Source: Alphaproteobacteria bacterium
GTDB taxonomy: Bacteria > Pseudomonadota > Alphaproteobacteria > Reyranellales > Reyranellaceae
Reading direction: 5' to 3'
Assembly: GCA_016870115.1 (NCBI GenBank)
Contig: VGCH01000001.1
Location: 186,001 to 250,000, forward strand
Length of the DNA stretch: 64,000 bases
Both the position numbers and the translations under genes were made by a program. Below the pieces are notes generated by a model. That model was not told where the DNA came from. It ran no database searches and worked only from the letters and a program-made list of their open reading frames with translations. This document shows, piece by piece, positions 1 through 64,000 of this stretch. Every line of letters starts with the position of its first letter. Position 1 is the first letter of the stretch.

Positions 1-234
1 GTACGACAGGGCGACCAGGTTGGGCTGGGCGGAGATGGTCGCGAGGTGGGCGTCCGACGGCGGGCAGGAGCTGCATCCCTGCGAGGTGAAGAGCTCGATC
101 GTCCAGGGGCCGCCCGGGGGGATCACCGCGACGGGCTCAGCCTCGGCCGAACCGGCCCGCCACAAGCTGTAGGCTGCCAGGGCCGCTGAACCCCCCAAGA
201 GGGAGCGGCGGACCAAGGTCGGGGGCAGTTTCAT
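1..234 (-). CDS. DUF1223 secreted protein, N-terminal part (cut by window edge)
   Basis: The reverse strand is open from an ATG at 234 through the left edge (78 codons seen). The first 30 residues form a signal sequence with a twin-arginine-like start (LVRRSLLGGSAALAAY), so export is likely. About 15 residues later comes ELFTSQGCSSCPPSDAHL, the hallmark of DUF1223 proteins, a thioredoxin-fold-like family with a CxxC pair (here C-S-S-C). The biochemical role of the family is not established; a redox function in the periplasm is inferred from the CxxC. It is transcribed divergently from the metal ABC transporter, with about 100 bases between the two starts. Confidence 0.85.
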   Translation of the reverse strand, partial: MKLPPTLVRRSLLGGSAALAAYSLWRAGSAEAEPVAVIPPGGPWTIELFTSQGCSSCPPSDAHLATISAQPNLVALSY

Positions 235-299
235 GGCGCCATCCTCTCGCATCGGCGCCGCCATCGCCAATCAAGTCGAATCACCGTCGCGTCAGCGGA

Positions 300-328
300 T
301 TGGACAGGGGCATTGGCAATATTATAAC
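300..328 (+). promoter_or_regulatory. Candidate promoter overlapped by a Zur-like operator
   Basis: TTGGAC (300-305) and TATAAC (323-328) are 17 bases apart and could be -35 and -10 elements for the metal transporter operon. The imperfect palindrome GCAATATTATAAC (316-328) matches the core of the alphaproteobacterial Zur consensus GTTATAATATAAC, from memory, at 10 of 13 positions and covers the -10 element. Repression by a zinc-loaded Zur protein would fit this layout. If transcription starts 6-8 bases after the -10, the mRNA begins almost at the ATG at 340. Confidence 0.45.
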
Positions 329-339
329 GAACGTCACCA

Positions 340-456
340 ATGCCTGCCTCCGTCTCCTTCGGCACCGTCCTTTTGGCCCTCAGCGCGCCGCGACGGGTGG
401 CCGGCGCGCTCGCCGTTTCGGCAGCGCTGTGGCTCGCCGTGTGGTGGGCGCTGTGA
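340..456 (+). CDS. Possible 38-residue membrane peptide, coupled to the ABC ATPase gene
   Basis: An ATG at 340 opens a 38-codon frame whose TGA (454-456) overlaps the GTG start of the ATPase gene (453-455) in a GTGA junction. The peptide begins MPASVSFGTVLLALSAPRR and ends in a hydrophobic stretch, VAGALAVSAALWLAVWWAL, long enough for one membrane helix. There is no clear Shine-Dalgarno sequence; the predicted mRNA start lies only a few bases upstream, so leaderless translation is possible. The overlap and position between operator and transporter suggest translational coupling or a small transporter accessory peptide. It could also be chance. I recognise no family. Confidence 0.4.
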   Translation: MPASVSFGTVLLALSAPRRVAGALAVSAALWLAVWWAL

Positions 457-1214
457 GCGCTCCCGCCCTGCGATTGACCGACGTGACGGTGAGCTACGAC
501 CGCCACCCGGCAGTGCACCATGTCTCGGCCGAGATCCCCGCCGCTGAATTGACGGCCGTGGTCGGCCCCAACGGTGCGGGCAAGAGCACCCTCCTGAAAG
601 CAATGCTGGGGCTGGTGCCGCACCGCGAGGGCCGGATCGAGTGCCGGGCGCGGCGGGTCGCCTATCTGCCTCAGCAAGCCGAGATCGATCGCAGCTTTCC
701 GATCAGCGTCTTTGACACCGTGCTGCTCGGCCGTTGGTCGCGCTTCGGCGGCTTCGCGCCGGCGGTGAAGGGCGACATGCACGACGCGGCGCATGCGATC
801 GAGGCGGTCGGACTCGCGGGCTTCGAACAGCGTCCGATCGACACGCTGTCGGTTGGCCAGTTCCAGCGCGTCCTGTTCGCCCGCGTGCTGATCCAGGACG
901 CGGATCTGGTGTTGCTGGACGAACCGTTCGCGGCGGTCGATTCCGGGACGGTCGCAGACCTGATGGACGTAGTGAAGCGCTGGCGGACGGAGAACCGCAC
1001 GGTCGTCGCGGTCCTGCACGACCTCGACCAAGTGCGACGAGAGTTTCCGCATGCGCTCCTGATGGCGCGCCAGCTGATCGACAGCGGACACACCGAGCGC
1101 GTCTTGTCGGCGCGCAATCTCCTGCGCGCGCGCGCCATGGCCGAGGCGTGGGACGAACGCGCCGGCGCCTGCGAGACCGAGACCGGAGAGCCGGCGCACC
1201 GTCACGCGCACTGA
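453..1214 (+). CDS. Zinc/manganese-type ABC transporter ATP-binding protein (ZnuC/AztA-like)
   Basis: This 253-residue ATPase would power metal import. Walker A is GPNGAGKST (about residues 38-46), the Q-loop lies in LPQQ, the signature is LSVGQFQR (about 132-139, in place of the usual LSGGQ), and Walker B is DLVLLDEPF (about 151-159). An H-loop follows in VLHDLD. The C-terminus ends PAHRHAH; His-rich ends are common in zinc transport proteins. I chose GTG at 453 because the ABC fold begins directly after it; an ATG at 300 in the same frame would add 51 residues unlike the family. The permease follows 11 bases later. No substrate-binding protein gene is present in this cluster. Zinc is inferred from the family and the Zur-like site. 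Confidence 0.85.
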   Translation: MSAPALRLTDVTVSYDRHPAVHHVSAEIPAAELTAVVGPNGAGKSTLLKAMLGLVPHREGRIECRARRVAYLPQQAEIDRSFPISVFDTVLLGRWSRFGGFAPAVKGDMHDAAHAIEAVGLAGFEQRPIDTLSVGQFQRVLFARVLIQDADLVLLDEPFAAVDSGTVADLMDVVKRWRTENRTVVAVLHDLDQVRREFPHALLMARQLIDSGHTERVLSARNLLRARAMAEAWDERAGACETETGEPAHRHAH

Positions 1215-1225
1215 CGGCCGGGTCC

Positions 1226-2095
1226 ATGCTCTACGACATCGTGATCGAGCCGTTCGTCGAGTTCGGCTTCATGCGCCGCGCGCTCGTCGCCTGCGTTGCG
1301 ATGGCGATGAGCGGCGCCGCGATCGGCGTATTCCTGATCCTGCGGCGCATGAGTCTGATGGGCGATGCCCTCGCTCACGCGCTGCTGCCTGGCGCGGCAC
1401 TGGGCTTCCTGCTGGGCGGGTTGTCGATGCCGGCGATGGGGCTGGGCGGCTTCATCGCCGGCATCCTGACCGCGCTTGCCGCGGGCGCCATCGCCCGGTT
1501 CAGCGAGCTGCGCGAGGATGCGAGTTTCGCGGCGGCCTATCTGACGGCACTGGCTCTCGGGGTGCTGATCGTCTCCCTGCGCGGCTCCAGCGTCGATCTG
1601 ATGCATATCCTGTTCGGCGCGATCCTGGCGGTCGATGATCTGTCGCTGTTCCTGGTCGCCACCACGACCACAGTCACGCTGACCGGACTCGCCGCGATCT
1701 ACCGGCCGCTGGTGGTGGAGTGCTTCAATCCCGGGTTCCTCGCCGCCATGGGCGTGCGCGGTTCGGTCTACCACTATCTGTTCCTCGCGCTCGCGGTGCT
1801 GAACCTGGTGGCGGCCTTTCAGGCGCTGGGCACGCTGATGGCGCTCGGTCTCATGCTGCTGCCGGCGGTGGCCGCCTCATTCTGGAGCCGGGAGGTCTGG
1901 TCGATGGTGGCGATCGCGGCACCGATGGGTCTGGTCTCGGGCTTCGCGGGTCTCTTGTTGTCGTTCCATGCCGACCTGCCATCGGGGCCGACCATCGTGC
2001 TGATGGCGAGCCTGTTCTTCCTCGCCTCGCTGCTGTGCGGCACGCGCCATTCGCTGCGCCTGCGACTCGCCCGTCCGCGCCACTTGCAGGGCTGA
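1226..2095 (+). CDS. ABC-3 family metal transporter permease (ZnuB-like)
   Basis: A 289-residue integral membrane protein of the ABC-3 family, the permease partner of the ATPase 11 bases upstream. The N-terminal half contains MSLMGDALAHALLPGAALG, the conserved DALAH loop that contacts the ATPase in ZnuB/MntB proteins. About eight hydrophobic segments can be read. The ATG at 1226 gives a normal family length; the same frame is open further upstream but overlaps the ATPase gene. Together the two proteins make a complete translocator but need a binding protein encoded elsewhere. Confidence 0.88.
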   Translation: MLYDIVIEPFVEFGFMRRALVACVAMAMSGAAIGVFLILRRMSLMGDALAHALLPGAALGFLLGGLSMPAMGLGGFIAGILTALAAGAIARFSELREDASFAAAYLTALALGVLIVSLRGSSVDLMHILFGAILAVDDLSLFLVATTTTVTLTGLAAIYRPLVVECFNPGFLAAMGVRGSVYHYLFLALAVLNLVAAFQALGTLMALGLMLLPAVAASFWSREVWSMVAIAAPMGLVSGFAGLLLSFHADLPSGPTIVLMASLFFLASLLCGTRHSLRLRLARPRHLQG

Positions 2096-2119
2096 GCGAT
2101 CCGGCACAGGGTGCCGCGG

Positions 2120-3124
2120 ATGAATTCCGCCACACTGGTTCCGCTCCTGGGATTTGCCGTCGGGCTGGCGCTCGGCGCCACCGCGCGCTGGACCGATTTC
2201 TGCATGCGCGGGGCGATCGAGGACATGCTCACCACCCGCGAGGCCCCGCGGCTGCGCGGCTTCGCCCTCGCCGTGGTGGTGGCGCTGGTGGGTGTGCAGG
2301 CATTGGCGCTAACCGGCACGGTCGACCTCACCAAGTCGCTCTCGCTGCCCAAGGCGGTCTTCTGGGGCGGCGCGCTGGTCGGCGGCGCGATGTTCGGCGT
2401 CGGCATGGTGCTGACCGGCGGCTGCGGCACGCGGCTTCTGGTGCTGGCCGCCAGCGGCAATCTGCGCGCGACCGTAACGGTCGTGCTCTTCGCCATGGTG
2501 GCCTACGCCACGCTGCGCGGCATTCTCGCGCCGGTGCGCGGCGAGTTCGCGGCGCTCGCGACCATCCCCTTTCCGCAACAATCCCTGCCACTCGTCGCCG
2601 GCGCCGCGATCGGGCTCGCCGCGCTTGCGCTCGCGCTATGGCGACGCGGGCCGATCCGGCATCTGGCGGGCGGCGTGGGCGTCGGGCTGCTGATCCCGAT
2701 CAGCTACTACATCACCGGCCGTCTCGGCGCCGACGATTTCAACCCCGCGCCGACCGAGAGCCTCGGCGTCACCCGCACAGCCGGCGAGAGTGTCGTCTAT
2801 CTGCTGACCTATACGGGCGCGAAGATCAGTTTCGGCGTCGCCTTTGTCTTCGGCATTCCGGCGGGCGCCGCGCTCGTCGCGGCGCTCACCGGCAAGTTCA
2901 AACTCGAGGGCTTCGAGCGGCCGGCCGACATGGGTCGCTATGCGCTGGGCGCCCTCTTCATGGGCTTCGGTGGCGTCTGCGCGATGGGCTGCACCATCGG
3001 AAACGGGCTGACCGGCCTCGCCTCGCTGTCGCCCGGCGCGCTGATCGCGACGCCGGCCATGGTGCTCGCCGCCGCCGCCACGATGCGGTGGCGGCAGTCG
3101 CGTCGCGCGTCCGTCCTCGCCTGA
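2120..3124 (+). CDS. YeeE/YedE-family (DUF395) transporter
   Basis: About 334 residues, nearly all hydrophobic, in two similar halves. The first half carries GGCGTR and the second GCTIGNGLTG, the paired cysteine motifs of YeeE/YedE proteins; characterised members (TsuA) carry thiosulfate through the inner membrane. TDFCMRGAIED near the N-terminus is also typical. The ATG at 2120 is preferred; a GTG at 2111 would add three residues. It follows the zinc permease by 24 bases in the same direction, so it may be in that operon. Whether it carries thiosulfate or another sulfur compound cannot be told from sequence alone. Confidence 0.85.
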   Translation: MNSATLVPLLGFAVGLALGATARWTDFCMRGAIEDMLTTREAPRLRGFALAVVVALVGVQALALTGTVDLTKSLSLPKAVFWGGALVGGAMFGVGMVLTGGCGTRLLVLAASGNLRATVTVVLFAMVAYATLRGILAPVRGEFAALATIPFPQQSLPLVAGAAIGLAALALALWRRGPIRHLAGGVGVGLLIPISYYITGRLGADDFNPAPTESLGVTRTAGESVVYLLTYTGAKISFGVAFVFGIPAGAALVAALTGKFKLEGFERPADMGRYALGALFMGFGGVCAMGCTIGNGLTGLASLSPGALIATPAMVLAAAATMRWRQSRRASVLA

Positions 3125-3148
3125 TCCTCGCCGCTCCGGAGTCGTCCC

Positions 3149-4123
3149 ATGACCGCCTCGCCTGTTCCCGGCGTTACGCTGAAGACCGTCACCGCCAACA
3201 GCATCCATATGCGCTACGCCGAGATCGGCACCGGCCCGCTCGTGCTGTTCTGCCACGGCTGGCCCGAGAGCTGGTACTCGTGGCGACACCAACTGAGCGC
3301 ACTCAGCGCCGCCGGCTTCCGCTGTGTCGCGCCGGACATGCGCGGCTATGGCGGCACCCAGGCGCCCGAGACGATCGAGCACTACACGCTCTATCATCTG
3401 GTCGGCGACATGACCGAGTTGGTGAAGGCGCTCGGCGAGACGCAGGCGATCGTGGTCGGCCACGACTGGGGCGCGCCGGTCGCCTGGCACGCCGCGATGT
3501 GGCGGCCCGATGTCTTCCGTGCGGTGTGCGGCATGAGCGTGCCCTTCTCGCCGCCCGGCTACATCGACGTTCTAAGCGCGCTGGAGAAGCTCGGCATCAC
3601 CGACTTCTACATGCAGTATTTCCAGAAGCCCGGAGTCGCCGAGGCCGAGATGCAGCGCGACATCCGGACGGCGCTGAAGCGCGTCTACTTCACCGCGGGT
3701 GGGGAGCTCGACGAGAAGGGCAAGGGCTTCGCGCGCCTGCCCGACGGCACGCTGCTCGGCAACACGGTCGAGCCCAAGACGTTGCCGCCATGGCTGAGCG
3801 ACGCCGACCTCGACTACTACGCGGGCGAGTTCGCGCGGGCGGGCTTCCGGGGCGGCTTCAACTGGTACCGGAACCTGCGGCGCAACTGGGAACTCTCCGG
3901 TCCGTGGCGCGGACAGATCATTCGCCAGCCGAGCCTGTTCATCGCCGGCAGCCGCGATGGCGTGCTGCGCTTCCCCGCCTCGATGGCCCAGATCGAGGCA
4001 TACCCGAAGACCCTGCCGGGCCTCAGGGGCAGCCACATCCTCGAGGGGGCCGGCCACTGGATCCAGCAGGAGCAACCGGTCGAGGTGAACCGCCTGCTGG
4101 TGGAGTTCGCCCGCGGCCTGTGA
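3149..4123 (+). CDS. Alpha/beta hydrolase, soluble epoxide hydrolase-like
   Basis: A 324-residue cytoplasmic alpha/beta hydrolase close to epoxide hydrolases. HGWPESWYSWRHQL holds the HGxP oxyanion-hole motif, and VGHDWGAPVAWH has Asp as nucleophile, as in epoxide hydrolases and haloalkane dehalogenases rather than Ser esterases. SRDG near the C-terminus would supply the acid and GHWIQQEQP the catalytic His. Tyrosines in the cap region (for example YMQYF) could activate an epoxide. The gene starts 24 bases after the YeeE gene and may be co-transcribed. The physiological substrate is unknown. Confidence 0.85.
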   Translation: MTASPVPGVTLKTVTANSIHMRYAEIGTGPLVLFCHGWPESWYSWRHQLSALSAAGFRCVAPDMRGYGGTQAPETIEHYTLYHLVGDMTELVKALGETQAIVVGHDWGAPVAWHAAMWRPDVFRAVCGMSVPFSPPGYIDVLSALEKLGITDFYMQYFQKPGVAEAEMQRDIRTALKRVYFTAGGELDEKGKGFARLPDGTLLGNTVEPKTLPPWLSDADLDYYAGEFARAGFRGGFNWYRNLRRNWELSGPWRGQIIRQPSLFIAGSRDGVLRFPASMAQIEAYPKTLPGLRGSHILEGAGHWIQQEQPVEVNRLLVEFARGL

Positions 4124-4187
4124 AACCGCTTCACCAGGGCGGGCCGGCGGGCGCATACTCGCCCTGTCCCCCGGACGGAGGCCACCG

Positions 4188-4298
4188 ATGCGCCTCTTGG
4201 CTCTGCTGATCGCCTGTCTCGTCGCGGCGCTGCCCGCGACCGCGCAACATTGCGACGGCGCCGAACCACCGCCGCAGGGCGAGAAGCCTTCGACCTGA
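4188..4298 (+). CDS. Short exported peptide (36 residues), hypothetical
   Basis: ATG at 4188 is preceded by GGAGG (4177-4181) at good spacing. The frame reads MRLLALLIACLVAALPATA, a complete signal peptide with an ATA cleavage site, followed by only 17 residues (QHCDGAEPPPQGEKPST) with one Cys. Either this is a small secreted peptide or the remnant of a longer periplasmic protein that lost its 3' part when the repeat-rich DNA behind it arrived. No homologue is recognised. Confidence 0.5.
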   Translation: MRLLALLIACLVAALPATAQHCDGAEPPPQGEKPST

Positions 4299-4353
4299 CG
4301 CGGCCGCGCGCAACACCGACGTGTCTGCCGGGCGGGTCATTCCCGCGCCCGCG

Positions 4354-4608
4354 TGTCGTCCTGAGTGTCCGCTGAGGACTCGCGCGCGGTACGGCTGACT
4401 CGAATCGCGCTGCACTTCGTTCAGGACAACAGACGAGAAGGTCGCGACGACAAAGATGGCGGTCGAGCCACCCCGCTTGTCGTCCTGAGCGCTAGCGAAG
4501 GACCTTGGGACGGTGCGCGTAACGCGAAAGGTCCTTCGCTTCGCTCAGGACGACGGGAGTGGCGGCCGCGCCGCCCGCGCTTGTCGTCCTGAGCGCCAGC
4601 GAAGGACC
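4354..4608. repeat. Cluster of palindromic dispersed repeats
   Basis: The gap between the exported peptide and the acyl-CoA dehydrogenase (about 380 bases) holds several copies of one unit. Forward copies: 4476-4504 and 4580-4608, both of the form GTCGTCCTGAGCG then AGCGAAGGACC and differing at one central base. Inverted copy: 4530-4554. Two degenerate copies: 4354-4379 (forward) and 4415-4430 (inverted, partial). Neighbouring copies in opposite orientation can fold into long hairpins. Units of this kind are common between genes in many GC-rich alphaproteobacteria (from general knowledge). Otherwise the gap holds only the ribosome binding site of the next gene. Confidence 0.85.
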
Positions 4609-4682
4609 CAGGGGCATTGCGCGACTCGTGGCGCTGTCCTGTCCTACACTCCGCCCCAGACACCGGACGGAGGAGCGCGGAG

Positions 4683-5831
4683 ATGGACGCGAATGACGAG
4701 GCGATGTTGCTGGCCACGATCGACCGGTGGGTGGAGCGGGAGGTGGCGCCGCGGGTGAAGGAGTTCGACCACGCCGATCGCTGGCCGGCCGAGCTCGTGG
4801 AGCAGATGAAGGGGCTGGGGCTGTTCGGCGCCACGGTCGGGCGGGAGTATGGCGGACTGGGGCTACCGGCCACCACCTACGCCCAAATCGTGATGCGCAT
4901 CTCGTCGGTGTGGATGGCGCTCACCGGCATCTTCAATTCGCACCTGATGCTGGCCCTGGCCGTCGAGAAGTTCGGCACCGAGGCGCAGCGGCGGCGCTGG
5001 CTGCCGCTGTTCGCGAGCGGCGAGATCCGGGGCGGGCTGGCGCTCACCGAGCCCGATGCCGGCACCGACCTGCAGGCGATCCGCATGACGGCGCGGCGCG
5101 ACGGCGATCACTACGTGATCGACGGCACCAAGACCTGGATCAGCAACGGCATCGAGGGCTCGTGCTTCGCGCTTTTGGTCAAGACCGATCCGGCGGCGAG
5201 CCCGCGCCATACCGGCATGAGCCTCTTCATCGCGCCCAAGGGCCCCGGCTTCACCACGGGGCGCAAGCTCGAGAAGCTCGGCTACAAGTCGATCGATTCG
5301 GGCGAGTTGATCTTCCGCGGCTATCGCGTTCCCGCCGACCATCTGATTGGCGAGGTCGAAGGGCGCGGCTTTGCCCAGGTGGCGGGCGGGCTGGAGCTCG
5401 GCCGCATCAATGTCGCGGCCCGCGGCGTCGGCATCGCCGAGGGCGCGCTCAAGCTTGCGACCGACTACGCCAGGATCCGCCGCACCTTCGGCAAGCCCAT
5501 CGTCGAGCACCAGGCGATCGCGCTCAAGATCGGCGAGATGGCGACGCGCGCCCGCGCCGCGCGCCTGCTCACGCTCGACGCCGCCGCAACCTTCGACCGC
5601 GGCGAGCGCTGCGACATGGAGGCGGGGATGGCGAAGTACTTCGCCTCGGAAGCGGCGCTCGAGAACAGCACGGAGTCGATGCGCATTCACGGCGCCTACG
5701 GCTACTCCAAGGAGTGCGACATCGAGCGGCTCTATCGCGACGCGCCGCTCACCTGCATCGGCGAGGGCACCAACGAGATGCAGCGCCTCATCATCGCCCG
5801 CCAGTGGACGCGGCGGAGCGCCGAGGCGTGA
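4683..5831 (+). CDS. Acyl-CoA dehydrogenase
   Basis: A 382-residue FAD enzyme that introduces an alpha,beta double bond into an acyl-CoA. GLALTEPDAGTDL and TKTWISNG are the two family signatures, RRTFGKPIVEHQAI follows in the C-terminal domain, and IGEGTNEMQRLIIARQ carries the expected catalytic Glu and the flavin-binding end. ATG at 4683 is preceded by GGAGGAG at about 8 bases; the frame is open upstream but without family character. Its TGA overlaps the GTG of the first CoA-transferase. With the two CoA-transferases it probably forms a pathway that activates and then oxidises an organic acid. The substrate is not evident. Confidence 0.92.
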   Translation: MDANDEAMLLATIDRWVEREVAPRVKEFDHADRWPAELVEQMKGLGLFGATVGREYGGLGLPATTYAQIVMRISSVWMALTGIFNSHLMLALAVEKFGTEAQRRRWLPLFASGEIRGGLALTEPDAGTDLQAIRMTARRDGDHYVIDGTKTWISNGIEGSCFALLVKTDPAASPRHTGMSLFIAPKGPGFTTGRKLEKLGYKSIDSGELIFRGYRVPADHLIGEVEGRGFAQVAGGLELGRINVAARGVGIAEGALKLATDYARIRRTFGKPIVEHQAIALKIGEMATRARAARLLTLDAAATFDRGERCDMEAGMAKYFASEAALENSTESMRIHGAYGYSKECDIERLYRDAPLTCIGEGTNEMQRLIIARQWTRRSAEA

Positions 5832-6994
5832 CCACGCCGCAACCTACGCACGGGGCGACCAAACCGCTCGCGGGCATCCGGGTGCTGACGCTGGAGCAAT
5901 TCGGCGCCGGCCCCTATGGCACGATGCTGCTGGCCGAGCTGGGCGCGGAGGTGATCAAGATCGAGCCGCCCGGCGGCGATCCCTCGCGGCGCGTCGGACC
6001 GCATCTTCTGGGCGATGACGACAGCCAGTACTTCCAGGCCTGGAACCTCGGCAAGAAAAGCGTCGCGCTCGATCTCAAGAGCGATACGGGGCGACGCGAT
6101 TTCGAGGCGCTGGTGCGGACCGCCGATTGTGTGGTGAACAATCTTCGCGGCACGCAGCCCGCGAAGCTCGGTCTCGACTACGCCGCGCTGAAGCCCGTCA
6201 ATCCGCGCATCGTCTGCCTGCATATCTCGGCCTATGGCCGCGCCGGTCCGCGCGCCGACTGGCCGGGCTACGATTTCCTGATGCAGGCCGAAGCCGGGCT
6301 GGTGGAACTCACTGGCGACCCCGAGGGCCCGCCGACCCGCGTCGGCGCCTCGATGATCGACAGCATGAGCGGGCTCACCGGCGCGCTGGGGCTGCTCGCC
6401 TGTCTCCTGCGGGCGCGGGTGACCGGCGAGGGGTGCGACGTCGAGACCTGCCTGTTCGATGTGGCGCTGCACCAGCTCACCTATGCCGGCACCTGGTACC
6501 TGAATGAGGGAGAAGTCGCGCCGCGCCTGCCGCGCAGCGCCCATCTTTCTCTGGCGCCGGTGCAAACCTTCCCGACGGCGGATGGCTGGATCTTCGTAAT
6601 GTGCATGACGCAGAAGTTCTGGCTGTCGCTGGTCGACGCCCTGGGACGGCGCGAGCTCTTGGCCGATCCGCGCTTCGCCGATCCCAACACGCGCGCCGTC
6701 CATCGCGCGGCGCTCACCGAGGCGTTGGACCCGACCTTTCGCGCGTGCACGACCGCCGACTGGCTGGAACGGCTCGGCGGCCTCCTGCCCGTGGCGCCGG
6801 TTCATCGCCTGGACCAGGCGCTCGACAGCCCGTTCGTGCGCGAGACCGGCATGGTCTCGGACGTGGCGCACTCAGCGCGCGGGCGGCTGCGCGTCATCGC
6901 CAATCCCTTGCGCATCGACGGCGCGCGGCCGACTCAGACGGCTTGCGCGCCGCTCGGCGCCGACTCCGCAACCTTCACCGGGCGGACGCCATGA
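5828..6994 (+). CDS. CaiB/BaiF (family III) CoA-transferase, first of a pair
   Basis: A 388-residue family III CoA-transferase. LAGIRVLTLEQFGAGPYG and ELGAEVIKIEPPGGDPSRR are the standard N-terminal motifs. The Asp in SMIDSMSGLTGA is at the position of the catalytic Asp169 of formyl-CoA transferase. The GTG start lies in a GTGA overlap with the dehydrogenase stop, which indicates tight coupling. The gene is followed, again with a 4-base overlap (ATGA), by a second, only distantly similar CoA-transferase. Such neighbours can be subunits of one enzyme, as in BbsEF or SmtAB, or two enzymes. Confidence 0.9.
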   Translation: MTTPQPTHGATKPLAGIRVLTLEQFGAGPYGTMLLAELGAEVIKIEPPGGDPSRRVGPHLLGDDDSQYFQAWNLGKKSVALDLKSDTGRRDFEALVRTADCVVNNLRGTQPAKLGLDYAALKPVNPRIVCLHISAYGRAGPRADWPGYDFLMQAEAGLVELTGDPEGPPTRVGASMIDSMSGLTGALGLLACLLRARVTGEGCDVETCLFDVALHQLTYAGTWYLNEGEVAPRLPRSAHLSLAPVQTFPTADGWIFVMCMTQKFWLSLVDALGRRELLADPRFADPNTRAVHRAALTEALDPTFRACTTADWLERLGGLLPVAPVHRLDQALDSPFVRETGMVSDVAHSARGRLRVIANPLRIDGARPTQTACAPLGADSATFTGRTP

Positions 6995-8094
6995 AGCTCG
7001 ACGGCATCAAGGTTCTCGATCTCTCGTGGTTCCTGCCGGGGCCTTATCTCACGACGGCCTTGTGCGATCACGGCGCCACGGTCATCAAGGTCGAGCCGCC
7101 AGGCGAGGGCGATCCCGGTCGCCACATCAGACCGATGGACGAACGCACGTCGGTGTTCTTCCGCAACATGGCGCGCGGCAAGCGCAGCATCGTGCTCGAT
7201 CTAAAGACCGACGCGGGCCGGGCCGAGCTGCGACAGCTCGCCGATCAGGCCGATGTGCTGGTGGAATCCTTCCGCCCCGGCGTCGCGGCGCGCTTCGGCA
7301 TCGGCTACGAGGCGCTGCGCCGGAGCAATCCGGGCCTCGTCTATTGTTCGATCTCGGCTTTCGGCCAGGACGGCGCATATCCCGGGCGCGCCGCGCACGA
7401 TCTCGCACTGGAGGCGATGACCGGCGTGCTGAGCCTGACCCTGGGCGACGATGGGCGACCGGCGGTGCCGGGCATCCCGATCGCCGATGTGGTGAGCGGT
7501 CTGCAAGGGCTCAGCGGCGTCTTGATGGCGCTCCTCAGGCGCGCGAGCACGGGCCGCGGTGATCGCATCGACATGTCGATGCACGAGGCGCTGATGGCGG
7601 CCTGCGCCAATGTCGTCGGCGCGCCCTTCACCGACGGCACGCAGCCCGACGTGAAGACGCAGCGCACGACCGGCGGCGCGGCGTTCTATCGGCTCTACGA
7701 CACGGCGGACGGGCGCCAGCTCGCGCTGGCGGGCCAGGAGATGAAGTTCGTCCGCAATCTGCTGGACGCGCTGGGTCGGCCGGAACTGGCGCCCCTCTGC
7801 GAGCGACCCGGCGCGCATCAGAAGCCGGTGATGGAATTCCTGGCCGGGACGTTTCGCTCAAAGCCGCTCGCACACTGGATGGCGTGGCTGCCCACGCTCG
7901 ACATTTGCTGGGGCCCGGTAAACACGCTGCCCGAGGCGATCGCCGATGCGAACCTCGCGGCGCGGGCCGCGATCGTGACCGACGAGCGCGGCCGCAAGCA
8001 CTTCGCCCCCGTGGTGCGCTTCCAAGAGGAGCCGGCCCGCCCGCTCTATCGAGAACCGCTGCTCGGCGAACACGACGGGCAAGGCTGGGGCTGA
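6991..8094 (+). CDS. CaiB/BaiF (family III) CoA-transferase, second of a pair
   Basis: A 367-residue family III CoA-transferase that starts inside the stop of its neighbour (ATGA at 6991-6994). LDGIKVLDLSWFLPGPYLTT and VIKVEPPGEGDPGRH are the N-terminal motifs, FRNMARGKRSIVLDLKTDAG follows, and the Asp in IPIADVVSGLQG is the likely nucleophile. Both members of the pair keep this Asp, so neither is a dead subunit. The transcription unit ends here; a hairpin lies in the 62-base gap to the convergent msrB. Confidence 0.9.
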   Translation: MKLDGIKVLDLSWFLPGPYLTTALCDHGATVIKVEPPGEGDPGRHIRPMDERTSVFFRNMARGKRSIVLDLKTDAGRAELRQLADQADVLVESFRPGVAARFGIGYEALRRSNPGLVYCSISAFGQDGAYPGRAAHDLALEAMTGVLSLTLGDDGRPAVPGIPIADVVSGLQGLSGVLMALLRRASTGRGDRIDMSMHEALMAACANVVGAPFTDGTQPDVKTQRTTGGAAFYRLYDTADGRQLALAGQEMKFVRNLLDALGRPELAPLCERPGAHQKPVMEFLAGTFRSKPLAHWMAWLPTLDICWGPVNTLPEAIADANLAARAAIVTDERGRKHFAPVVRFQEEPARPLYREPLLGEHDGQGWG

Positions 8095-8115
8095 CGACCC
8101 GCAGCCACCGGCCCG

Positions 8116-8145
8116 GGTCCTTCGCTGCCGCTCAGGACGGCAGCG
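8116..8145. terminator. Hairpin between convergent genes, built from the dispersed repeat
   Basis: GGTCCTTCGCTGCCGCTCAGGAC is a further inverted copy of the repeat found at 4354-4608. CGCTGCCG (8123-8130) and CGGCAGCG (8138-8145) form a perfect 8-base stem with a 7-base loop. Placed between the ends of the CoA-transferase and msrB it could stop transcription from both sides, but there is no run of T on either strand, so an intrinsic terminator is only a suggestion. Confidence 0.4.
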
Positions 8146-8156
8146 GGAAAGCCCGA

Positions 8157-8567
8157 TCAGTCCGTGGGATCGAACTTCATCGCCACGCCGTTCATGCAAT
8201 AGCGCTGGCCGGTGGGCGGTGGGCCGTCGGGGAAGACGTGGCCGAGATGGCCGCCGCAATTGGCGCAATGCACCTCGGTGCGGGTCATGAAGAAGCTGCG
8301 GTCGGTGGTGGTGCCGATGGCGCCATCTATCGGCGCCCAGAAGGAGGGCCAGCCGGTGCCGCTCTCGAATTTGGTGTCGGCCTCGAACAGGGGATGGCCG
8401 CAGCCGGCGCACACGAACTTGCCGGCGCGCTTTTCCATGTTGAGCGGGCTGGTGAAGGGCCGTTCGGTACCGTGCTTGCGCAGCACATGGTGTTGGGCGG
8501 CGTCGAGGCGCTGGCGCCACTCGGCATCGCTGAGATCGACGGGGTAGGTTTTTTCGGTGTTGGCCAT
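8157..8567 (-). CDS. msrB: Peptide-methionine (R)-S-oxide reductase
   Basis: A 136-residue MsrB, which repairs the R form of methionine sulfoxide in proteins. Two CxxC pairs (CAGC and CANC) bind the structural zinc. GTGWPSFW is the substrate loop and RYCMNGVAMKF holds the catalytic Cys. In many MsrB proteins the loop reads SGCGWPSF and its Cys resolves the sulfenic acid; here that position is Thr (FESGTGWPSF), so another Cys or an external thiol must do this. It has no signal peptide, so it is cytoplasmic. It lies 20 bases downstream of the glutamate dehydrogenase start-to-stop neighbour on its other side in a convergent arrangement with the CoA-transferases. Confidence 0.95.
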   Translation of the reverse strand: MANTEKTYPVDLSDAEWRQRLDAAQHHVLRKHGTERPFTSPLNMEKRAGKFVCAGCGHPLFEADTKFESGTGWPSFWAPIDGAIGTTTDRSFFMTRTEVHCANCGGHLGHVFPDGPPPTGQRYCMNGVAMKFDPTD

Positions 8568-8587
8568 GATGCTCCGATGATCGCCGC

Positions 8588-11500
8588 TCAGGCGAGCGAC
8601 CGCAACTCCGCCAGTGCCACCGTCAGCATCGCAAGGTCGGGCGCGCCGGCGGCGGCGATCTCGGCCGCGAGCCGGTCGTAGCGCGCGAGCGCCACCGCCC
8701 GTGGCCGCTCCCAGGCCGCGAGCGAGTCGCCGCCCGCCGCCAGCGCCGAGCGGCAGAGTGCCGCCTGGGCCGCGTCCAGCTCTTCGGCGATCGAGGCGGT
8801 CGCGAGCGCGGGCCAGCCGCCTTCGCGCGGCAGCTTGCGCGCTCCCTCGCGCAGGGCGGCGAGCCCGAGCCGCTCGCCCAGCCGGAAATAGACGCCGGCC
8901 ACGCCGACCGGATCGCGCGTCTCGGCCACCTGGAGCAGATCGCCGGCGACGGCCAGGATATCGAGCGACGCCACGCGCTTGGCGAGGTCGCGCGGTGCAC
9001 CCAGCTCGACGAACCCAGCAACACGCGCTTCCAGCGCCGCCATTTCGGCCGGACCCACGATCTCCGCCGGCAGCGCCTGCAGGGCCTCAACCGCGGGGCC
9101 GAGACGCGCGGTCGCGGCCATCGTGTCCAGCGGCTGCGGCCAGCGGCGCAGCACCCACTGCACGGCGCGCTCCAGGAAGCGCTGGCTCGCCACCATCATG
9201 GCGGTCTGGGCCGGGGCCTTCAGCGTGTGATCAAGTGACTCGATCGCGGTCCAAAGATCGCGCAGCCGCCACGCGTCGCGCACCACCGCAAAGGCGCGGG
9301 CGATCCCGGCCGCCGGCGCGCCGGTGCGGTCGGCGACGTCATGTACAAAGCTTGGGCCGCCGCGATTGATGGTGGAGTTCACCACCTGTAGGGCGGTGAT
9401 CTCGCGGCGCAACCGGTGCGCCTTGAGGTCGGGCGCGAAGCCTTCCCGCAGCGCCTGCGGGAAGTAGCGCAACAACTCCGGTTCAAGCAGCGGATCGTCG
9501 GGCAGGTCGGACGCCAGAAGCGCCTCGTTGAGGTCGATCTTGGCGTAGGCCAGCAGCACCGAGAGTTCGGGCCGGGTGAGCGGCTGGTGCTGGGCGGCGC
9601 GGCGGCGCATGGCGTCTGACGCGGGCAGCGCCTCCACCGCGCGGTCGAGCTTGCCGGCGCGCTCAAGCCGACGCATCGCGCGCTCGAGGCGATCGTGCAA
9701 TTCAGCGGCGCGCGCCTCGGCAACGGTGATCGCGAGCCCCTGCTGGTAGTTGTTGCGCAGCACGAGTGCGGCCACTTCGTCGGTCATCGAGGCCAGCAGC
9801 GTATCGCGCGCGCCGCCCGCCAGTGCGCCGCGCCCGATCGCGGCACCGGTCGCCACCTTGATATTGACCTCGTGATCCGAGGTATCGACACCCGCCGAAT
9901 TGTCGAGCGCGTCGGTGTTGAGGCGCCGTCCCGCGAGCGCCGCCTCGATGCGCGCGCGCTGGGTCAGCGCAAGATTGGCGCCCTCGCCCAGCACGCCGGC
10001 GTGGAGTTCCACAGCATCGATCCGCAACGCCTCCGTCGCGCGATCGCCCGCCTCGGCATGGCTCTCGCTGGAGGCCTTCACATAGGTGCCGATGCCGCCG
10101 AAATAGAGGAGATCCACCGGCGCCTTGAGGATCCCGCGCATTAGGTCGATCGGCGTGATCGCGCCAGCCGTGAGCCCCAGCACCTGGGCGGCTGCGGACG
10201 AGAGGGCGATCGACTTGGCGCCGCGCTCGAAAACGCCGCCGCCCGCCGAGATCAGACTCGCGTCGTAGTCCTTCCAACTGGAACGCGGCAGAGCGAACAG
10301 GCGTTCCCGCTCCGCCCAGCTCAGCGCCGGATCGGGCGACGGATCGAGGAAGATGTTGCGATGATCGAAGGCGGCGACCAGACGGATCTGGCGCGACAGC
10401 AGCATGCCGTTGCCGAAGACGTCGCCGGACATGTCGCCGACGCCCGCCACGGTGAAGGGCGTCGTTTGGATATCGGTGCCGGCCTCGCGGAAGTGCCGCT
10501 TCACCTGCTCCCAGGCACCCTTGGCGGTGATGCCCATCTTCTTGTGGTCGTAGCCCGCCGACCCGCCGGAGGCGAAGGCATCGTCGAGCCAGAAGCCAGC
10601 CTCGCGCGCGAGCCCGTTGGCGATGTCGGAGAAGGTGGCCGTGCCCTTGTCGGCGGCGACCACGAGATAGGGATCGTCGCCGTCGTGCCGTACCGTGTCC
10701 GGCGGTGGCACGATGCCCGATGGCGCGAGATTGTCGGTGAGGCCGAGAAGAGCGCGGATGAAGAGGCGATAACAGGCGACGCCCTCGGCCTGCTGCGCCT
10801 CGCGACCACCGCTTGCCGGCGGTTGCTTCACATAGAAGCCGCCCTTGGACCCCACCGGCACGATGACGGCGTTCTTCACCATCTGGGTCTTCATCAGACC
10901 GAGAATCTCGGTGCGGAAATCCTCCCGCCGGTCGGACCAACGCAGACCGCCCCGCGCCACGCGACCGCCGCGCAGGTGGATGCCTTCGACGCGCGGGGCG
11001 CAGACGAAGATCTCGACCAGCGGACGGGGCGCCGGCAGGTCGGCGAGCGCGCGGCTGTCGAGCTTGTGCGCGATCCAGGGACGCGGCCGCCCCTGTCCCT
11101 GGGCGTCGCGCTGGAAGAAATCGGTGCGCAGCGTGTTGCGCACCGCATCGACGGTGCGCCGCAGGATTCGGTCCTCGTCGAGCGTGGCGACGCGCTCCAG
11201 CGCCGTGTCGAGCGCGGCTTGCGCGGCATCAATGGCGGCGCGGCGCGGGCCGGCGTCGGCCGCACCGAGCGCGGGATCGAGGCCCGCACGGAACAGCGCG
11301 ACGATGCCGGCGGCCACGTCGGGCCAGGCCGCGATCGTGCGGTCCATGTAGTCCTGGCTGAACGGGATGCCGGTCTGCCGCAGATAGCGCGCGTAGCTGC
11401 GCAACAGCGCGACCTCCCGCCAGTCGAGACCCGCCGACAGAACGAGCGCGTTCAGCCGGTCGCTCTCCTGCGCGCCGGACCAGATTTCGTGCAGCGTCGC

Positions 11501-13375
11501 GAGAAACCGGGTGCCGACGGTGTCCTGATCGAGCGCGCGACCATCGGCGGTTTCCAATGTGAGTACCTGGAGCGCCACCCCGCCGGCCGCGGGCGCGAGC
11601 GCGAACGGCGCCTCCGAGATCACGCGCAGACCGAAATTCTCCAGCGCCGGCAGGATGTCCGAAAGAGCGCGCGGCGCGCCGGGATGGAAGAGCCGCAGCT
11701 GCAGCCGCGCCGGTGGCGTCCCGGCTTCGCGCGCCAATCGCATGGCGACGGCCGCGCCGCTCGCGATCTCGTCCAGCGGCGGGAGATCGGCGAGCGCATC
11801 GGCGGCGCCAAAGGTCTCGCGGTAGGTCGCCGGAAACGCCGCGCGTCGTTCGCGGGCCAGCGTCCGGCCCTCCGCCTCGCCGAAGCGAGCCTGCGCAGCG
11901 TCGTGGAAACGATCGCTCCAGGTCGCGGCCGCTTCAGCGAGCGCTGCCTCCAGCGCGACGAGGTCGGGCGACGGCGCGGCGGCCGACAGGCGGACACTGA
12001 AGAGCAGCTGGGCGAGCGGCGAATCGGGACGAGCGCTCGAAGTCGTGGCGGCCACCTCACCGCCCCAGGCGCGGGCGAGGATCGCGCCGAAGCGCTCGGC
12101 GAGGGCCTCGTCGAAGCGCTCGCGCGGGCAGAACACCAGGCAACTCGCGAAGCGCCCGACCGTATCGAGGCGGGAGAACAGCGCCACCCGGCGTCTCTCC
12201 TGCAGCTGCAACACGCCGATCGCGTGGTCGTGCAGAGTCTCAGGGTCGATCTGGAAGAGCTCGTCGCGCGGCCACGCCTCGAGGATCGCCTCCAGCGCCT
12301 TGCCGTCATGGCCATCGCGATCGAAGCCGGACCGGCGCAACACCGAGTCGGTCTTGGCGCGCAGCACCGGCACGTCGGCCGCCGGCGCATGGTAGGCCCG
12401 CGAGGTGAAGAGACCGACCAACCGCCGCTCGCCAACCGCGCGACCGTCGGAGTCATGGACCTTCACGATCACGCAATCCATCGCCGCGTCGCGATGAACG
12501 AGAGCGCGGCGGTCGGTCTTGACGATGGCAAGCGTGCGCGGGCCGCGCGCGAAGCGCACCATCGCCTCGCCGCCGCCCACTCCCGGATCGAACAGCCTCA
12601 GCCGGTCATCACGCAGGATGCCCAGCGCGGAGCCGGGCACGAGATCGTAGCGCAGGCCGGCCGGTTGGGCCGGGTCGTCGGCGTAGCGGTACTGGCGATG
12701 CCCGAGAAACGTGAAGTGCCGGGCCACCAGCCAGTCGAGGAACGCCGCGTGCTCCGTCGCGTCGGTATCGCGCGCGAGGTCCGTCTTGGCGTCGCGGCAG
12801 GCCGCCTGCAGCGGGCCCCAGTCGGCAACCGCCAGCCGGACCTCGGCCAGCATCCGCTGCAGGGCGGCGGCCAGCTCCTCCAGGGACGCCCGGTCCGCTT
12901 GGCGCTCGATCTCGAGCGACATCATCGATTCGCTGGCGGCCCGTTCGCCGGCATCGCTGCCGAACGACGCGAGATCGCCATCGAGGTCGCGCCGCACCGC
13001 GATAACCGGGTGGGCCAGCAGATGCACCGCGATGTCGCGCCGTGCGAGCTCGTTCAGCACCGAATCGACCAGGAACGGCATGTCGTCGTTCACCAGCTGG
13101 ACGATCGAGCCGCGCGCCTCCACGCCATGCTCGGCAAGAGTCGGATTGAACGCCCGGACCTTGGCTACGCCCGGCAGGCGGCGCCGGGCAAAGGCCAACA
13201 GCTGCAACCCGACTCCAGCGCGCTCACCAGCGGGGCGGGCACCGAGATCGCGGTCCGAAATCCGCTCATAGAGGCGGCGCACAAAGTCGCCTGCGGCGTC
13301 CTCGCCCGCCAACCGCCGGGCCTCCGCGACGATCGCATCGAGAGGCGAAACGCGTGTCGGCGAGGGAGCATTCAT
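8588..13375 (-). CDS. Large NAD-specific glutamate dehydrogenase
   Basis: A 1595-residue protein of the 180-kDa NAD-glutamate dehydrogenase class, which oxidises glutamate to 2-oxoglutarate and ammonia. The dehydrogenase core begins near residue 800: GGLRWSDRREDFRTEILGLMKTQMVKNA then VPVGSKGGFYVK match the catalytic region of the family. VAGVGDMSGDVFGNGML and GGIGTYVKAS follow. The long N-terminal third carries regulatory ACT-like segments and the C-terminal part is helical. Length is normal for the class (about 1600). ATG at 13375 is the first in frame. The region upstream, 13376-13799, is shared with nrdA and contains a marked hairpin. Confidence 0.95.
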   Translation of the reverse strand: MNAPSPTRVSPLDAIVAEARRLAGEDAAGDFVRRLYERISDRDLGARPAGERAGVGLQLLAFARRRLPGVAKVRAFNPTLAEHGVEARGSIVQLVNDDMPFLVDSVLNELARRDIAVHLLAHPVIAVRRDLDGDLASFGSDAGERAASESMMSLEIERQADRASLEELAAALQRMLAEVRLAVADWGPLQAACRDAKTDLARDTDATEHAAFLDWLVARHFTFLGHRQYRYADDPAQPAGLRYDLVPGSALGILRDDRLRLFDPGVGGGEAMVRFARGPRTLAIVKTDRRALVHRDAAMDCVIVKVHDSDGRAVGERRLVGLFTSRAYHAPAADVPVLRAKTDSVLRRSGFDRDGHDGKALEAILEAWPRDELFQIDPETLHDHAIGVLQLQERRRVALFSRLDTVGRFASCLVFCPRERFDEALAERFGAILARAWGGEVAATTSSARPDSPLAQLLFSVRLSAAAPSPDLVALEAALAEAAATWSDRFHDAAQARFGEAEGRTLARERRAAFPATYRETFGAADALADLPPLDEIASGAAVAMRLAREAGTPPARLQLRLFHPGAPRALSDILPALENFGLRVISEAPFALAPAAGGVALQVLTLETADGRALDQDTVGTRFLATLHEIWSGAQESDRLNALVLSAGLDWREVALLRSYARYLRQTGIPFSQDYMDRTIAAWPDVAAGIVALFRAGLDPALGAADAGPRRAAIDAAQAALDTALERVATLDEDRILRRTVDAVRNTLRTDFFQRDAQGQGRPRPWIAHKLDSRALADLPAPRPLVEIFVCAPRVEGIHLRGGRVARGGLRWSDRREDFRTEILGLMKTQMVKNAVIVPVGSKGGFYVKQPPASGGREAQQAEGVACYRLFIRALLGLTDNLAPSGIVPPPDTVRHDGDDPYLVVAADKGTATFSDIANGLAREAGFWLDDAFASGGSAGYDHKKMGITAKGAWEQVKRHFREAGTDIQTTPFTVAGVGDMSGDVFGNGMLLSRQIRLVAAFDHRNIFLDPSPDPALSWAERERLFALPRSSWKDYDASLISAGGGVFERGAKSIALSSAAAQVLGLTAGAITPIDLMRGILKAPVDLLYFGGIGTYVKASSESHAEAGDRATEALRIDAVELHAGVLGEGANLALTQRARIEAALAGRRLNTDALDNSAGVDTSDHEVNIKVATGAAIGRGALAGGARDTLLASMTDEVAALVLRNNYQQGLAITVAEARAAELHDRLERAMRRLERAGKLDRAVEALPASDAMRRRAAQHQPLTRPELSVLLAYAKIDLNEALLASDLPDDPLLEPELLRYFPQALREGFAPDLKAHRLRREITALQVVNSTINRGGPSFVHDVADRTGAPAAGIARAFAVVRDAWRLRDLWTAIESLDHTLKAPAQTAMMVASQRFLERAVQWVLRRWPQPLDTMAATARLGPAVEALQALPAEIVGPAEMAALEARVAGFVELGAPRDLAKRVASLDILAVAGDLLQVAETRDPVGVAGVYFRLGERLGLAALREGARKLPREGGWPALATASIAEELDAAQAALCRSALAAGGDSLAAWERPRAVALARYDRLAAEIAAAGAPDLAMLTVALAELRSLA

Positions 13376-13480
13376 GCGCCAATCCTACGCCCGCCGGCGC
13401 CAGCGCGCGATGGTGGCGGCCTGTGGCAACACCAAGGCACGCGTGGCGGGCATTTCTCGGATCGTGGCGGCGCTTTCGAT

Positions 13481-13519
13481 CGGAATGCCTCGGGTTTCCG
13501 TCAAACCCCTTGCATTCCG
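13481..13519. other. Nested hairpin in the intergenic region
   Basis: CGGAATGC (13481-13488) pairs perfectly with GCATTCCG (13512-13519), and inside it GGGTTT (13492-13497) pairs with AAACCC (13503-13508) around a 5-base loop; the two stems are joined by a 3x3 internal loop. This is the strongest structure in the roughly 420-base gap between the glutamate dehydrogenase and nrdA starts. It lies 106 bases upstream of the dehydrogenase ATG, so it could act in that gene's leader RNA or as a protein-binding site. No T-run follows. The rest of the gap up to 13740 is AT-rich for this genome and shows no gene that I can support. Confidence 0.6.
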
Positions 13520-13741
13520 GGCGAAAGCGCGTTTTGTTCTCATACGATGCTGCGGCTGCGAAGGCTTTGGAAGGGCGAAAAAAACAATATTTCAAAGTTT
13601 AATTATCCATTGTTTTTCAACGCATTAACCCGCCATTCCTCAGATTCACATGGGTCGGAAAAAAATGCCGATGACAGGCTTTCAGGCTGCCGTATCATCA
13701 AGACCTAGTGGAGCCCCCCTCGGGCCCCTCTAGATGTTGGG

Positions 13742-13780
13742 TTCTTCCACAAACTGTGTTTTCCACAGCTGTGGACAAAA
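13742..13780. promoter_or_regulatory. Cluster of DnaA-box-like sites upstream of nrdA
   Basis: Three nonamers resemble the DnaA box TTATCCACA: TTTTCCACA (13759-13767, one mismatch), the inverse of TGTGGACAA (13770-13778, reads TTGTCCACA, one mismatch), and TCTTCCACA (13743-13751, two mismatches). The middle two form an inverted pair around the perfect palindrome CCACAGCTGTGG. They end about 20 bases before the nrdA start codon. In E. coli DnaA binding near nrdAB ties dNTP supply to replication; a like role here is inference. Confidence 0.5.
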
Positions 13781-13799
13781 AGACAATGGGGAGCCGCAA

Positions 13800-15692
13800 G
13801 TGTTTGATGTCGTTCAGGTTCGAAGCGGTGCGCGGGTTGTGACCGATCCGGCACGGGACGCCAAGCTGACGGCCTTCGGCAAGGCCACTCTCTCCGACCG
13901 GTATCTGATGCCGGGCGAGTCCTACCAGGACCTCTTCGCGCGCGTGGCGTCGGCCTACGCCGACGACGACGCGCATGCCCAGCGCATCTACGACTACATC
14001 TCCAATCTCTGGTTCATGCCGGCGACCCCGGTGTTGTCCAACGGCGGCACCGATCGGGGCCTGCCGATCTCGTGCTTCCTGAACGAAGCCAACGATTCGC
14101 TGGAAGGCATCGTTGGCCTGTGGAACGAGAATGTGTGGCTGGCCGCACGCGGCGGCGGCATCGGCTCCTATTGGGGCAATCTGCGCTCGATCGGCGAGAA
14201 GGTCGGGCTGAACGGCAAGACCTCGGGTGTCGTGCCGTTCATCCGGGTGATGGACTCGCTCACGCTCGCGATCAGCCAGGGCTCGCTGCGCCGCGGCTCG
14301 GCCGCCGTCTATCTGCCGGTCGACCATCCCGAGATTGAGGAGTTCATCGAGCTGCGCCGGCCGACCGGCGGCGATCCCAACCGCAAGGCGCTGAACCTGC
14401 ACCACGGGCTCCTGATCTCCGACGCCTTCATGCGTGCCGTCGAGAACGACGAGGAATGGGCGCTGGTCAGCCCCAAGGACCGCTCGGTGCAGCGCCGCAT
14501 CTCGGCCCGCGCGCTGTGGATCCGCATCCTGACCGCGCGCGTCGAGACCGGCGAGCCCTACCTCGTGTTCATCGACCATGTGAACCGCGCCATCCCCGAG
14601 CACCACAAGCTTGCGGGCCTCACGGTCAAGACCTCGAACCTGTGCAGCGAGATCACGTTGCCGACTGGCGTTGATCGCGCCGGCAAGCAGCGCACCGCCG
14701 TGTGCTGCCTGTCCTCGCTCAATCTCGAGACCTACTTCGAGTGGCACGAGCATCCGACCTTCATCGAGGACGTGATGCGCTTCCTCGACAACGTGATGAC
14801 CGGCTTCATCGAGAAGGCGGGCTCCGATTTCGCGCGCGCCACCTACTCGGCGATGCGCGAGCGCTCGGTGGGGCTGGGCGTGATGGGCTTCCACTCGTTC
14901 CTCCAGATGAACGGCATTCCGATCGAATCGGTGATGGCCAAGGTCTGGAACAAGAAGATGTTCAAGCACGTCCGCGCCCAGTGCGACCGCGCCTCGCAGG
15001 TGCTGGCGGCCGAGCGCGGCGCCTGCCCAGACGCGGCCGACTTCGGCATCCAGGAGCGCTTCTCCAATAAGCTGGCGATCGCCCCCACCGCCTCGATCTC
15101 GATCATCTGCGGCGGCGCCTCGCCCGGCATCGAGCCGTCGGCGGCCAACGTCTACAACCACAAGACCCTCTCGGGCTCGTTCGTGGTCCGCAACCCGTTC
15201 CTGGAGAAGATCCTCGAGCGCCGCGGCCACAACGACGAGGAGACCTGGACCTCGATCACCACCAACCGCGGCTCGGTGCAGCATCTCGACTTCCTCGACG
15301 ACGCCGAGAAGGCGACCTTCAAGACGGCGATCGAGATCGACCAGCGCTGGCTGGTCGAGCATGCGGCGGATCGCACGCCCTTCATCTGCCAGAGCCAGTC
15401 GCTGAACCTTTTCCTGCCGGCCGACGTGCACAAGCGCGACCTGCACCAGATCCACATGATGGCCTGGAAGCGCGGCGTGAAGAGCCTCTACTACTGCCGT
15501 TCGCTGTCGATCCAGCGCGCCGAGGCCGTGTCCAGCGACGCGCTCGCCGCGCCGTTGGGCGATCAGGCGCCGGGCGCGATGCCCCGCACCGAGGACGGCA
15601 CCGACGCCGGACTGCCGCTCGCCGCCGCCAAGCTGGCGGAGCAGAGCGGCTACGAGAGCACCAACTACGAGGAATGCCTGAGCTGCCAATAG
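13800..15692 (+). CDS. nrdA: Class I ribonucleotide reductase, large subunit
   Basis: Catalytic subunit (630 residues) that reduces ribonucleotides to deoxyribonucleotides. PATPVLSNGG and LPISCFLNEAND carry the first active-site Cys, SNLCSEITLP holds the radical Cys with its Asn and Glu, AVCCLSSLNLE holds the second disulfide Cys, and the C-terminus ends EECLSCQ, the shuttle Cys pair. GTG at 13800 has GGGGAG six bases upstream; an in-frame ATG at 13734 would place the DnaA-like boxes in coding sequence. The N-terminus lacks an ATP-cone, so overall activity regulation by dATP through that domain is absent in this subunit. Confidence 0.92.
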   Translation: MFDVVQVRSGARVVTDPARDAKLTAFGKATLSDRYLMPGESYQDLFARVASAYADDDAHAQRIYDYISNLWFMPATPVLSNGGTDRGLPISCFLNEANDSLEGIVGLWNENVWLAARGGGIGSYWGNLRSIGEKVGLNGKTSGVVPFIRVMDSLTLAISQGSLRRGSAAVYLPVDHPEIEEFIELRRPTGGDPNRKALNLHHGLLISDAFMRAVENDEEWALVSPKDRSVQRRISARALWIRILTARVETGEPYLVFIDHVNRAIPEHHKLAGLTVKTSNLCSEITLPTGVDRAGKQRTAVCCLSSLNLETYFEWHEHPTFIEDVMRFLDNVMTGFIEKAGSDFARATYSAMRERSVGLGVMGFHSFLQMNGIPIESVMAKVWNKKMFKHVRAQCDRASQVLAAERGACPDAADFGIQERFSNKLAIAPTASISIICGGASPGIEPSAANVYNHKTLSGSFVVRNPFLEKILERRGHNDEETWTSITTNRGSVQHLDFLDDAEKATFKTAIEIDQRWLVEHAADRTPFICQSQSLNLFLPADVHKRDLHQIHMMAWKRGVKSLYYCRSLSIQRAEAVSSDALAAPLGDQAPGAMPRTEDGTDAGLPLAAAKLAEQSGYESTNYEECLSCQ

Positions 15693-15723
15693 GCGGCCGG
15701 ATCACGCGAGCGAAACCAGAGCC

Positions 15724-16686
15724 ATGTCCCTTCTCGACGCCAAGCCGATCTACAAGCCGTTCAGCTATCCCTGGGCCTATGACGCGTGGCTGACGCAGCA
15801 GCGCATCCATTGGCTGCCCGAGGAGGTGCCGCTCGCCGACGATGTGAAGGATTGGCGCAACAAGCTCTCCGAGAGCGAGCGCCACCTGCTGACGCAGATC
15901 TTCCGCTTCTTCACCCAGGCCGATGTCGAGGTGAACAACTGCTACATGCGGCACTACAGCCGCGTCTTCAAGCCGACTGAAGTCCAGATGATGCTGGCGG
16001 CCTTCTCGGCCATGGAGACGGTACACGTCGCCGCCTACAGCCATTTGCTCGACACGATCGGCATGCCTGAGACCGAGTACTCGGCCTTCCTCACCGTGAA
16101 GGAGATGAAGGACAAGTACGACTACATGCAGGGCTTCAATGTCGAGTCGAAGGCCGACATTGCCAAGACGCTCGCGGTGTTCGGCGCCTTCACCGAGGGC
16201 CTGCAGCTCTTCGCCAGCTTCGCGATGCTGATGAACTTCCCGCGCTTCAACAAGATGAAGGGCATGGGCCAGATCGTGTCGTGGTCGGTGCGCGACGAGA
16301 CGCTGCACTGCAACTCGATCGTCAAACTCTTCCGCACCTTCATCCAGGAAAACCCGGAAGTCTGGACCGAGCAGCTGCAGCGCGAGATCTACATCGCTTG
16401 CTCGACCATCGTCGAGCACGAGGACGCCTTCATCGACCTCGCGTTCGGGCTCGGGCCGATCGAGGGCATGACCGCGACCGACGTGAAGCGCTACATCCGC
16501 TTCATCGCCGACCGCCGGCTGGCGCAGCTGTCGCTGCAGCCGATCTATCGCCAGGACGCCAAGAACCCGCTGCCCTGGATGGACCAGATGCTGAACGCGA
16601 TCGAGCACACCAACTTCTTCGAGAACCGCTCGACCGAGTACTCCAAGGCCGCCACCCGCGGCAGCTGGGAAGAGGCATTCGCCTGA
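15724..16686 (+). CDS. nrdB: Class I ribonucleotide reductase, radical-generating small subunit
   Basis: A 320-residue ferritin-like protein that supplies the radical to NrdA. Metal ligands can be read in FTQADVEVNN, SAMETVHVAAYSH, TEGLQLF and RDETLHC. In METVHVAAY the Tyr sits seven residues after the Glu, the position of the radical Tyr122 of E. coli, so a tyrosyl radical enzyme is expected. There is no N-terminal ATP-cone. It lies 31 bases downstream of nrdA, and its last codons contain the ribosome binding site of the next gene. Confidence 0.94.
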   Translation: MSLLDAKPIYKPFSYPWAYDAWLTQQRIHWLPEEVPLADDVKDWRNKLSESERHLLTQIFRFFTQADVEVNNCYMRHYSRVFKPTEVQMMLAAFSAMETVHVAAYSHLLDTIGMPETEYSAFLTVKEMKDKYDYMQGFNVESKADIAKTLAVFGAFTEGLQLFASFAMLMNFPRFNKMKGMGQIVSWSVRDETLHCNSIVKLFRTFIQENPEVWTEQLQREIYIACSTIVEHEDAFIDLAFGLGPIEGMTATDVKRYIRFIADRRLAQLSLQPIYRQDAKNPLPWMDQMLNAIEHTNFFENRSTEYSKAATRGSWEEAFA

Positions 16687-17540
16687 GCGCGCCAGCGCTC
16701 CTCGCAAACCAGAACGTCGCCCGCAGCCTCGCCCTCGCGGCGGCCCTCGCCCTTGCCGCAACGCACGCTTCGGCCCAGGAGGCGAGCGGGCACTCCTTCG
16801 CCTACGATGTGCGCCTGGCCGAGCCGCAGCGCGATCTGCACGTCGACGCGCAAGCGAGCGTCACCATGGCGCGGCGCTGCGAGGGCTGGTCGTCGGGCGA
16901 GGCCTTCATCTACGCCATCGATCGCAGCGAGGGCGCGGGCCTTCGCAAGGCCGCGGGCGAAAGCGCCGACCGTTACGAAGAGCGGGTGAGCGCCGTCGAG
17001 AAGCCCGATGGCAGCGAGCTCACCTACCAGGCCCGCACCCGCCACAACGCCCGGGTGACCGCGACGCAGGGCAAGGCGCGCTTGGCTGCCGCCGGTGGCG
17101 GCGAGGGCGAGCTGGCCGCGACCTACAACCGCTTCACCCAGAAGGCGGCGTTGCCGCCGGGGACGCTGGGGCCGGTCGCGGCGCGTGCCCGCTTGGTCGA
17201 AGCGCTCGCGGCCAACCGGCCGGGCACCTTCGAGCTGCGCACGGTAGACATTCTCCGTTTCCATCGCCCGCTCACCGAAAGCTTCCTGCGACTGGAAGCG
17301 GGCGATCCGGCGATCGAGGCGAGCATGCCCGAGGCGCTGCGCGATCGCGCCCGCGAGCTCGCCGGGGGGCGCGTCTGGGCGGTGCGCCGGCGCGCGCTGG
17401 AGCTCAACGAATTCGGCGACGAGCTGTGGGTGGTCCATGAGTCCGGCGCGATCGTGCGGCAGATCGTGCAGCGGCAGGGGCTGCGCCTGATCCTCGACGC
17501 CCGCAAGCTCTCGATTTTCCCTGACCCGCGCTGCGGCTGA
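16683..17540 (+). CDS. eipB: EipB-like (DUF1849) periplasmic envelope protein, probable CTG start
   Basis: After cleavage of a signal peptide (VARSLALAAALALAATHASA, cut before QEAS) this gives a periplasmic protein of about 255 residues. CEGWSSGEAFIYAI, YEERVSAVEKPDGSELTYQAR, LPPGTLGPVAAR and the C-terminal beta pattern match DUF1849; the Brucella member EipB is needed for envelope integrity. No ATG, GTG or TTG in frame precedes the signal peptide within reason. CTG at 16683 overlaps the nrdB TGA (CTGA) and has GGGAAGAGG (16667-16675) seven bases upstream, so CTG initiation is my best reading. A GTG at 16809 would remove the signal. Confidence 0.8.
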   Translation: MSAPALLANQNVARSLALAAALALAATHASAQEASGHSFAYDVRLAEPQRDLHVDAQASVTMARRCEGWSSGEAFIYAIDRSEGAGLRKAAGESADRYEERVSAVEKPDGSELTYQARTRHNARVTATQGKARLAAAGGGEGELAATYNRFTQKAALPPGTLGPVAARARLVEALAANRPGTFELRTVDILRFHRPLTESFLRLEAGDPAIEASMPEALRDRARELAGGRVWAVRRRALELNEFGDELWVVHESGAIVRQIVQRQGLRLILDARKLSIFPDPRCG

Positions 17541-17607
17541 CGCCCGGGTTTCCCCTCCGCGGCAAACCGCTGTAGGCTCGGCGCGATCCGCCTCAGGAGG
17601 TGAGTTC

Positions 17608-18273
17608 ATGCCGGATTCGCACCCCCCTATGCCGTCCCCAGCGCTGCTCGACGACGCCGGCGCCGCCGCACTGGTCGCGTCGTACGGCGCGATCTCCAAG
17701 GGCGCGCAGTTGAAGGATATCGGCCGCATCGACGCGCATATGCGGCGCTACATCGAACTCTCGCCCTTCTGCTGCATCGCCACCGCCGATCGCGCCGGCC
17801 GGCAGGATGTGACGCCCCGCGGCGATCCACCGGGCAGCTTCAAGGTGCTGGACGAACATACGGTGGCGCTCGCCGATCGGCCGGGCAACAACCGCCTCGA
17901 TACGCTGCGCAATCTTTTCGAGAATCCAGAAGTCGCACTGATCTTCATGCTGCCGGGCATCGCCGAGACGGTGCGTCTGGCAGGCACAGCGCGGTTGTCG
18001 ACTGACGCGGCGCTCCTCGACTCGATGGCGGTGCAAGGTGCCCGTCCGCGCTGCGCCATCGTTGTGTCGGTGCGGCAGGCCTATCTGCACTGCGCCAAGG
18101 CTTTCTTCCGGTCGAAACTTTGGACCGGCGAGTACGCCCAGCCTTGGGGCACCTTCCCGTCGATCTCGCGCATGGTGGGCGACCAGATCGGCCTTAGCGA
18201 GGCCGACAAGAAGGTGGGCGAGGAGCGTACCGAACGCGCCTACCGCGACGGGCTATGGGCACCTATCACCTGA
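17608..18273 (+). CDS. PPOX-type FMN flavoprotein (MSMEG_1061-like)
   Basis: A 221-residue split-barrel protein of the pyridoxamine-phosphate-oxidase-like family, expected to bind FMN or a similar cofactor. SPFCCIATADRAGRQDVTPRGD and FKVLDEHTVALADRPGNNRLD, then NPEVALIFMLPG, are typical of the MSMEG_1061 group, whose reaction is not defined. The ATG follows AGGAGGTGA, close to a perfect complement of the 16S rRNA 3' end, so expression may be high. The desaturase gene starts inside its last codons (18255), indicating an operon. Confidence 0.85.
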   Translation: MPDSHPPMPSPALLDDAGAAALVASYGAISKGAQLKDIGRIDAHMRRYIELSPFCCIATADRAGRQDVTPRGDPPGSFKVLDEHTVALADRPGNNRLDTLRNLFENPEVALIFMLPGIAETVRLAGTARLSTDAALLDSMAVQGARPRCAIVVSVRQAYLHCAKAFFRSKLWTGEYAQPWGTFPSISRMVGDQIGLSEADKKVGEERTERAYRDGLWAPIT

Positions 18274-19178
18274 CGGGCGAGCGCGCCCGCCAGATGCGGG
18301 TGCTGCCGCCGGCGCTTCTGAAGCGCCTCTACGAGCGATCCGACCTTCACGGTGCTGCGCAAACGGCCGCTCACATCGCGGGCCTCATGCTGGGCGGGTG
18401 GGCGGTACTGGCAAGCCTCGGCACGGCCTGGGTCGTGCCGGCCTTTTTGGTTCAGACTTTCCTGCTGGTCGGCGTGTTCGCTGCCATGCACGAGGCCGTG
18501 CATTACAGTGCGTTCCGCACCCGCTGGCCGAACGAGGTGCTGGCCTTCATGTCGGGCGCCACGATCCTGTTCAATGCCGCCTTCTATCGGCACTTCCATC
18601 TCGCGCATCACCGCTACACACAGGATCCGGCGCGCGATCCCGAGTTGATCGCGAGCCCCGCGCCGCGCACGCCCCGGGAGTACTGGCTGAGGCTGAGCGC
18701 GCTGCCTTACCTCAAGGCGCGGCTGGTCGGCCTCGTGACGGTGCCGTTCGGTGCGCGTCCAGGTGAGAGCTTCATCCACCCGACCGCCTGGCCCACGATC
18801 CGGCGCTGGGGCTGGGGCGTGCTCGCCGTCTACGCGGCGCTCCTGGCAGGATCGATCGCCCTGGAGACGGCGGCGCTCGTCTGGGCATGGCTGCTGCCGT
18901 GGCTCGCCGGCCTGCCGATCCTGCGCGCCTACCTGCTCAGCGAGCACACGCTCTGCGCGGAGTCCGACGACGGGTTCGCCAACACCCGCACCACGCTCTC
19001 GAACCCGTTGGTGCGCCTGGTGATGTGGAACCTGCCCTACCACGCCGAACATCATCTCTTTCCCAACGTCCCGTTCCATCGCCTGCCCGAGGCGCACCGC
19101 CATCTGCGACCGCATCTCGCGCACGTGGCGGCGTGCTACCGCGATGTTCAGGCGGAGATTCGGGCGAGCCTCACGTGA
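18255..19178 (+). CDS. Membrane fatty acid desaturase family protein
   Basis: A 307-residue di-iron membrane enzyme. The three His boxes are HEAVH (about residue 78), HFHLAHHRY (about 115) and YHAEHHLF (about 263), as in membrane desaturases and related carotenoid ketolases and hydroxylases. Hydrophobic segments flank them. It overlaps the PPOX gene by 19 bases and its stop overlaps the next GTG (GTGA), so the three proteins are made together. The acceptor is unknown; a flavoprotein partner could be linked to lipid redox chemistry, which is inference. Confidence 0.88.
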   Translation: MGTYHLTGERARQMRVLPPALLKRLYERSDLHGAAQTAAHIAGLMLGGWAVLASLGTAWVVPAFLVQTFLLVGVFAAMHEAVHYSAFRTRWPNEVLAFMSGATILFNAAFYRHFHLAHHRYTQDPARDPELIASPAPRTPREYWLRLSALPYLKARLVGLVTVPFGARPGESFIHPTAWPTIRRWGWGVLAVYAALLAGSIALETAALVWAWLLPWLAGLPILRAYLLSEHTLCAESDDGFANTRTTLSNPLVRLVMWNLPYHAEHHLFPNVPFHRLPEAHRHLRPHLAHVAACYRDVQAEIRASLT

Positions 19179-20179
19179 GGGTGCAGGACGGCGTCTTCGA
19201 GTGCGGCGACATCGGCCTGCAGTCCGGCGCGACACTCCGCGGTGCGAAGATCGTCTGGCGCGCCTATGGTCGGCTGTCGGCAGCGCGCGACAATGCCATT
19301 GTCTATCCCACCAGTTACTCGGCGCAACACACAGACATCGAGTGGCTGATCGGCCCCGGCCGCGCCCTCGATCCGGGTCGATACTTCATCGTCATCCCCA
19401 ACATGTTCGGGAACGGGCTGAGCAGCTCGCCGTCCAACGCCGGTCGCGACGGCTTCCCCCCGATCGCCACCTTCGACAATGTGATGCAGCAGCGTCGGCT
19501 GATGCGCGAAGTCTTCGGCGTCGATCGGGTGAAGTTGGTCTATGGCTGGTCGATGGGCGCCCAGCAGGCCTACCACTGGGCCGCGCTGTTCGGCGCGGCA
19601 GTCGAACGCATCGTGGTGAATTGCGGTTCGGCCCGCACGGCGCCGCACAATTTCGTTTTCCTGGAGGGTGTGCGAACCGCCTTGCAGGCCGATCCGCGCT
19701 GGAACGGCCGGCACTTCACGGCGGTGCCCGAGGCCGGCCTCACCGCGATGGGCCGCATCTATGCCGGGTGGGCGCTCAGCCAGACCTTCTATCGACAGGA
19801 GCTTTGGCGCGGACTGGGATTTGCCTCGCTGGAGGATTTCTTGGTGCGATCATGGGGGGCGAACTTCAAGCGCCGCGACGCCGACGATCTCCTCTGCCAG
19901 CTCTCCACCTGGCAGCGCGCCGACATCTCCGCCAACGACACCTATCGCGGCGATCTGCCCAAGGCGCTGTCGGCGATCCAGGCGCGGGTGCTGCTGATGC
20001 CCTCGGCTACTGATCTCTATTTCCGCACCGACGACAATCGCGCCGAACTCCGCTGGCTGCGCCAGGGAACGCTGGCCGAGATTCCGTCGGTGTGGGGCCA
20101 TCGCGCCGGCAATCCGCGCGACAATCCCGAGGACGCCGCGTTCATCGACGCGCAGGTATCGGCGTTTCTCGACTCCTGA
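19175..20179 (+). CDS. Alpha/beta hydrolase of the homoserine O-acetyltransferase-like family
   Basis: A 334-residue alpha/beta-fold protein. VYPTSYSAQHTD and PNMFGNGLSSSPSN are typical of the MetX-like group, GWSMGAQQAYHW holds the nucleophile Ser, MPSATDLYF the Asp and VWGHRAGNP the His of the triad. It starts at GTG in a GTGA overlap with the desaturase gene. MetX-like proteins are acyltransferases or esterases; nearby genes do not concern methionine synthesis, so an acyl transfer or hydrolysis linked to the desaturase product is more likely (inference). It converges with the hydrolase gene ending at 20189. Confidence 0.85.
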   Translation: MRVQDGVFECGDIGLQSGATLRGAKIVWRAYGRLSAARDNAIVYPTSYSAQHTDIEWLIGPGRALDPGRYFIVIPNMFGNGLSSSPSNAGRDGFPPIATFDNVMQQRRLMREVFGVDRVKLVYGWSMGAQQAYHWAALFGAAVERIVVNCGSARTAPHNFVFLEGVRTALQADPRWNGRHFTAVPEAGLTAMGRIYAGWALSQTFYRQELWRGLGFASLEDFLVRSWGANFKRRDADDLLCQLSTWQRADISANDTYRGDLPKALSAIQARVLLMPSATDLYFRTDDNRAELRWLRQGTLAEIPSVWGHRAGNPRDNPEDAAFIDAQVSAFLDS

Positions 20180-20188
20180 GACCGCGCG

Positions 20189-21235
20189 TCAATCCCGCAC
20201 CGGCTCCACCGCCGGTCCCACCGGTTCCTCCTCGCGCGCGACGGCGGACACGGCGGGCGGGTCGGGCAGCGGCGGTGGGCGCGGCAGGAAGGCGTCGAGC
20301 GCGGCGGCCGTGGCACGGGCATCCTCCTCCATGGGGTTGTGCCCGAGATGCTCGAACAGCATCAGTTGCGCGCCCTTGATGTCCTCCTGGAAGCGGAAGG
20401 CGTTCGACACGGGCACCCAACGGTCCTTCACCCCCCACAGGATCAGCGTCGGGACGTCGAGGCGCCGCAGCGGCGTGGGATCCAGCGGCTCCTGTGTGCG
20501 GACGCGACGCAACGTGGCGTCCCGATTGCCCGGAAAGCGTTGCAGGTCGGCGTAGCGGCGCACGCGCTCCTCGGTCACCTGCGTCGGATCGGCGTAGACC
20601 TCGCTGAGAGAGCGACGAACCATGGCATCGGGCTTGAGCCGGGCGGCGATGTCACCGACCACCGGAATTCGCGCGATGCGCAGCGCGAGCGGTGGCGAGC
20701 TGTCGCGCGGATAGCCCGCCGCATCGACCAGCACGAGGTGGCTCACCCGGTCGGGCCGCGTCGCAGCGAAGGTCCAGGCGATCGCACCGCCCATCGAATG
20801 GCCGGCCAGCGCGAAGCGCTCGAGGTGAAGCGTGTCGGCCAGCACTTCGACAAAGTCCGCGAAGGCCTCGATCGTGTAGTCATCGCGAGGCCAGGCGCCG
20901 GTGAGGCCGTGTCCGGGAAGATCGACCGAGACAAGGCGGGCGCGCGCGCCCAGCTCCTTCGCCCAGCCCTCCCACATGTGCAGCGAGCCGTTGGAGCCGT
21001 GGACCAAAACGACCGGGATGGCGTCGGACCGCCCCTCGTCGCGCACATGGGCACGCACACCCGCGATCTCGATGAACCGGCTCTGGCCGTTGGTGTAACG
21101 CGCGATCAACGTCTCCGCGGTCAATGTCGGGCCGTGGGCCCAGAGCGCCACGCCGCCCAGCACGCCCGCCAGCACGAACAAGAGCCACCGCCAGCGTGAC
21201 GGCGGACGCTCCTGCTGACGGCGGCGCGGCGGCAT
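20189..21235 (-). CDS. Membrane-anchored alpha/beta hydrolase
   Basis: A 348-residue protein with a basic N-terminus (MPPRRRQQERPPSRWR) and one hydrophobic helix (WLLFVLAGVLGGVALWA), so the catalytic domain is probably anchored facing the periplasm. VHGSNGSLHMW is the oxyanion region, AGHSMGGAIAW the nucleophile elbow with Ser, WGVKDRW the acid and GHNPMEED the His. A proline-rich tail of about 35 residues ends the protein. It is the last gene of a reverse operon that begins with the copper ATPase, 15 bases after the DJ-1/PfpI gene. Substrate unknown. Confidence 0.85.
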   Translation of the reverse strand: MPPRRRQQERPPSRWRWLLFVLAGVLGGVALWAHGPTLTAETLIARYTNGQSRFIEIAGVRAHVRDEGRSDAIPVVLVHGSNGSLHMWEGWAKELGARARLVSVDLPGHGLTGAWPRDDYTIEAFADFVEVLADTLHLERFALAGHSMGGAIAWTFAATRPDRVSHLVLVDAAGYPRDSSPPLALRIARIPVVGDIAARLKPDAMVRRSLSEVYADPTQVTEERVRRYADLQRFPGNRDATLRRVRTQEPLDPTPLRRLDVPTLILWGVKDRWVPVSNAFRFQEDIKGAQLMLFEHLGHNPMEEDARATAAALDAFLPRPPPLPDPPAVSAVAREEEPVGPAVEPVRD

Positions 21236-21250
21236 GGACGGGATCGTCCG

Positions 21251-21940
21251 TCAGGAGGCGGCAGCGCCCACGCGCCGCGTGAGCGCGTCCAGCGACTTCA
21301 TCCGCTCGGCCGACAGGGTCTCCAGCCGCTCGACCAGCGGCTTGGGCGCCCGCTCCGGTGAGCCCGAGTCGAATGGCGGCGCCGGCGCATACTCGATGCG
21401 CAACTGGATCGCCTGCGCGACCTCGGGGCCTGCGACTTCCGCCGCGACGACCAGCCCGAAATCGATGCCGGCGGTGACCCCGCCACCGGTGAAGAGATTT
21501 CCATCGCGCACGACGCGCTCGTCGACCCGGATCGCGCCGAAATTGGGCAGGAAGCGGCGCGACATCCAGTGGGTGGTGGCACGCTTGCCGCGCAGCAGAC
21601 CGGCCGCGCCCAACACCAATGCGCCGGTGCAGACCGACGTGACATAGCGGGCGCCAGCGGCCTGGCGACGCACGAAGGCGAGGGCATCGGCATCTTCCAT
21701 GACCGCCGATACGCCGACCCCGCCTGGCACGCAGATCAGGTCGAGCTGCGGACAATCGGCGAAGGTGGCGGAGGGCACGAGCTGAAGGCCGCCACCGGCG
21801 GCGACCGGCGACCTATCCTTCCAGACGAGGTGCGTGCGCGATCCCGGCAACGCCGACAGGACTTCGTAGGGTCCCGTCAGATCGAGCTGCGTCAGGTTGG
21901 GAAACAGCAGGAAACCGATCTCGAAAGGCTTGTCGCTCAT
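21251..21940 (-). CDS. DJ-1/PfpI family protein, isonitrile hydratase-like
   Basis: A 229-residue class I glutamine amidotransferase-like protein. FLLFPNLTQLDLTGPYEVL opens the fold, and VTSVCTGALVLGAAGLL carries the nucleophile Cys of the elbow; LLRGKRATTHW follows, as in InhA-type cyclohexyl isocyanide hydratases and the sensor domains of GATase-type regulators. No DNA-binding domain is present. Its ATG overlaps the MscS gene stop (ATGA). Actual hydratase activity is uncertain; a stress or aldehyde-related role is also possible. Confidence 0.85.
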   Translation of the reverse strand: MSDKPFEIGFLLFPNLTQLDLTGPYEVLSALPGSRTHLVWKDRSPVAAGGGLQLVPSATFADCPQLDLICVPGGVGVSAVMEDADALAFVRRQAAGARYVTSVCTGALVLGAAGLLRGKRATTHWMSRRFLPNFGAIRVDERVVRDGNLFTGGGVTAGIDFGLVVAAEVAGPEVAQAIQLRIEYAPAPPFDSGSPERAPKPLVERLETLSAERMKSLDALTRRVGAAAS

Positions 21941-24365
21941 GCTTTGTCGCTCCCCGGTCGGCCGGCCACCGCCTCGCGCAACGCGCCGGTCAGCGCATCG
22001 ATATCGCGTAGCCGCACGTCGGCTGTGCGGGTCGAAATCTCGATCCCCGCCTCGGACAACCGGGCGAGAAGCTGGCGGTTGAGATCGTTGCCCACCACCA
22101 CGCGGTCGTCCAGCGCGGCGACGAAGGCGAAGAGCTGGAATTCGAGCCCGTCGCTGCCCAGCTTCAGGAAGCGCACGATCGGCCCGGGTATCCTGAGGAC
22201 GCGGGGATGGGCGATCGCGACCTCGCGCAAGATCGCCTCGACCCGGCCGACATCGCTGCCGTAGGCCACGGTGAGCGCGATCTCGACGCGGCTCGACGTG
22301 TCCGCGTAGGTGCGATTGATGACCGGGCTCTGCAGGAAAAGACTGTTGGGCACGATGACGCTGGTTCGCGCGAAGGTCTCGATCTCGGTGGCACGGATAT
22401 TGATGCGCCGCACGATGCCTTCATGGCTGTCGACGACCACCCAGTCGCCCGGTCTGATCGGCCGTTCGATCAGCAGGATGATGCCCGAGATCACGTTGTT
22501 GGCGATGTTCTGCAGGCCAAGGCCAATGCCGACCGACAGCGCGCCCAGGATCAGCGCGAGATTGCTGAAATCGACGCCCAGTGCGGTGACACCGATCAGC
22601 AACGCTACCAGCAAGCCGACATAGTTGAGGCCGGCATCGATCGACTGTCGAAGCGTCACGGGCGCATCCAGCGTCGGCATCACCCGATCGCGCACGACGC
22701 GGCGCAGCGTGCGCACGATCAGTACCGCCACGCCGAAGGCCAAGATCGCCACCCCGATATCAGCCAGCGCGATGGTGACGCCCCCCACCTTGACGCCGGT
22801 GAAGAGCCGGCCCAACCCGCGCAGGATGTTGTCGACATCGACGCCCCAGGTCACGGGCACCAGGATGGAGACAGCAAGCACAAGCACGACATCGAGGATC
22901 AGGATCAACGCCTGGTGGCCGCGCAGCTGCGCGTCCGGCGCGAGGCCGAGCCGCTGGCGCGCCCATCGGCCGGGTGGGGTGTCGGCCGCCGCCGCGGCCT
23001 CGATCAGCCCGCTTGCCAAGCGATGGGCGAGCAGGGCGCCGGCAACCACGAGGCCGGTACCCGCGAGCGCCGAATGCAGATGCGTCGCCAGCACAGAGTA
23101 GCCCAGAAGCGCGAGCAGGACCGACGAGAGCATCGCAGCGCCGAGCAACAATCGCCCGAAGGCCCACCAGCCGCCACCAACGGCGCGCGGCGCGGCGTCT
23201 GGCGTCGCCGGCTGGGCAAGCCAGGCGCGACTCGCAAGCGCTGGCAACGCGAGCAACGTCACACCCGTCGCCATGACGAGTGCGCCGACCGCGGCAATGG
23301 CGGTACGGCCTTCGCCATCGTGCACATAGGCAATGACGGCGAGATCGAGCACGCCGTACCCCACGATCAGACGCCGCAGCGCGCGACTGAGCCGCGCGGC
23401 CGCATCGTCGCTGAACGGCAGGACCCGCCAGGCCGGCAAACGGGGCCGCAGCATGGTCGCGGTGAACCCGAAGACGAGAAACAGCACGATCAGCCGTTCG
23501 CTGGTCTCCGAAACGAGCAGATCGAGCGGCGCTGGTGGCAGGCTCGCATCGAGCAACTTGTCGACCAGCCAGACCAGCAAGACCGGCACCAGCACCAAGC
23601 CAATGCCGTCGACACTGGCAGCAACGACGCGATCACGCGGCGCGGTGTCACCCTCAGCCGGATCCTGCCCGAGCCGACGCCGCAAGGCGCGCGCAGACCA
23701 CCAGATCGCGATGGTGAACAGCGCCCACAGCCCGATCGGTCGCAGATCGTGCTCGCCGGAGGCCAGCGCCGCGAGGCCTTTGCGTGACCAGGCGGCGACC
23801 GCGCGTTCGAGCACCGCCTGGGAAGCGGCAATCTCTGCTCCGAGGTCGCGCCAAACCTTGGGCGAGAGGGGCGAGGGACCGACACGCACCAGCGTTTCGA
23901 CCATCGCAGCCCCGCGCGCACGCGCCAGTCGCTGGAGCAGCTGATCGGCACGCGCCAGCAACAGCTCGCTCTGCCTCACGCGACCTTCGACCAGCGTCAC
24001 CTGCTGCCCGAGGCGCTCGCGCTCGGCGCGGACCTGCTCGGCCTCCGGGGAGGTGTCGCCCGGTGCCCGTCCCTCCAGCGGCGCGAGCAGGGCGCGCAAC
24101 TGCACCAGGTCGTCGCGCGCGATCGCGGCGGCGGCCAGCACGGCCAGGCGCACGTCGCTCGTCTGGTCGCGCAGCACATCGATCTCGCCCGGCAAGAGAC
24201 CCGGCTGACCGAGCCGGTCGGCCACCCGGTCGAGTTGGCGACCCCAGAGTTCGGCCAGCTGAGCGAAGGGCCGTTGCGGCACCGTCACCGTCTGCGCAAA
24301 TGCCGGCAGCGCCGGCAGAAGCACGAGCGCTGCGACAAGCCACAGGCGAAGGATGAAGCGTATGG

Positions 24366-24369
<4 letters not shown>
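21937..24369 (-). CDS. Large mechanosensitive channel of the MscS family (DUF3772 type), probable CTG start
   Basis: About 810 residues: a signal peptide (RFILRLWLVAALVLLPALPAFA), a periplasmic DUF3772-like helical domain of about 200 residues, around ten membrane helices, and the MscS core near the C-terminus (SVGIGLGLQNIANNVISGII, then ERPIRPGDWVVVD). It would open under membrane tension to release solutes. The signal begins directly after a CTG at 24369 that overlaps the copper ATPase stop (CTGA). The only upstream ATG in frame (24513) adds 48 low-complexity residues antithetic to a signal peptide. No strong ribosome binding site precedes the CTG, so coupling to the upstream gene is likely. 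Confidence 0.82.
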
Positions 24370-26735
<2,366 letters not shown>

Positions 26736-26752
26736 GGCTTAGGTGGCGGCCG

Positions 26753-27949
26753 ATGGCCGCGCCCGCCAACTCCGTACTGATCGTGACGCTCCCGCCCATC
26801 CTGGGCGGCGTGACCAACCAGGCACGGCTGGTGGCTGAGCTCTTGCAGCGGCGAGGCTATGCGCCGACGCTGGCCTGGCGCGCCTACTTCAGCGACCGGC
26901 CCGAACTTTCGGTCCCTAGCTGGCGGCTCGGCCGCGGCCGCCCGGATGTCGCTGCCGTCGACGGCGCGCCCTGGCCGCAGCTCGCCGTCGGCAGCTGGTT
27001 GCCCGAGTTCGAATGGGCGCACCACCGCGCCTGGTCTCCCTGGGACAGGGTGATCGACAGCCATCGCCATCACATTGTGGTCTCGGGCAACAACCTTCCC
27101 GGCTTCGGACTCGTCGAGCGCGGGGTGCCGTCGCTGCAATGGATCGCCTCCGGCTATCGCGCCGACCGCGTCGATCGTTTCCGCACCCTGTCGCTGCCGC
27201 GCCGCGTCTTCGACGCGCTTCTCAATCGACCGGTCACGCTCGCCCAGGAACGGCGCATTCTGGAGAATGCCGATACCCTCGCGATTTCGAACTACACGCT
27301 GAACGCGCTGCGCGACCTCGCCCCGCGCCATCGCGTGCGTGGTCGCATCCTGATTCCGGTGGACACTGGGCGCTTCCGGCCAGAGGGCCGGCCGTCCGCG
27401 GCGGGGCGCCGGTTGCGGATCGGAACGACCGGTCACATGTCGGATCCGCGCAAGAACTGCGAGCTTCTGATCGCGGCTTTCCGGCAGGTGGCACAGCAAC
27501 GCAACGACGTGGATCTGTCGATCCGCTGCGATCTCGATCGCCCGGCGTTCGACGCGCGATTTGGCACGGCCGATCTCGGCGAGCGCCTGCAGGTCGGACT
27601 GCCATTGCCCTTTGCCAAGCTGTCCGACTTCTATCGCAGCCTCGATGTGTTCGCGATCTCGTCCTGGCAGGAAGGGCTCTTGGTCACCGGCACCGAGGCG
27701 ATGGCGTGCGGCGCGACCGTGGTGTCGACGCGATGCGGTGGACCGGAAGAGTTCGTGCACGACGGGCAGACCGGCCTGATGTCGGGTTTCCATCCGGTCG
27801 ATCACGCGACGCGCCTCTTGGAAGCGCTGGACGACGCCGCCGGACCACGGCGACTTTCGTCGGCGGGCATTGAGCTGGTGCGCGAGCGCTTCGCCATGAC
27901 GGTGTTTGAAGAGAGCTTCCTGCACCACTTCGCGGCTTTGCACCGTTGA
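26753..27949 (+). CDS. Glycosyltransferase, GT4-like
   Basis: A 398-residue GT-B fold protein. The N-terminal domain begins VLIVTLPPILGGVTNQARLV, a glycine-rich acceptor loop; the C-terminal domain has IGTTGHMSDPRKNCELLIAAF and GTEAMACGATVVSTRCGGPEEFVHDGQTG, the E-x7-E-like nucleotide-sugar site of GT4 enzymes. There are no other polysaccharide genes nearby, so the acceptor cannot be guessed. It stands alone between the divergent copA and the downstream dehydrogenase operon. Confidence 0.85.
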   Translation: MAAPANSVLIVTLPPILGGVTNQARLVAELLQRRGYAPTLAWRAYFSDRPELSVPSWRLGRGRPDVAAVDGAPWPQLAVGSWLPEFEWAHHRAWSPWDRVIDSHRHHIVVSGNNLPGFGLVERGVPSLQWIASGYRADRVDRFRTLSLPRRVFDALLNRPVTLAQERRILENADTLAISNYTLNALRDLAPRHRVRGRILIPVDTGRFRPEGRPSAAGRRLRIGTTGHMSDPRKNCELLIAAFRQVAQQRNDVDLSIRCDLDRPAFDARFGTADLGERLQVGLPLPFAKLSDFYRSLDVFAISSWQEGLLVTGTEAMACGATVVSTRCGGPEEFVHDGQTGLMSGFHPVDHATRLLEALDDAAGPRRLSSAGIELVRERFAMTVFEESFLHHFAALHR

Positions 27950-28000
27950 CAGCGCGGAGCGGGCGTTGAACCGTGCGCGCCGCATCGGAGGAGAAGGTCT

Positions 28001-29098
28001 ATGGCGGACGCGGGCAAGAACGACATCCGGGTGAAACCCGACCGCCTGCACGCCTTCACGGCCGCGATCTGTCGCGCCGATGGCAGCACGACCGAGGAAG
28101 CGAAGCTGGTCGCCGATCATCTGGTTCTGGCCAATCTCTACGGCCATGACAGCCACGGCGTCGGCATGATGCCGCACTACATCGGCAACACGACCACCGG
28201 ACGCTGTGTGCGCAATCACCACGCGCTGATCGCGCGCGACAATGGCGCCGTGATCGTGGTCGATGGCGGCCGGGGCTACGGCCAGGTGATCGCGAAGGAG
28301 GCGATGGAGTTCGGCATCGACCGGGCGCGCGAGCACGGGGTCTGCGTCGTCGGGCTGGTGAATTCGCACCATATTGGCCGCATCGGCCACTGGGCCGAGC
28401 AGTGCGCGCGCGCGGGCATGGTGAGCACGCACTGGGTCAACGTCCATGGCCACAAATCGCTGGTGGCGCCGTTCGGCGCGGCCGAGGCGCGCATCACCAC
28501 CAACCCCTATTGCACCGCCGTCCCGCGCAAGGGTCGCGAGCCGGTGGTCCTCGACTTCGCGACCAGCCAGGTGGCGATGGGCAAGGTGCGCGTCGCCAAC
28601 AACAAGGGCGAGCCGATGGAGCCCGGTCTGCTGATCGACGCCCAGGGCCGGCCGACGGTCGATCCCGGGACGATGTACAACGCGCCCTATGGCGCCATCC
28701 TGCCCTTCGGCTTGCACAAGGGCGGTGGGCTCGCGCTGATCTGCGATCTTCTGGCCGGCGCGTTGACGGGCGGCGGCACGCATAGCCAGCGGACCATCAA
28801 ACCGGACGGCACCGACATCATCAACAACATGCTATCGATCATAGTCGACCCTGCCGCGATGGGCGGACTCGACGCGTTCGAGGACGAGGTCGAGAACTTC
28901 GTCACCTGGATCAAGTCCTCGAAGCCACAGCCGGGCGTGCCCGAGGTGCTGATGCCCGGTGAGCCGGAGCGGGCGCGCCGCATCGACCGCGAGCGCAATG
29001 GCGTGCCGATCGACCCAACCACCTGGGCACAGCTGGTCGAGACGGCCCGCAAGGTTCGCCTGAACGACACCGAAATCCGCGACATCGCCGGCGTGTGA
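28001..29098 (+). CDS. Malate/L-lactate dehydrogenase family (Ldh2-type) oxidoreductase
   Basis: A 365-residue NAD(P)-dependent 2-hydroxyacid dehydrogenase of the malate/sulfolactate/ureidoglycolate family, unrelated to classical MDH. NLYGHDSHGVGMMPHY near residue 45 and VNSHHIGRIGHWAEQCA near 115 contain the conserved active-site His residues. The start ATG follows GGAGGAGAAGG. It begins a three-gene unit with a glutathione transferase 22 bases downstream and a DUF985 protein. Ldh-type, malate-type and ureidoglycolate-type members cannot be told apart by eye. Confidence 0.88.
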   Translation: MADAGKNDIRVKPDRLHAFTAAICRADGSTTEEAKLVADHLVLANLYGHDSHGVGMMPHYIGNTTTGRCVRNHHALIARDNGAVIVVDGGRGYGQVIAKEAMEFGIDRAREHGVCVVGLVNSHHIGRIGHWAEQCARAGMVSTHWVNVHGHKSLVAPFGAAEARITTNPYCTAVPRKGREPVVLDFATSQVAMGKVRVANNKGEPMEPGLLIDAQGRPTVDPGTMYNAPYGAILPFGLHKGGGLALICDLLAGALTGGGTHSQRTIKPDGTDIINNMLSIIVDPAAMGGLDAFEDEVENFVTWIKSSKPQPGVPEVLMPGEPERARRIDRERNGVPIDPTTWAQLVETARKVRLNDTEIRDIAGV

Positions 29099-29120
29099 GC
29101 CGGTCGCAAGGAGAAGATCG

Positions 29121-29738
29121 ATGGCCAAGATGAAGCTCTACTATTCGCCCGCCTCGCCCTATGCCCGAAAGGTCCGCGCCGTCGCGCTCGAAGCCGGGCT
29201 CACCAAGAAGATCGAGATGGTGAACGTCGTGTTGTCGCCGATCGCGCCCAACGCCGATGTCGACAAGCGCAACCCCATCGGCAAGATCCCGTCGCTCTCG
29301 ATCAAGGGCATGGAGCTCTTCGACTCGCCGGTGATCTGCGAATATCTCGACACCCAGCATCGCCGGCGCAAGCTGTTCCCGGCCAAGGGCGCAGCGCGCT
29401 GGACCGCGCTGCGGCTCCAGGCGCTGGGCGACGGGCTGCTCGATGCCGCGCTGCTCGCCCGATACGAAACCTTCCTGCGGCCCGAGGCGCTGCGCTGGTC
29501 CGACTGGACGGCCGGCCAGATGAAGAAGATCTCGGGCGTGCTCGACCGGCTGGAGGCCGAGGTGAAGTCGCTCAAGGGCAAGCCGACGATCGGCTCGATC
29601 ACGGTGGGCTGCGCGCTGGGCTACCTCGATTTCAGGTTCGCGAGCTTCGGCTGGCGGCAGGGGCGCCCCAAACTCGCCAAGTGGTTCGCCAGCTTCGCCG
29701 AGTTGCCGTCGATGAAAGAGACGGCGCCGACCGCGTGA
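29121..29738 (+). CDS. Glutathione S-transferase family protein
   Basis: A 205-residue GST. The thioredoxin-like N-terminal domain reads MKLYYSPASPYARKVRAVAL, with Ser of SPYARK as the likely glutathione-activating residue; GKIPSLSIKGMELFDSPVICEYL is the cis-Pro and Glu-Ser glutathione-binding stretch. The C-terminal helical domain follows. ATG at 29121 has AAGGAGAA upstream. Its TGA overlaps the GTG of the DUF985 gene. A role in detoxification or in isomerisation of a hydroxyacid-derived compound is possible; not decided by sequence. Confidence 0.9.
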   Translation: MAKMKLYYSPASPYARKVRAVALEAGLTKKIEMVNVVLSPIAPNADVDKRNPIGKIPSLSIKGMELFDSPVICEYLDTQHRRRKLFPAKGAARWTALRLQALGDGLLDAALLARYETFLRPEALRWSDWTAGQMKKISGVLDRLEAEVKSLKGKPTIGSITVGCALGYLDFRFASFGWRQGRPKLAKWFASFAELPSMKETAPTA

Positions 29739-30154
29739 CCGCCGACGAAATCGCGGTCCACCTCGGGCTGCAGCCGCATCCCGAAGGTGGCTGGTATCGC
29801 GAGACCTGGCGCGGCGCAACGCAGGACGGCGCGCGCGGCGCCGGGACAGCGATCTTTTTTCTGCTGAAGGCCGGCGAACGCTCGCACTGGCACCGCGTCG
29901 ACGCCGACGAGACCTGGCACTTCTACGATGGCGCGCCGCTTGAGCTCGGGCAGAGCGCGGACGCCCGCTCGGTGTCGGCCACGCGGCTCGGCCGCAATCT
30001 GGCACTGGGCGAGACCCCGCAAGCGACCGTGCCGCGCGGTGTCTGGCAGTCGGCCCGAACGCTCGGCGCCTGGACGTTGGTGGGCTGTACCGTGGCGCCG
30101 GCCTCCGAGTTCACAGGCTTCGAGCTTGCGCCGCCGGGCTGGCACCCGGGCTGA
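29735..30154 (+). CDS. Cupin-5 (DUF985) domain protein
   Basis: A 139-residue beta-barrel protein. LGLQPHPEGGWYRETWR opens the DUF985 fold, FFLLKAGERSHWHRVDADETWHFYDG gives the cupin metal-site region (His, His, Glu, His), and LGAWTLVGCTVAPASEFTGFEL closes it. Start at GTG in the GTGA overlap with the GST stop. Function of the family is not settled; some members are treated as sugar-epimerase-like. It ends seven bases from the convergent EamA transporter gene. Confidence 0.85.
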   Translation: MTADEIAVHLGLQPHPEGGWYRETWRGATQDGARGAGTAIFFLLKAGERSHWHRVDADETWHFYDGAPLELGQSADARSVSATRLGRNLALGETPQATVPRGVWQSARTLGAWTLVGCTVAPASEFTGFELAPPGWHPG

Positions 30155-30161
30155 ACAACAG

Positions 30162-31031
30162 CTATCGCGCGCGACCCGCCAGAACGGCTCCGGCGACGAC
30201 CAGTGCGCCGGCGATCGGCAGCGTCCAAGTCAGCGGCGCGAGCCCCAGGAGCACCAGCAGCGCGGTCGAGAGGATCGGCGTAGCGTAGCTCAAGGCACCG
30301 AGCAGTCCGATGTCGCCGCGCTTCACCGCGTGATCCCACAGATAGAACGCGGCGCCTGTCGGGCCGAGCCCGAGCAGCACCACCGCGCCCCACGCCAGGT
30401 AGGAGTCGGGCCAGCGCGTCGTCTCGAAAGCGAGATGGCAGAGAAGCGAAAGCACCGCCGAGGCCGCGCAGAACGCCGCCACCGCATCGGTCGGCGTGTC
30501 GCCGAAGCGTCGCGACAAAACCGAATACCCCGACCAGACGAAGGCGCAGCCCAGCGCCAGCGCATAGCCGAGCGCATGCTGTGCCTCGAAGGCGACGCCT
30601 CGCCCCAGCGCCAGCACGCCCACGCCGGCGAGCCCCAGCACCGCGCCCGCAAGGTGCGGCCAGCGCAAGCCGGCGCCGGCAAAGGGTGCGGCCAAGAGCA
30701 CGATCAGGAGCGGCCAGAGGTAGTTGACGAGATTGGCTTCGGCCGGCGGCGCGAGCTGCAGGGCCGCGAAGTAGAGCGCGTGGTAGCCGAACAGCCCGCC
30801 TACCCCGAGCGCCCAGACCGGTGCGGGCCAGCGCAGCAGGGCGCGGCCGGCGCGGCCCGCCCATGCCGCACGGACGAACCCCAGGCCCGCACCCAGGGCG
30901 AAAGTCATGGCCACCATCTGAAATGGAGGGATAGGCCCGGCCGCGACCGCAAGCGACGCGAGCGCGCCCCACAACGCGATGGCGGCGAGCCCGGCGGTCA
31001 GCGCGGCGGAGGGCCGGGGCAAATGGGTCAT
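30162..31031 (-). CDS. EamA/DMT-superfamily transporter
   Basis: A 289-residue inner-membrane protein with about ten hydrophobic helices in two EamA repeats. The first ends with LLRWPAPVWALGVGGLFGYHALYFAALQL, the second contains LGPTGAAFYLWDHAVKRGDIG and SYATPILSTALLVLLG, which are typical of amino-acid or metabolite exporters such as YddG-like proteins. It is monocistronic and divergent from the DUF1499 gene. Substrate unknown. Confidence 0.85.
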   Translation of the reverse strand: MTHLPRPSAALTAGLAAIALWGALASLAVAAGPIPPFQMVAMTFALGAGLGFVRAAWAGRAGRALLRWPAPVWALGVGGLFGYHALYFAALQLAPPAEANLVNYLWPLLIVLLAAPFAGAGLRWPHLAGAVLGLAGVGVLALGRGVAFEAQHALGYALALGCAFVWSGYSVLSRRFGDTPTDAVAAFCAASAVLSLLCHLAFETTRWPDSYLAWGAVVLLGLGPTGAAFYLWDHAVKRGDIGLLGALSYATPILSTALLVLLGLAPLTWTLPIAGALVVAGAVLAGRAR

Positions 31032-31105
31032 GCGGCGGCGATAGCGCTCTCAGGCGGATGCGCGCAAGCCGGATCGCGGCTAGCATGAACGGCGAAGGAG
31101 ACTTG

Positions 31106-31858
31106 ATGTTCGCTCGACCGGCGAACCCCATCAGCCACCGGCTGGCCCGTCTGGCGCTGGCGATCGCAGCCGCCGGCGGGCTGCTCGTGGGCATGGCTGG
31201 GCCGCTGCATCGCTATGCCGGCGTCGATCCCGCGATTGCGCTGAGCATCTTCCGCTACGGCTCCTACATCGCGTTCGCCGCGATTGCGCTGGGCCTCGCG
31301 ACGCTGGTCCCGACCCGCCCCGGCGATCGGCGTCGCGGATTCCTGTCGGCACTGCTGGCGTTGATCCTGGGCGGCGGCGCGGCCTTTGTGCCGCTCACCT
31401 GGTTCCTGAAGGCCCGCAACCTGCCGGCCATCCACGACATCAGCACCGACCTCGCCGATCCGCCGGTCTTCGTGGTGACGGCGCAGTTGCGACGCGGCGC
31501 GGCCAATCCGGCGGCCTACTCCGGCGCGGAAACCGCGCGGCTCCAGCGCGCGGGCTACCCTGAGCTTCTGCCGTTGAAGCTCGCGGTTCCAACCGACCAG
31601 GCCTTCACCAGGGTCGATCGTGCCGCGATGGAGCTCGGCTGGGAGATCGTTGCGCGCGCTCCGACGGATGGACGTATCGAGGCGACCGTGCGCAGCCCGT
31701 GGTTCGGCTTCATCGACGATGTCGTGATCCGTGTCCGACGCGACGGCGATGGTAGCCGCATCGACGTGCGCTCCAAGAGTCGCGTGGGACAGTCCGATCT
31801 CGGCGCCAACGCAGCGCGCATCACAGCTCTACTCGGGCGGGTTCGCGCCGGCAGCTGA
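31106..31858 (+). CDS. DUF1499 membrane protein
   Basis: A 250-residue protein with three N-terminal hydrophobic segments (about residues 10-100) followed by a soluble DUF1499 domain: IHDISTDLADPPVF, TRVDRAAMELGWEIVA, RSPWFGFIDDVVIRVR and RIDVRSKSRVGQSDLGANAARI are diagnostic. I prefer the ATG at 31106 because GAAGGAG lies eight bases before it; another ATG at 31085 adds seven residues. Its last 30 bases overlap the 3' end of the convergent histidine kinase gene. The role of DUF1499 is unknown. Confidence 0.85.
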   Translation: MFARPANPISHRLARLALAIAAAGGLLVGMAGPLHRYAGVDPAIALSIFRYGSYIAFAAIALGLATLVPTRPGDRRRGFLSALLALILGGGAAFVPLTWFLKARNLPAIHDISTDLADPPVFVVTAQLRRGAANPAAYSGAETARLQRAGYPELLPLKLAVPTDQAFTRVDRAAMELGWEIVARAPTDGRIEATVRSPWFGFIDDVVIRVRRDGDGSRIDVRSKSRVGQSDLGANAARITALLGRVRAGS

Positions 31859-33265
31859 GCCCGCGCCGGGTGGCAAGGTGAACCGGAAGGTCGCCCCACC
31901 GGGTCCATTGTCGATCAGAGAGATGTCTCCGCGCTGCGCGCGAACAAGATCGCGGGCGATGGCGAGACCAAGTCCGCTGCCGCCACTGCGGCCACCCGCT
32001 GCGAAGGGCCGAAACAGCGCGGCGCGCATCGGCTCAGGAACACCCGGCCCATCGTCGGCGACATCGACCAGCAGAAAGCCACGCGCCGAAGAGACGCGGA
32101 CGGTGACCGTATTGGCGCCGGCCTGGAACGCGTTGCGGCCGAGATTGGCGAAGATCCGGAAGAGGTGATCGCGATCGGCACGCACGGCGCAGCCCGTCGG
32201 CACCTCATTGCGCCAGTGCCGCACCCGCTCGGGTGCGCTGTCTTCGCCCTCTTCCTCGAGATGGGTTCCGACCTCGTCCACCAGATCGCCGAGATCGACC
32301 TCGGCGAGGCGCGGTTCGGGTCGGCCGCGCACATAGTCGAGCGCGTCGCCGGCAAGCCGCGTCGCACGGTCGATCGTGCCCAGAATGGTCGGCGCGAGCG
32401 CGCGCGTGCGGGCATCCTCGCTGCTCGCCAGCCGATCGCTCATCAGGCGCGCCGTCGCCAGGATGTTGCGAAGGTCATGGTTGATCTTGTTGGCGGCAGA
32501 GCCGACCTCGGCGAGGCGGGTCTTCTGCCGCAGCGACGCATGCAACTCGCGCTGCAGGTTGCGGAACTCGCGATCGACCACGCCGATCTCGTCGCCGCGG
32601 GTCGCTGGTGTCTTCAGGGCGACGGCTTCGGGCGCCCGCCGAAAGTCGGTCATGTCGCCTGATAGGTCCTGCAGCGGCCGCACGATCAGCCAGCGCAGCG
32701 CCAGGTAGAGCAACGCCGCGGTGAACAGCGCGATGATGATCGAAAGCGCGAGAATCCGGCCGGCATAGGCGTGCATCGCCAGCCGCATCGGCTCCTCGTC
32801 GACCACGACCCAGACCATGGCCGTGGGCAGGCGATTGGAGTAGCCGCCGATCCGCAGATAGAGCGATCCGTCGCGTCCCATCGCCGCCAGCGCGTCCCAG
32901 ATCAGGCCGAGTGCGCTGCGTTCCATCAGGTTGAAGGACGGCATCTCGTCGCGCGGCGGTACCAGCGTCAGCGCACGGTTCGGCTTGCCCGCCTCGACCA
33001 GCACCACCGCGTCGACCCGCGCATGATCGAGCAGCATGCGCTTCAGCTCCTCGGTCACCATCCGGTCGGGCGTGGCGTCGAGCGCCAGCGCGGCCAGCGT
33101 CCCGTTCTCGACGAGCTGCTCGAGATAGCTCACCCGAAAGCGCGCTATCGACGGCAGGAAGATCAGGACCTCCGCGGCCATCACCGCCGCGATCACCAGC
33201 CCCAGCACGCGCCACGACAGCCCGAACGGGGGTCGCGCGCGGGGAGGGGAAGGCGCGTCCGCCAT
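31829..33265 (-). CDS. Membrane sensor histidine kinase without an adjacent response regulator
   Basis: A 478-residue kinase. A first membrane helix (residues about 15-40), a sensor region of about 140 residues, a second helix (LSIIIALFTAALLYLAL), a HAMP-like linker, the dimerisation helix with phospho-acceptor His in NKINHDLRNILATAR, and an HATPase domain with NLGRNAFQA (N box), VADDGPGVP (G1) and GSGLGLAIA (G2). No receiver or regulator gene lies nearby, so its partner is encoded elsewhere. It is the third gene of a reverse unit, eight bases after the flavoprotein oxidoreductase, which hints that it senses envelope or redox state (inference). Confidence 0.88.
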   Translation of the reverse strand: MADAPSPPRARPPFGLSWRVLGLVIAAVMAAEVLIFLPSIARFRVSYLEQLVENGTLAALALDATPDRMVTEELKRMLLDHARVDAVVLVEAGKPNRALTLVPPRDEMPSFNLMERSALGLIWDALAAMGRDGSLYLRIGGYSNRLPTAMVWVVVDEEPMRLAMHAYAGRILALSIIIALFTAALLYLALRWLIVRPLQDLSGDMTDFRRAPEAVALKTPATRGDEIGVVDREFRNLQRELHASLRQKTRLAEVGSAANKINHDLRNILATARLMSDRLASSEDARTRALAPTILGTIDRATRLAGDALDYVRGRPEPRLAEVDLGDLVDEVGTHLEEEGEDSAPERVRHWRNEVPTGCAVRADRDHLFRIFANLGRNAFQAGANTVTVRVSSARGFLLVDVADDGPGVPEPMRAALFRPFAAGGRSGGSGLGLAIARDLVRAQRGDISLIDNGPGGATFRFTLPPGAGSAAGANPPE

Positions 33266-33273
33266 TCTTCAGG

Positions 33274-34695
33274 CTACCCCGGCAGCCGCGACAGGAATCG
33301 CACCAGCATCCGCGTGCGCGGCGCAAAGAGCGTCTCTGTGAAGTAGCTGCCAGCGGCGCGCTTGCCGGCTTCGCCCAGCGTCGGGTAGGGCGGGACCATC
33401 GAGGCCATGGCGGAGATCTTGAGGCGCCGCTGGACGGCGAGGCACCAGGGTTGAATCAATTCGCCCGCGTGCGGCCCCGCAATGGCGGCCCCCAGTACGC
33501 GCCCGCCGGGGCCGGTGACGATCTTTACGAGCCCCTCGGTCGCGCGCTCGGCTTGGGCGCGGTCATTGTCGTGGAAGGGCCAGCGCAGGACGCGCACGGC
33601 GTCGCCGTGCTCCTTGCGTGCCTCGGCCTCGCTCGCGCCCACGTTGGCGAGCTCGGGATCGGTGTAGGTCGCCCACGGCACCAACCTGCGATCGAGCCGA
33701 GCCGGGGCGCGGAAGAGCGCGCCACGGATGAAAAGCGAGGCCTGGTAGCCGGCCATGTGGGTGAAGGGATAGAGCCCGTTACAGTCGCCGATCGCCCAGA
33801 CGCGCCGGTTGGCGGTGCGCAGGCGATCGTCGACCTCAATGCCGCGCCGGGTGAAGCGGATGCCGGCGGCCTCCAGACCCAGCGCCTCGATGTTGGGCGC
33901 ACGACCCGCCGCGACCAGCAGATGCGAACCTTCGAGCCGTTCGCCGCCCGCCAGCTCGATCGTGACACCGGCGCCGTTGCCCGACACACGCTGGATCGAC
34001 GCACGCTCGCGCAACACGACACCGTCGCGGGCGAGCCGCGCGGTCACGATCGCGACCAGCTCAGGGTCGTCCTTGGCGAGGCACGTCGCGGCCTCCAGTA
34101 CAGTAACGCGACTGCCGAGCCGGCGATGCGCCTGGGCCATCTCGAGTCCAATCGGTCCGCCGCCGATCACAATGAGATGCTCGGGCCGCACGCGGTTGGC
34201 GAACACCGTCTCGTTGGTAAGGAACGGCACCTCGGCCAAACCCGGCACGGGCGGCGCCACCGGACGCGAACCGGTGGCGATCACGAACCGGCGCGCGGCA
34301 ATCGAGAAAGCGCCCGCGCGGATTTCGCCGGGGCCCTCGAAGCGCGCTTCTGCAGCGATGACGCGCACGCCGAGCTTCTCGAACCGCTCGACCGAATCGT
34401 TCGGCGCGATCGCAGCAATCACGCTGGCGACGTGATCCATCACGGCGGCGAAGTCGATCTTGGGCTCGACGGGCGCGATGCCGAACGCGGCGCCGTCGCG
34501 CTGCGCTTGCGCGGCCTTGGCGGCGGCGATCAACGCTTTCGACGGCACGCACCCATAGTTGAGGCAATCGCCGCCCATCCGGCCGCGTTCGACCAGCACG
34601 ACATCGAGGCCAAGCTGAGCGGCGCCAGCGGCAACCACCAGTCCGCCGGAGCCACCGCCTACAATGCATAGGTCCGGCGTGAGACGGCTGGTCAT
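33274..34695 (-). CDS. FAD-dependent pyridine nucleotide-disulfide oxidoreductase (mercuric reductase-like)
   Basis: A 473-residue class I flavin disulfide reductase. IVGGGSGGLVVAAGAAQLG is the FAD dinucleotide fold, GGDCLNYGCVPSKAL carries the redox Cys pair, VIGGGPIGLEMAQAHRRLGS the NAD(P) site and RVWAIGDCNG the second FAD motif. At the C-terminal dimer interface these enzymes usually place a His ahead of a Pro-Thr and Glu; here the stretch reads MVPPYPTLGEAGKRAAG without a His. The ATG at 34695 is the first that gives family-like sequence. One base separates it from the stop of the TVP38 gene; TVP38/mercuric-reductase-like pairs are frequent in bacteria. Confidence 0.9.
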   Translation of the reverse strand: MTSRLTPDLCIVGGGSGGLVVAAGAAQLGLDVVLVERGRMGGDCLNYGCVPSKALIAAAKAAQAQRDGAAFGIAPVEPKIDFAAVMDHVASVIAAIAPNDSVERFEKLGVRVIAAEARFEGPGEIRAGAFSIAARRFVIATGSRPVAPPVPGLAEVPFLTNETVFANRVRPEHLIVIGGGPIGLEMAQAHRRLGSRVTVLEAATCLAKDDPELVAIVTARLARDGVVLRERASIQRVSGNGAGVTIELAGGERLEGSHLLVAAGRAPNIEALGLEAAGIRFTRRGIEVDDRLRTANRRVWAIGDCNGLYPFTHMAGYQASLFIRGALFRAPARLDRRLVPWATYTDPELANVGASEAEARKEHGDAVRVLRWPFHDNDRAQAERATEGLVKIVTGPGGRVLGAAIAGPHAGELIQPWCLAVQRRLKISAMASMVPPYPTLGEAGKRAAGSYFTETLFAPRTRMLVRFLSRLPG

Positions 34696-34696
34696 G

Positions 34697-35407
34697 TCAG
34701 GCAGATCCCCTCTTGGCCTTGAGACGGGCGTGAACAACCGGCACCAATGACAGCGCGGCGAGCCCGAGGATAGGCAGCAGGAACTGCCATTCGAAGATTG
34801 TGCTGAGATCCGGCATGGCGCCACGCTGGAAGAGGGCGCCGAAGCCATTGCCGACGCTGGCATAGACCAACGCACCCGGTACGATTCCGATCAGCGTGCC
34901 CAGCGCGTAGGTGCCGAGCCCAACGCCCAGAAGCGCCGGCACGACATTCACCAGCCAGAACGGAAAGACCGGCACCAAACGCAAGAACAGCAGATAGCTG
35001 AACGCATCGCGTCGGAATCCCTCCTCGACGCGCGCAAGCGTCGCGCCTGCGCGCGCGCGGAAGAGATCGCGCAGCGCCGACCGCGCGGCGAGGAACACCG
35101 CGACCGCTCCCAGCGTCGCGCCCACGACCGACAGCCCGGCGCCCAGCCAAACCCCGAACAGGAACCCGCCCAACGGCGTCAGCAGGATCGCGACCGGCAG
35201 CGAGAACGCGACGACCACCGCATAGGCGGCGACAAAGCCCAGCATGGCCAGGATGCGGCTGGCGGCGACCCAGGCCGACAGGTCGGCGTGGTGCCGCGCC
35301 AGCATCTCGAAGGACAAGAAGCGATCCAGCCGCAGCAGAAAGAATGCGGCGAGCCCGGACAGCAGGAGGGCAGCCGGCAGGTACCGGCGGAGGGTCGGGA
35401 CTGACAT
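34697..35407 (-). CDS. TVP38/TMEM64 (DedA-like) membrane protein
   Basis: A 236-residue inner-membrane protein with five to six helices. VVVAFSLPVAILLTPLGGFLFGVWLGAG and LLFLRLVPVFPFWLVNVVPALLGVGLGTYALGTLIGIVPG hold the signature re-entrant G/P-rich segments of TVP38/TMEM64 (SNARE-associated) proteins, the wider group now linked to lipid scrambling or transport. ATG at 35407 suits the first helix; the longer frame upstream has no family character. First gene of the unit with the flavoprotein and histidine kinase; divergent from rpmH. Confidence 0.87.
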   Translation of the reverse strand: MSVPTLRRYLPAALLLSGLAAFFLLRLDRFLSFEMLARHHADLSAWVAASRILAMLGFVAAYAVVVAFSLPVAILLTPLGGFLFGVWLGAGLSVVGATLGAVAVFLAARSALRDLFRARAGATLARVEEGFRRDAFSYLLFLRLVPVFPFWLVNVVPALLGVGLGTYALGTLIGIVPGALVYASVGNGFGALFQRGAMPDLSTIFEWQFLLPILGLAALSLVPVVHARLKAKRGSA

Positions 35408-35491
35408 CGAGCGGGCCAACGCCTTTCCTATAGGGCCGGAACCGTCCGGGCTCCACGCAAGACCGGTCACGGTTGGGTGAGTGGGGCGAGA

Positions 35492-35520
35492 TTGACGGCC
35501 GTCAGTCGGCCCCTTATGAG
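35492..35520 (+). promoter_or_regulatory. Candidate promoter for rpmH and following genes
   Basis: TTGACG (35492-35497) and TATGAG (35515-35520) are separated by 17 bases, close to the sigma-70 consensus. The predicted start near 35527 leaves a leader of about 60 bases with a C-rich/G-rich hairpin before the rpmH ATG. No other good match lies in the 180-base gap. Confidence 0.5.
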
Positions 35521-35586
35521 AAGCGCCCTGAATTCCGCCCCCGGCGCTCGCCGCTTCGGGGGCCTTGTCTTTGATGGAGTTGCGCG

Positions 35587-35721
35587 ATGAAACGCACTTA
35601 CCAGCCCAGCAAGCTGGTGCGCAAGCGCCGCCACGGCTTCCGGTCCCGCATGGAGACCGTGGGTGGCCGCAAGGTGCTGGCGAACCGCCGCGCCAAGGGC
35701 CGCAAGCGCCTTTCGGCCTAG
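35587..35721 (+). CDS. rpmH: Ribosomal protein bL34
   Basis: The classic 44-residue bL34: [20 protein letters not shown], then a [19 protein letters not shown] core and LSA end. It is a basic component of the 50S subunit. The next gene, rnpA, starts seven bases after its stop, as in most bacteria, and this pair heads the conserved rpmH-rnpA-yidD-yidC-engB cluster. Confidence 0.98.
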
Positions 35722-35728
35722 GCCGCCC

Positions 35729-36124
35729 GTGACGACGAGCGCCCCGACCGGGCGCTCCGGCCGCCCGGCCCGACTTCCTGATCGACGCGATTTCCTGCGG
35801 GTCCAGGCCGGCAAGCGTTGCGCCATGCCCGGATTTGTCCTGCAAATCGCACCGCGCCCGTCCGATCTGCCGCCGTCGGGCACGGCCGGACCCCGGGTCG
35901 GATTCACCGTCAGTCGCAAGGTCGGCAACGCCGTCGAGCGCAACCGCGTGCGGCGGCGCCTCAGGGCGTTGGCCGCCACCGCGCTGCGCCGGCCCTTGCG
36001 CTGCGACCTCGATTACGTGCTGGTCGGCCGCAAGGAGGCGCTCGGCCGGGACTTCACTGCTCTGACCGCGGAGCTGGAGAAGGCGCTCGACCGGTTGGGT
36101 GCCCGGCTGCCAGCGACGCCATGA
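35729..36124 (+). CDS. rnpA: Ribonuclease P protein component
   Basis: A 131-residue protein that assists the catalytic RNase P RNA in tRNA 5' maturation. LPDRRDFLRVQAGKR is the N-terminal RNA-binding helix region and VGNAVERNRVRRRLRAL is the RNR signature. GTG at 35729 is favoured for its spacing to rpmH; ATG at 35824 would cut away the conserved N-terminus. Its TGA overlaps a tiny ORF (ATGA at 36121). Confidence 0.93.
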   Translation: MTTSAPTGRSGRPARLPDRRDFLRVQAGKRCAMPGFVLQIAPRPSDLPPSGTAGPRVGFTVSRKVGNAVERNRVRRRLRALAATALRRPLRCDLDYVLVGRKEALGRDFTALTAELEKALDRLGARLPATP

Positions 36125-36180
36125 CCGCCACTGTCACCTTGCGCTTGTGGCGCCGAGAGGCCAGTTTCCCGGCCGCATGA
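36121..36180 (+). CDS. Possible 19-residue coupling ORF between rnpA and yidD
   Basis: ATG at 36121 overlaps the rnpA TGA, and this ORF's own TGA (36178-36180) overlaps the yidD ATG at 36177. The peptide would be MTATVTLRLWRREASFPAA. The two ATGA-type junctions let ribosomes pass from rnpA through this ORF to yidD without leaving the RNA, bridging a 52-base gap that has no good ribosome binding site. A functional peptide is doubtful; a translational relay is the more likely use. Chance overlap cannot be excluded. Confidence 0.4.
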   Translation: MTATVTLRLWRREASFPAA

Positions 36181-36425
36181 TGTCCCGGGTCCTCCGTGCC
36201 GCGATCCGGCTCTATCAGCTGAGCTTCGCCTACTTCACCGTCGGGGCCTGCCGTTACGAGCCATCCTGCTCGGCCTACGCCATGGAGGCGCTCGCCCGTC
36301 ATGGGGCGTGGCGTGGCGGCTGGCTGACCGCGCGGCGCCTCTGCCGGTGCGGCCCCTGGGGCGGGGCCGGATACGACCCTGTGCCACCCGCCACCCTTTC
36401 CTGCCATCCCGTCCGTCGCGCCTGA
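36177..36425 (+). CDS. yidD: Membrane protein insertion efficiency factor YidD
   Basis: 82 residues with the YidD pattern: AIRLYQLSFAYFTVGACRYEPSCSAYAMEAL and then HG, a basic helix and CRCGPWGGAGYDPVP. Three of its Cys are the conserved set. An amphipathic N-terminal part binds the inner membrane, where it helps YidC-dependent insertion. Start is one of two consecutive ATG codons (36177, 36180). Confidence 0.95.
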   Translation: MMSRVLRAAIRLYQLSFAYFTVGACRYEPSCSAYAMEALARHGAWRGGWLTARRLCRCGPWGGAGYDPVPPATLSCHPVRRA

Positions 36426-36452
36426 GGCGCGCGGCCCCCGAGTAGCCAGTCC

Positions 36453-38282
36453 ATGGACCAGAAGAACTTCATTCTCGCGATCGTGCTGTCGGTGCTGATC
36501 ATCGTGGGGTGGCAGGCCGCATTCCCGCCCGCGAAGCCGCCGCCCGCACCGGCAACGACCCAGGGCCAGACCCAGCCCGGCGCTCCGCCGCAGCCGGGCG
36601 CCCCGCAGCCGACCGTCCAGCCGACGCCGGGCGCGCCCGGCGTCCCCGGCGTGGGAACCGGTTCAGCGACCGCCGCGGTCGACCGCGGGCAGGCGCTGTC
36701 GCTGGTGCCGCGCGTCAGCTTCACGACGCCCGAACTCCTGGGCTCGATCTCGCTCAAGGGCGCCCGCATCGACGATGTTCGCCTCGCCAAGCATCGGCTC
36801 GAGCTGGACCCCAAGAGCCAGGCCATCCCGGTGCTCTCGCCCGAAGGCGCCAAGGATCCCTACTACGCCGAATTCGGATGGTCGGCGGCCGACGCCTCGA
36901 TCAAGACTCCGGGCCCCGACACGATGTGGGCGGCGAGCCGCGAGCGCATCGCGCCGGGCGAACCGGTGCGTCTCACCTGGGACAACGGTCAGGGTCTGCT
37001 GTTCGCGATCGATCTCACCGTCGATCAGAACTTCCTGTTCACGGTGAAGCAGAGCGTCGAGAATCGCTCCGACAAGCCGGTCACGCTGTTCCCGTGGGCG
37101 CTCGTGGTGCGCATCGGCGAGTGGAAGACCGAAGGCTTCTACATTCTCCATGAGGGTCCCTATGGCGTGTTCGACGGCACGCTGAAGGAAATCTCGCCGT
37201 CCGATCTCAAGGGCGGCAAGGTGCAGAAAGCCTCGACGACCGGTGGCTGGGTCGGTTTCACCGACAAGTACTGGATGGCGACGCTGGTGCCCGACCAAAA
37301 GACCAAGGTCGATGTCACGATCAAGCAGACCGGCAGCGGTGCCGCCACGCGCTACCAGATCGACTACATCAACCCCACCGGCATCCTCGTCGCGCCCGGC
37401 GCCACAGCGACCAGCTCCGGCATGCTCTATGCCGGCGCCAAGATCGTTCGCGTGATCGACGACTATCGCGCGCGCTTCGAGATCCAGCGCTTCGACCTCA
37501 CCATCGACTGGGGCTGGTTCTGGTTCTTCACCAAGCCGCTCTTCTGGCTGCTGGAATGGCTCTACGTGCAGATCGGCAATTTCGGTCTGTCGATCATGGT
37601 CCTGACGGTGATCGTGAAGGCGCTGTTCTTCCCGCTCGCCAACAAGTCCTACGTGGCGATGAGCAAGATGAAGATGCTCCAGCCCGAGATGGAGAAGCTG
37701 CGCGAGCGTGTCGGCCAGGACAAGCAGCGGATGAACCAGGAGATGATGGCGCTGTACAAGCGCGAGAAGGTCAATCCGGCTGCCGGGTGTCTCCCGATCC
37801 TGGTGCAAATTCCGGTGTTCTTCGCGCTCTACAAGGTGCTCTACACCACGATCGAGATGCGCCATCAGCCGTTCTTCGGCTGGATCCAGGACCTGAGCGC
37901 GCCCGATCCGCTAACGATCCTCACGCTGTTCGGCCTGGTGCCGTGGCAGATCCCGGAGATCCTCGCGTTCTTCAATATCGGCCTGTGGCCCATCATCATG
38001 GGCGTGACGATGTATCTGCAGCAGATGCTGAACCCGCAGCCGACCGATCCGGTGCAGGCCCGCGTGTTCCAGTTCCTGCCGATCCTGTTCACCTTCATGC
38101 TGGCGCCGTTCTCGGCCGGCCTGGTGATCTACTGGGCCTGGAGCAACATCCTGTCGATCGCGCAGCAATACGCCATCATGCGCCGCCACGGCGCACCGAT
38201 TGGCGGTAAGGGCGGCGCGGTCCCGGTGCCGGCGGCGCCGAAGGACACGGGCAAATCCGGCAAGGGCGGCAAGAAGGACTGA
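36453..38282 (+). CDS. yidC: Membrane protein insertase YidC
   Basis: A 609-residue insertase. Helix 1 (ILAIVLSVLIIVGWQAAF), a Pro/Gln-rich linker of about 45 residues (PAPATTQGQTQPGAPPQ and on), the periplasmic beta-sandwich domain, then the conserved core with five helices from FGLSIMVLTVIVKALFFPLA, cytoplasmic KMKMLQPEMEKLRERVGQDKQRM, PAAGCLPILVQIPVFFALYKVL and a final helix pair; the C-terminus is Lys/Gly-rich (GKSGKGGKKD), useful for ribosome contact. Length fits Gram-negative YidC. Its stop overlaps the engB ATG by one base. Confidence 0.97.
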   Translation: MDQKNFILAIVLSVLIIVGWQAAFPPAKPPPAPATTQGQTQPGAPPQPGAPQPTVQPTPGAPGVPGVGTGSATAAVDRGQALSLVPRVSFTTPELLGSISLKGARIDDVRLAKHRLELDPKSQAIPVLSPEGAKDPYYAEFGWSAADASIKTPGPDTMWAASRERIAPGEPVRLTWDNGQGLLFAIDLTVDQNFLFTVKQSVENRSDKPVTLFPWALVVRIGEWKTEGFYILHEGPYGVFDGTLKEISPSDLKGGKVQKASTTGGWVGFTDKYWMATLVPDQKTKVDVTIKQTGSGAATRYQIDYINPTGILVAPGATATSSGMLYAGAKIVRVIDDYRARFEIQRFDLTIDWGWFWFFTKPLFWLLEWLYVQIGNFGLSIMVLTVIVKALFFPLANKSYVAMSKMKMLQPEMEKLRERVGQDKQRMNQEMMALYKREKVNPAAGCLPILVQIPVFFALYKVLYTTIEMRHQPFFGWIQDLSAPDPLTILTLFGLVPWQIPEILAFFNIGLWPIIMGVTMYLQQMLNPQPTDPVQARVFQFLPILFTFMLAPFSAGLVIYWAWSNILSIAQQYAIMRRHGAPIGGKGGAVPVPAAPKDTGKSGKGGKKD

Positions 38283-38917
38283 TGGCCGACGAGCCGAGTG
38301 CCGACGCGATAGAGGCGGCGCGCAAGCTGTTCGCCGGTCCTTGCGAGTTCATCGCCGGCGCTGCGTCACTCGAATCGCTGCCGCCCGCCAACTTGCCCGA
38401 AGTCGCCTTCGCAGGGCGATCCAATGTCGGCAAGTCGAGCCTGGTGAACGGCCTGACCGGTCGCTCGACGGTGGCGCGCGTGTCGTCCAAGCCCGGACAC
38501 ACGCGACAGATCAACTTCTTCGATCTGGGCGGCGTGATGAGTCTCGTCGACTTGCCGGGCTACGGCTTCGCGCAGGTATCGCGCTCGATGAAAGAGACCT
38601 GGCAGGACCTCGCCTCGGCCTACCTTCGAGGTCGCGCCACGCTCCGGCGCGTCTGCCTGCTGATCGACTCCCGGCACGGAGTGAAGGAGAGCGACCGCGA
38701 GACCATGCGCAACCTCGACCGCGCCGCCGCGCCGTATCAGCTCGTGCTGACCAAGATCGACCTGTTGCGCGCGGGTGAAGCCGAGCGGGCCATCGCGGCG
38801 GCTGCGGCGGTCGCCCGCCAGCACCCAGCTGCCCATCCCGAGGTGCTGGCAACGTCGAGCGACAAGCGGCTGGGCCTGGAACGGCTGCGGGCGGAATTGT
38901 TCCTCGCGGCGCGGTGA
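38282..38917 (+). CDS. engB: Ribosome biogenesis GTP-binding protein EngB/YihA
   Basis: A 211-residue GTPase for 50S assembly. G1 is GRSNVGKSS, G3 DLPGYGFAQ, G4 TKID and G5 ATSSD; RPGHTRQINFF-like switch I appears as KPGHTRQINFF. It starts at the ATG overlapping the yidC stop (TGATG), as in other alphaproteobacteria. The usual next gene argB lies 850 bases on, behind an inserted dioxygenase gene on the other strand. The 64 bases after the stop show no clear terminator. Confidence 0.95.
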   Translation: MADEPSADAIEAARKLFAGPCEFIAGAASLESLPPANLPEVAFAGRSNVGKSSLVNGLTGRSTVARVSSKPGHTRQINFFDLGGVMSLVDLPGYGFAQVSRSMKETWQDLASAYLRGRATLRRVCLLIDSRHGVKESDRETMRNLDRAAAPYQLVLTKIDLLRAGEAERAIAAAAAVARQHPAAHPEVLATSSDKRLGLERLRAELFLAAR

Positions 38918-38981
38918 TCTTGCAGGTCCGGAATCCCTTCGAGAGCGATGACGCGAGGTTCGGTCGGGTGGCGATCCTTCT

Positions 38982-39653
38982 CTAGGCGGCGTCGTGGAAG
39001 ATGATGCCGAGCGCGAAGCGTTCGCCCGAGCGGATCTCGCTCACGCCATGACGTAGTGTCGCGCGGGACCAGCCACGGGCGCCGCGCTCGGGCCGCTCGT
39101 TCACCGCGAAGATCACCGCATCGCCCTGGCGCAGTGGCACGACCTCCACCCGCGACTGGCGCCGCGGGCGCTGCTCAACCACGGCGAACTCACCACCCTC
39201 GAAGTCGCGCCCGGGCTCGCTCAACAGGATCGTCAGCTGCAACGGAAACACCATCGACCCATAGAGGTCCCGGTGCAGGCAATTGTAGTCGCCCGGCCCG
39301 TAGCGCAGCAGGAGCGGCGTGGGACGACGCTGCCCCGCCGCGTGACACTGGTCGAGCCAGGGTTGAAGAGACTCTGGCCGGGCATTCGAGTCATCCCAAA
39401 GCGCCGCCCAGCGGTTGGCCACCGCCGCCAGCGGCGGATAGAGGGCCTCGCGCAGGGCCTGGACACGGTCGGGCAGCGGATAGGTGAAATACCGGTAGGT
39501 TCCGCGGCCAAAGCCGTGGCGCGCCATGTCCACGGTGCTGCGGAACAGCTCCGGGCGGCTCCAGAAACCCGCCAGTTCGGCGCATTCGGCGGCGGACAAG
39601 AGCGCCGGCAGGCGAAGGATGCCGCGTGCCGCCAATTGGTCGGTGTCGATCAT
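38982..39653 (-). CDS. 2-oxoglutarate/Fe(II) dioxygenase (prolyl 4-hydroxylase-like)
   Basis: A 223-residue cytoplasmic dioxygenase. [21 protein letters not shown] carries the H-x-D iron ligands, [23 protein letters not shown] the distal His and the Arg for 2-oxoglutarate. [13 protein letters not shown] and [16 protein letters not shown] match P4H-type oxygenases. ATG at 39653 starts the recognisable domain; an in-frame start 69 bases further up lacks support. It sits antisense between engB and argB, which are normally adjacent, so this gene is probably a later insertion. Target unknown. Confidence 0.87.
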
Positions 39654-39769
39654 GGCGCGATCCTGCCCCGGGTAGGGCGGCCCTTCCATCCGGCGCCGGC
39701 CTGATATACACCGCCCCGGCATCGGCCCTTTCCCGCGCGGAGAGGGCTTTTCAGCATCGGGGCGAAGCG

Positions 39770-40684
39770 ATGGCCGAACCTGTGCAAGCCGACAAGGAAC
39801 AGAAGCGGCTCATCCGCATGGCGGAGACGATCTCCAAGGCGCTGCCCTATATGCGCCGGCACAACGACGCGACCTTCGTCGTGAAGTATGGCGGCCACGC
39901 CATGACCGATCCCAAGCTCGGCGACCTGTTCGCCCGCGACATCGTCCTGATGAAGCAGGTCGGCATGAATCCGATCGTGGTCCATGGCGGCGGCCCGCAG
40001 ATCAATCGCATGCTGGAGCGCGTCGGGATCAAGAGCCAGTTCGTGAACGGGCTGCGCGTCACCGACGCCGCGACCATGGAAATCGTCGAGATGGTTCTGG
40101 CCGGCTCGATCAATAAAGCGATCGTGGCCGACATCAACGAGTGCGGCGGAACCGCCGTCGGCATCTGCGGCAAGGACGGCAACCTGATCCTCGCCCGCAA
40201 GGTGACCGAGATGCGCGACCCCAAGACGGGGGAGCTGCTGAAGGTCGACCTCCAGCAGGTGGGCGAACCGGCCAAGATCAATGTCATGGTGCTGGAGCAG
40301 CTGTCGCGCGCCAACGTGATCCCGGTGGTCGCGCCGATCGGCTTCGGCGTCGACGACGAACTCACCTACAACATCAATGCCGATACGTCGGCGGGCGCCA
40401 TCGCGGGCGCGATGAAGGCCAAGCGCCTCCTCTTCCTGACCGACGTCCCCGGCGTTCTCGACAAGTCGGGCAAACTCATCGACGAGATCACCGTCGACCA
40501 GGCGCGGGCGCTGATTCGCGACGGCACCATCTCGGGCGGCATGATCCCCAAGGTCGAGAACTGCATCGACGCGGTCAATCGCGGCGTCGAGGCGGCGGTG
40601 ATCATGGATGGCCGCCTGCCGCACGCGCTCCTGCTCGAGGTCTTCACCGAAAGCGGCGTCGGCACCATGGTCAAGCGCGCTTGA
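39770..40684 (+). CDS. argB: Acetylglutamate kinase
   Basis: A 304-residue amino-acid kinase that phosphorylates N-acetylglutamate in arginine synthesis. VVKYGGHAM opens with the phosphate-binding Lys-Gly-Gly, [10 protein letters not shown] binds acetylglutamate, [10 protein letters not shown] and [10 protein letters not shown], and [14 protein letters not shown] completes the site. The N-terminal helix (about residues 1-28) is the interlocking helix seen in arginine-inhibited, hexameric enzymes. ATG at 39770 gives normal length. Peptide deformylase follows 31 bases later. Confidence 0.97.
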
Positions 40685-40715
40685 TCGGACCGGCACGCGA
40701 TCCCATCTCCCGGAC

Positions 40716-41282
40716 ATGGCCAAGCTCCCCATCCTCACCGCGCCGGACCCACGGCTGAAGCGCAAGTCGGCGCCCGTCGAGCGCGTGGATGACGAAGTGC
40801 GCTGGCTGATGGACGACATGCTGGAGACGATGTACGCGGCGCCCGGCATCGGTCTCGCCGCGCCCCAGGTGGGCGTCCTAAAGCGCGTGATCGTGCTCGA
40901 TATAGAGCGCGAGGGCACGAGCACCGGGCCGATTCGCATGGCCAATCCCGAGATTGTCGATGTGTCCGACGAGGACGCCACCTCCGAGGAGGGTTGCCTC
41001 TCGGTGCCCGAGCACTATTCAGACGTCGAGCGGCCCGCGCGCGTCACCGTTCGCTATCTCGACCGCGACGGCGAGAGCCGCGACCTTGCCTGCGAAGGGC
41101 TGCTCGCGAAATGCGTGCAGCACGAAATCGACCATCTTGATGGCGTGCTCTTCATCGACCGCATCTCTGCGCTGAAGCGCAACATCATCCTGCGCAAGCT
41201 GGTGAAGGCGCGGAAGGAAAAGGAGCGCGAGGCGGCCGAAGACGACGCGGCCGCCGCACCACGCTCGCGCCGCAAGGTCTGA
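40716..41282 (+). CDS. def: Peptide deformylase
   Basis: A 188-residue metalloenzyme that removes the formyl group from new proteins. The three family motifs are present: GIGLAAPQVG, EGCLSVP (Cys ligand) and VQHEIDHLDGVLF (two His ligands and catalytic Glu). The C-terminal 25 residues are charged and rich in Ala, Lys and Arg. It follows argB in the same direction. It lies far from fmt in this window; a deformylase usually pairs with fmt, so this might be one of two copies. Confidence 0.96.
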   Translation: MAKLPILTAPDPRLKRKSAPVERVDDEVRWLMDDMLETMYAAPGIGLAAPQVGVLKRVIVLDIEREGTSTGPIRMANPEIVDVSDEDATSEEGCLSVPEHYSDVERPARVTVRYLDRDGESRDLACEGLLAKCVQHEIDHLDGVLFIDRISALKRNIILRKLVKARKEKEREAAEDDAAAAPRSRRKV

Positions 41283-41294
41283 GACGGTCTTCCC

Positions 41295-42656
41295 TTACTG
41301 CGCCGGCATCCGCGCCGCCGGGCCGAAGCTGCGTTCCATCTCGCGGCGGATGCGGACCGCGAGCAGCGTTTCGTCCATCGCCACGTCGGCATAGGTCAGC
41401 GACTGGCCGGCCTTGACCGGTTTCAGGAGCTTCACGTCGTGCGCGAGGCCGAGAGGCAGGCTGCCCAGGCTGGTCGACTTCTCCGCCGGGAAGAGTTTGC
41501 CATAGACGGTGTAGCCGCCCTCGCCATCCAGCATCTCGCCGGCCTTGAGATCGCGCTTGGCGGTCGCGATCACGTCGGCGTGGAAGCCGATCGGGCAACC
41601 CGTGGGCTCGCGGCGCAGCCCCACCGAGGCCACCGACATGCCGACCTCGAGTCCGATCAGATGCCACCGCTTGTACATCACCGAGTAGCGACCCGAGGGG
41701 TCGGTCTGGAGCATGTACTCTTCGAAACAGTTCTTCTGGTACTCGGTCGCCGCCTCGAACACGACCCACACGCCCTTGCGGATCTCGTACGGGATCGCGC
41801 GGCCATCGCGTTCCAGCGAACTCGCGCACTCGACCTGGCCCTTGTGGTGAAGCTGCCCGCCCTCGGAAGCCGGCCGCATGACGAAGGGTAGGTCCTCCAC
41901 GGAACAGGGTGGGAAAGCGAGCCCGTCGGGTGCCGGCGTCAGGCCGGTCGCGTTGGATACCGCCGTGCTCTCGATCGCGGGCTTGGAACCGTCGAGGAAC
42001 GAGTTGAACATTTTCGGATTGAGCCCGCCGCGTCGCGCCTGCTCCTCGTTGAGACCCCAGTGCTGCCATACGGTTTCGGGCGTCGATTGCGCGAATCGCG
42101 GCAACCACTTGTGGCCACGGCCCGCCGCCGTCACCTCGAAGCCGGAGGTGCGCGCCCAATCGACGAGTTCGCAGATCAGCGCCGGTTGGTCGCCATAGGC
42201 GAGGCTGTAGACCACGCCCGCCTCGGCTGCCCGGCGCGCCAGCAGAGGCCCGCAAAGCGCATCGGCCTCGACCGTGACCATGACCACATGCTTGCCCTGA
42301 CGGAACGCCTCCAGCGCATGCTCGACGGCCGCAAGCGGATGGCCGGTCGCCTCAACCACGATGTCGATCCCGGGATGGGAGACCAGCGCGCGCCAATCCT
42401 CGCCGAGATGGGCATTGCCGGCACGCAGCGCGGCGTCGAGCGACGCCGCAGCAGTCACTTCGGGCTTCCAGCCGAGCCGCGCGAGGTTGGCGCGCGCGCC
42501 GGTGGGCGACAGGTCGGCGATCCCGACCAGATGGATGCCGGGCGTCGTCGGGATCTGCGACAGGTACATCGAGCCGAACTTGCCGGCGCCGATGAGACCG
42601 ATGCGCAGCGGCTTGCCCGCCTCCGCGCGCGCCTGGAGCATACGATGCAGATTCAT
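41295..42656 (-). CDS. Homoserine dehydrogenase-like NAD(P) oxidoreductase with C-terminal SAF domain
   Basis: A 453-residue protein of the COG4091 type. LRIGLIGAGKFGSMYLSQI is the Rossmann NAD(P) site; VEATGHPLAAVEHALEAFRQGKHVVMV continues as in homoserine dehydrogenase-like proteins. The last 110 residues (from about AKRDLKAGEMLDGEGGYTVYGKL to AGQSLTYADVAMDE) form a SAF domain, as in antifreeze and sialate-synthase ends. It is the third gene of a reverse unit after a GntR regulator and a PhyH dioxygenase, 22 bases apart. It probably oxidises or rearranges a sugar-acid or hydroxy compound; the substrate cannot be named. Confidence 0.82.
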   Translation of the reverse strand: MNLHRMLQARAEAGKPLRIGLIGAGKFGSMYLSQIPTTPGIHLVGIADLSPTGARANLARLGWKPEVTAAASLDAALRAGNAHLGEDWRALVSHPGIDIVVEATGHPLAAVEHALEAFRQGKHVVMVTVEADALCGPLLARRAAEAGVVYSLAYGDQPALICELVDWARTSGFEVTAAGRGHKWLPRFAQSTPETVWQHWGLNEEQARRGGLNPKMFNSFLDGSKPAIESTAVSNATGLTPAPDGLAFPPCSVEDLPFVMRPASEGGQLHHKGQVECASSLERDGRAIPYEIRKGVWVVFEAATEYQKNCFEEYMLQTDPSGRYSVMYKRWHLIGLEVGMSVASVGLRREPTGCPIGFHADVIATAKRDLKAGEMLDGEGGYTVYGKLFPAEKSTSLGSLPLGLAHDVKLLKPVKAGQSLTYADVAMDETLLAVRIRREMERSFGPAARMPAQ

Positions 42657-42678
42657 GACGATCTCCTGTCGACGCGCG

Positions 42679-43476
42679 TCACTCGGCGGCGTGTTTGCGG
42701 ACCGCGCGGTGGAGGCAGTCCTCGTCCCACGCGTCGATCGGGGTGAAGTCGCGGTGGGCGATGTAGTCCGGCCGCTTGAAGCGGCGGATCGCGTTGGAAA
42801 CCGCGTTGTAGGTCACATAGATGATGCGGCGCTCCCATGGCGACATGTTGGGCGGGCTGCCATGGACCAGCGTGCCGTGGAAGAAGATCGCGGAGCCGGG
42901 CCCACCCTTGGGCGCGACGATGCCGCCCTGCTTCACCAGCTTGGCGATCGTGTCGTTGTCGATCACCCATAGCGGATAGGAGGTGGTGGTGAGGTCGTGG
43001 CGCGCCTCGATCGCACCCTTCTTGTGGCTCTTGGGAATGAACCAGAGCGGGCCGTTGAACTCGTTCACCTCGTCGATGAAGATCGCGAGGTTCATCGCGC
43101 GCGGCGCCGGCATGTCGTCGTCGGCTTTCCAGGTGCCGTAGTCCTGGTGCCACTGCCAGACGTCGCCGTCGAAGGCGGCTTTGCCGTTGATCTTGAATTG
43201 GTGGATGTAGGTACGGTCGCCGAGCAACTGCTCCGCCGGCTCGACGAAGTGCGGATGGTGGATCAGCGCCTCGAAGGTCGGATGATAGGTATGGACCGCG
43301 AACGCCGTGCGCACGACATCGCCGGTCTTCTCGCGCACGTTCTCCGGTCGACGTTGGGCGAAGACGCCAGGCACGGCATCGGCCAGCATCGCCGTCTCCA
43401 CCGCCGAGAAATGGTTGGGCAGGAAGAGGTAGCCCTCTTCGTCGAACTGGCGGAGCTGTTCAGGGGTGAGCTTCAT
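42679..43476 (-). CDS. PhyH-family 2-oxoglutarate dioxygenase, ectoine hydroxylase-like
   Basis: A 265-residue non-heme iron dioxygenase. VWQWHQDYGTWKADDDMP supplies the H-x-D ligands in a setting like the EctD signature, FHGTLVHGSPPNMSPWERR the distal His and the Arg for 2-oxoglutarate, and VTYNAVSN also recalls EctD. No ectABC genes are near, so the substrate is more likely another small hydroxylatable compound handled with the SAF-domain dehydrogenase downstream. It follows the GntR gene by 14 bases in one unit. Confidence 0.82.
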   Translation of the reverse strand: MKLTPEQLRQFDEEGYLFLPNHFSAVETAMLADAVPGVFAQRRPENVREKTGDVVRTAFAVHTYHPTFEALIHHPHFVEPAEQLLGDRTYIHQFKINGKAAFDGDVWQWHQDYGTWKADDDMPAPRAMNLAIFIDEVNEFNGPLWFIPKSHKKGAIEARHDLTTTSYPLWVIDNDTIAKLVKQGGIVAPKGGPGSAIFFHGTLVHGSPPNMSPWERRIIYVTYNAVSNAIRRFKRPDYIAHRDFTPIDAWDEDCLHRAVRKHAAE

Positions 43477-43490
43477 CGTCGTCTCTCCGG

Positions 43491-44162
43491 TCAGGCGGCG
43501 CGTCGGCCGGGGCCACCCAGCCGTTGGGCAAGAATGTCGGCAGCGTTCTCGGCGTGGGCTCGCAGGAGCGTCTCGGCTCGCGCCCCATCGCGCGCCTCAA
43601 GGGCGGCGAGGATGGCCTCGTGCTCGTCCCAGACATTGTAGCTGAGATCGGCGGCGCCCAGCACCGCGCCCATCACGCGCCGCAGGTGTTGCCAGTGCGG
43701 TTGCGCGGTCTCGCTCAGCAGCGGATTGCCCGACGCGTCGTAGATGAACAGGTGGAAGTCGATGTCAGCTTCGATGGCGCCGGGAACGTCGCCGCGTTCG
43801 GCTGCCAGGCGACCGACCCCGATCAGGGCCCGGCCCCGTTCTGCCGTCTCCGGCACAAAGCGGCCCGCCGCGAGTCGGGCGGCCGCGCCGTCGAGGGCGG
43901 CCCGGACGACATAGAGGTTGCGTGCATGGTCGGCGTCGAGCGGCGCGACAGAGACCCCGCGTCGGCCGGAATCGGTCACGAAGCCTTCGCGGCGCAACAG
44001 CTGCATGGCCTGGAGAACCGGTTGTCGCGACACTCCAAATTGGCGCGCAAGGTCGTCCTGGATCAGCCGCGTCCCGGGCGCCAGTTCGCCGGAGCAGATC
44101 GCCGACCGCAACGCATCCTGGATGCGTTCGGCGAGGTCAGGTTCGGTGAGGAGCGGCCGCAT
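43491..44162 (-). CDS. GntR-family transcriptional regulator (FCD type)
   Basis: A 223-residue regulator. The winged helix-turn-helix occupies about residues 10-75 (ICSGELAPGTRLIQDDLARQFGVSRQPVLQAM), followed by an all-helical FCD ligand domain with metal-type residues in EADIDFHLFIYDASGN and DEHEAILAALEARDG. Such proteins usually repress a catabolic operon and release DNA on binding an organic acid. It heads the unit with the PhyH dioxygenase and SAF dehydrogenase. A perfect inverted repeat covers its own start codon, which suggests self-repression. Confidence 0.9.
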   Translation of the reverse strand: MRPLLTEPDLAERIQDALRSAICSGELAPGTRLIQDDLARQFGVSRQPVLQAMQLLRREGFVTDSGRRGVSVAPLDADHARNLYVVRAALDGAAARLAAGRFVPETAERGRALIGVGRLAAERGDVPGAIEADIDFHLFIYDASGNPLLSETAQPHWQHLRRVMGAVLGAADLSYNVWDEHEAILAALEARDGARAETLLRAHAENAADILAQRLGGPGRRAA

Positions 44163-44183
44163 TTCGTATTCGGTATACGAAAT
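44161..44183. promoter_or_regulatory. Palindromic operator over the GntR gene start
   Basis: ATTTCGTAT (44161-44169) and ATACGAAAT (44175-44183) form a perfect 9-base inverted repeat with 5 bases between. The centre contains GGTATACG, close to the GTnnnAC type cores bound by FCD-class GntR proteins. It overlaps the ATG (44160-44162) of the GntR gene, so a bound regulator would block transcription of the three-gene unit at its start. The distance from the stop of the upstream phosphodiesterase gene (44200) is small. Confidence 0.65.
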
Positions 44184-44199
44184 GCGGCCAACCGTCCAA

Positions 44200-45147
44200 C
44201 TATCTGAGGACCACGCCCTTGGCCTTGAGGATCGGCACGGCGAGGTCAGGGTAGTCCGTGATCAAGCCATCGACCTTGAGGTCGATCAGCCGCGCCATCT
44301 CACCGGGATCATTGACCGTCCACGGGATGACCTTGAGGCCGAGCGCCTGGGCGGCGGCCACCTCGGCCGCGTTCACGTTGCGAAAGAACGGCGACCAGAT
44401 CGAGCAGCCGATCGACTTCGCGGCCTTCGGGACAGAGCCCTCCTGCGCGGAAAGCGAGACGCCGGCCAGCCAGGGCGACGTTCCGGCGGCACGACCGACC
44501 GTATCCATGCCACCGCTCTCGATCGACAGACACGCGGTCGGTATCTCGGGCGCCAACCGGCGCGCCTCGACCAGCGTCCGCCAATCGAAGGACTGCAACG
44601 TGGTGCGCGGCGCAATGCCGAGCTGCCGGACTTCGGCGATCACGCGGGCCGCGAACGGCCCCGGCGCCAGGGTCTCGTCCGGCCGATCCGGCCGCAGCTT
44701 GGTCTCCAGGTTGAACCGCACTGTCGGCCCGGTCACGGCGACCAGCTCGGCCAGAGTGGGCATGCGGGTGCCGTCGATCGGCTGTTGCCGGGGGAACTGG
44801 GTGGCGTAGCGGCTCGTGGGATCGATGCGCCCAACATCAAGGCGCTTGATCTCGGCCAGGGTCAGGCGATTGGCGATCCGGGGGGTCGCGTCCAGCCACT
44901 TGCCGTCGGTGTCCCGCACGATCTGGCGGTTGAGCACGGGATCGTGGGTCAGCAGCACCGCGCCGTCACTGGTGATGGCGAGATCGGTCTCCAGCGTGGT
45001 GACACCGAGCTCCAGCGCGGCGCGAAACGCCGGCAGCGTGTTCTCGGGAAACAACCCCCGCGCGCCGCGATGGCCCTGCAGATCGAACGCTGTGGCGGGT
45101 GCGGCGAGCGAACAAAGGGTGGCGGCGATCAGTCCGGCAACGCGCAT
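44200..45147 (-). CDS. Periplasmic glycerophosphodiester phosphodiesterase
   Basis: A 315-residue exported enzyme. Signal peptide MRVAGLIAATLCSLAAPATA, then FDLQGHRGARGLFPENTLPAF, the GDPD signature with catalytic His and Glu; LETDLAITSDGAVLLTHDP holds the calcium or magnesium ligands, and VIPWTVNDPGEMARLIDLKVDGLITDYPD the second His/Asp region pattern of the TIM barrel. It would split lipid-derived glycerophosphodiesters to glycerol-3-phosphate. It lies just upstream of gntR in the same direction; the palindrome separates the two, so co-regulation is uncertain. Confidence 0.92.
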   Translation of the reverse strand: MRVAGLIAATLCSLAAPATAFDLQGHRGARGLFPENTLPAFRAALELGVTTLETDLAITSDGAVLLTHDPVLNRQIVRDTDGKWLDATPRIANRLTLAEIKRLDVGRIDPTSRYATQFPRQQPIDGTRMPTLAELVAVTGPTVRFNLETKLRPDRPDETLAPGPFAARVIAEVRQLGIAPRTTLQSFDWRTLVEARRLAPEIPTACLSIESGGMDTVGRAAGTSPWLAGVSLSAQEGSVPKAAKSIGCSIWSPFFRNVNAAEVAAAQALGLKVIPWTVNDPGEMARLIDLKVDGLITDYPDLAVPILKAKGVVLR

Positions 45148-45205
45148 GGCATTTCTCCCGACGCCGACTTTAGAGCATGATCGCCGGACCTGCGGGAGAA
45201 AAGTG

Positions 45206-45673
45206 ATGGATGCGAGGACGATGCTGGATCAGTTCTGCCGAGCGGTGGAACGACGCGACGGCGCGGGGCTGGCTCGGCTGTTCACGGAGGACGGCGTCTA
45301 TCACGACGTGTTCTACGGTGCCTTTACGGGCCGGACGCGCGTCGCCGAACTGATCGACGACTGGTTCTATCGCACCGCGCGCGACTTCCGCTGGGACATG
45401 CACCGTCCGGTGAGCGACGGCACGAACCTCTACGCCTACTACACGTTCAGCTACGTCTCGTTGATGCCGGAGGCGGCCGGCAAGCGCGTCGGCTTCGAGG
45501 GCGTGGCGATGATGACGCTGCGCGACGGGCAGATCGCGGAGTATCGCGAGGTCGGCAATGTCGGCCCGGGCTTTGTCGAAATGGGCTTCGCGCCCGCGCG
45601 CATCGCCAAGATCCTCGCCAAGGAGGGCGCCGAGCTGAAGCGCCGCCCCGAGTGGCGGCGACACCTCGACTGA
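45206..45673 (+). CDS. NTF2-like/SnoaL-type protein
   Basis: A 155-residue alpha+beta barrel protein. MLDQFCRAVERRDGAGLARLFTEDGVYHDVFYG and MMTLRDGQIAEYREVGN are typical of SnoaL/NTF2-like folds, which include isomerases, cyclases, dehydratases and plain ligand-binding proteins. ATG at 45206 is preceded by GGGAGAA. Single gene, divergent from the phosphodiesterase and convergent with dapD. Reaction unknown. Confidence 0.78.
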   Translation: MDARTMLDQFCRAVERRDGAGLARLFTEDGVYHDVFYGAFTGRTRVAELIDDWFYRTARDFRWDMHRPVSDGTNLYAYYTFSYVSLMPEAAGKRVGFEGVAMMTLRDGQIAEYREVGNVGPGFVEMGFAPARIAKILAKEGAELKRRPEWRRHLD

Positions 45674-45676
45674 CGA

Positions 45677-46516
45677 TCAGTCGCGCAGCAGCTCGTTGAT
45701 CGAGGTCTTGGAGCGCGTGCGCTCGTCGACCGTCTTCACGATCACCGCGCAGTAGGTCGAGGGCCGGTTCGGACCTCCGCCGATATTGCCCGGCACCACC
45801 ACCGAATAGGGTGGCACGCAGCCGATATGGATCTGCCCGCTCTCGCGATCGACGATCTTTGTCGTGGCCGAGATGAACACACCCATCGAGAGGACGGCGC
45901 CGGTGCCGACGATCACGCCCTCGACGACCTCCGAGCGCGCGCCGATGAAGCAGTTGTCCTCGATGATGACCGGATTGGCCTGCAGCGGCTCCAGAACGCC
46001 GCCGATGCCGACGCCGCCCGACAGATGGCAGTTCTTGCCGATCTGCGCGCAGGAGCCGACCGTGGCCCAGGTATCGACCATGGTGCCGCTGTCGACATAG
46101 GCGCCGAGATTGACGAAGGACGGCATCAGGATCGCGCCTGGCGCCACATACGAACCGCGGCGCACAACCGAGCCCGGCACGGCACGAAAGCCCGCCTTGG
46201 CGAAACGCGCGGCGTCCCAGCCCGAGGTCTTGAGCGGCACCTTGTCGAACCACGGCGCGCCCCCGATCCCCGGAAAGGTCGCCCCGCCCGCCATCGGCAC
46301 CGAATCGTAGAGCCGGAACGACAGCAGCACAGCCTTCTTCAGCCACTGGTTCACGACCCAGTCGCGACCCACCTTCTCGGCGGTGCGGAAACTGCCGTCA
46401 TCGAGCCCGCCCAGGGCGGCTTCGACGGCGTCGCGCACGGCGCCCTTGGTGCCGCTGTTGATCGTGTCCCGGGCTTCCCATGCCGCCTCAATCGCGGCCT
46501 GCAACTGCTGGCTCAT
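45677..46516 (-). CDS. dapD: Tetrahydrodipicolinate N-succinyltransferase
   Basis: A 279-residue left-handed beta-helix acyltransferase of lysine and diaminopimelate synthesis. The hexapeptide-repeat centre is clear: [46 protein letters not shown], then [29 protein letters not shown]. Length equals the family's. In alphaproteobacteria it is usually close to argB; here five kilobases with deformylase, the GntR unit and others separate them. It has a good promoter match of its own. Confidence 0.96.
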
Positions 46517-46540
46517 CTTCCCTCGCGCAAAAGCCGGCGG

Positions 46541-46568
46541 ACCATACTGGCCTGCGGAATGGAGTCAA
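46541..46568 (-). promoter_or_regulatory. Candidate promoter for dapD
   Basis: Read on the reverse strand, TTGACT (46568-46563) and TATGGT (46546-46541) are 16 bases apart, giving a leader of about 20 bases before the dapD ATG at 46516. It is the best sigma-70-like match in the 135-base gap to the divergent CoA-transferase gene. Confidence 0.5.
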
Positions 46569-46651
46569 CGCGCTGCCGGCGGGCGGATGACAGACCGGCC
46601 GATTCGACTAACATCGCGCCCCACCGCACAAGCACATCGAGGAGAACGCAC

Positions 46652-47806
46652 ATGGCCGGGCCGCTGACGGGACTAACGATCGTTGAACTGGCCGGCATCG
46701 GACCGGGGCCGATGTGTTCGATGATGTTGGGCGACATGGGCGCCGACGTGATCCGCATCGACCGCACCGCAAAGCACGTCATGGACCGCCTCGCTGACCC
46801 GAAGTTCGCCGTCCATAACCGCAGCCGACGCTCGGTCTCGGTCGATCTCCAGAAGAAGGAGGGCGTCGAGGTCGCGTTGCGCCTGATCGACAAGGCCGAC
46901 GGCATGACCGAGCCGTTCCGGCCCGGCGTCGCGGAGCGCCTTGGCGTCGGCCCCGAGGTCTGCCTCAACCGCAACCCCCGGCTGGTTTACGGCCGCATGA
47001 CCGGCTGGGGCCAGGAAGGACCGCTCGCCAAGGCCGCAGGCCATGACATCAACTACATCGCGCTGACGGGCGCGCTGCATGCCATCGGTCCGAAGGAGCG
47101 CCCGGCGCCCCCGCTCAATCTGGTGGGCGATTTCGGCGGTGGCGGCATGCTGCTCGCCTTCGGCATGGTCTGCGGCCTCCTGGAAGCGCAGCGGTCGGGT
47201 AAGGGACAGGTCGTCGATGCCGCCATGGTCGATGGCGCAGCTCTGCTGCTGGGCGGCATCTTCGGCATGGCCGGCGCCGGTCTGTGGAACGACGCCGCGC
47301 GCGAGAGCAACATGCTCGACGGCGGCGCGCACTTCTACGGCACCTACGAGACGAGCGACGGAAACTTCGTTTCGATCGGTTCGATCGAGCCGCAATTCTA
47401 TGCGCTGCTGCTGGAGAAGACTGGCCTCAAGAATGAAACACTGCCGGCGCAGATGGATCGCGCGCAGTGGGGCGCGCTCAAGGCGAAGCTCGCCGGCATC
47501 TTCAAGAGCAAGACGCGCGACCAGTGGTGCGAGATCATGGAAGGCACCGACATCTGCTTCGCGCCGGTACTCAGCATGAAGGAGGCGCCGCATCACGCTC
47601 ATGCCAAGGCGCGCGGCGCCTATGTCGATGTCGGCGGCTTCGCGCAGCCCGCCGCCGCGCCGCGCTTTTCGCGCACCCGCGAAGCGGTCCGCGGGCCGGC
47701 CGCGCGCCGCGGCGAGCACACCGATCAGGTGCTGGCCGAGAAGGGCTTCTCCGCCGCCGAGATCGCGGACCTGAAGAAAGCCGGCATCATCGGCGCCCAG
47801 GGCTAG
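46652..47806 (+). CDS. Alpha-methylacyl-CoA racemase-like CaiB/BaiF protein
   Basis: A 384-residue family III member closest to 2-methylacyl-CoA racemases. GLTIVELAGIGPGPMCSMMLGDMGADVIRID opens it; GHDINYIALTGAL and NLVGDFGGGGML hold the His and Asp that act as the acid/base pair of the Mycobacterium racemase MCR. FAQPAAAPRFSRT near the end is also typical. ATG at 46652 has GAGGAG upstream. It could racemise branched acyl-CoA before beta-oxidation. This differs from the CoA-transferase pair at 5828-8094, which lack the His motif. Confidence 0.9.
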   Translation: MAGPLTGLTIVELAGIGPGPMCSMMLGDMGADVIRIDRTAKHVMDRLADPKFAVHNRSRRSVSVDLQKKEGVEVALRLIDKADGMTEPFRPGVAERLGVGPEVCLNRNPRLVYGRMTGWGQEGPLAKAAGHDINYIALTGALHAIGPKERPAPPLNLVGDFGGGGMLLAFGMVCGLLEAQRSGKGQVVDAAMVDGAALLLGGIFGMAGAGLWNDAARESNMLDGGAHFYGTYETSDGNFVSIGSIEPQFYALLLEKTGLKNETLPAQMDRAQWGALKAKLAGIFKSKTRDQWCEIMEGTDICFAPVLSMKEAPHHAHAKARGAYVDVGGFAQPAAAPRFSRTREAVRGPAARRGEHTDQVLAEKGFSAAEIADLKKAGIIGAQG

Positions 47807-47816
47807 GGTAGCGGCC

Positions 47817-48518
47817 GTGATCCGCGCCTTCGAGCTCGCGTTGAAGGACCTCGGCGACCCAGCACTGCGGGGCATCGTCCTGCAGTCGCTGGGCCTTGCC
47901 CTGGTAGCGCAGATCACGATCGCGGTGCTGGCCTGGTGGGGCCTGCAATCCTTCGCGAACTTACAGTGGCAGTGGCTGAACGACGCCATCCGCTGGCTGG
48001 GCGGTGCCGGCGTGTCCGTGCTGGCGTTGATGCTGTTCCCCGCCTGCTTCGGCATCGTGATCTCAGTGTTTCTCGAGCGCATCGCCGATATCGTCGAGAG
48101 CAAGCACTATCCGGCGCTGGGCAAGGCGCCGGGCATTCCGATGGCCGTCGGCATCCGCTCCGGCCTCGGCTTTTTCGCGACGCTGATCCTGCTCAACCTC
48201 GCGATGCTGCCGTTCTATCTGTTGGCGCTGTTCGTGGCCGGTTTGGGGGCGCTGCTGTTCTATGGCGTGAACGGGTTCCTGGCGGGTCGCGAATACTACG
48301 AGCAGGTGGCGCTGCGCCGGCGCCCGCCGGCCGATGTGAAGACCTGGCGGTCAGCCAATACCGGCACGCTCTGGCTGACCGGCGCCGCGATCGTGTTCCT
48401 GGGCACCATCCCGATCCTGAACCTCTTCGCGCCCGTGCTGGGATGCGCGGCCATGGTCCATGTCGCCCAGAAGCTGCGACCGCCACAGCCCTTTCCGCCC
48501 ACAGGCGCCCGGCAGTAG
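47817..48518 (+). CDS. EI24/CysZ-like membrane protein
   Basis: A 233-residue inner-membrane protein with four to six helices (LVAQITIAVLAWWGL, VSVLALMLFPACFGIVISVF, LLNLAMLPFYLLALF, GAAIVFLGTIPILNLFAPVLG). FLAGREYYEQVALRR is typical of the EI24 domain family, whose member CysZ carries sulfate; many alphaproteobacterial relatives have no known substrate. GTG start 11 bases after the racemase gene. The next gene follows ten bases later. Confidence 0.85.
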   Translation: MIRAFELALKDLGDPALRGIVLQSLGLALVAQITIAVLAWWGLQSFANLQWQWLNDAIRWLGGAGVSVLALMLFPACFGIVISVFLERIADIVESKHYPALGKAPGIPMAVGIRSGLGFFATLILLNLAMLPFYLLALFVAGLGALLFYGVNGFLAGREYYEQVALRRRPPADVKTWRSANTGTLWLTGAAIVFLGTIPILNLFAPVLGCAAMVHVAQKLRPPQPFPPTGARQ

Positions 48519-48527
48519 GGTGGGTCC

Positions 48528-48920
48528 GTGATCCACCGCGCCGCACTCCTCGCGCTCTGCCTTCCGTTCGCCGCTTGCACCGGCGAGAGCGAACCGCCGC
48601 GCTATTCGCTGGGCAATAGCGAGGTCGGGGTGTTCCGCTCCACCAACGCCGGCTCGCCGATTTCAGCCGAGCGAATTCGGGGCATGAGCGACCGCGACGT
48701 TCTGCAAACCTTCGGGGCCCCGGCGCTCGACCGCAAGGACGAGCCGGCACGGGTGCTGCGTTTCCAGTCCGACGCCTGCACGCTGTTCGTGGCGCTCTAT
48801 CGCGAGGGCGGCGCCACCTGGCGCGCTCGCCATGCCGACGCGTTTGATCCGCAGCTTCGCCCTCTGCCGGTCGACCAGTGCGCGGGCTCCGTCGCCGCCC
48901 AGCGCCGCCGCGTCGCCTAG
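48528..48920 (+). CDS. Small lipoprotein, hypothetical
   Basis: A 130-residue protein with a lipoprotein signal: AALLALCLPFAAC, where the Cys would be lipidated. The mature part has RGMSDRDVLQTFGAPALDRKDEPARVLRFQSDACTLFVALYREGG, a pattern resembling the SmpA/OmlA-like fold of short outer-membrane assembly lipoproteins, though I cannot assign it to a family. GTG start at 48528. It is probably co-transcribed with the EI24 gene. Confidence 0.75.
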   Translation: MIHRAALLALCLPFAACTGESEPPRYSLGNSEVGVFRSTNAGSPISAERIRGMSDRDVLQTFGAPALDRKDEPARVLRFQSDACTLFVALYREGGATWRARHADAFDPQLRPLPVDQCAGSVAAQRRRVA

Positions 48921-48937
48921 CGCATGCCCGGGGGCTT

Positions 48938-49984
48938 CTAGGCGTCGACCAGGCGCTGTTCGCGCCACAAATCAAGACGCTCCTGGACCGGCCGATCGGA
49001 GAACGAGAACAAGACCGCCTCGCTCGACGGGCGGTGCACCACGGTGGTCCAGCTCGGCACCACGAAGTGATCGCGCGGGCGCCAGCGCACCGTGACGTCA
49101 CCGATCCGCGTCTCGCCCTCGCCCTCGACCACCGAGAAGACCGTGCCGTCGGTGCTGCGGTAGGGCGCGGTCTCGAAGCCTTTCGGCAAGAGCTGCATGA
49201 ACGTGCCCATGGTCGCGATCGGCGCACCCCCGGTCGCCGGATTGACGTAGCGCAACTTCCAGCCGTGGCAGGGATCGGGCGGGCCGGCGCGCTCCAGACC
49301 CCGCAGCGCCTCGCGCGTGCGGCTGTAGGGATAGTTGAAGATCGGCGAGGTCTGCCCGCCTGGTCGCCAATCGACCGGGAGAAGACCGCTCGCGAAGCGC
49401 GCGTCGGCGGTGCCGGACGGCGCGATCACGGCCTGCGCGTCGTCGGCGCCGTTCTCGGCGAAGCCGGCGTTGAAGAGTGCCACCATCGGAATGTCGAGTC
49501 CGTCGAGCCACACCATCGGTCCCGATGAGTCGTTGCCGTGGTCGTGCCAGGTCCAGCTAGGCGTGATGACGAAATCGCCCTCATGCATCAGCGTGCGCTC
49601 GCCATCGACGGCCGTGTAGGCGCCACGCCCCTCGACGATGAAGCGCAACGCCGACTGGGTATGCCGGTGGCTGGGCGCCACTTCGCCTGGAAGGATCAGT
49701 TGCAGGCCGGCATAGAGCGTGGGCGTGACGCAGGCCGTGCCGCGGAGCGACGGGTTCTCCAGGATCAGGACACGGCGCACCGCCTCCTTGGCGGTGATGA
49801 GACTGCCCGACTCCATCAGGAAGGGACGCACCTGGGCGTAGTCCCAGTGCGCCGCGACGTAGCCCGGTTTCGGCTGCGGCGGCACCAGCTGATGCAGTTG
49901 CTCCCAGAGCGGTGCCATCGAGAGGCCGCCGATCCGTTCGTAGAAGTCGCGACGTGCGTTGCCGCCGGTACTGGGCGTGGACAT
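48938..49984 (-). CDS. Bicupin, gentisate 1,2-dioxygenase-like
   Basis: A 348-residue two-cupin protein. LILPGEVAPSHRHTQSALRFIVEGRGAYTAVDG is the first cupin with the His-His-Glu type iron ligands seen in gentisate dioxygenases, and TWHDHGND its third His; the second cupin near residue 260-330 is degenerate. Such enzymes cleave gentisate or salicylate-like rings. No maleylpyruvate isomerase or fumarylpyruvate hydrolase gene is near, so the ring-cleavage pathway is not complete here. Divergent from the Bug protein gene. Confidence 0.85.
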   Translation of the reverse strand: MSTPSTGGNARRDFYERIGGLSMAPLWEQLHQLVPPQPKPGYVAAHWDYAQVRPFLMESGSLITAKEAVRRVLILENPSLRGTACVTPTLYAGLQLILPGEVAPSHRHTQSALRFIVEGRGAYTAVDGERTLMHEGDFVITPSWTWHDHGNDSSGPMVWLDGLDIPMVALFNAGFAENGADDAQAVIAPSGTADARFASGLLPVDWRPGGQTSPIFNYPYSRTREALRGLERAGPPDPCHGWKLRYVNPATGGAPIATMGTFMQLLPKGFETAPYRSTDGTVFSVVEGEGETRIGDVTVRWRPRDHFVVPSWTTVVHRPSSEAVLFSFSDRPVQERLDLWREQRLVDA

Positions 49985-50058
49985 GGCCAATCGATCCCTT
50001 GCCGAAAACCGCCAGACGATAGCACAGTGCGCCCCAACCAACCGGAGGAACGCCAGAG

Positions 50059-51039
50059 ATGATCCGACCCAATCGCCGCCAGCTTCTGGCTGGTGCCGGC
50101 GCGCTTGCCGTGGCGCCCGGCGCCGCCGCGCAACAGGCGTCCGCCCTGCCGGCGGGCCCCATCCGCATCCTGATCGGTTTCGCCGCGGGTGGCGGCACAG
50201 ATGTCCAGGGTCGCCTGATCGCGGAGAAGATGCGCGAGCGCACCGGCCGCACCTTCGTGATCGAGAACCGGGCCGGCGCCAGCGGCACCGTCGCGGGCGA
50301 CGCGCTGAAGAACGCGGCACCGGATGGCAACACGATCCTGCTGGCGCCCATCGCCTCGGCGGTGATGGCCAAGCTCACGCTGCCGCAGATGAACCACGAT
50401 CCCTTCGAAGATCACCTGCCGATCTCACTGCTCGGCACGTTCCAGCTCGCGCTGGCCGTCAGCCCGGGACTTGGCCCCAAGACCGTGGCCGAATTCGTGG
50501 CCTGGGCGAAGGCCAATCCCAAGCAGGCCAACTACGGCACCACCGCGATGGGCAGCCTGCCGCACTTCTTCGGCGTGCTGCTGGCGCGCGGTACCGGAGT
50601 CGACTTCCAGGCCGTGGCCTATCGTGGCGCGGCCCCGCTGGTGCAGGACCTGTCGGGCGGGCAGATTCCCGCCGGCACCGGCGCGCTGACCGATTTTCTG
50701 GAGCACCACAGGGGCGGCCGCTTGCGTATTCTCGCGACCTCCGGCACCGCCCGCCCGCCGGCCGCGCCCGAGCTGCCGACCTTCAGCGAGCTCGGCTTCC
50801 GCGACATCGTGGGTTCAAGCTGGCTCGGCTTCTTCGCGCCGGCGCGCACGCCGCGGCCGATCATCGACGCCTTCAATCGGGAAATCGCCGCGGTCGTGGC
50901 GCTGCCGGACATCAAGGATCGCCTGATCCAGCTGGGGCTGGAGCCTCGCACCACGACGCCCGAAGAGTTCGACACGTTGCGTCGCGCGGACGCCGCGAAG
51001 TGGAAAGCGGTGGTCGACGCCTCGGGCTACAAGCCCTGA
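50059..51039 (+). CDS. Bug/TctC-family periplasmic binding protein
   Basis: A 326-residue extracytoplasmic receptor of the tripartite tricarboxylate transporter type. Its signal has RRQLLAGAGALAVAPGAAA, with a twin-arginine look; then GPIRILIGFAAGGGTDVQGRLIAEKM and VIENRAGASGTVAGDALKNAAPDG, the family's ligand loop. There is no TctA or TctB gene nearby, so it is an orphan receptor; these are very numerous in some beta- and alphaproteobacteria. GGAGGAA precedes the ATG. Divergence from the gentisate-dioxygenase-like gene suggests an aromatic or carboxylate ligand (inference). Confidence 0.92.
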   Translation: MIRPNRRQLLAGAGALAVAPGAAAQQASALPAGPIRILIGFAAGGGTDVQGRLIAEKMRERTGRTFVIENRAGASGTVAGDALKNAAPDGNTILLAPIASAVMAKLTLPQMNHDPFEDHLPISLLGTFQLALAVSPGLGPKTVAEFVAWAKANPKQANYGTTAMGSLPHFFGVLLARGTGVDFQAVAYRGAAPLVQDLSGGQIPAGTGALTDFLEHHRGGRLRILATSGTARPPAAPELPTFSELGFRDIVGSSWLGFFAPARTPRPIIDAFNREIAAVVALPDIKDRLIQLGLEPRTTTPEEFDTLRRADAAKWKAVVDASGYKP

Positions 51040-51043
51040 CCAC

Positions 51044-51850
51044 TCACTCGGCGGCGTGACGCAACGCTCCGGGTGCGCGCGCAAGCGCGCGCTCGCGACA
51101 GGCGGCCGCGAAGGCATCGAACAGTTTCATCGACAGCGGGTTCAGCCGCGCCTTGTATTCGGGATGCCATTGGACCGCGAGCGCGAAGCCCGGCGCGTCG
51201 CGCACAGTCAGAGCCTCGATCTGACCATCGTCGGCCACCGCCTCGGTGCGCAGGCCCGGCGCCAGCCGGTCGACTCCCTGGACGTGCAGCGAGTTGATGC
51301 GCACCCGTCGCTCGCCCAGCAGGCCATGCAACAAGCCGCCCTCGACGACATCGATATCGTGCGCGGGCCCGTAGTTCACGTCCATGTCGGGCGACTTGGG
51401 CGAGCGATGGTCGCGTCTGCCAGCGACCTCATGCACGTGCTGGTGCAGGGACCCGCCGAAGGCGACATTCACCTCCTGGAAGCCGCGACAGATCGCGAAT
51501 AGCGGCACCGCCCGCTCGACCGCCCGCCGGATCAGCGGCAGCGTGGTCGCGTCGCGCGCCGGATCGTGCGCCGTGCCCGGTCGGCTCAGCGCGCCGTAAT
51601 GATGCGGCTCGACATTCGATGGGCTGCCGGTCAGCAAGACGCCGTCCAACGCATCGAGGATGCGGTCCAGCATCGCCGGTGTTCCGAACAACTGCCCGCC
51701 GGTCGCCGGCAGGATCACCGGAATGGCGCCCGCAGCGTCGATTGCCGCCTGGATGTACTTGTCGCCGACCGCATGCTGGAAACCGCCGCGCCCGTTGTCC
51801 TTGAGACAGGCCGTGACTCCAACCAACGGGTGGGCAGAGGAGGGGTGCAT
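51044..51850 (-). CDS. Gamma-glutamyl-gamma-aminobutyrate hydrolase-like (peptidase C26)
   Basis: A 268-residue class I glutamine amidotransferase. PLFAICRGFQEVNVAFGG carries the nucleophile Cys, LAVQWHPEYK the His and Glu; LDGVLLTGSPSNVEPHHYG is the oxyanion loop region of PuuD-like enzymes, which release GABA from its gamma-glutamyl form in putrescine breakdown. No other puu genes are here. Convergent with the Bug protein gene, four bases apart. Confidence 0.9.
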   Translation of the reverse strand: MHPSSAHPLVGVTACLKDNGRGGFQHAVGDKYIQAAIDAAGAIPVILPATGGQLFGTPAMLDRILDALDGVLLTGSPSNVEPHHYGALSRPGTAHDPARDATTLPLIRRAVERAVPLFAICRGFQEVNVAFGGSLHQHVHEVAGRRDHRSPKSPDMDVNYGPAHDIDVVEGGLLHGLLGERRVRINSLHVQGVDRLAPGLRTEAVADDGQIEALTVRDAPGFALAVQWHPEYKARLNPLSMKLFDAFAAACRERALARAPGALRHAAE

Positions 51851-51951
51851 TTTGCGTCCGAGGATGCCAAGAAAGGAGCGTCCATTGTCGCGGAGGGCGA
51901 CCCGTCGGGCAACCGGCGGAACCGCCGCTCGTTGAGGTTTCGCGTCATCGC

Positions 51952-52767
51952 ATGTCGCTGAAGTCGATCGTCTTGGGGGTGACGACCCTGCCGCTGAAGG
52001 TCGGCGCGCTGGTGACGGCCTTCGCGATCTTTCTCGCGTGGGAGCGGATATGGCCTGCGGCGCCGCGCCCGCAAGCGCCCTCCCTCGGCGCGACGGCGAG
52101 ACTGGCCGGCAATCTCACGCTGGGCGTGAGTGTGATTGTGGTCTACCTCCTGGTGGCCCTCCCCGCGACGGTGATCGGCTCGGCGCACGCCACACGCGGT
52201 TTCTTCGACTGGCGCGGCGCCTGGGCGGGCGGACCGCTCGGCTTCGCCATCGATTTCCTTCTGCTCGACCTGTTCGCCTATCTCTGGCACCGCGCCGTGC
52301 ATGAGCTTGAGTTCCTGTGGCGGCTGCACGAGATCCACCATCGCGACGAGTTTCTCGATTCGACGATAGGCGTGCGCTTCCACCCTCTGGAGATCGCGCT
52401 GGGTGGACTCTTGCGCGGCTGTCTGGTGTTCGGCGCGGCGATGCCGCTTGAGCATGTGCTGCTGTTCGACGCCATCTTGCTGCTGATGGCCTGGTTCAGC
52501 CACTCCAACATCCGGATGCCCGCGCGGCTGGAGGCGGCGCTGGGTTGGGTGATCGTGACACCCGAGATGCACTGGACGCACCACCGCACGACCAAGCCCG
52601 AGACCGACCAGAACTACGGCGCCGTGCTCTGCCTCTGGGACCGGCTTTTCCGCACCCGCGCCCGCCGCAAGCGTCGGCTCGGCATGGAGCTGGGGGTCAA
52701 GTCGGAGCCCGATCTGCCGCTCGGCGCCCTGCTCGTCGAACCCTTCCGCAATCGCCGCGACGACTGA
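51952..52767 (+). CDS. Sterol desaturase/fatty acid hydroxylase family membrane protein
   Basis: A 271-residue di-iron membrane oxygenase. His boxes: HRAVHE (about residue 109), HEIHHRDEFLD (about 125) and MHWTHHRTTKPETDQNYG (about 205). Four hydrophobic segments surround them. Bacterial relatives act on lipids, carotenoids or hopanoids; none of these pathways is in the window. ATG at 51952 starts just ahead of the first helix. It stands 84 bases upstream of secB. Confidence 0.87.
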   Translation: MSLKSIVLGVTTLPLKVGALVTAFAIFLAWERIWPAAPRPQAPSLGATARLAGNLTLGVSVIVVYLLVALPATVIGSAHATRGFFDWRGAWAGGPLGFAIDFLLLDLFAYLWHRAVHELEFLWRLHEIHHRDEFLDSTIGVRFHPLEIALGGLLRGCLVFGAAMPLEHVLLFDAILLLMAWFSHSNIRMPARLEAALGWVIVTPEMHWTHHRTTKPETDQNYGAVLCLWDRLFRTRARRKRRLGMELGVKSEPDLPLGALLVEPFRNRRDD

Positions 52768-52851
52768 CCGCGCTGGCGCCGGCCCGGCGCCTCGCCTTGT
52801 GCCATCCCGGCGCGCGTGTTACCCGCGCCGCCCAACAGGATAGGACCGACC

Positions 52852-53394
52852 ATGACCACGCCCCCCGGACCGACCGACCCCGCCGCCCCGCAACCCGGCG
52901 CAGCGACCCCGCCTTTGCTGATCCACGGCCAGTACGTGAAGGATCTCAGCTTCGAGAACCCCCGCGCGCCCCAGAGCCTGATCGAGCAGAAGCAGCCGCA
53001 GCTCAATCTGAACGTCACGGTCAACAATCGTCCGTTCGATCCCAAGACTTTCGAGATCTCGCTCAAGGTCGAGGCCTCCGCCCACACGGCCGAGAAGGAG
53101 CCGCTGTTCCTGCTCGAGCTCGAGTACGCCGGCACTGTCTCGCTGGGCGCCGTGCCGCCGGAGCATGTCGGTCCGCTGCTCTACATCGAGACGCCGCGGC
53201 TGTTGTTTCCCTTCGCGCGCACGATCATCGCCAATCTCACGCGCGAAGCGGGATTCCCGCCACTCAACATCGCGCCGGTCGATTTTGTCGCGCTCTATCG
53301 CCAGATGATGGAGCAGAACGGCGGCAAGTTGCCCGGGCTGCCCGGCACTCCCGGCGCGCCACCCGCACCGACCGGCCCGGTCGGTCACGCCTGA
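52852..53394 (+). CDS. secB: Protein-export chaperone SecB
   Basis: A 180-residue tetrameric chaperone that keeps exported proteins unfolded and hands them to SecA. LNVTVNNRPFDPKTFEISLKVEASA and FLLELEYAGTVSLGAVPPE, TPRLLFPFARTIIANLTREAGFPPLNIAPVDFVALY are diagnostic. N-terminal 20 residues and the C-terminus are Pro-rich and likely flexible. AGGATAGG precedes the ATG. It converges with dnaQ, three bases between the stops, an order conserved in alphaproteobacteria. Confidence 0.97.
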   Translation: MTTPPGPTDPAAPQPGAATPPLLIHGQYVKDLSFENPRAPQSLIEQKQPQLNLNVTVNNRPFDPKTFEISLKVEASAHTAEKEPLFLLELEYAGTVSLGAVPPEHVGPLLYIETPRLLFPFARTIIANLTREAGFPPLNIAPVDFVALYRQMMEQNGGKLPGLPGTPGAPPAPTGPVGHA

Positions 53395-53397
53395 CGG

Positions 53398-54084
53398 CTA
53401 TTCACGCAGCCAGAGGGCGTTCGAGACCTTCTTCGCGATGAACTCGGCGTGCCGCTCGAGTTCCTCGGCGCTCGCCGCGTGGGGGCGCGCGGGGCGCACC
53501 GGGCGACCGTCGGCGGTGATCGCGCCACCACTCTCGACAGGCGCGGCGACCGCGGCGGCAAGTCCCAGGTCGCGCTGCCGACCGCCACTCAGCTCCAGAT
53601 AGACCTCGGCCAACAGCTCCGCGTCGAGGAGCGCGCCGTGGCGCGTGCGGTGGCTGTTGTCGATGCCGAACCGCTCGCACAACGCATCGAGGCTGGCGCG
53701 TTGGCCTGGAAACTTGCGTCGTGCCAACGACACCGTGTCGACCCAGCCATTCTCCAGCCGTGGGCGGCCAACGCGCTCCAGCTCGGCGTTGAGGAAGCCG
53801 AGGTCGAACTGGGCGTTGTGGATCACCAGTCGTGAATCGCCCAGAAAGGCCAGCATCTCCTCCACACGGTCGGCAAACAGCGGCTTGTCGGCCAGGAACG
53901 CGTCGCTGAGACCGTGCACCTGCTCGGCGCCGCTCGGCACCGGCCGTTCAGGATTGAAGTAGGCCTGAAAGGTAGCGCCGGTCGCGACCGTGTCGATCAG
54001 CTCAAGGCACCCGACCTCGACGATGCGATGGCCTCCCGCTGGATCCAGCCCTGTGGTCTCGGTGTCGACGACGATCTCCCGCAT
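53398..54084 (-). CDS. dnaQ: DNA polymerase III epsilon subunit (proofreading exonuclease)
   Basis: A 228-residue DEDDh exonuclease. EIVVDTETTGLDPAGGHRIVEVG carries the D-x-E of Exo I, IHNAQFDLGFLNAEL Exo II, and RHGALLDAELLAEVYLEL the His and Asp of Exo III. The C-terminal 45 residues provide the polymerase-binding tail. It follows coaE on the same strand by 14 bases; the dnaQ-coaE pair is a usual alphaproteobacterial neighbour. Confidence 0.96.
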   Translation of the reverse strand: MREIVVDTETTGLDPAGGHRIVEVGCLELIDTVATGATFQAYFNPERPVPSGAEQVHGLSDAFLADKPLFADRVEEMLAFLGDSRLVIHNAQFDLGFLNAELERVGRPRLENGWVDTVSLARRKFPGQRASLDALCERFGIDNSHRTRHGALLDAELLAEVYLELSGGRQRDLGLAAAVAAPVESGGAITADGRPVRPARPHAASAEELERHAEFIAKKVSNALWLRE

Positions 54085-54098
54085 GCCCGCCTTCTACC

Positions 54099-54761
54099 TC
54101 ACCGGCGGCGTTCGCGCGCCAGGCGGGCTGTGAACTTTTCCCGCCAGGGATTGGCCGGCCAGAACCGTCCGCGCCGCTGCACCAGATCGGCGATGGCGCG
54201 CCGCAGCGCTGCCCGTGTCGGTGCGATACCCAGCCCGGTCGCGAGCACGAACGTCGCGCGACGGCGCTTGATGGCATCCGGCACCTGCTGACGCAGGATT
54301 CCTCGCAGCTTCTCCGCCGTCATGCCGGGCCGCGCCATTACCCGTCGCCATTGCAGGAAAGCCGGTGCGCTTACCACCAACGTGGCATCGACCCGCCTTT
54401 CGCCCAGCCCCTCGAACAGCAGCGGGATGTCGAGCACGACCAGACGTGCGCGCCGACCCGCCGCCCGGCGCAGAAACGCGCGCTGCTTGCGGTGCACCAG
54501 CGGATGCACGATCGCCTCCAGCCGTCGGAGCGCTGCCTTGTCGCCAAAGACGCGCGCGCCCAATGCCTGGCGATCCAGCACGCCCTCGCGGACGGTGCCC
54601 GGAAAGGCCGCCTCGATCCCCGGAAGCGCCTCGCCGCCCCGCGCCTGGAGCGCATGGACCGCGGCGTCGGCGTCGTAGACCGGTACGCCCATCTCCCGCA
54701 GCATGGCGGCGGCGCGCGACTTCCCCATGCCGATCGAACCGGTCAGGCCCACGATCACCAT
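54099..54761 (-). CDS. coaE: Dephospho-CoA kinase
   Basis: A 220-residue P-loop kinase for the last step of CoA synthesis. IVGLTGSIGMGKS is the ATP loop, VYDADAAVHAL the dephospho-CoA site, and IVHPLVHRKQR and VLDIPLLFEG are the later family motifs. ATG at 54761 starts directly ahead of the P-loop and overlaps the stop of the TMEM43 gene by one base (TGATG). The C-terminal 40 residues are Arg-rich. Confidence 0.95.
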   Translation of the reverse strand: MVIVGLTGSIGMGKSRAAAMLREMGVPVYDADAAVHALQARGGEALPGIEAAFPGTVREGVLDRQALGARVFGDKAALRRLEAIVHPLVHRKQRAFLRRAAGRRARLVVLDIPLLFEGLGERRVDATLVVSAPAFLQWRRVMARPGMTAEKLRGILRQQVPDAIKRRRATFVLATGLGIAPTRAALRRAIADLVQRRGRFWPANPWREKFTARLARERRR

Positions 54762-55954
54762 CAGGCGATGGGTCCTGCCGGGCGCGGTACAGGCGCGGCG
54801 CCCTTCTGACGCGCCAGGCGGCCAACGCCCCAGGTGGCGGCGATTCCGATCACAATGACGGCGATCCCGACCAACGGCCTGTAGAACAACCAACCGGCCG
54901 CGATCACCACAGGCGCAATCGCCAGGGTGCAGACGAGCCCGACGAAGCCCGCGCCAGCACGGATGATGTCGCCCAAGAGCGGAATCACATCGCCCAGCAC
55001 GCTGAGCGGACGCAGAATCAACGAGAAGCCGACGAACATCAGGAGCGCGCCCACAGCACGCAGGATCCAGGTCAGGGTCGTGTTCGCCGCCTGGGCATCG
55101 GCAAACATCTCGGCGGCGGAGTAGGTGCCGGCCGATACCAGGGAGACCGTGGTTCCCTGTTTGGTGCGATAGGGAGCGAAGCCGCCGCCTGCCTGCGCGG
55201 CGACGACGGTCGCGGCCTGGAGTGGCACTTCCTTGAAAGAGATACGCAGATCGCCGACGGCCGGCTCCGCCGGATCGCGCCCCACGGTCAGGACGCCGTC
55301 GATCACTGCTACGGGCCGCCGCAGCTTGCGCTGCAACGCGTCGGCCTGATCGGTTGTGGCCGCGAGGGCCCGGGCTTCGCCGAAATGCGCGAGCATCGAC
55401 TCCGACATCGCGAAAGCGCCGATCTTCACGCCGGGGGCCAGCGCATCGCGCGCGCGATAGACCATCGCCGGGTTGGTGTGCCCACGCGGCTCCTTGAACT
55501 TGGCCGAGTCGATCGGCTTCTCCGACCAGCCTCTTTGGTACTTGTAGGTCGTGACCCGCTCCTCACCGCCGCCCAGCTTGGTGCGGGTCTCCGTCGTGCT
55601 CTCCTCGATCCACTGGTACATCTCGACCTGGCGCACCAGCCGCACGCCCGCGCTGCGCACCCCGAACTCCGCGTCGAGCGCGGGCCCGGCCGTGGCCAGC
55701 GTTGCCGTCACATGAACCAGCCGGCCCTCATTGGCCTGATCGACGCGCTCCGCAGCGACGCTGCGCACCACGCCCGCCCCCTCGTCGAGACCGCGCGCGG
55801 TCTTGATCGCCCGACCTTCGTTCCAGAACAGCAGCGCGCCCGAACCCGGTACCAGGGCGAGCCCGATCAGCACCCCGGCGAAGGCCTGGCCAAGGCGGGA
55901 GAACCACGATGTATTCGTGGTCTCCGTCACCTGGTCGATGCGCTGCTCCTCCAT
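54761..55954 (-). CDS. TMEM43 (LUMA)-like membrane protein
   Basis: A 397-residue protein with one N-terminal helix (FAGVLIGLALVPGSGALLFWNEGRA), a soluble domain of about 220 residues and three C-terminal helices. The FWNEGRA stretch after helix 1, VAAERVD, VRLVRQVEMYQW and the helix pattern match TMEM43, known in animals as a nuclear-envelope protein and found scattered in bacteria with unknown function. Its stop overlaps the coaE start, so the two are made from one message. Its placement with coaE may be chance. Confidence 0.85.
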   Translation of the reverse strand: MEEQRIDQVTETTNTSWFSRLGQAFAGVLIGLALVPGSGALLFWNEGRAIKTARGLDEGAGVVRSVAAERVDQANEGRLVHVTATLATAGPALDAEFGVRSAGVRLVRQVEMYQWIEESTTETRTKLGGGEERVTTYKYQRGWSEKPIDSAKFKEPRGHTNPAMVYRARDALAPGVKIGAFAMSESMLAHFGEARALAATTDQADALQRKLRRPVAVIDGVLTVGRDPAEPAVGDLRISFKEVPLQAATVVAAQAGGGFAPYRTKQGTTVSLVSAGTYSAAEMFADAQAANTTLTWILRAVGALLMFVGFSLILRPLSVLGDVIPLLGDIIRAGAGFVGLVCTLAIAPVVIAAGWLFYRPLVGIAVIVIGIAATWGVGRLARQKGAAPVPRPAGPIA

Positions 55955-55972
55955 CGCGGCCGCGCTTCGCGC

Positions 55973-56950
55973 TTAGGGGATGATGACGGTCTGCCCCGTC
56001 GTTTTGCGCGACTCTAGATCGCGGTGCGCCTGCGCGGCGGCCGCCAGCGGGTAGCGCTGATCGATCGAGATGCGCACCTTGCGCGTCGAGATCATCTTGA
56101 ACAGTGATCGCGCCGACGCGTCGAGGTCCTTGCGGGTCGCAGTGTAGGCCGCAAGGCTGGGGCGCGTGAGATAGAGAGAGCCCTTGGCGCCCAGAATAGC
56201 CGGCGGCTGCGGCGCCACCGGGCCGGAGGCATTGCCGAACGAGATCATGAGTCCGCGCGACTGGAGGCAGTTGAGCGACGCCTCCCAAGTATCCTTGCCG
56301 ACGCCGTCGAACACGACCGGAACGCCGCGGCCCTTGGTGATTTCCTTCACCTTCGCCACGACATCGTCCTTGGTGTAGTCGATCACCCACTTGAAGCCGT
56401 TCTTCCGGGCGAGCGCGGCCTTCTCCGGCGACGACGTCGTGCCGATGGTCTTGTAGCCGCGCGCCTTGGCCCACTGACCGAACAGCAGACCGACGCCGCC
56501 CGCCGCCGCGTGGAACAGGATCGTGTCGCCCTTCTTGAGCCAAGGCTTGGCACAGCGGTCGATCAGGTATTCGACGGTCATGCCTTTGAGCATGATCGCG
56601 GCGGCCTGCTCATCGCTCACGCCGGCCGGCACCTTCACAAGCTGCTCAGTGCCCATCACGCGCTCCTCGCAGTAGGCGCCGACGGAGCCGCAATAGGCCA
56701 CGCGGTCACCCTTGCGGAAGCCCTTCACCCTCGGACCGACCGCCACGATGGTACCCGCGCCCTCGCGACCCACAGCGTTGGGCAGCGGCGTCGGGTAGAG
56801 GCCCGAGCGGGTGTAGACATCGATGTAGTTGAGCCCGATCGCGCCGTGACGGATGCGCACCTGGCCGGGGCCGGGGTCACCCACCGCGACCTCGTGCAGC
56901 TGCATCTTCTCGGGGCCGCCGGCCTCATGGATCAGGATGGATTTCGGCAT
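55973..56950 (-). CDS. Zinc-independent quinone oxidoreductase (QOR-type, MDR superfamily)
   Basis: A 325-residue NADPH-dependent oxidoreductase. IRHGAIGLNYIDVYTRSGLYP and GREGAGTIVAVGPRVKGFRKGDRVAY form the catalytic domain, lacking zinc ligands; LFHAAAGGVGLLFGQWAKARG is the NADPH motif. ATG at 56950 precedes MPKSILIHEAGG. It likely reduces quinones by one electron. It is upstream of the TMEM43 gene by 18 bases in one reverse unit. Confidence 0.92.
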   Translation of the reverse strand: MPKSILIHEAGGPEKMQLHEVAVGDPGPGQVRIRHGAIGLNYIDVYTRSGLYPTPLPNAVGREGAGTIVAVGPRVKGFRKGDRVAYCGSVGAYCEERVMGTEQLVKVPAGVSDEQAAAIMLKGMTVEYLIDRCAKPWLKKGDTILFHAAAGGVGLLFGQWAKARGYKTIGTTSSPEKAALARKNGFKWVIDYTKDDVVAKVKEITKGRGVPVVFDGVGKDTWEASLNCLQSRGLMISFGNASGPVAPQPPAILGAKGSLYLTRPSLAAYTATRKDLDASARSLFKMISTRKVRISIDQRYPLAAAAQAHRDLESRKTTGQTVIIP

Positions 56951-57100
56951 GAATGTCTCCGTCTTGGGTGGCTGAGGCGGCCAGCCGGCCGCCAACGGGC
57001 GCGAGTATAGGGGCGCCTTCCGAGGCGCGCCAATGTCGCAGCGTCAGTCCGCGCAGCGCGCCCCGAAGCGCCCGGTGCTAGCTTTCGGCCCGTCCCGTCC

Positions 57101-57178
57101 ATGTTGCGCCAACTCCATCTCCAAGCCATCGTCGCGCTGATCGTGCTCGTCGCGATCGTGGCCGTGCTGTCCTCCTGA
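57101..57178 (+). CDS. Possible 25-residue single-helix membrane peptide
   Basis: ATG at 57101 opens a frame that encodes MLRQLHLQA followed by an unbroken hydrophobic stretch (IVALIVLVAIVAVL) and SS, then stops 23 bases before the PQQ-type dehydrogenase start. No ribosome binding site is obvious and it is too short to judge by codon use. Positive N-terminus and a helix of membrane length are the only support; chance is possible. The rest of the gap 56951-57100 shows nothing. Confidence 0.3.
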   Translation: MLRQLHLQAIVALIVLVAIVAVLSS

Positions 57179-57201
57179 CCGCCCGGCGGTCGGGGAGGAT
57201 C

Positions 57202-58299
57202 ATGCGCCGCCGAACCTTCTTCTTTCTCGCCGCGTCCACGACCACGGCAGCCCACGCCCAGCCCCGTGGCGCCGGGCCGCGGCTGACCACCGTCACCCGT
57301 GACCTCGAACAACCCTGGGGAATCGCGTTCCCGGGCGACGGCCGCATTCTCGTGACCGAGCGGGCGGGCCGCGTGCGGCTGATCGAGGGCGGCCGGCTGA
57401 ATCCGCGTCCGGTTGAGGGCGTGCCCGCCGTTCGAGCGCGCCAGCAGGGCGGGTTGCTCGATATCTGCCTGCACCCCGAGTTCGCCCGAAACCGTGTCCT
57501 GTATCTCAGCTATTCATCGGACCACCGTGACGGTTCGGCGACGGCCGTGGCGCGCGCCGAGTGGGCGGACGGTCGGCTGCGCGACGTGACGCCGATCTTC
57601 GAGGCCCTGCCCCGCGACTCAGGCGGCCTGCATTTCGGTTCGCGCATCGCCTTCGATCGCGCCGGATTGATGTATGTGACGACCGGCGAGCGCTACCGCA
57701 TGCAGCGTGCCCAGCGGCTCGACGATCTCGCCGGCAAGGTGGTGCGGCTGCGCGACGACGGGACGGTGCCGCCGGACAATCCCTTCGTCGGACGTCCCGA
57801 CGCCCGGCCCGAGATTTTCAGTTGGGGTCATCGCAACCCGCAGGGCCTCGCGATGCATCCCGCGACCGGCCGGATGTGGCTGGTGGAGCACGGGCCGCGC
57901 GGCGGCGATGAGCTCAATCTGCTGAGCCCCGGCGCCAACTACGGCTGGCCACTCGCCACGCATGGCATCGACTATTCCGGCCGCATCATCAGCGACAACA
58001 AGAGCTTGCCGGGCATGGTCGACCCGGTGCGTGCCTGGGTGCCCTCGATCTCGCCCTGTGGCCTCTGCTTCTACACGGGTGTCCGCTATCCCGGATGGAA
58101 CGGATCCCTCTTCACCGGCGCCCTGTCCGACTTCGCCCTGCATCGGCTCAGTCTGGAGGGCGAGCGGGTGGCGGCCGAGGAACGCCTGCTGGTCGACCGC
58201 CTGCCCTACATTCGCGACGTTCGTCAGGGACCTGATGGGCTGCTCTATCTCGTGACGCACAGCGACGAGGGCGGCCTGTACCGTCTGGACCCCGCTTGA
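57202..58299 (+). CDS. PQQ-dependent sugar dehydrogenase-like periplasmic protein
   Basis: A 365-residue beta-propeller of the soluble glucose/aldose dehydrogenase (YliI) family. Signal MRRRTFFFLAASTTTAAHA; LEQPWGIAFPGDGRILVTERAGRV and QQGGLLDICLHPEFARNRVLYLSYS, then SGGLHFGSRIAFDRAGLMYVTTGER, WGHRNPQGLAMHP and EHGPRGGDELNLLSPGANYGWPL are the usual blades with PQQ and calcium residues. It needs imported or self-made PQQ; no pqq genes are seen. It leads the unit with maf and aroE but is functionally unrelated. Confidence 0.9.
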   Translation: MRRRTFFFLAASTTTAAHAQPRGAGPRLTTVTRDLEQPWGIAFPGDGRILVTERAGRVRLIEGGRLNPRPVEGVPAVRARQQGGLLDICLHPEFARNRVLYLSYSSDHRDGSATAVARAEWADGRLRDVTPIFEALPRDSGGLHFGSRIAFDRAGLMYVTTGERYRMQRAQRLDDLAGKVVRLRDDGTVPPDNPFVGRPDARPEIFSWGHRNPQGLAMHPATGRMWLVEHGPRGGDELNLLSPGANYGWPLATHGIDYSGRIISDNKSLPGMVDPVRAWVPSISPCGLCFYTGVRYPGWNGSLFTGALSDFALHRLSLEGERVAAEERLLVDRLPYIRDVRQGPDGLLYLVTHSDEGGLYRLDPA

Positions 58300-58301
58300 C
58301 C

Positions 58302-58904
58302 ATGCCGCTCATTCTGGCCTCGACCAGCGCCTCGCGTCGCGCGCTGCTCGCCAATGCCGGCCTGGCGTTCGAGATCGAGGCCCCCGGCGTCGATGAGGAA
58401 GAGGTGAAGCTAAGCCTTCTTGCCGCTGGCGCCGACGCCGGCGCGATCGCGGAACGGCTGGCGGAGTTGAAGGCGGTGCGCGTGTCCGCACGCCACCCCG
58501 GCGCGCTCACCATCGGCGCCGACCAGACGCTCGCCTGCGAGGGCCGGCTGTTCGACAAGCCTCCCACACTCGCCGACGCGCGCGATCACCTGCGGGCGTT
58601 GCGTGGGCGCACCCACGAACTTCAGTCCGCGGTCGTCGTCGCCCGCGACGGTGCGCGTCTGTGGCATGCACGCGAGCGCGCGCGCCTCGCCATGCATGAT
58701 TTCGACGATGCGTTCCTCGACGCCTATCTCACCGCCGCTGGCGAGGACATCACCGGCTCGGTCGGCGCCTACCGTCTGGAGGGGCTGGGCGCGCAGCTCT
58801 TCAGCCGGATCGAGGGCGACTATTTCACCATTCTCGGCTTGCCGCTGGTGCCGCTGCTGCGCTTCCTCGCCCTGCACGGAATCGGTCTCGGAGCCCGGCC
58901 ATGA
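58302..58904 (+). CDS. maf: Maf-family nucleoside triphosphate pyrophosphatase
   Basis: A 200-residue house-cleaning NTP pyrophosphatase. LILASTSASRRALLANAGL is the nucleotide loop, GADQTLACEGRLFDKP holds the catalytic Asp, and GSVGAYRLEGLGAQLFSRIEGDYFTILGLPL closes the family fold. ATG at 58302 follows the dehydrogenase stop. Its TGA overlaps the aroE ATG (ATGA). Confidence 0.95.
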   Translation: MPLILASTSASRRALLANAGLAFEIEAPGVDEEEVKLSLLAAGADAGAIAERLAELKAVRVSARHPGALTIGADQTLACEGRLFDKPPTLADARDHLRALRGRTHELQSAVVVARDGARLWHARERARLAMHDFDDAFLDAYLTAAGEDITGSVGAYRLEGLGAQLFSRIEGDYFTILGLPLVPLLRFLALHGIGLGARP

Positions 58905-59794
58905 TCGACCTTGAAAGGCTGCGGGACACCGCCGCGGGCCGTCCCTTCGCCTTCGTCGTCGGCTGGCCGATCCGGCATAGCCTGTCGCCGGCGCTGCACG
59001 GCCACTGGCTCGCGCGGCATCGCCTCGATGGGCTCTACGGACGGCTGGCCCTGGAGCCGACCGCTCCCGGCCTCGACGCGCTGGCGGACTTCCTGCGGGC
59101 CACGCCAAACGCGCGCGGCTGCAATCTCACCCTGCCGCACAAGGTCGCCTTCCTCTCGCGGGTCGATCGCGTCGAGCCCCTGGCGGCGCGGATCGGCGCG
59201 GTGAACACGATCGTGCGGCACGCCGATGGCAGCCTCGAGGGGCGCAATACCGACGGCTACGGGTTCCTGGAGGCGCTGCGCCAGGGCGCGCCCGGCTGGC
59301 GACCCAAAACGCCTGCACTGTTGCTGGGCGCCGGCGGCGCCGCGCGAGGCATCGCGGTCACGCTTCTGGAGGCTGGCTGCCCCGAGCTCCGGATCGCCAA
59401 CCGGACACGCGCCACCGCCGAAAAGCTTCGCGACGATCTGGTCGCAGCGGGGGTCTCGACCGGGATCACCGTCATCGACTGGGAGGATCGCGGCGGGGCA
59501 CTCGCCGGCGCGGGCCTGCTGGTGAACGCCACCTCGCTCGGCATGAAAGGCGGACTGTCGCTCGACATGCCGCTCGACGCCCTGTCGGCGGAGGGCGTGG
59601 TGAACGATATCGTCTATGAGCCGCTCGAGACCGACCTTTTGAGGAACGCCGGTGCGCGCGGCCTAACCGCGGTCGACGGGCTCGGCATGCTGCTGCACCA
59701 GGGCCGGCCGGGCTTTGAGACATGGTTCAACCAGCCGGTCGCTGTCGACGCGGCGTTGCGTGCAGCGGTCCTGGCCGCGCGGGAGACTTCGTGA
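58901..59794 (+). CDS. aroE: Shikimate dehydrogenase
   Basis: A 297-residue NADPH enzyme of aromatic amino acid synthesis. VGWPIRHSLSPALHGHWL is the shikimate Ser-x-Ser site, NLTLPHKVAFL carries the catalytic Lys, GRNTDGYGFLEAL the Asp, and LLLGAGGAARGIAVTLLEAG the NADPH motif. The ATG lies in the maf stop; its own stop overlaps the thioesterase start (TGATG). Confidence 0.96.
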   Translation: MIDLERLRDTAAGRPFAFVVGWPIRHSLSPALHGHWLARHRLDGLYGRLALEPTAPGLDALADFLRATPNARGCNLTLPHKVAFLSRVDRVEPLAARIGAVNTIVRHADGSLEGRNTDGYGFLEALRQGAPGWRPKTPALLLGAGGAARGIAVTLLEAGCPELRIANRTRATAEKLRDDLVAAGVSTGITVIDWEDRGGALAGAGLLVNATSLGMKGGLSLDMPLDALSAEGVVNDIVYEPLETDLLRNAGARGLTAVDGLGMLLHQGRPGFETWFNQPVAVDAALRAAVLAARETS

Positions 59795-60228
59795 TGGACG
59801 CCAATCCGCCGCCGGGTTTCGAGCCGCTGTTCCGCTCAAGCCCGTTTCTCGACCACAACGGGCCGTTCTTTTTCCGCAAGGACGATCAGGGTGGTTTCGT
59901 GGTGGGCCTGCGTATCCTTCCCCACCATGCGAATGCCCGGGGTGGCGCCCATGGCGGCCTGCTGATGACGCTCTGCGACATCGCGCTGGGCTATCGCACG
60001 ACGCGCAGCCAGACGCCCCATCCGATGCTCACGACCGCGAGCGTCACCGCGGACTTCGCCGGCAGTGCCAAGGTCGGCGACTGGGTCGAAGCCCATGTCG
60101 AGGTGCACAAGGTCGGAGGTCGACTGGCCTTCGCCAACTGCTATCTCGTGAGCAATGGCGAGCGGATCGTGCGGGCGAGCGCGGTCTTCGCCCGGACGGG
60201 CGACCGCCCGCCCGGAGCAGCGGTCTAG
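59794..60228 (+). CDS. PaaI-like hotdog-fold thioesterase
   Basis: A 144-residue thioesterase. HANARGGAHGGLLMTLCDIALGY carries the HGG motif with the downstream Asp that serves as catalytic residue in the PaaI group; TTASVTADFAGSAKVGDWVEAHVEVHK completes the hotdog fold. It cleaves acyl- or aryl-CoA. ATG at 59794 (or GTG 59791) overlaps the aroE stop, so it is translated with aroE though unrelated in pathway. Confidence 0.9.
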   Translation: MDANPPPGFEPLFRSSPFLDHNGPFFFRKDDQGGFVVGLRILPHHANARGGAHGGLLMTLCDIALGYRTTRSQTPHPMLTTASVTADFAGSAKVGDWVEAHVEVHKVGGRLAFANCYLVSNGERIVRASAVFARTGDRPPGAAV

Positions 60229-60239
60229 AGTCTGTCGGG

Positions 60240-60253
60240 CCGGCTGCAGCCGG
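60240..60253. terminator. Palindrome between convergent genes
   Basis: CCGGCTGCAGCCGG is a perfect 14-base palindrome in the 43-base gap between the thioesterase and rho stops. Without a loop or a T-run it is at best a weak pause or terminator signal for both directions. Confidence 0.25.
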
Positions 60254-60271
60254 ATCGCAAAGACTCCGACC

Positions 60272-61654
60272 CTACTGGTTCATCGACCCGAAGAAGTCGT
60301 TGTTGGTCTTGGCCGTGCGCAGCTTGTCGAGCAGGAACTCGATCGCATCGACCGGTCCCATCGGCATCAGGATGCGACGCAGCACCCACATCTTGCTGAG
60401 TGTCGCGCGATCGACCAGGAGCTCCTCCTTGCGGGTGCCCGACTTGGTGATGTCGATCGCCGGGAAGGTGCGCTTGTCGGAGACCTTGCGGTCGAGAATG
60501 ATTTCGGAGTTACCGGTGCCCTTGAACTCCTCGAAGATCACCTCGTCCATACGGCTGCCGGTGTCGATCAGCGCGGTCGCGATGATGGTGAGCGAACCGC
60601 CCTCCTCGATGTTGCGAGCGGCGCCGAAGAACCGCTTGGGCCGCTGCAGGGCGTTGGCATCGACACCGCCGGTCAGCACCTTGCCCGAGCTCGGCACCAC
60701 GGTGTTGTAGGCGCGGCCAAGACGCGTAATCGAGTCGAGCAGGATCACGACGTCCTTCTTGTGCTCGACCAGACGCTTGGCCTTCTCGATCACCATCTCG
60801 GCGACCTGCACGTGGCGACTGGCCGGCTCGTCGAAGGTCGAGCTCACGACCTCGCCCTTCACCGTGCGCTGCATGTCGGTCACTTCCTCGGGCCGCTCGT
60901 CGACGAGCAGCACCATCAGATAGACCTCGGGGTTGTTGGACGTGATGGCGTGCGCGATGTTCTGCAACAGCACCGTCTTGCCGGTGCGGGGCGGCGAGAC
61001 GATCAGCGCGCGCTGGCCCTTGCCGATCGGCGCGATCAGGTCGATCACGCGGGTCGAGATGTCGAACTGCTGCTGCGGCGTGCTCGACGCCTTCTTGGTG
61101 AGCGTCCCGGTGGTCCGCCGCCCGGTGCTGACGCGGCCCGACGAGGTCGCGCGCGAGCTGGATTGCTCCTCGCTCACGGTCGGCGCCATCACCGCGCTGC
61201 CGCCGTCCATCTCGAGCTTCAGCTTCTCGTCGGGATAGAGCGGCGTGAGCGAGTCGAAATTGATGCGGTGGCGCAGCGACTCGGGATCGTCGAAGTTGAT
61301 CTTGTTGATCTGCACCATCGCGAAATATCGCTCGCCGTCCTTGGGCGCGCGGATCTCGCCCTCGACGGTGTCGCCGGTGCGCAGGCCGAAGCGGCGCACC
61401 TGCGTGGGGCTGACATAGATGTCGTCGGCGCCGGGCAGGTAGTTCGCCTCCATCGAGCGCAGGTAGCCGAAACCGTCTGGCAGCACTTCGATGGTGCCGC
61501 TGCCGGAGATCGCCTGATCGGCCGCCGCGAGCTTCTGGAGGATGGCGAACATCAGCTCCTGGCGTCGCATCATGGCGGCGCCTTCGACGCCCTGTTCCTC
61601 GGCGAAGGCGAGCAGTTCGGGGGGCTTCTTTTTCTTGAGGTCCTGGAGATTCAT
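60272..61654 (-). CDS. rho: Transcription termination factor Rho
   Basis: A 460-residue hexameric RNA helicase. N-terminal helical domain ([19 protein letters not shown]), an RNA-binding cold-shock-like domain ([31 protein letters not shown]), then a Ser/Thr/Gln-rich stretch of about 48 residues (150-198), and the ATPase: [16 protein letters not shown] (Walker A), [16 protein letters not shown] (Walker B), [20 protein letters not shown] (Q and R loops). Most proteobacterial Rho proteins are about 420 residues; the extra length is this insertion between the two main domains. It has its own strong promoter and a 130-base leader with an ORF that overlaps the start. Confidence 0.96.
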
Positions 61655-61755
61655 GGGTCTTCGTTCCGGAGTGGAAAACGCACGCGCTGGGGCGACCCGT
61701 GGGGCCGAACCTTGAATGAAAGCGCTGTGTCGTCGGGTGGGGCCCCGTCGATCAC
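61651..61755 (-). CDS. Possible 34-residue leader peptide overlapping the rho start
   Basis: In the rho leader, a GTG at 61755 opens a frame of 34 codons (begins [14 protein letters not shown], ends RFPLRNEDP) whose TGA (61653-61651) overlaps the rho ATG in an ATGA junction. The predicted transcription start is about 30 bases upstream. Translation of this ORF would load ribosomes onto the leader and couple to rho; loss of it would expose a C-rich leader that Rho itself could bind. There is no clear ribosome binding site at the GTG. Self-control of rho is known in E. coli; this mechanism is inference. Confidence 0.35.
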
Positions 61756-61792
61756 CGCCGGGGAGGCGGCGCCAGGGGCCCTAGGTGGCGTC

Positions 61793-61821
61793 GATATACG
61801 GGGCGCTTGCCGATCTGTCAA
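61793..61821 (-). promoter_or_regulatory. Promoter of rho
   Basis: Read on the reverse strand, TTGACA (61821-61816) and TATATC (61798-61793) are exactly 17 bases apart: a full -35 consensus and a near-consensus -10, the best promoter match that I see in the window. Transcription should start near 61786, leaving a leader of about 130 bases to the rho ATG. Confidence 0.72.
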
Positions 61822-61841
61822 AGGGCCGGGACAGTGGCGCC

Positions 61842-62435
61842 ATGGGCGAGATCCTGCTGCTGGACGCCATGGGCGTCCTCTACCGGGCGGGCGACGATGT
61901 CGCCGAGCTCCTTGTGCCGTTCGTCCGCCAGCATGGCCAGGCAACGCTCACGCCCGGCGAGGTCGACCGCGCCTACGTGACGGCGAGCCTCGGTGAGATG
62001 GACGCGCCCACTCTATGGCGGCGCCTCGGCGTCGATCCGGCGCTCGAGGACGACTATCTCGCCGGCCATCGTCTGATCGAGCGGACGTTGGACGCCCTGC
62101 CGCGTCTTCGGACGCGCTATGCCCGGGTTGGGTGTCTCTCCAACGACGTTGCGGCCTGGTCGGTCAAGCTGCGCCAACACTTCGACCTCGAACGCTGGAT
62201 CGACCCGTGGTTCATCAGCGGCGATCTGGGGCTGCGCAAACCGTCGCCGGAAATCTACCGCCTCGTCCTCGCGCGACTGGGCGTGCAGCCGGACCACGTG
62301 ATCTTTGTCGATGACCGACCCAAGAACCTGGACGCGGCCCGCGAGCTCGGGATTCGCACGGTCCTGTTCGACGCGCGCGACGCGTTGTCCGACTCACATC
62401 ATCGCAGAATTCGGAGCCTCTCCGAGCTTCTGTGA
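61842..62435 (+). CDS. HAD-family hydrolase
   Basis: A 197-residue haloacid-dehalogenase-like phosphatase, HAD-IA type. ILLLDAMGVLYRAGDD contains the first motif with the nucleophile Asp (D-A-M-G-V; the general acid two residues on is Met in place of Asp), VGCLSNDVAAW the second, LRKPSPEIY the third Lys, and FVDDRPKNLDAARELG the fourth. The missing second Asp (DxM in place of DxD) means that phosphatase activity is uncertain. ATG at 61842 is divergent from the rho promoter, about 20 bases apart. Confidence 0.85.
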   Translation: MGEILLLDAMGVLYRAGDDVAELLVPFVRQHGQATLTPGEVDRAYVTASLGEMDAPTLWRRLGVDPALEDDYLAGHRLIERTLDALPRLRTRYARVGCLSNDVAAWSVKLRQHFDLERWIDPWFISGDLGLRKPSPEIYRLVLARLGVQPDHVIFVDDRPKNLDAARELGIRTVLFDARDALSDSHHRRIRSLSELL

Positions 62436-62443
62436 GGGCGGCG

Positions 62444-62827
62444 TCACACGGGCCGATGGTCGGTGGCCGCTCCGGGCGTGATGAACAACAAGCGGCCGGG
62501 GGCGCGGACGATTCCGCGATGCCAGACACCTCGCGGAACCACCAGCGTGTCGCCCGGCGCCAGATCGACGCGCCGCTCCCCCGCCGGCTCCTCCAGCACC
62601 AGCGTCATCGCGCCCGACAAGAGGGTGAGGATTTCATCGCCCGACGGGTGGCGTTCCCAGTGGCTCCAATCGTCCTGCTGGTCGACGGCGCCCATCAGCC
62701 TGCCGGTTCGCAGCTCGGGCCGATGGATGTCGCGCGCCCAGAACTCCTGCCCTCCGGACAAGATTTCCGCTGAGTCGTCGGGTCGCAGATGGAGGTAGGA
62801 GTTCGCGAGTTTGAATGCGTCACTCAT
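62444..62827 (-). CDS. Single-domain cupin protein
   Basis: A 127-residue beta-barrel. HWERHPSGDEILTLLSGAMTLVLEE gives the first cupin motif (His, His-type and Glu ligands), and LAPGDTLVVPRGVWHRGIV the second with its His. Small cupins of this kind include isomerases, dioxygenases and sensor proteins; the reaction is not evident. The ATG (62827) overlaps the stop of the upstream dehydrogenase gene (ATGA), linking it to that unit. Confidence 0.82.
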   Translation of the reverse strand: MSDAFKLANSYLHLRPDDSAEILSGGQEFWARDIHRPELRTGRLMGAVDQQDDWSHWERHPSGDEILTLLSGAMTLVLEEPAGERRVDLAPGDTLVVPRGVWHRGIVRAPGRLLFITPGAATDHRPV

Positions 62828-63738
62828 CCCGATTTCTCCGCCAGGGTTTCGGCATAACGCATGATCTCGGTGTGGTCGGCCGATTTGCCGAGCGCGCGGT
62901 CCGCCTCGGTCCAATAGCGGGCGGCCTCGGCCAACATCGGCATGTTCACCTTGAGGTGCGTCGCGACATCGGCCGCCGTGCGCAGGTCCTTGGCCATCAG
63001 CGACGCCGCGAAGCCCGCGTTGAAGCTGCGCGACACCACGAACTGCCGGCCCTTCACCTCGGTCGAGTTGCTGCGGCCGGTCGAGCTGTTGAACACGTCG
63101 ACCATCGTGCCGGGGTCAAGCCCGAAAGCCTCGCCAACCACCAGCGCCTCGCACATCGCGACCAGACTGGAGGCGGAGAGGAAGTTGTTCAGCGCCTTCA
63201 GCGCGTGACCCGCGCCCACGGAGCCGCAGAGCGTGATGGTCTTGCCCATCGCCTCCAGCGCTGGGCGCGCGCGGTCGAGATCGGCGGCGCCGCCGCCCAC
63301 CATGATCGAGAGCGAACCGTCGATCGCCCGCTTCACGCCGCCCGAGACCGGCGCATCGAGCGTGGCGATGCCGCGCGCCGCGAGGTCGCGGGCAAGCTGG
63401 GCAGTATCGACGGGGTTGGACGAGCTCATGTCGATGACAAGCGCGCCTGCCGCCAAATCCTCGCGCGCGGCATCGCGACCTGTCACCACGGCGTCGCGCA
63501 CGATCTTGCCGTCCGGCAGCATGGTGACCAGCAGCGCGGCGCCCTGCGCCGCGGCGCGCGGCGAGGCGGTCGCCACCGCTGCGGGGCAAAGACCGACGAA
63601 CTCCGATACGGCCTTCTGCGAGACATCGAAGATGCGCAGCGCGAAGCCCGCTTCGGCCAGGCGCCGCGCCATCGGCCGACCCATCATGCCGAGCCCGATG
63701 AAGGCGATCGTGGCGGGCGGTCGAATGGCTCCGGTCAT
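62824..63738 (-). CDS. Beta-hydroxyacid dehydrogenase (3-hydroxyisobutyrate dehydrogenase family)
   Basis: A 304-residue NAD(P)-dependent dehydrogenase. IAFIGLGMMGRPMARRLAEAGF is the dinucleotide site, VIDMSSSNPVDTAQLARDLAARG leads to DAPVSGGVKRAIDGSLSIMVGG, the substrate loop, and GAGHALKALNNFLSAS carries the catalytic Lys. It may act on 3-hydroxyisobutyrate, tartronate semialdehyde or similar. Its ATG overlaps the stop of the GNAT gene, and it shares the message with the cupin downstream. Confidence 0.92.
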   Translation of the reverse strand: MTGAIRPPATIAFIGLGMMGRPMARRLAEAGFALRIFDVSQKAVSEFVGLCPAAVATASPRAAAQGAALLVTMLPDGKIVRDAVVTGRDAAREDLAAGALVIDMSSSNPVDTAQLARDLAARGIATLDAPVSGGVKRAIDGSLSIMVGGGAADLDRARPALEAMGKTITLCGSVGAGHALKALNNFLSASSLVAMCEALVVGEAFGLDPGTMVDVFNSSTGRSNSTEVKGRQFVVSRSFNAGFAASLMAKDLRTAADVATHLKVNMPMLAEAARYWTEADRALGKSADHTEIMRYAETLAEKSG

Positions 63739-64000
63739 GCAGCTTCCTCCAGCACGAGAACGTAGAACGGCAGCTCCCGACCCGGAATCGAATCCGATGG
63801 CGCGTTCCGCACGAAGCGCGCGCCCATGCGCTCGTAGAAGGGCGCAGCATTGGGGTCGGCCAGGATCGTGAGAGCGCGGGCGCCGCCGTCGCGCGCCAAC
63901 GCGCAGGACGCCTTGAACAAGGCCCGTCCCGCGCCTCTTCCCATGGCCGGGGGATCGACAAAGAGAAGATCGAGGTCGGCGATCGCGCCCTGCGGGTCCA
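63735..64000 (-). CDS. GNAT family acetyltransferase, C-terminal part (cut by window edge)
   Basis: The reverse frame is open to the right edge and shows DLDLLFVDPPAMGRGAGRALFKA, the GNAT beta4 strand and the acetyl-CoA pyrophosphate loop (here G-R-G-A-G), then ADPNAAPFYERMGARFV, the last helix and strand of the fold. The N-terminal half lies outside. The gene overlaps the dehydrogenase start (ATGA). Acceptor unknown. Confidence 0.85.
   Translation of the reverse strand, partial: DPQGAIADLDLLFVDPPAMGRGAGRALFKASCALARDGGARALTILADPNAAPFYERMGARFVRNAPSDSIPGRELPFYVLVLEEAA

Follow-up and report, generated by a model that had tools for sequence, protein, structure and literature searches.

Several described systems combine elements that are also found at the locus presented here. 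In the CsiR-CsiD-LhgO route, an Fe(II)/2-oxoglutarate hydroxylase converts glutarate to L-2-hydroxyglutarate, which a dehydrogenase then turns into 2-oxoglutarate. The route is under the control of a GntR-family repressor, CsiR, which covers the -10 and -35 elements of the promoter it acts on and senses the substrate as well as its hydroxylated form (according to PMC6667623). In the GriE-GriF pair, a PhyH-type hydroxylase of free amino acids is followed by an alcohol dehydrogenase, leading from leucine to 5-hydroxyleucine and then to the aldehyde (as presented in PMC5676206). Finally, the oxidoreductase DXR-II/DRL (Brucella, PDB 3upl) has relatives named DLO1 and DLO2, the latter being described as uncharacterised.

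The window, i.e. the whole 64-kb stretch of DNA analysed, contains three co-directional genes, hereafter the trio, encoding a GntR/FCD regulator, a PhyH oxygenase and a dehydrogenase ending with a SAF domain (see table). The GntR and PhyH genes are 14 nt apart, and the PhyH and SAF genes 22 nt. Gene order and Pfam matches confirm the three genes reported at this place in a preliminary description, which did not mention that they are on the minus strand. The single operon it proposed is supported as well. The bacterium carrying the trio is a soil or water bacterium. By analogy, the trio may work like CsiR-CsiD-LhgO, in that a GntR-family repressor accompanies a hydroxylase dependent on Fe(II) and 2-oxoglutarate and a dehydrogenase acting on the product of the latter, but with unrelated enzymes. 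The regulator is not CsiR itself (32.5 bits on the CsiR model, cut-off 218). CsiD and LhgO come from enzyme families other than those of PhyH and DLO, and neither model was returned in Pfam and NCBIfam scans of the PhyH and SAF enzymes.

Coordinates of the trio and of the elements overlapping its start (positions in the window)
Feature	Positions	Strand	Remarks
GntR/FCD regulator gene	43491-44162	-	223 aa; Pfam match
PhyH Fe(II)/2-oxoglutarate oxygenase gene	42679-43476	-	265 aa; Pfam match
DXR-II-like NAD(P) oxidoreductase gene, C-terminal SAF domain	41295-42656	-	453 aa; Pfam match
Perfect 15-5-15 inverted repeat	44155-44189		spans the gntR start codon ATG (44160-44162)
Operator-like TTTCGTATACCGAA	44169-44182	-	diverged form of the conserved TTCTGTATACAGAA

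The oxygenase belongs to the Fe(II)/2-oxoglutarate PhyH family, with 118.6 bits on PF05721 (cut-off 22), an HxD...H iron triad and Arg216, which we take to be the 2-oxoglutarate arginine. His110, Asp112, His205, Arg216 and Arg235 are invariant in 36/36 sequences, and so are lid residues H160, D161, T165, S166, Y167, P168, L169 and W170, within the lid signature HDLTTTSYPLW. The closest structures are H11, a trans-3/4-proline hydroxylase (PDB 8h81, 7e01, 7dzz; 40% identity over 256 columns, TM 0.88), and GriE (37%), followed by EctD (33%). H11 has in common with the window PhyH the iron site and the RPEW/RPDY arginine, and Arg235 aligns with Arg242 of GriE, a residue that binds the product carboxylate (PMC5676206). 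Sequence, fold and carboxylate arginine thus place the oxygenase, as a predicted activity, with the GriE/H11 type, nearer to free-amino-acid hydroxylases than to EctD. Because H11 and GriE are the closest structures and the carboxylate arginine of GriE is kept as Arg235, the substrate would most likely be a small free acid, of the alpha-amino or cyclic imino class. The likeness has limits: H11 is without the HDLTTTSYPLW lid, proline is a candidate substrate at most, GriE has a different lid sequence, and the GriE-GriF pair is biosynthetic, GriF being a zinc dehydrogenase and not a DLO.

The enzyme had been called an EctD-like PhyH dioxygenase; the PhyH part of this name holds, but EctD is not its closest relative. 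We therefore consider it quite improbable that PhyH hydroxylates ectoine or a related compatible solute and that the operon metabolises hydroxyectoine-like osmolytes. EctD has the PhyH fold in common with the window enzyme. This reading draws on TIGR02408 (EctD) being the best NCBIfam match, and on Thr115-Trp116, equivalent to the Thr-Trp pair by which EctD binds ectoine (Phe-Trp in H11, Val-Trp in GriE). Yet the TIGR02408 score, 158.6 bits, is less than half of the family cut-off (336.5), H11 and GriE outscore EctD in sequence and fold, and no gene for ectoine synthesis or catabolism was recognised among the typed neighbours.

The dehydrogenase is composed of a DRL_cat domain (184.8 bits) and a SAF domain (21.9 bits), and its fold matches that of DXR-II (3upl) over the full length (TM 0.89, 31% identity), which makes it a member of the DXR-II family as far as domains and fold are concerned. 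The DXR-II substrate anchors Lys191, Lys193 and Thr229, and its Arg320, correspond to Arg180, Lys183, Pro226 and Lys329, so that one out of four is kept. The earlier label "homoserine-dehydrogenase-like" has to be abandoned in favour of the DXR-II/DLO family, the NCBIfam homoserine dehydrogenase model giving 26.6 bits for a cut-off of 205. Judged by domains and residues, the protein is a DXR-II-like oxidoreductase, neither a homoserine dehydrogenase nor DXR-II. It is probably a DLO2, as judged from the taxa that it shares with Table 1 of PMC3847144.

The full-length DRL fold and the DRL_cat score might also be expected of a functional DXR-II, providing the alternative first step of isoprenoid synthesis next to a bystander PhyH. 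This is extremely improbable: the same genome encodes a canonical DXR (131.7 bits), the SAF gene travels with PhyH, and the two substrate-anchor positions, which are the fosmidomycin anchors Lys191 and Thr229, are replaced, while Lys and Thr occupy these columns in one of the three distant homologues of the same alignment. Moreover, the DLO proteins tested in PMC3847144 did not complement a dxr mutant.

We found the SAF gene directly downstream of PhyH, on the same strand, at 17 of the 18 orthologous PhyH places detected in 398 Proteobacteria genomes; at the 18th it lies 7 kb off. When genome contigs were searched, a SAF homologue was present at 58 of 80 PhyH loci, and 3 of the 22 others end right after PhyH. 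The gene order of genome G327 is kept in 32/36 loci examined, with a median gap below 20 nt. Genes at these loci were called by a simple GC-position method that missed SAF in L060 and PhyH in L075, L082, L211 and L241-L243, so that counts derived from calling are lower bounds. The preliminary description held that its proposal would fail if the two enzymes were mostly separate. This is not the case for PhyH, but half so for SAF, which has no adjoining PhyH at 22 of its 39 places (at least 50% identity, genomes of the phylum), indicating that the dehydrogenase does not depend in general on the product of PhyH. SAF without PhyH is often found in sugar-acid-type clusters, and PhyH-linked SAF proteins do not group as a single clade, the label changing 6 times along the tree.

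Where SAF is missing, other oxidoreductases adjoin PhyH: a GMC oxidoreductase 6-29 nt upstream (L053-L057), an aldehyde dehydrogenase 5-8 nt downstream (L070, L213, L229) or a short-chain dehydrogenase 5 nt upstream (L095). No oxidoreductase was seen beside some other SAF-less PhyH genes (e.g. L061, L062, L068, L078, L214). Together with the pairing and the G327 order, these substitutes support the predicted sequence of hydroxylation then oxidation. The trio forms a widely conserved unit, whose probable role is to hydroxylate, then oxidise, a small free acid. The literature searched yielded no description of the PhyH-SAF pair and no known pathway to match it, in line with the preliminary description.

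The regulator scores above cut-off for both PF00392 (GntR, 52.9 bits) and PF07729 (FCD, 99.3 bits), and Asp133, His137, His181 and His203, presumably the FCD metal site, are invariant in 19/19 aligned orthologues, which places it in the FCD subfamily of GntR proteins. The palindrome over its ATG is located where it had been reported, but is larger than the 9-5-9 announced. With loops of 0-12, no perfect inverted repeat elsewhere in the window is as long. Arms of at least 15 nt arose in 2 of 150 first-order Markov sequences of window length, so the length of the repeat alone amounts to about a 1% event per window. Stronger evidence comes from the putative GTATAC operator inside the repeat. The operator TTCTGTATACAGAA precedes the same regulator gene in Reyranellaceae and Burkholderiales; GTATAC is present in 36 of 37 gntR upstream regions (window counted in), and TTGACT occurs 18-19 nt upstream of it in 26 of the 36 operator-bearing rows. 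The exact 14-mer was found in 23/61 genomes of the family, in one copy each (reversed control, 0), and is at this gntR in 21 of the 23 (15 by coordinates, 6 by gene calling), the remaining two being at a contig end after GDPD (L113) and elsewhere (G003, L124). In the window itself, the operator is degenerate and the TTGACT element is absent, which counts against our best explanation. In other alphaproteobacterial families, the operator was absent from 7/7 trio or GntR-PhyH loci examined (L179-L181, L184-L187). As the operator fronts the same gntR, normally once per genome, local autorepression is the probable role of the regulator, and the GntR control proposed for the operon gains support from this predicted site.

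The repeat might instead act as an RNA hairpin, either terminating the upstream GDPD gene or sequestering the start codon. Its stability is high (-30 kcal/mol, z -6.4), the GDPD stop is 11 nt ahead and the AUG lies within the 3' arm, but a T run is absent, a terminator search found 0, and relatives keep the GTATAC operator and not the hairpin. We regard a hairpin in place of an operator as unlikely; both roles could exist side by side in this one genome.

The linked transporter sought in the loci of relatives did not materialise, none being conserved. Some Reyranella loci have an ABC cluster after SAF (DeoR, SBP_bac_6, two permeases, ATPase, phosphoesterase). Most loci lack this cluster, which has its own regulator, and it was judged a neighbour. 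A search of the genome that carries the window, allowing at most 2 mismatches from the window's site, returned this site and a single 2-mismatch site elsewhere (control, 1), hence no transporter partner. In a small SAR11-like genome (G440), an EamA transporter gene overlaps SAF, which is not specific. Other neighbours are purine-catabolism genes after SAF (PuuE, allantoate amidohydrolase; L069), an acyl-CoA-ligase-family gene with an SGL gene (L066, L069), tartronate-semialdehyde-reductase-like genes (L091, L177) and amidohydrolases (L098, L176, L177, L230, L235). This suggests acid metabolism, without convergence on one substrate.

The module may instead clear or repair a metabolite made by the cell itself, and not support growth on an imported substrate, a possibility that we hold doubtful. 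It would fit with the lack of a conserved transporter, the single operator per genome and the position of the pair beside pyrG-kdsA-eno-ftsB in many betaproteobacterial loci. Against it, EamA transporters adjoin PhyH in L073, L084, L207, L213 and L229, SAF homologues elsewhere sit in TRAP, ABC and sugar-acid clusters, and GntR/FCD regulators are usually nutrient sensors.

We rather favour, with moderate confidence, a self-contained and locally repressed two-enzyme module for the oxidation of a small free acid. Beyond the gene order, families, catalytic residues, pair conservation and local operator, which the computation shows, we infer the substrate class, the order of the two steps, the direction of the dehydrogenase, the repression and the inducer as follows. 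PhyH, with Fe(II), O2 and 2-oxoglutarate, would hydroxylate the acid, most likely alpha-amino or cyclic imino and held by Arg235. The resulting alcohol would next be oxidised by the DLO dehydrogenase, the DXR-II-like enzyme, using NAD(P)+, and the carbonyl product would enter general metabolism. The GntR/FCD protein, bound to the GTATAC-centred operator over promoter and start codon, would repress its own operon until the acid (substrate or hydroxylated intermediate) occupies the FCD metal site and releases it. In our view, the odds are even that a new isofunctional PhyH clade, marked by the HDLTTTSYPLW lid, acts with the DLO dehydrogenase across alpha- and betaproteobacteria to oxidise a free amino acid or a cyclic imino acid by a route not described so far.

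If this is right, pathway maps still lack a short two-enzyme pathway that occurs in genomes of Reyranella, of Bradyrhizobium-like bacteria and of many Burkholderiales. The DLO branch of the DXR-II superfamily would gain a testable reaction, the first assigned to it if true, and with it some insight into the evolution of DXR-II from sugar- or hydroxy-acid dehydrogenases. The single conserved operator and its FCD regulator would offer a direct way to the substrate, through derepression.

The operon comprises gntR (GntR/FCD regulator), phyH (PhyH oxygenase) and saf (SAF-domain dehydrogenase), with spacings of 14 nt (gntR-phyH) and 22 nt (phyH-saf). Its source genome (3.56 Mb), judged from the nearest named loci to be that of a Reyranellaceae relative, encodes 7 PhyH proteins, 1 DRL_cat protein and 1 canonical DXR. 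The upstream glycerophosphodiester phosphodiesterase (GDPD) gene ends 11 nt ahead of the palindrome at the gntR start, and most Reyranella loci also have a GDPD gene upstream of gntR. A solitary second oxygenase gene lies close to the operon.

Features of the operon and its surroundings (window coordinates)
Feature	Coordinates	Strand	Description
gntR	44162-43491	minus	Pfam GntR+FCD
phyH	43476-42679	minus	Pfam PhyH, 118.6 bits
saf	42656-41295	minus	Pfam DRL_cat 184.8 bits, plus SAF
Perfect inverted repeat 15-5-15	44155-44189		spans gntR ATG 44160-44162
Diverged operator copy	44169-44182		TTTCGTATACCGAA
GDPD gene	44200-45147		co-directional with gntR
Second 2-oxoglutarate/Fe(II) oxygenase	38982-39722		Pfam Oxygenase-NA 264.8 bits
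Perfect 22-bp GC-rich palindrome	36623-36644		GACGCCGGGCGCGCCCGGCGTC; within start of the membrane-insertase-like gene
Membrane-insertase-like gene	36453-38282

Among 398 genomes sampled across the phylum, a PhyH threshold of E <= 1e-97 gave 18 places. SAF lay directly downstream on the same strand at 17 of them, and 7 kb off at the last (genome G177). Conversely, at the 39 SAF places of at least 50% identity, PhyH was present at 17 and absent at 22. Among the top 80 PhyH loci in a search of genome contigs, 58 were accompanied by a SAF homologue, and 3 of the 22 SAF-less ones end right after PhyH. In the order of genome G327, PhyH occurs in 50 of 399 genomes (51 places); 40 of these places were taken and PhyH was called in 36, with SAF adjacent at 32 and GntR at 16. 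A SAF orthologue of at least 74% identity is carried by 35 of 37 genomes from the family of the window. The SAF label changes 9 times on the PhyH tree (92 rows; shuffled mean 20.7), and the PhyH label 6 times on the SAF tree (73 rows; 24.1 when shuffled). The labels are clustered on the trees, yet with several gains or losses.

At some SAF-less loci, another oxidoreductase adjoins PhyH: a GMC oxidoreductase at L053-L057 (gap 6-29 nt), an aldehyde dehydrogenase at L070, L213 and L229 (5-8 nt), and a short-chain dehydrogenase at L095 (5 nt). These swaps support hydroxylation followed by oxidation. The genes adjacent to other SAF-less PhyH loci (e.g. L061, L062, L068, L078, L214) encode no oxidoreductase. 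EamA/DMT-family transporters adjoin SAF-less PhyH genes at L073, L084, L207, L213 and L229; another lies next to SAF at L188:9280-11459, in a genome that is small and SAR11-like. Such transporters may be linked to PhyH/SAF.

Clusters of SAF without PhyH contain TRAP, ABC or TctC transporters, 3-hydroxyisobutyrate-dehydrogenase-like enzymes, IlvD/EDD-type dehydratases, SMP-30, PfkB or FGGY kinases and class II aldolases. These neighbours suggest that SAF generally oxidises hydroxy or sugar acids; for the operon itself, neighbourhood evidence singled out no one substrate. One SAF cluster recurs (L161, L167-L169, L172 and plasmid loci L197, L200, L202) with varied combinations of a small quinol-monooxygenase-like (ABM) protein, a 3-hydroxyisobutyrate-dehydrogenase-like enzyme and a TRAP transporter, often adjoined by kinase and RpiR genes; this probably constitutes an acid-sugar pathway of its own, so far uncharacterised. 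In-frame stops interrupt the SAF homologues of two congeneric species (one TAG in L164, genome G442; two TAA in L183, genome G438), which would reflect decay or recoding.

The AlphaFold2 model of PhyH (pLDDT 89.6) best matched the trans-3/4-proline hydroxylase H11 (40% identity, TM 0.88), followed by the leucine hydroxylase GriE (37%) and the ectoine hydroxylase EctD (33%). Identity as EctD was rejected, the TIGR02408 score being under half of the cut-off. The iron triad and Arg235 are invariant in 36/36 aligned family members. Arg235 aligns with GriE Arg242, which forms a salt bridge to the carboxylate of 5-hydroxyleucine (PMC5676206). A family-specific lid set (H160, D161, T165, S166, Y167, P168, L169, W170) is equally invariant in members without SAF, which suggests one substrate common to the family.

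For the predicted SAF model (pLDDT 94.7), the sole full-length structural relative was Brucella DRL/DXR-II (TM 0.89, 31% identity); all further matches in the list had TM <=0.40 by query length. DRL Lys191, Lys193, Thr229 and Arg320, described in PMC3847144 as fosmidomycin anchors and dimer-interface residue, correspond to Arg180, Lys183, Pro226 and Lys329. By alignment column counts over 27 PhyH-linked members, the two anchor columns hold Arg in 16 and Pro in 16, and Lys and Ser in the other 11. The same paper names the DXR-II-like oxidoreductase families DLO1 and DLO2 as uncharacterised, and reports that a dxr mutant was rescued by none of the four DLO members tested. Because DLO2 includes Bradyrhizobium, Cupriavidus and Variovorax in its Table 1, the window SAF, judged by these taxa, likely belongs to DLO2.

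The preliminary description had rightly placed a perfect repeat over the gntR ATG, and its 9-5-9 size is corrected here to 15-5-15. This repeat is the longest in the window (loops 0-12 scanned), an arm of 15 being reached in 2 of 150 Markov sequences. As RNA it scores -30 kcal/mol (z -6.4), with no T run at the hairpin. Among relatives the extended hairpin is mostly lost, and a GTATAC-centred site (typically TGTTCTGTATACAGAAC) is kept instead, in 36/37 gntR upstream regions including the window. In Reyranellaceae it mostly ends a few bases 5' of the ATG, and in several Burkholderiales somewhat farther upstream; TTGACT stands 18-19 nt upstream of GTATAC in 26/36 rows. Relative to these, the window operator retains the core, with diverged flanks and TTGACT lost. 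L049 has, at its gntR start (locus position ~3320), its own independent 30-bp perfect palindrome around the conserved core, TCATGGTGTTCTGTATACAGAACACCATGA.

An exact match to the typical 14-mer was found in 23 of the 61 genomes of the family, once per genome; the reversed 14-mer gave 0 matches in these 61. By coordinates or gene calling, 21 of the 23 sites lie at a gntR orthologue; of the remaining two, one follows GDPD at the end of a contig (L113) and the other is elsewhere (L124). Of 9 additional GntR loci in other families, GTATAC is present in two (L176, L177) and absent from seven (L179, L180, L181, L184-L187), so the operator is tied to only part of the regulator family. We infer that the GntR protein acts locally, repressing its own gene from a site over the promoter; the gntR start is perhaps leaderless. 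In the FCD domain, Asp133, His137, His181 and His203 are invariant in 19/19 orthologues, and we take them to be a metal site for carboxylate ligands.

The best functional parallel is CsiR-CsiD-LhgO, in which the GntR repressor sits over the promoter it controls and responds to both substrate and hydroxylated intermediate (PMC6667623); our operon would work alike but is not a member. This kind of system, a repressor with a 2-oxoglutarate hydroxylase and a dehydrogenase, is already known. For the PhyH and SAF enzyme pair, no earlier description was found in the open-access literature searched, and its substrate is presumably new likewise. Most likely, the module responds to a free acid, which would release the GntR protein from the operon and be hydroxylated by PhyH, and the DLO enzyme would then oxidise the resulting alcohol.
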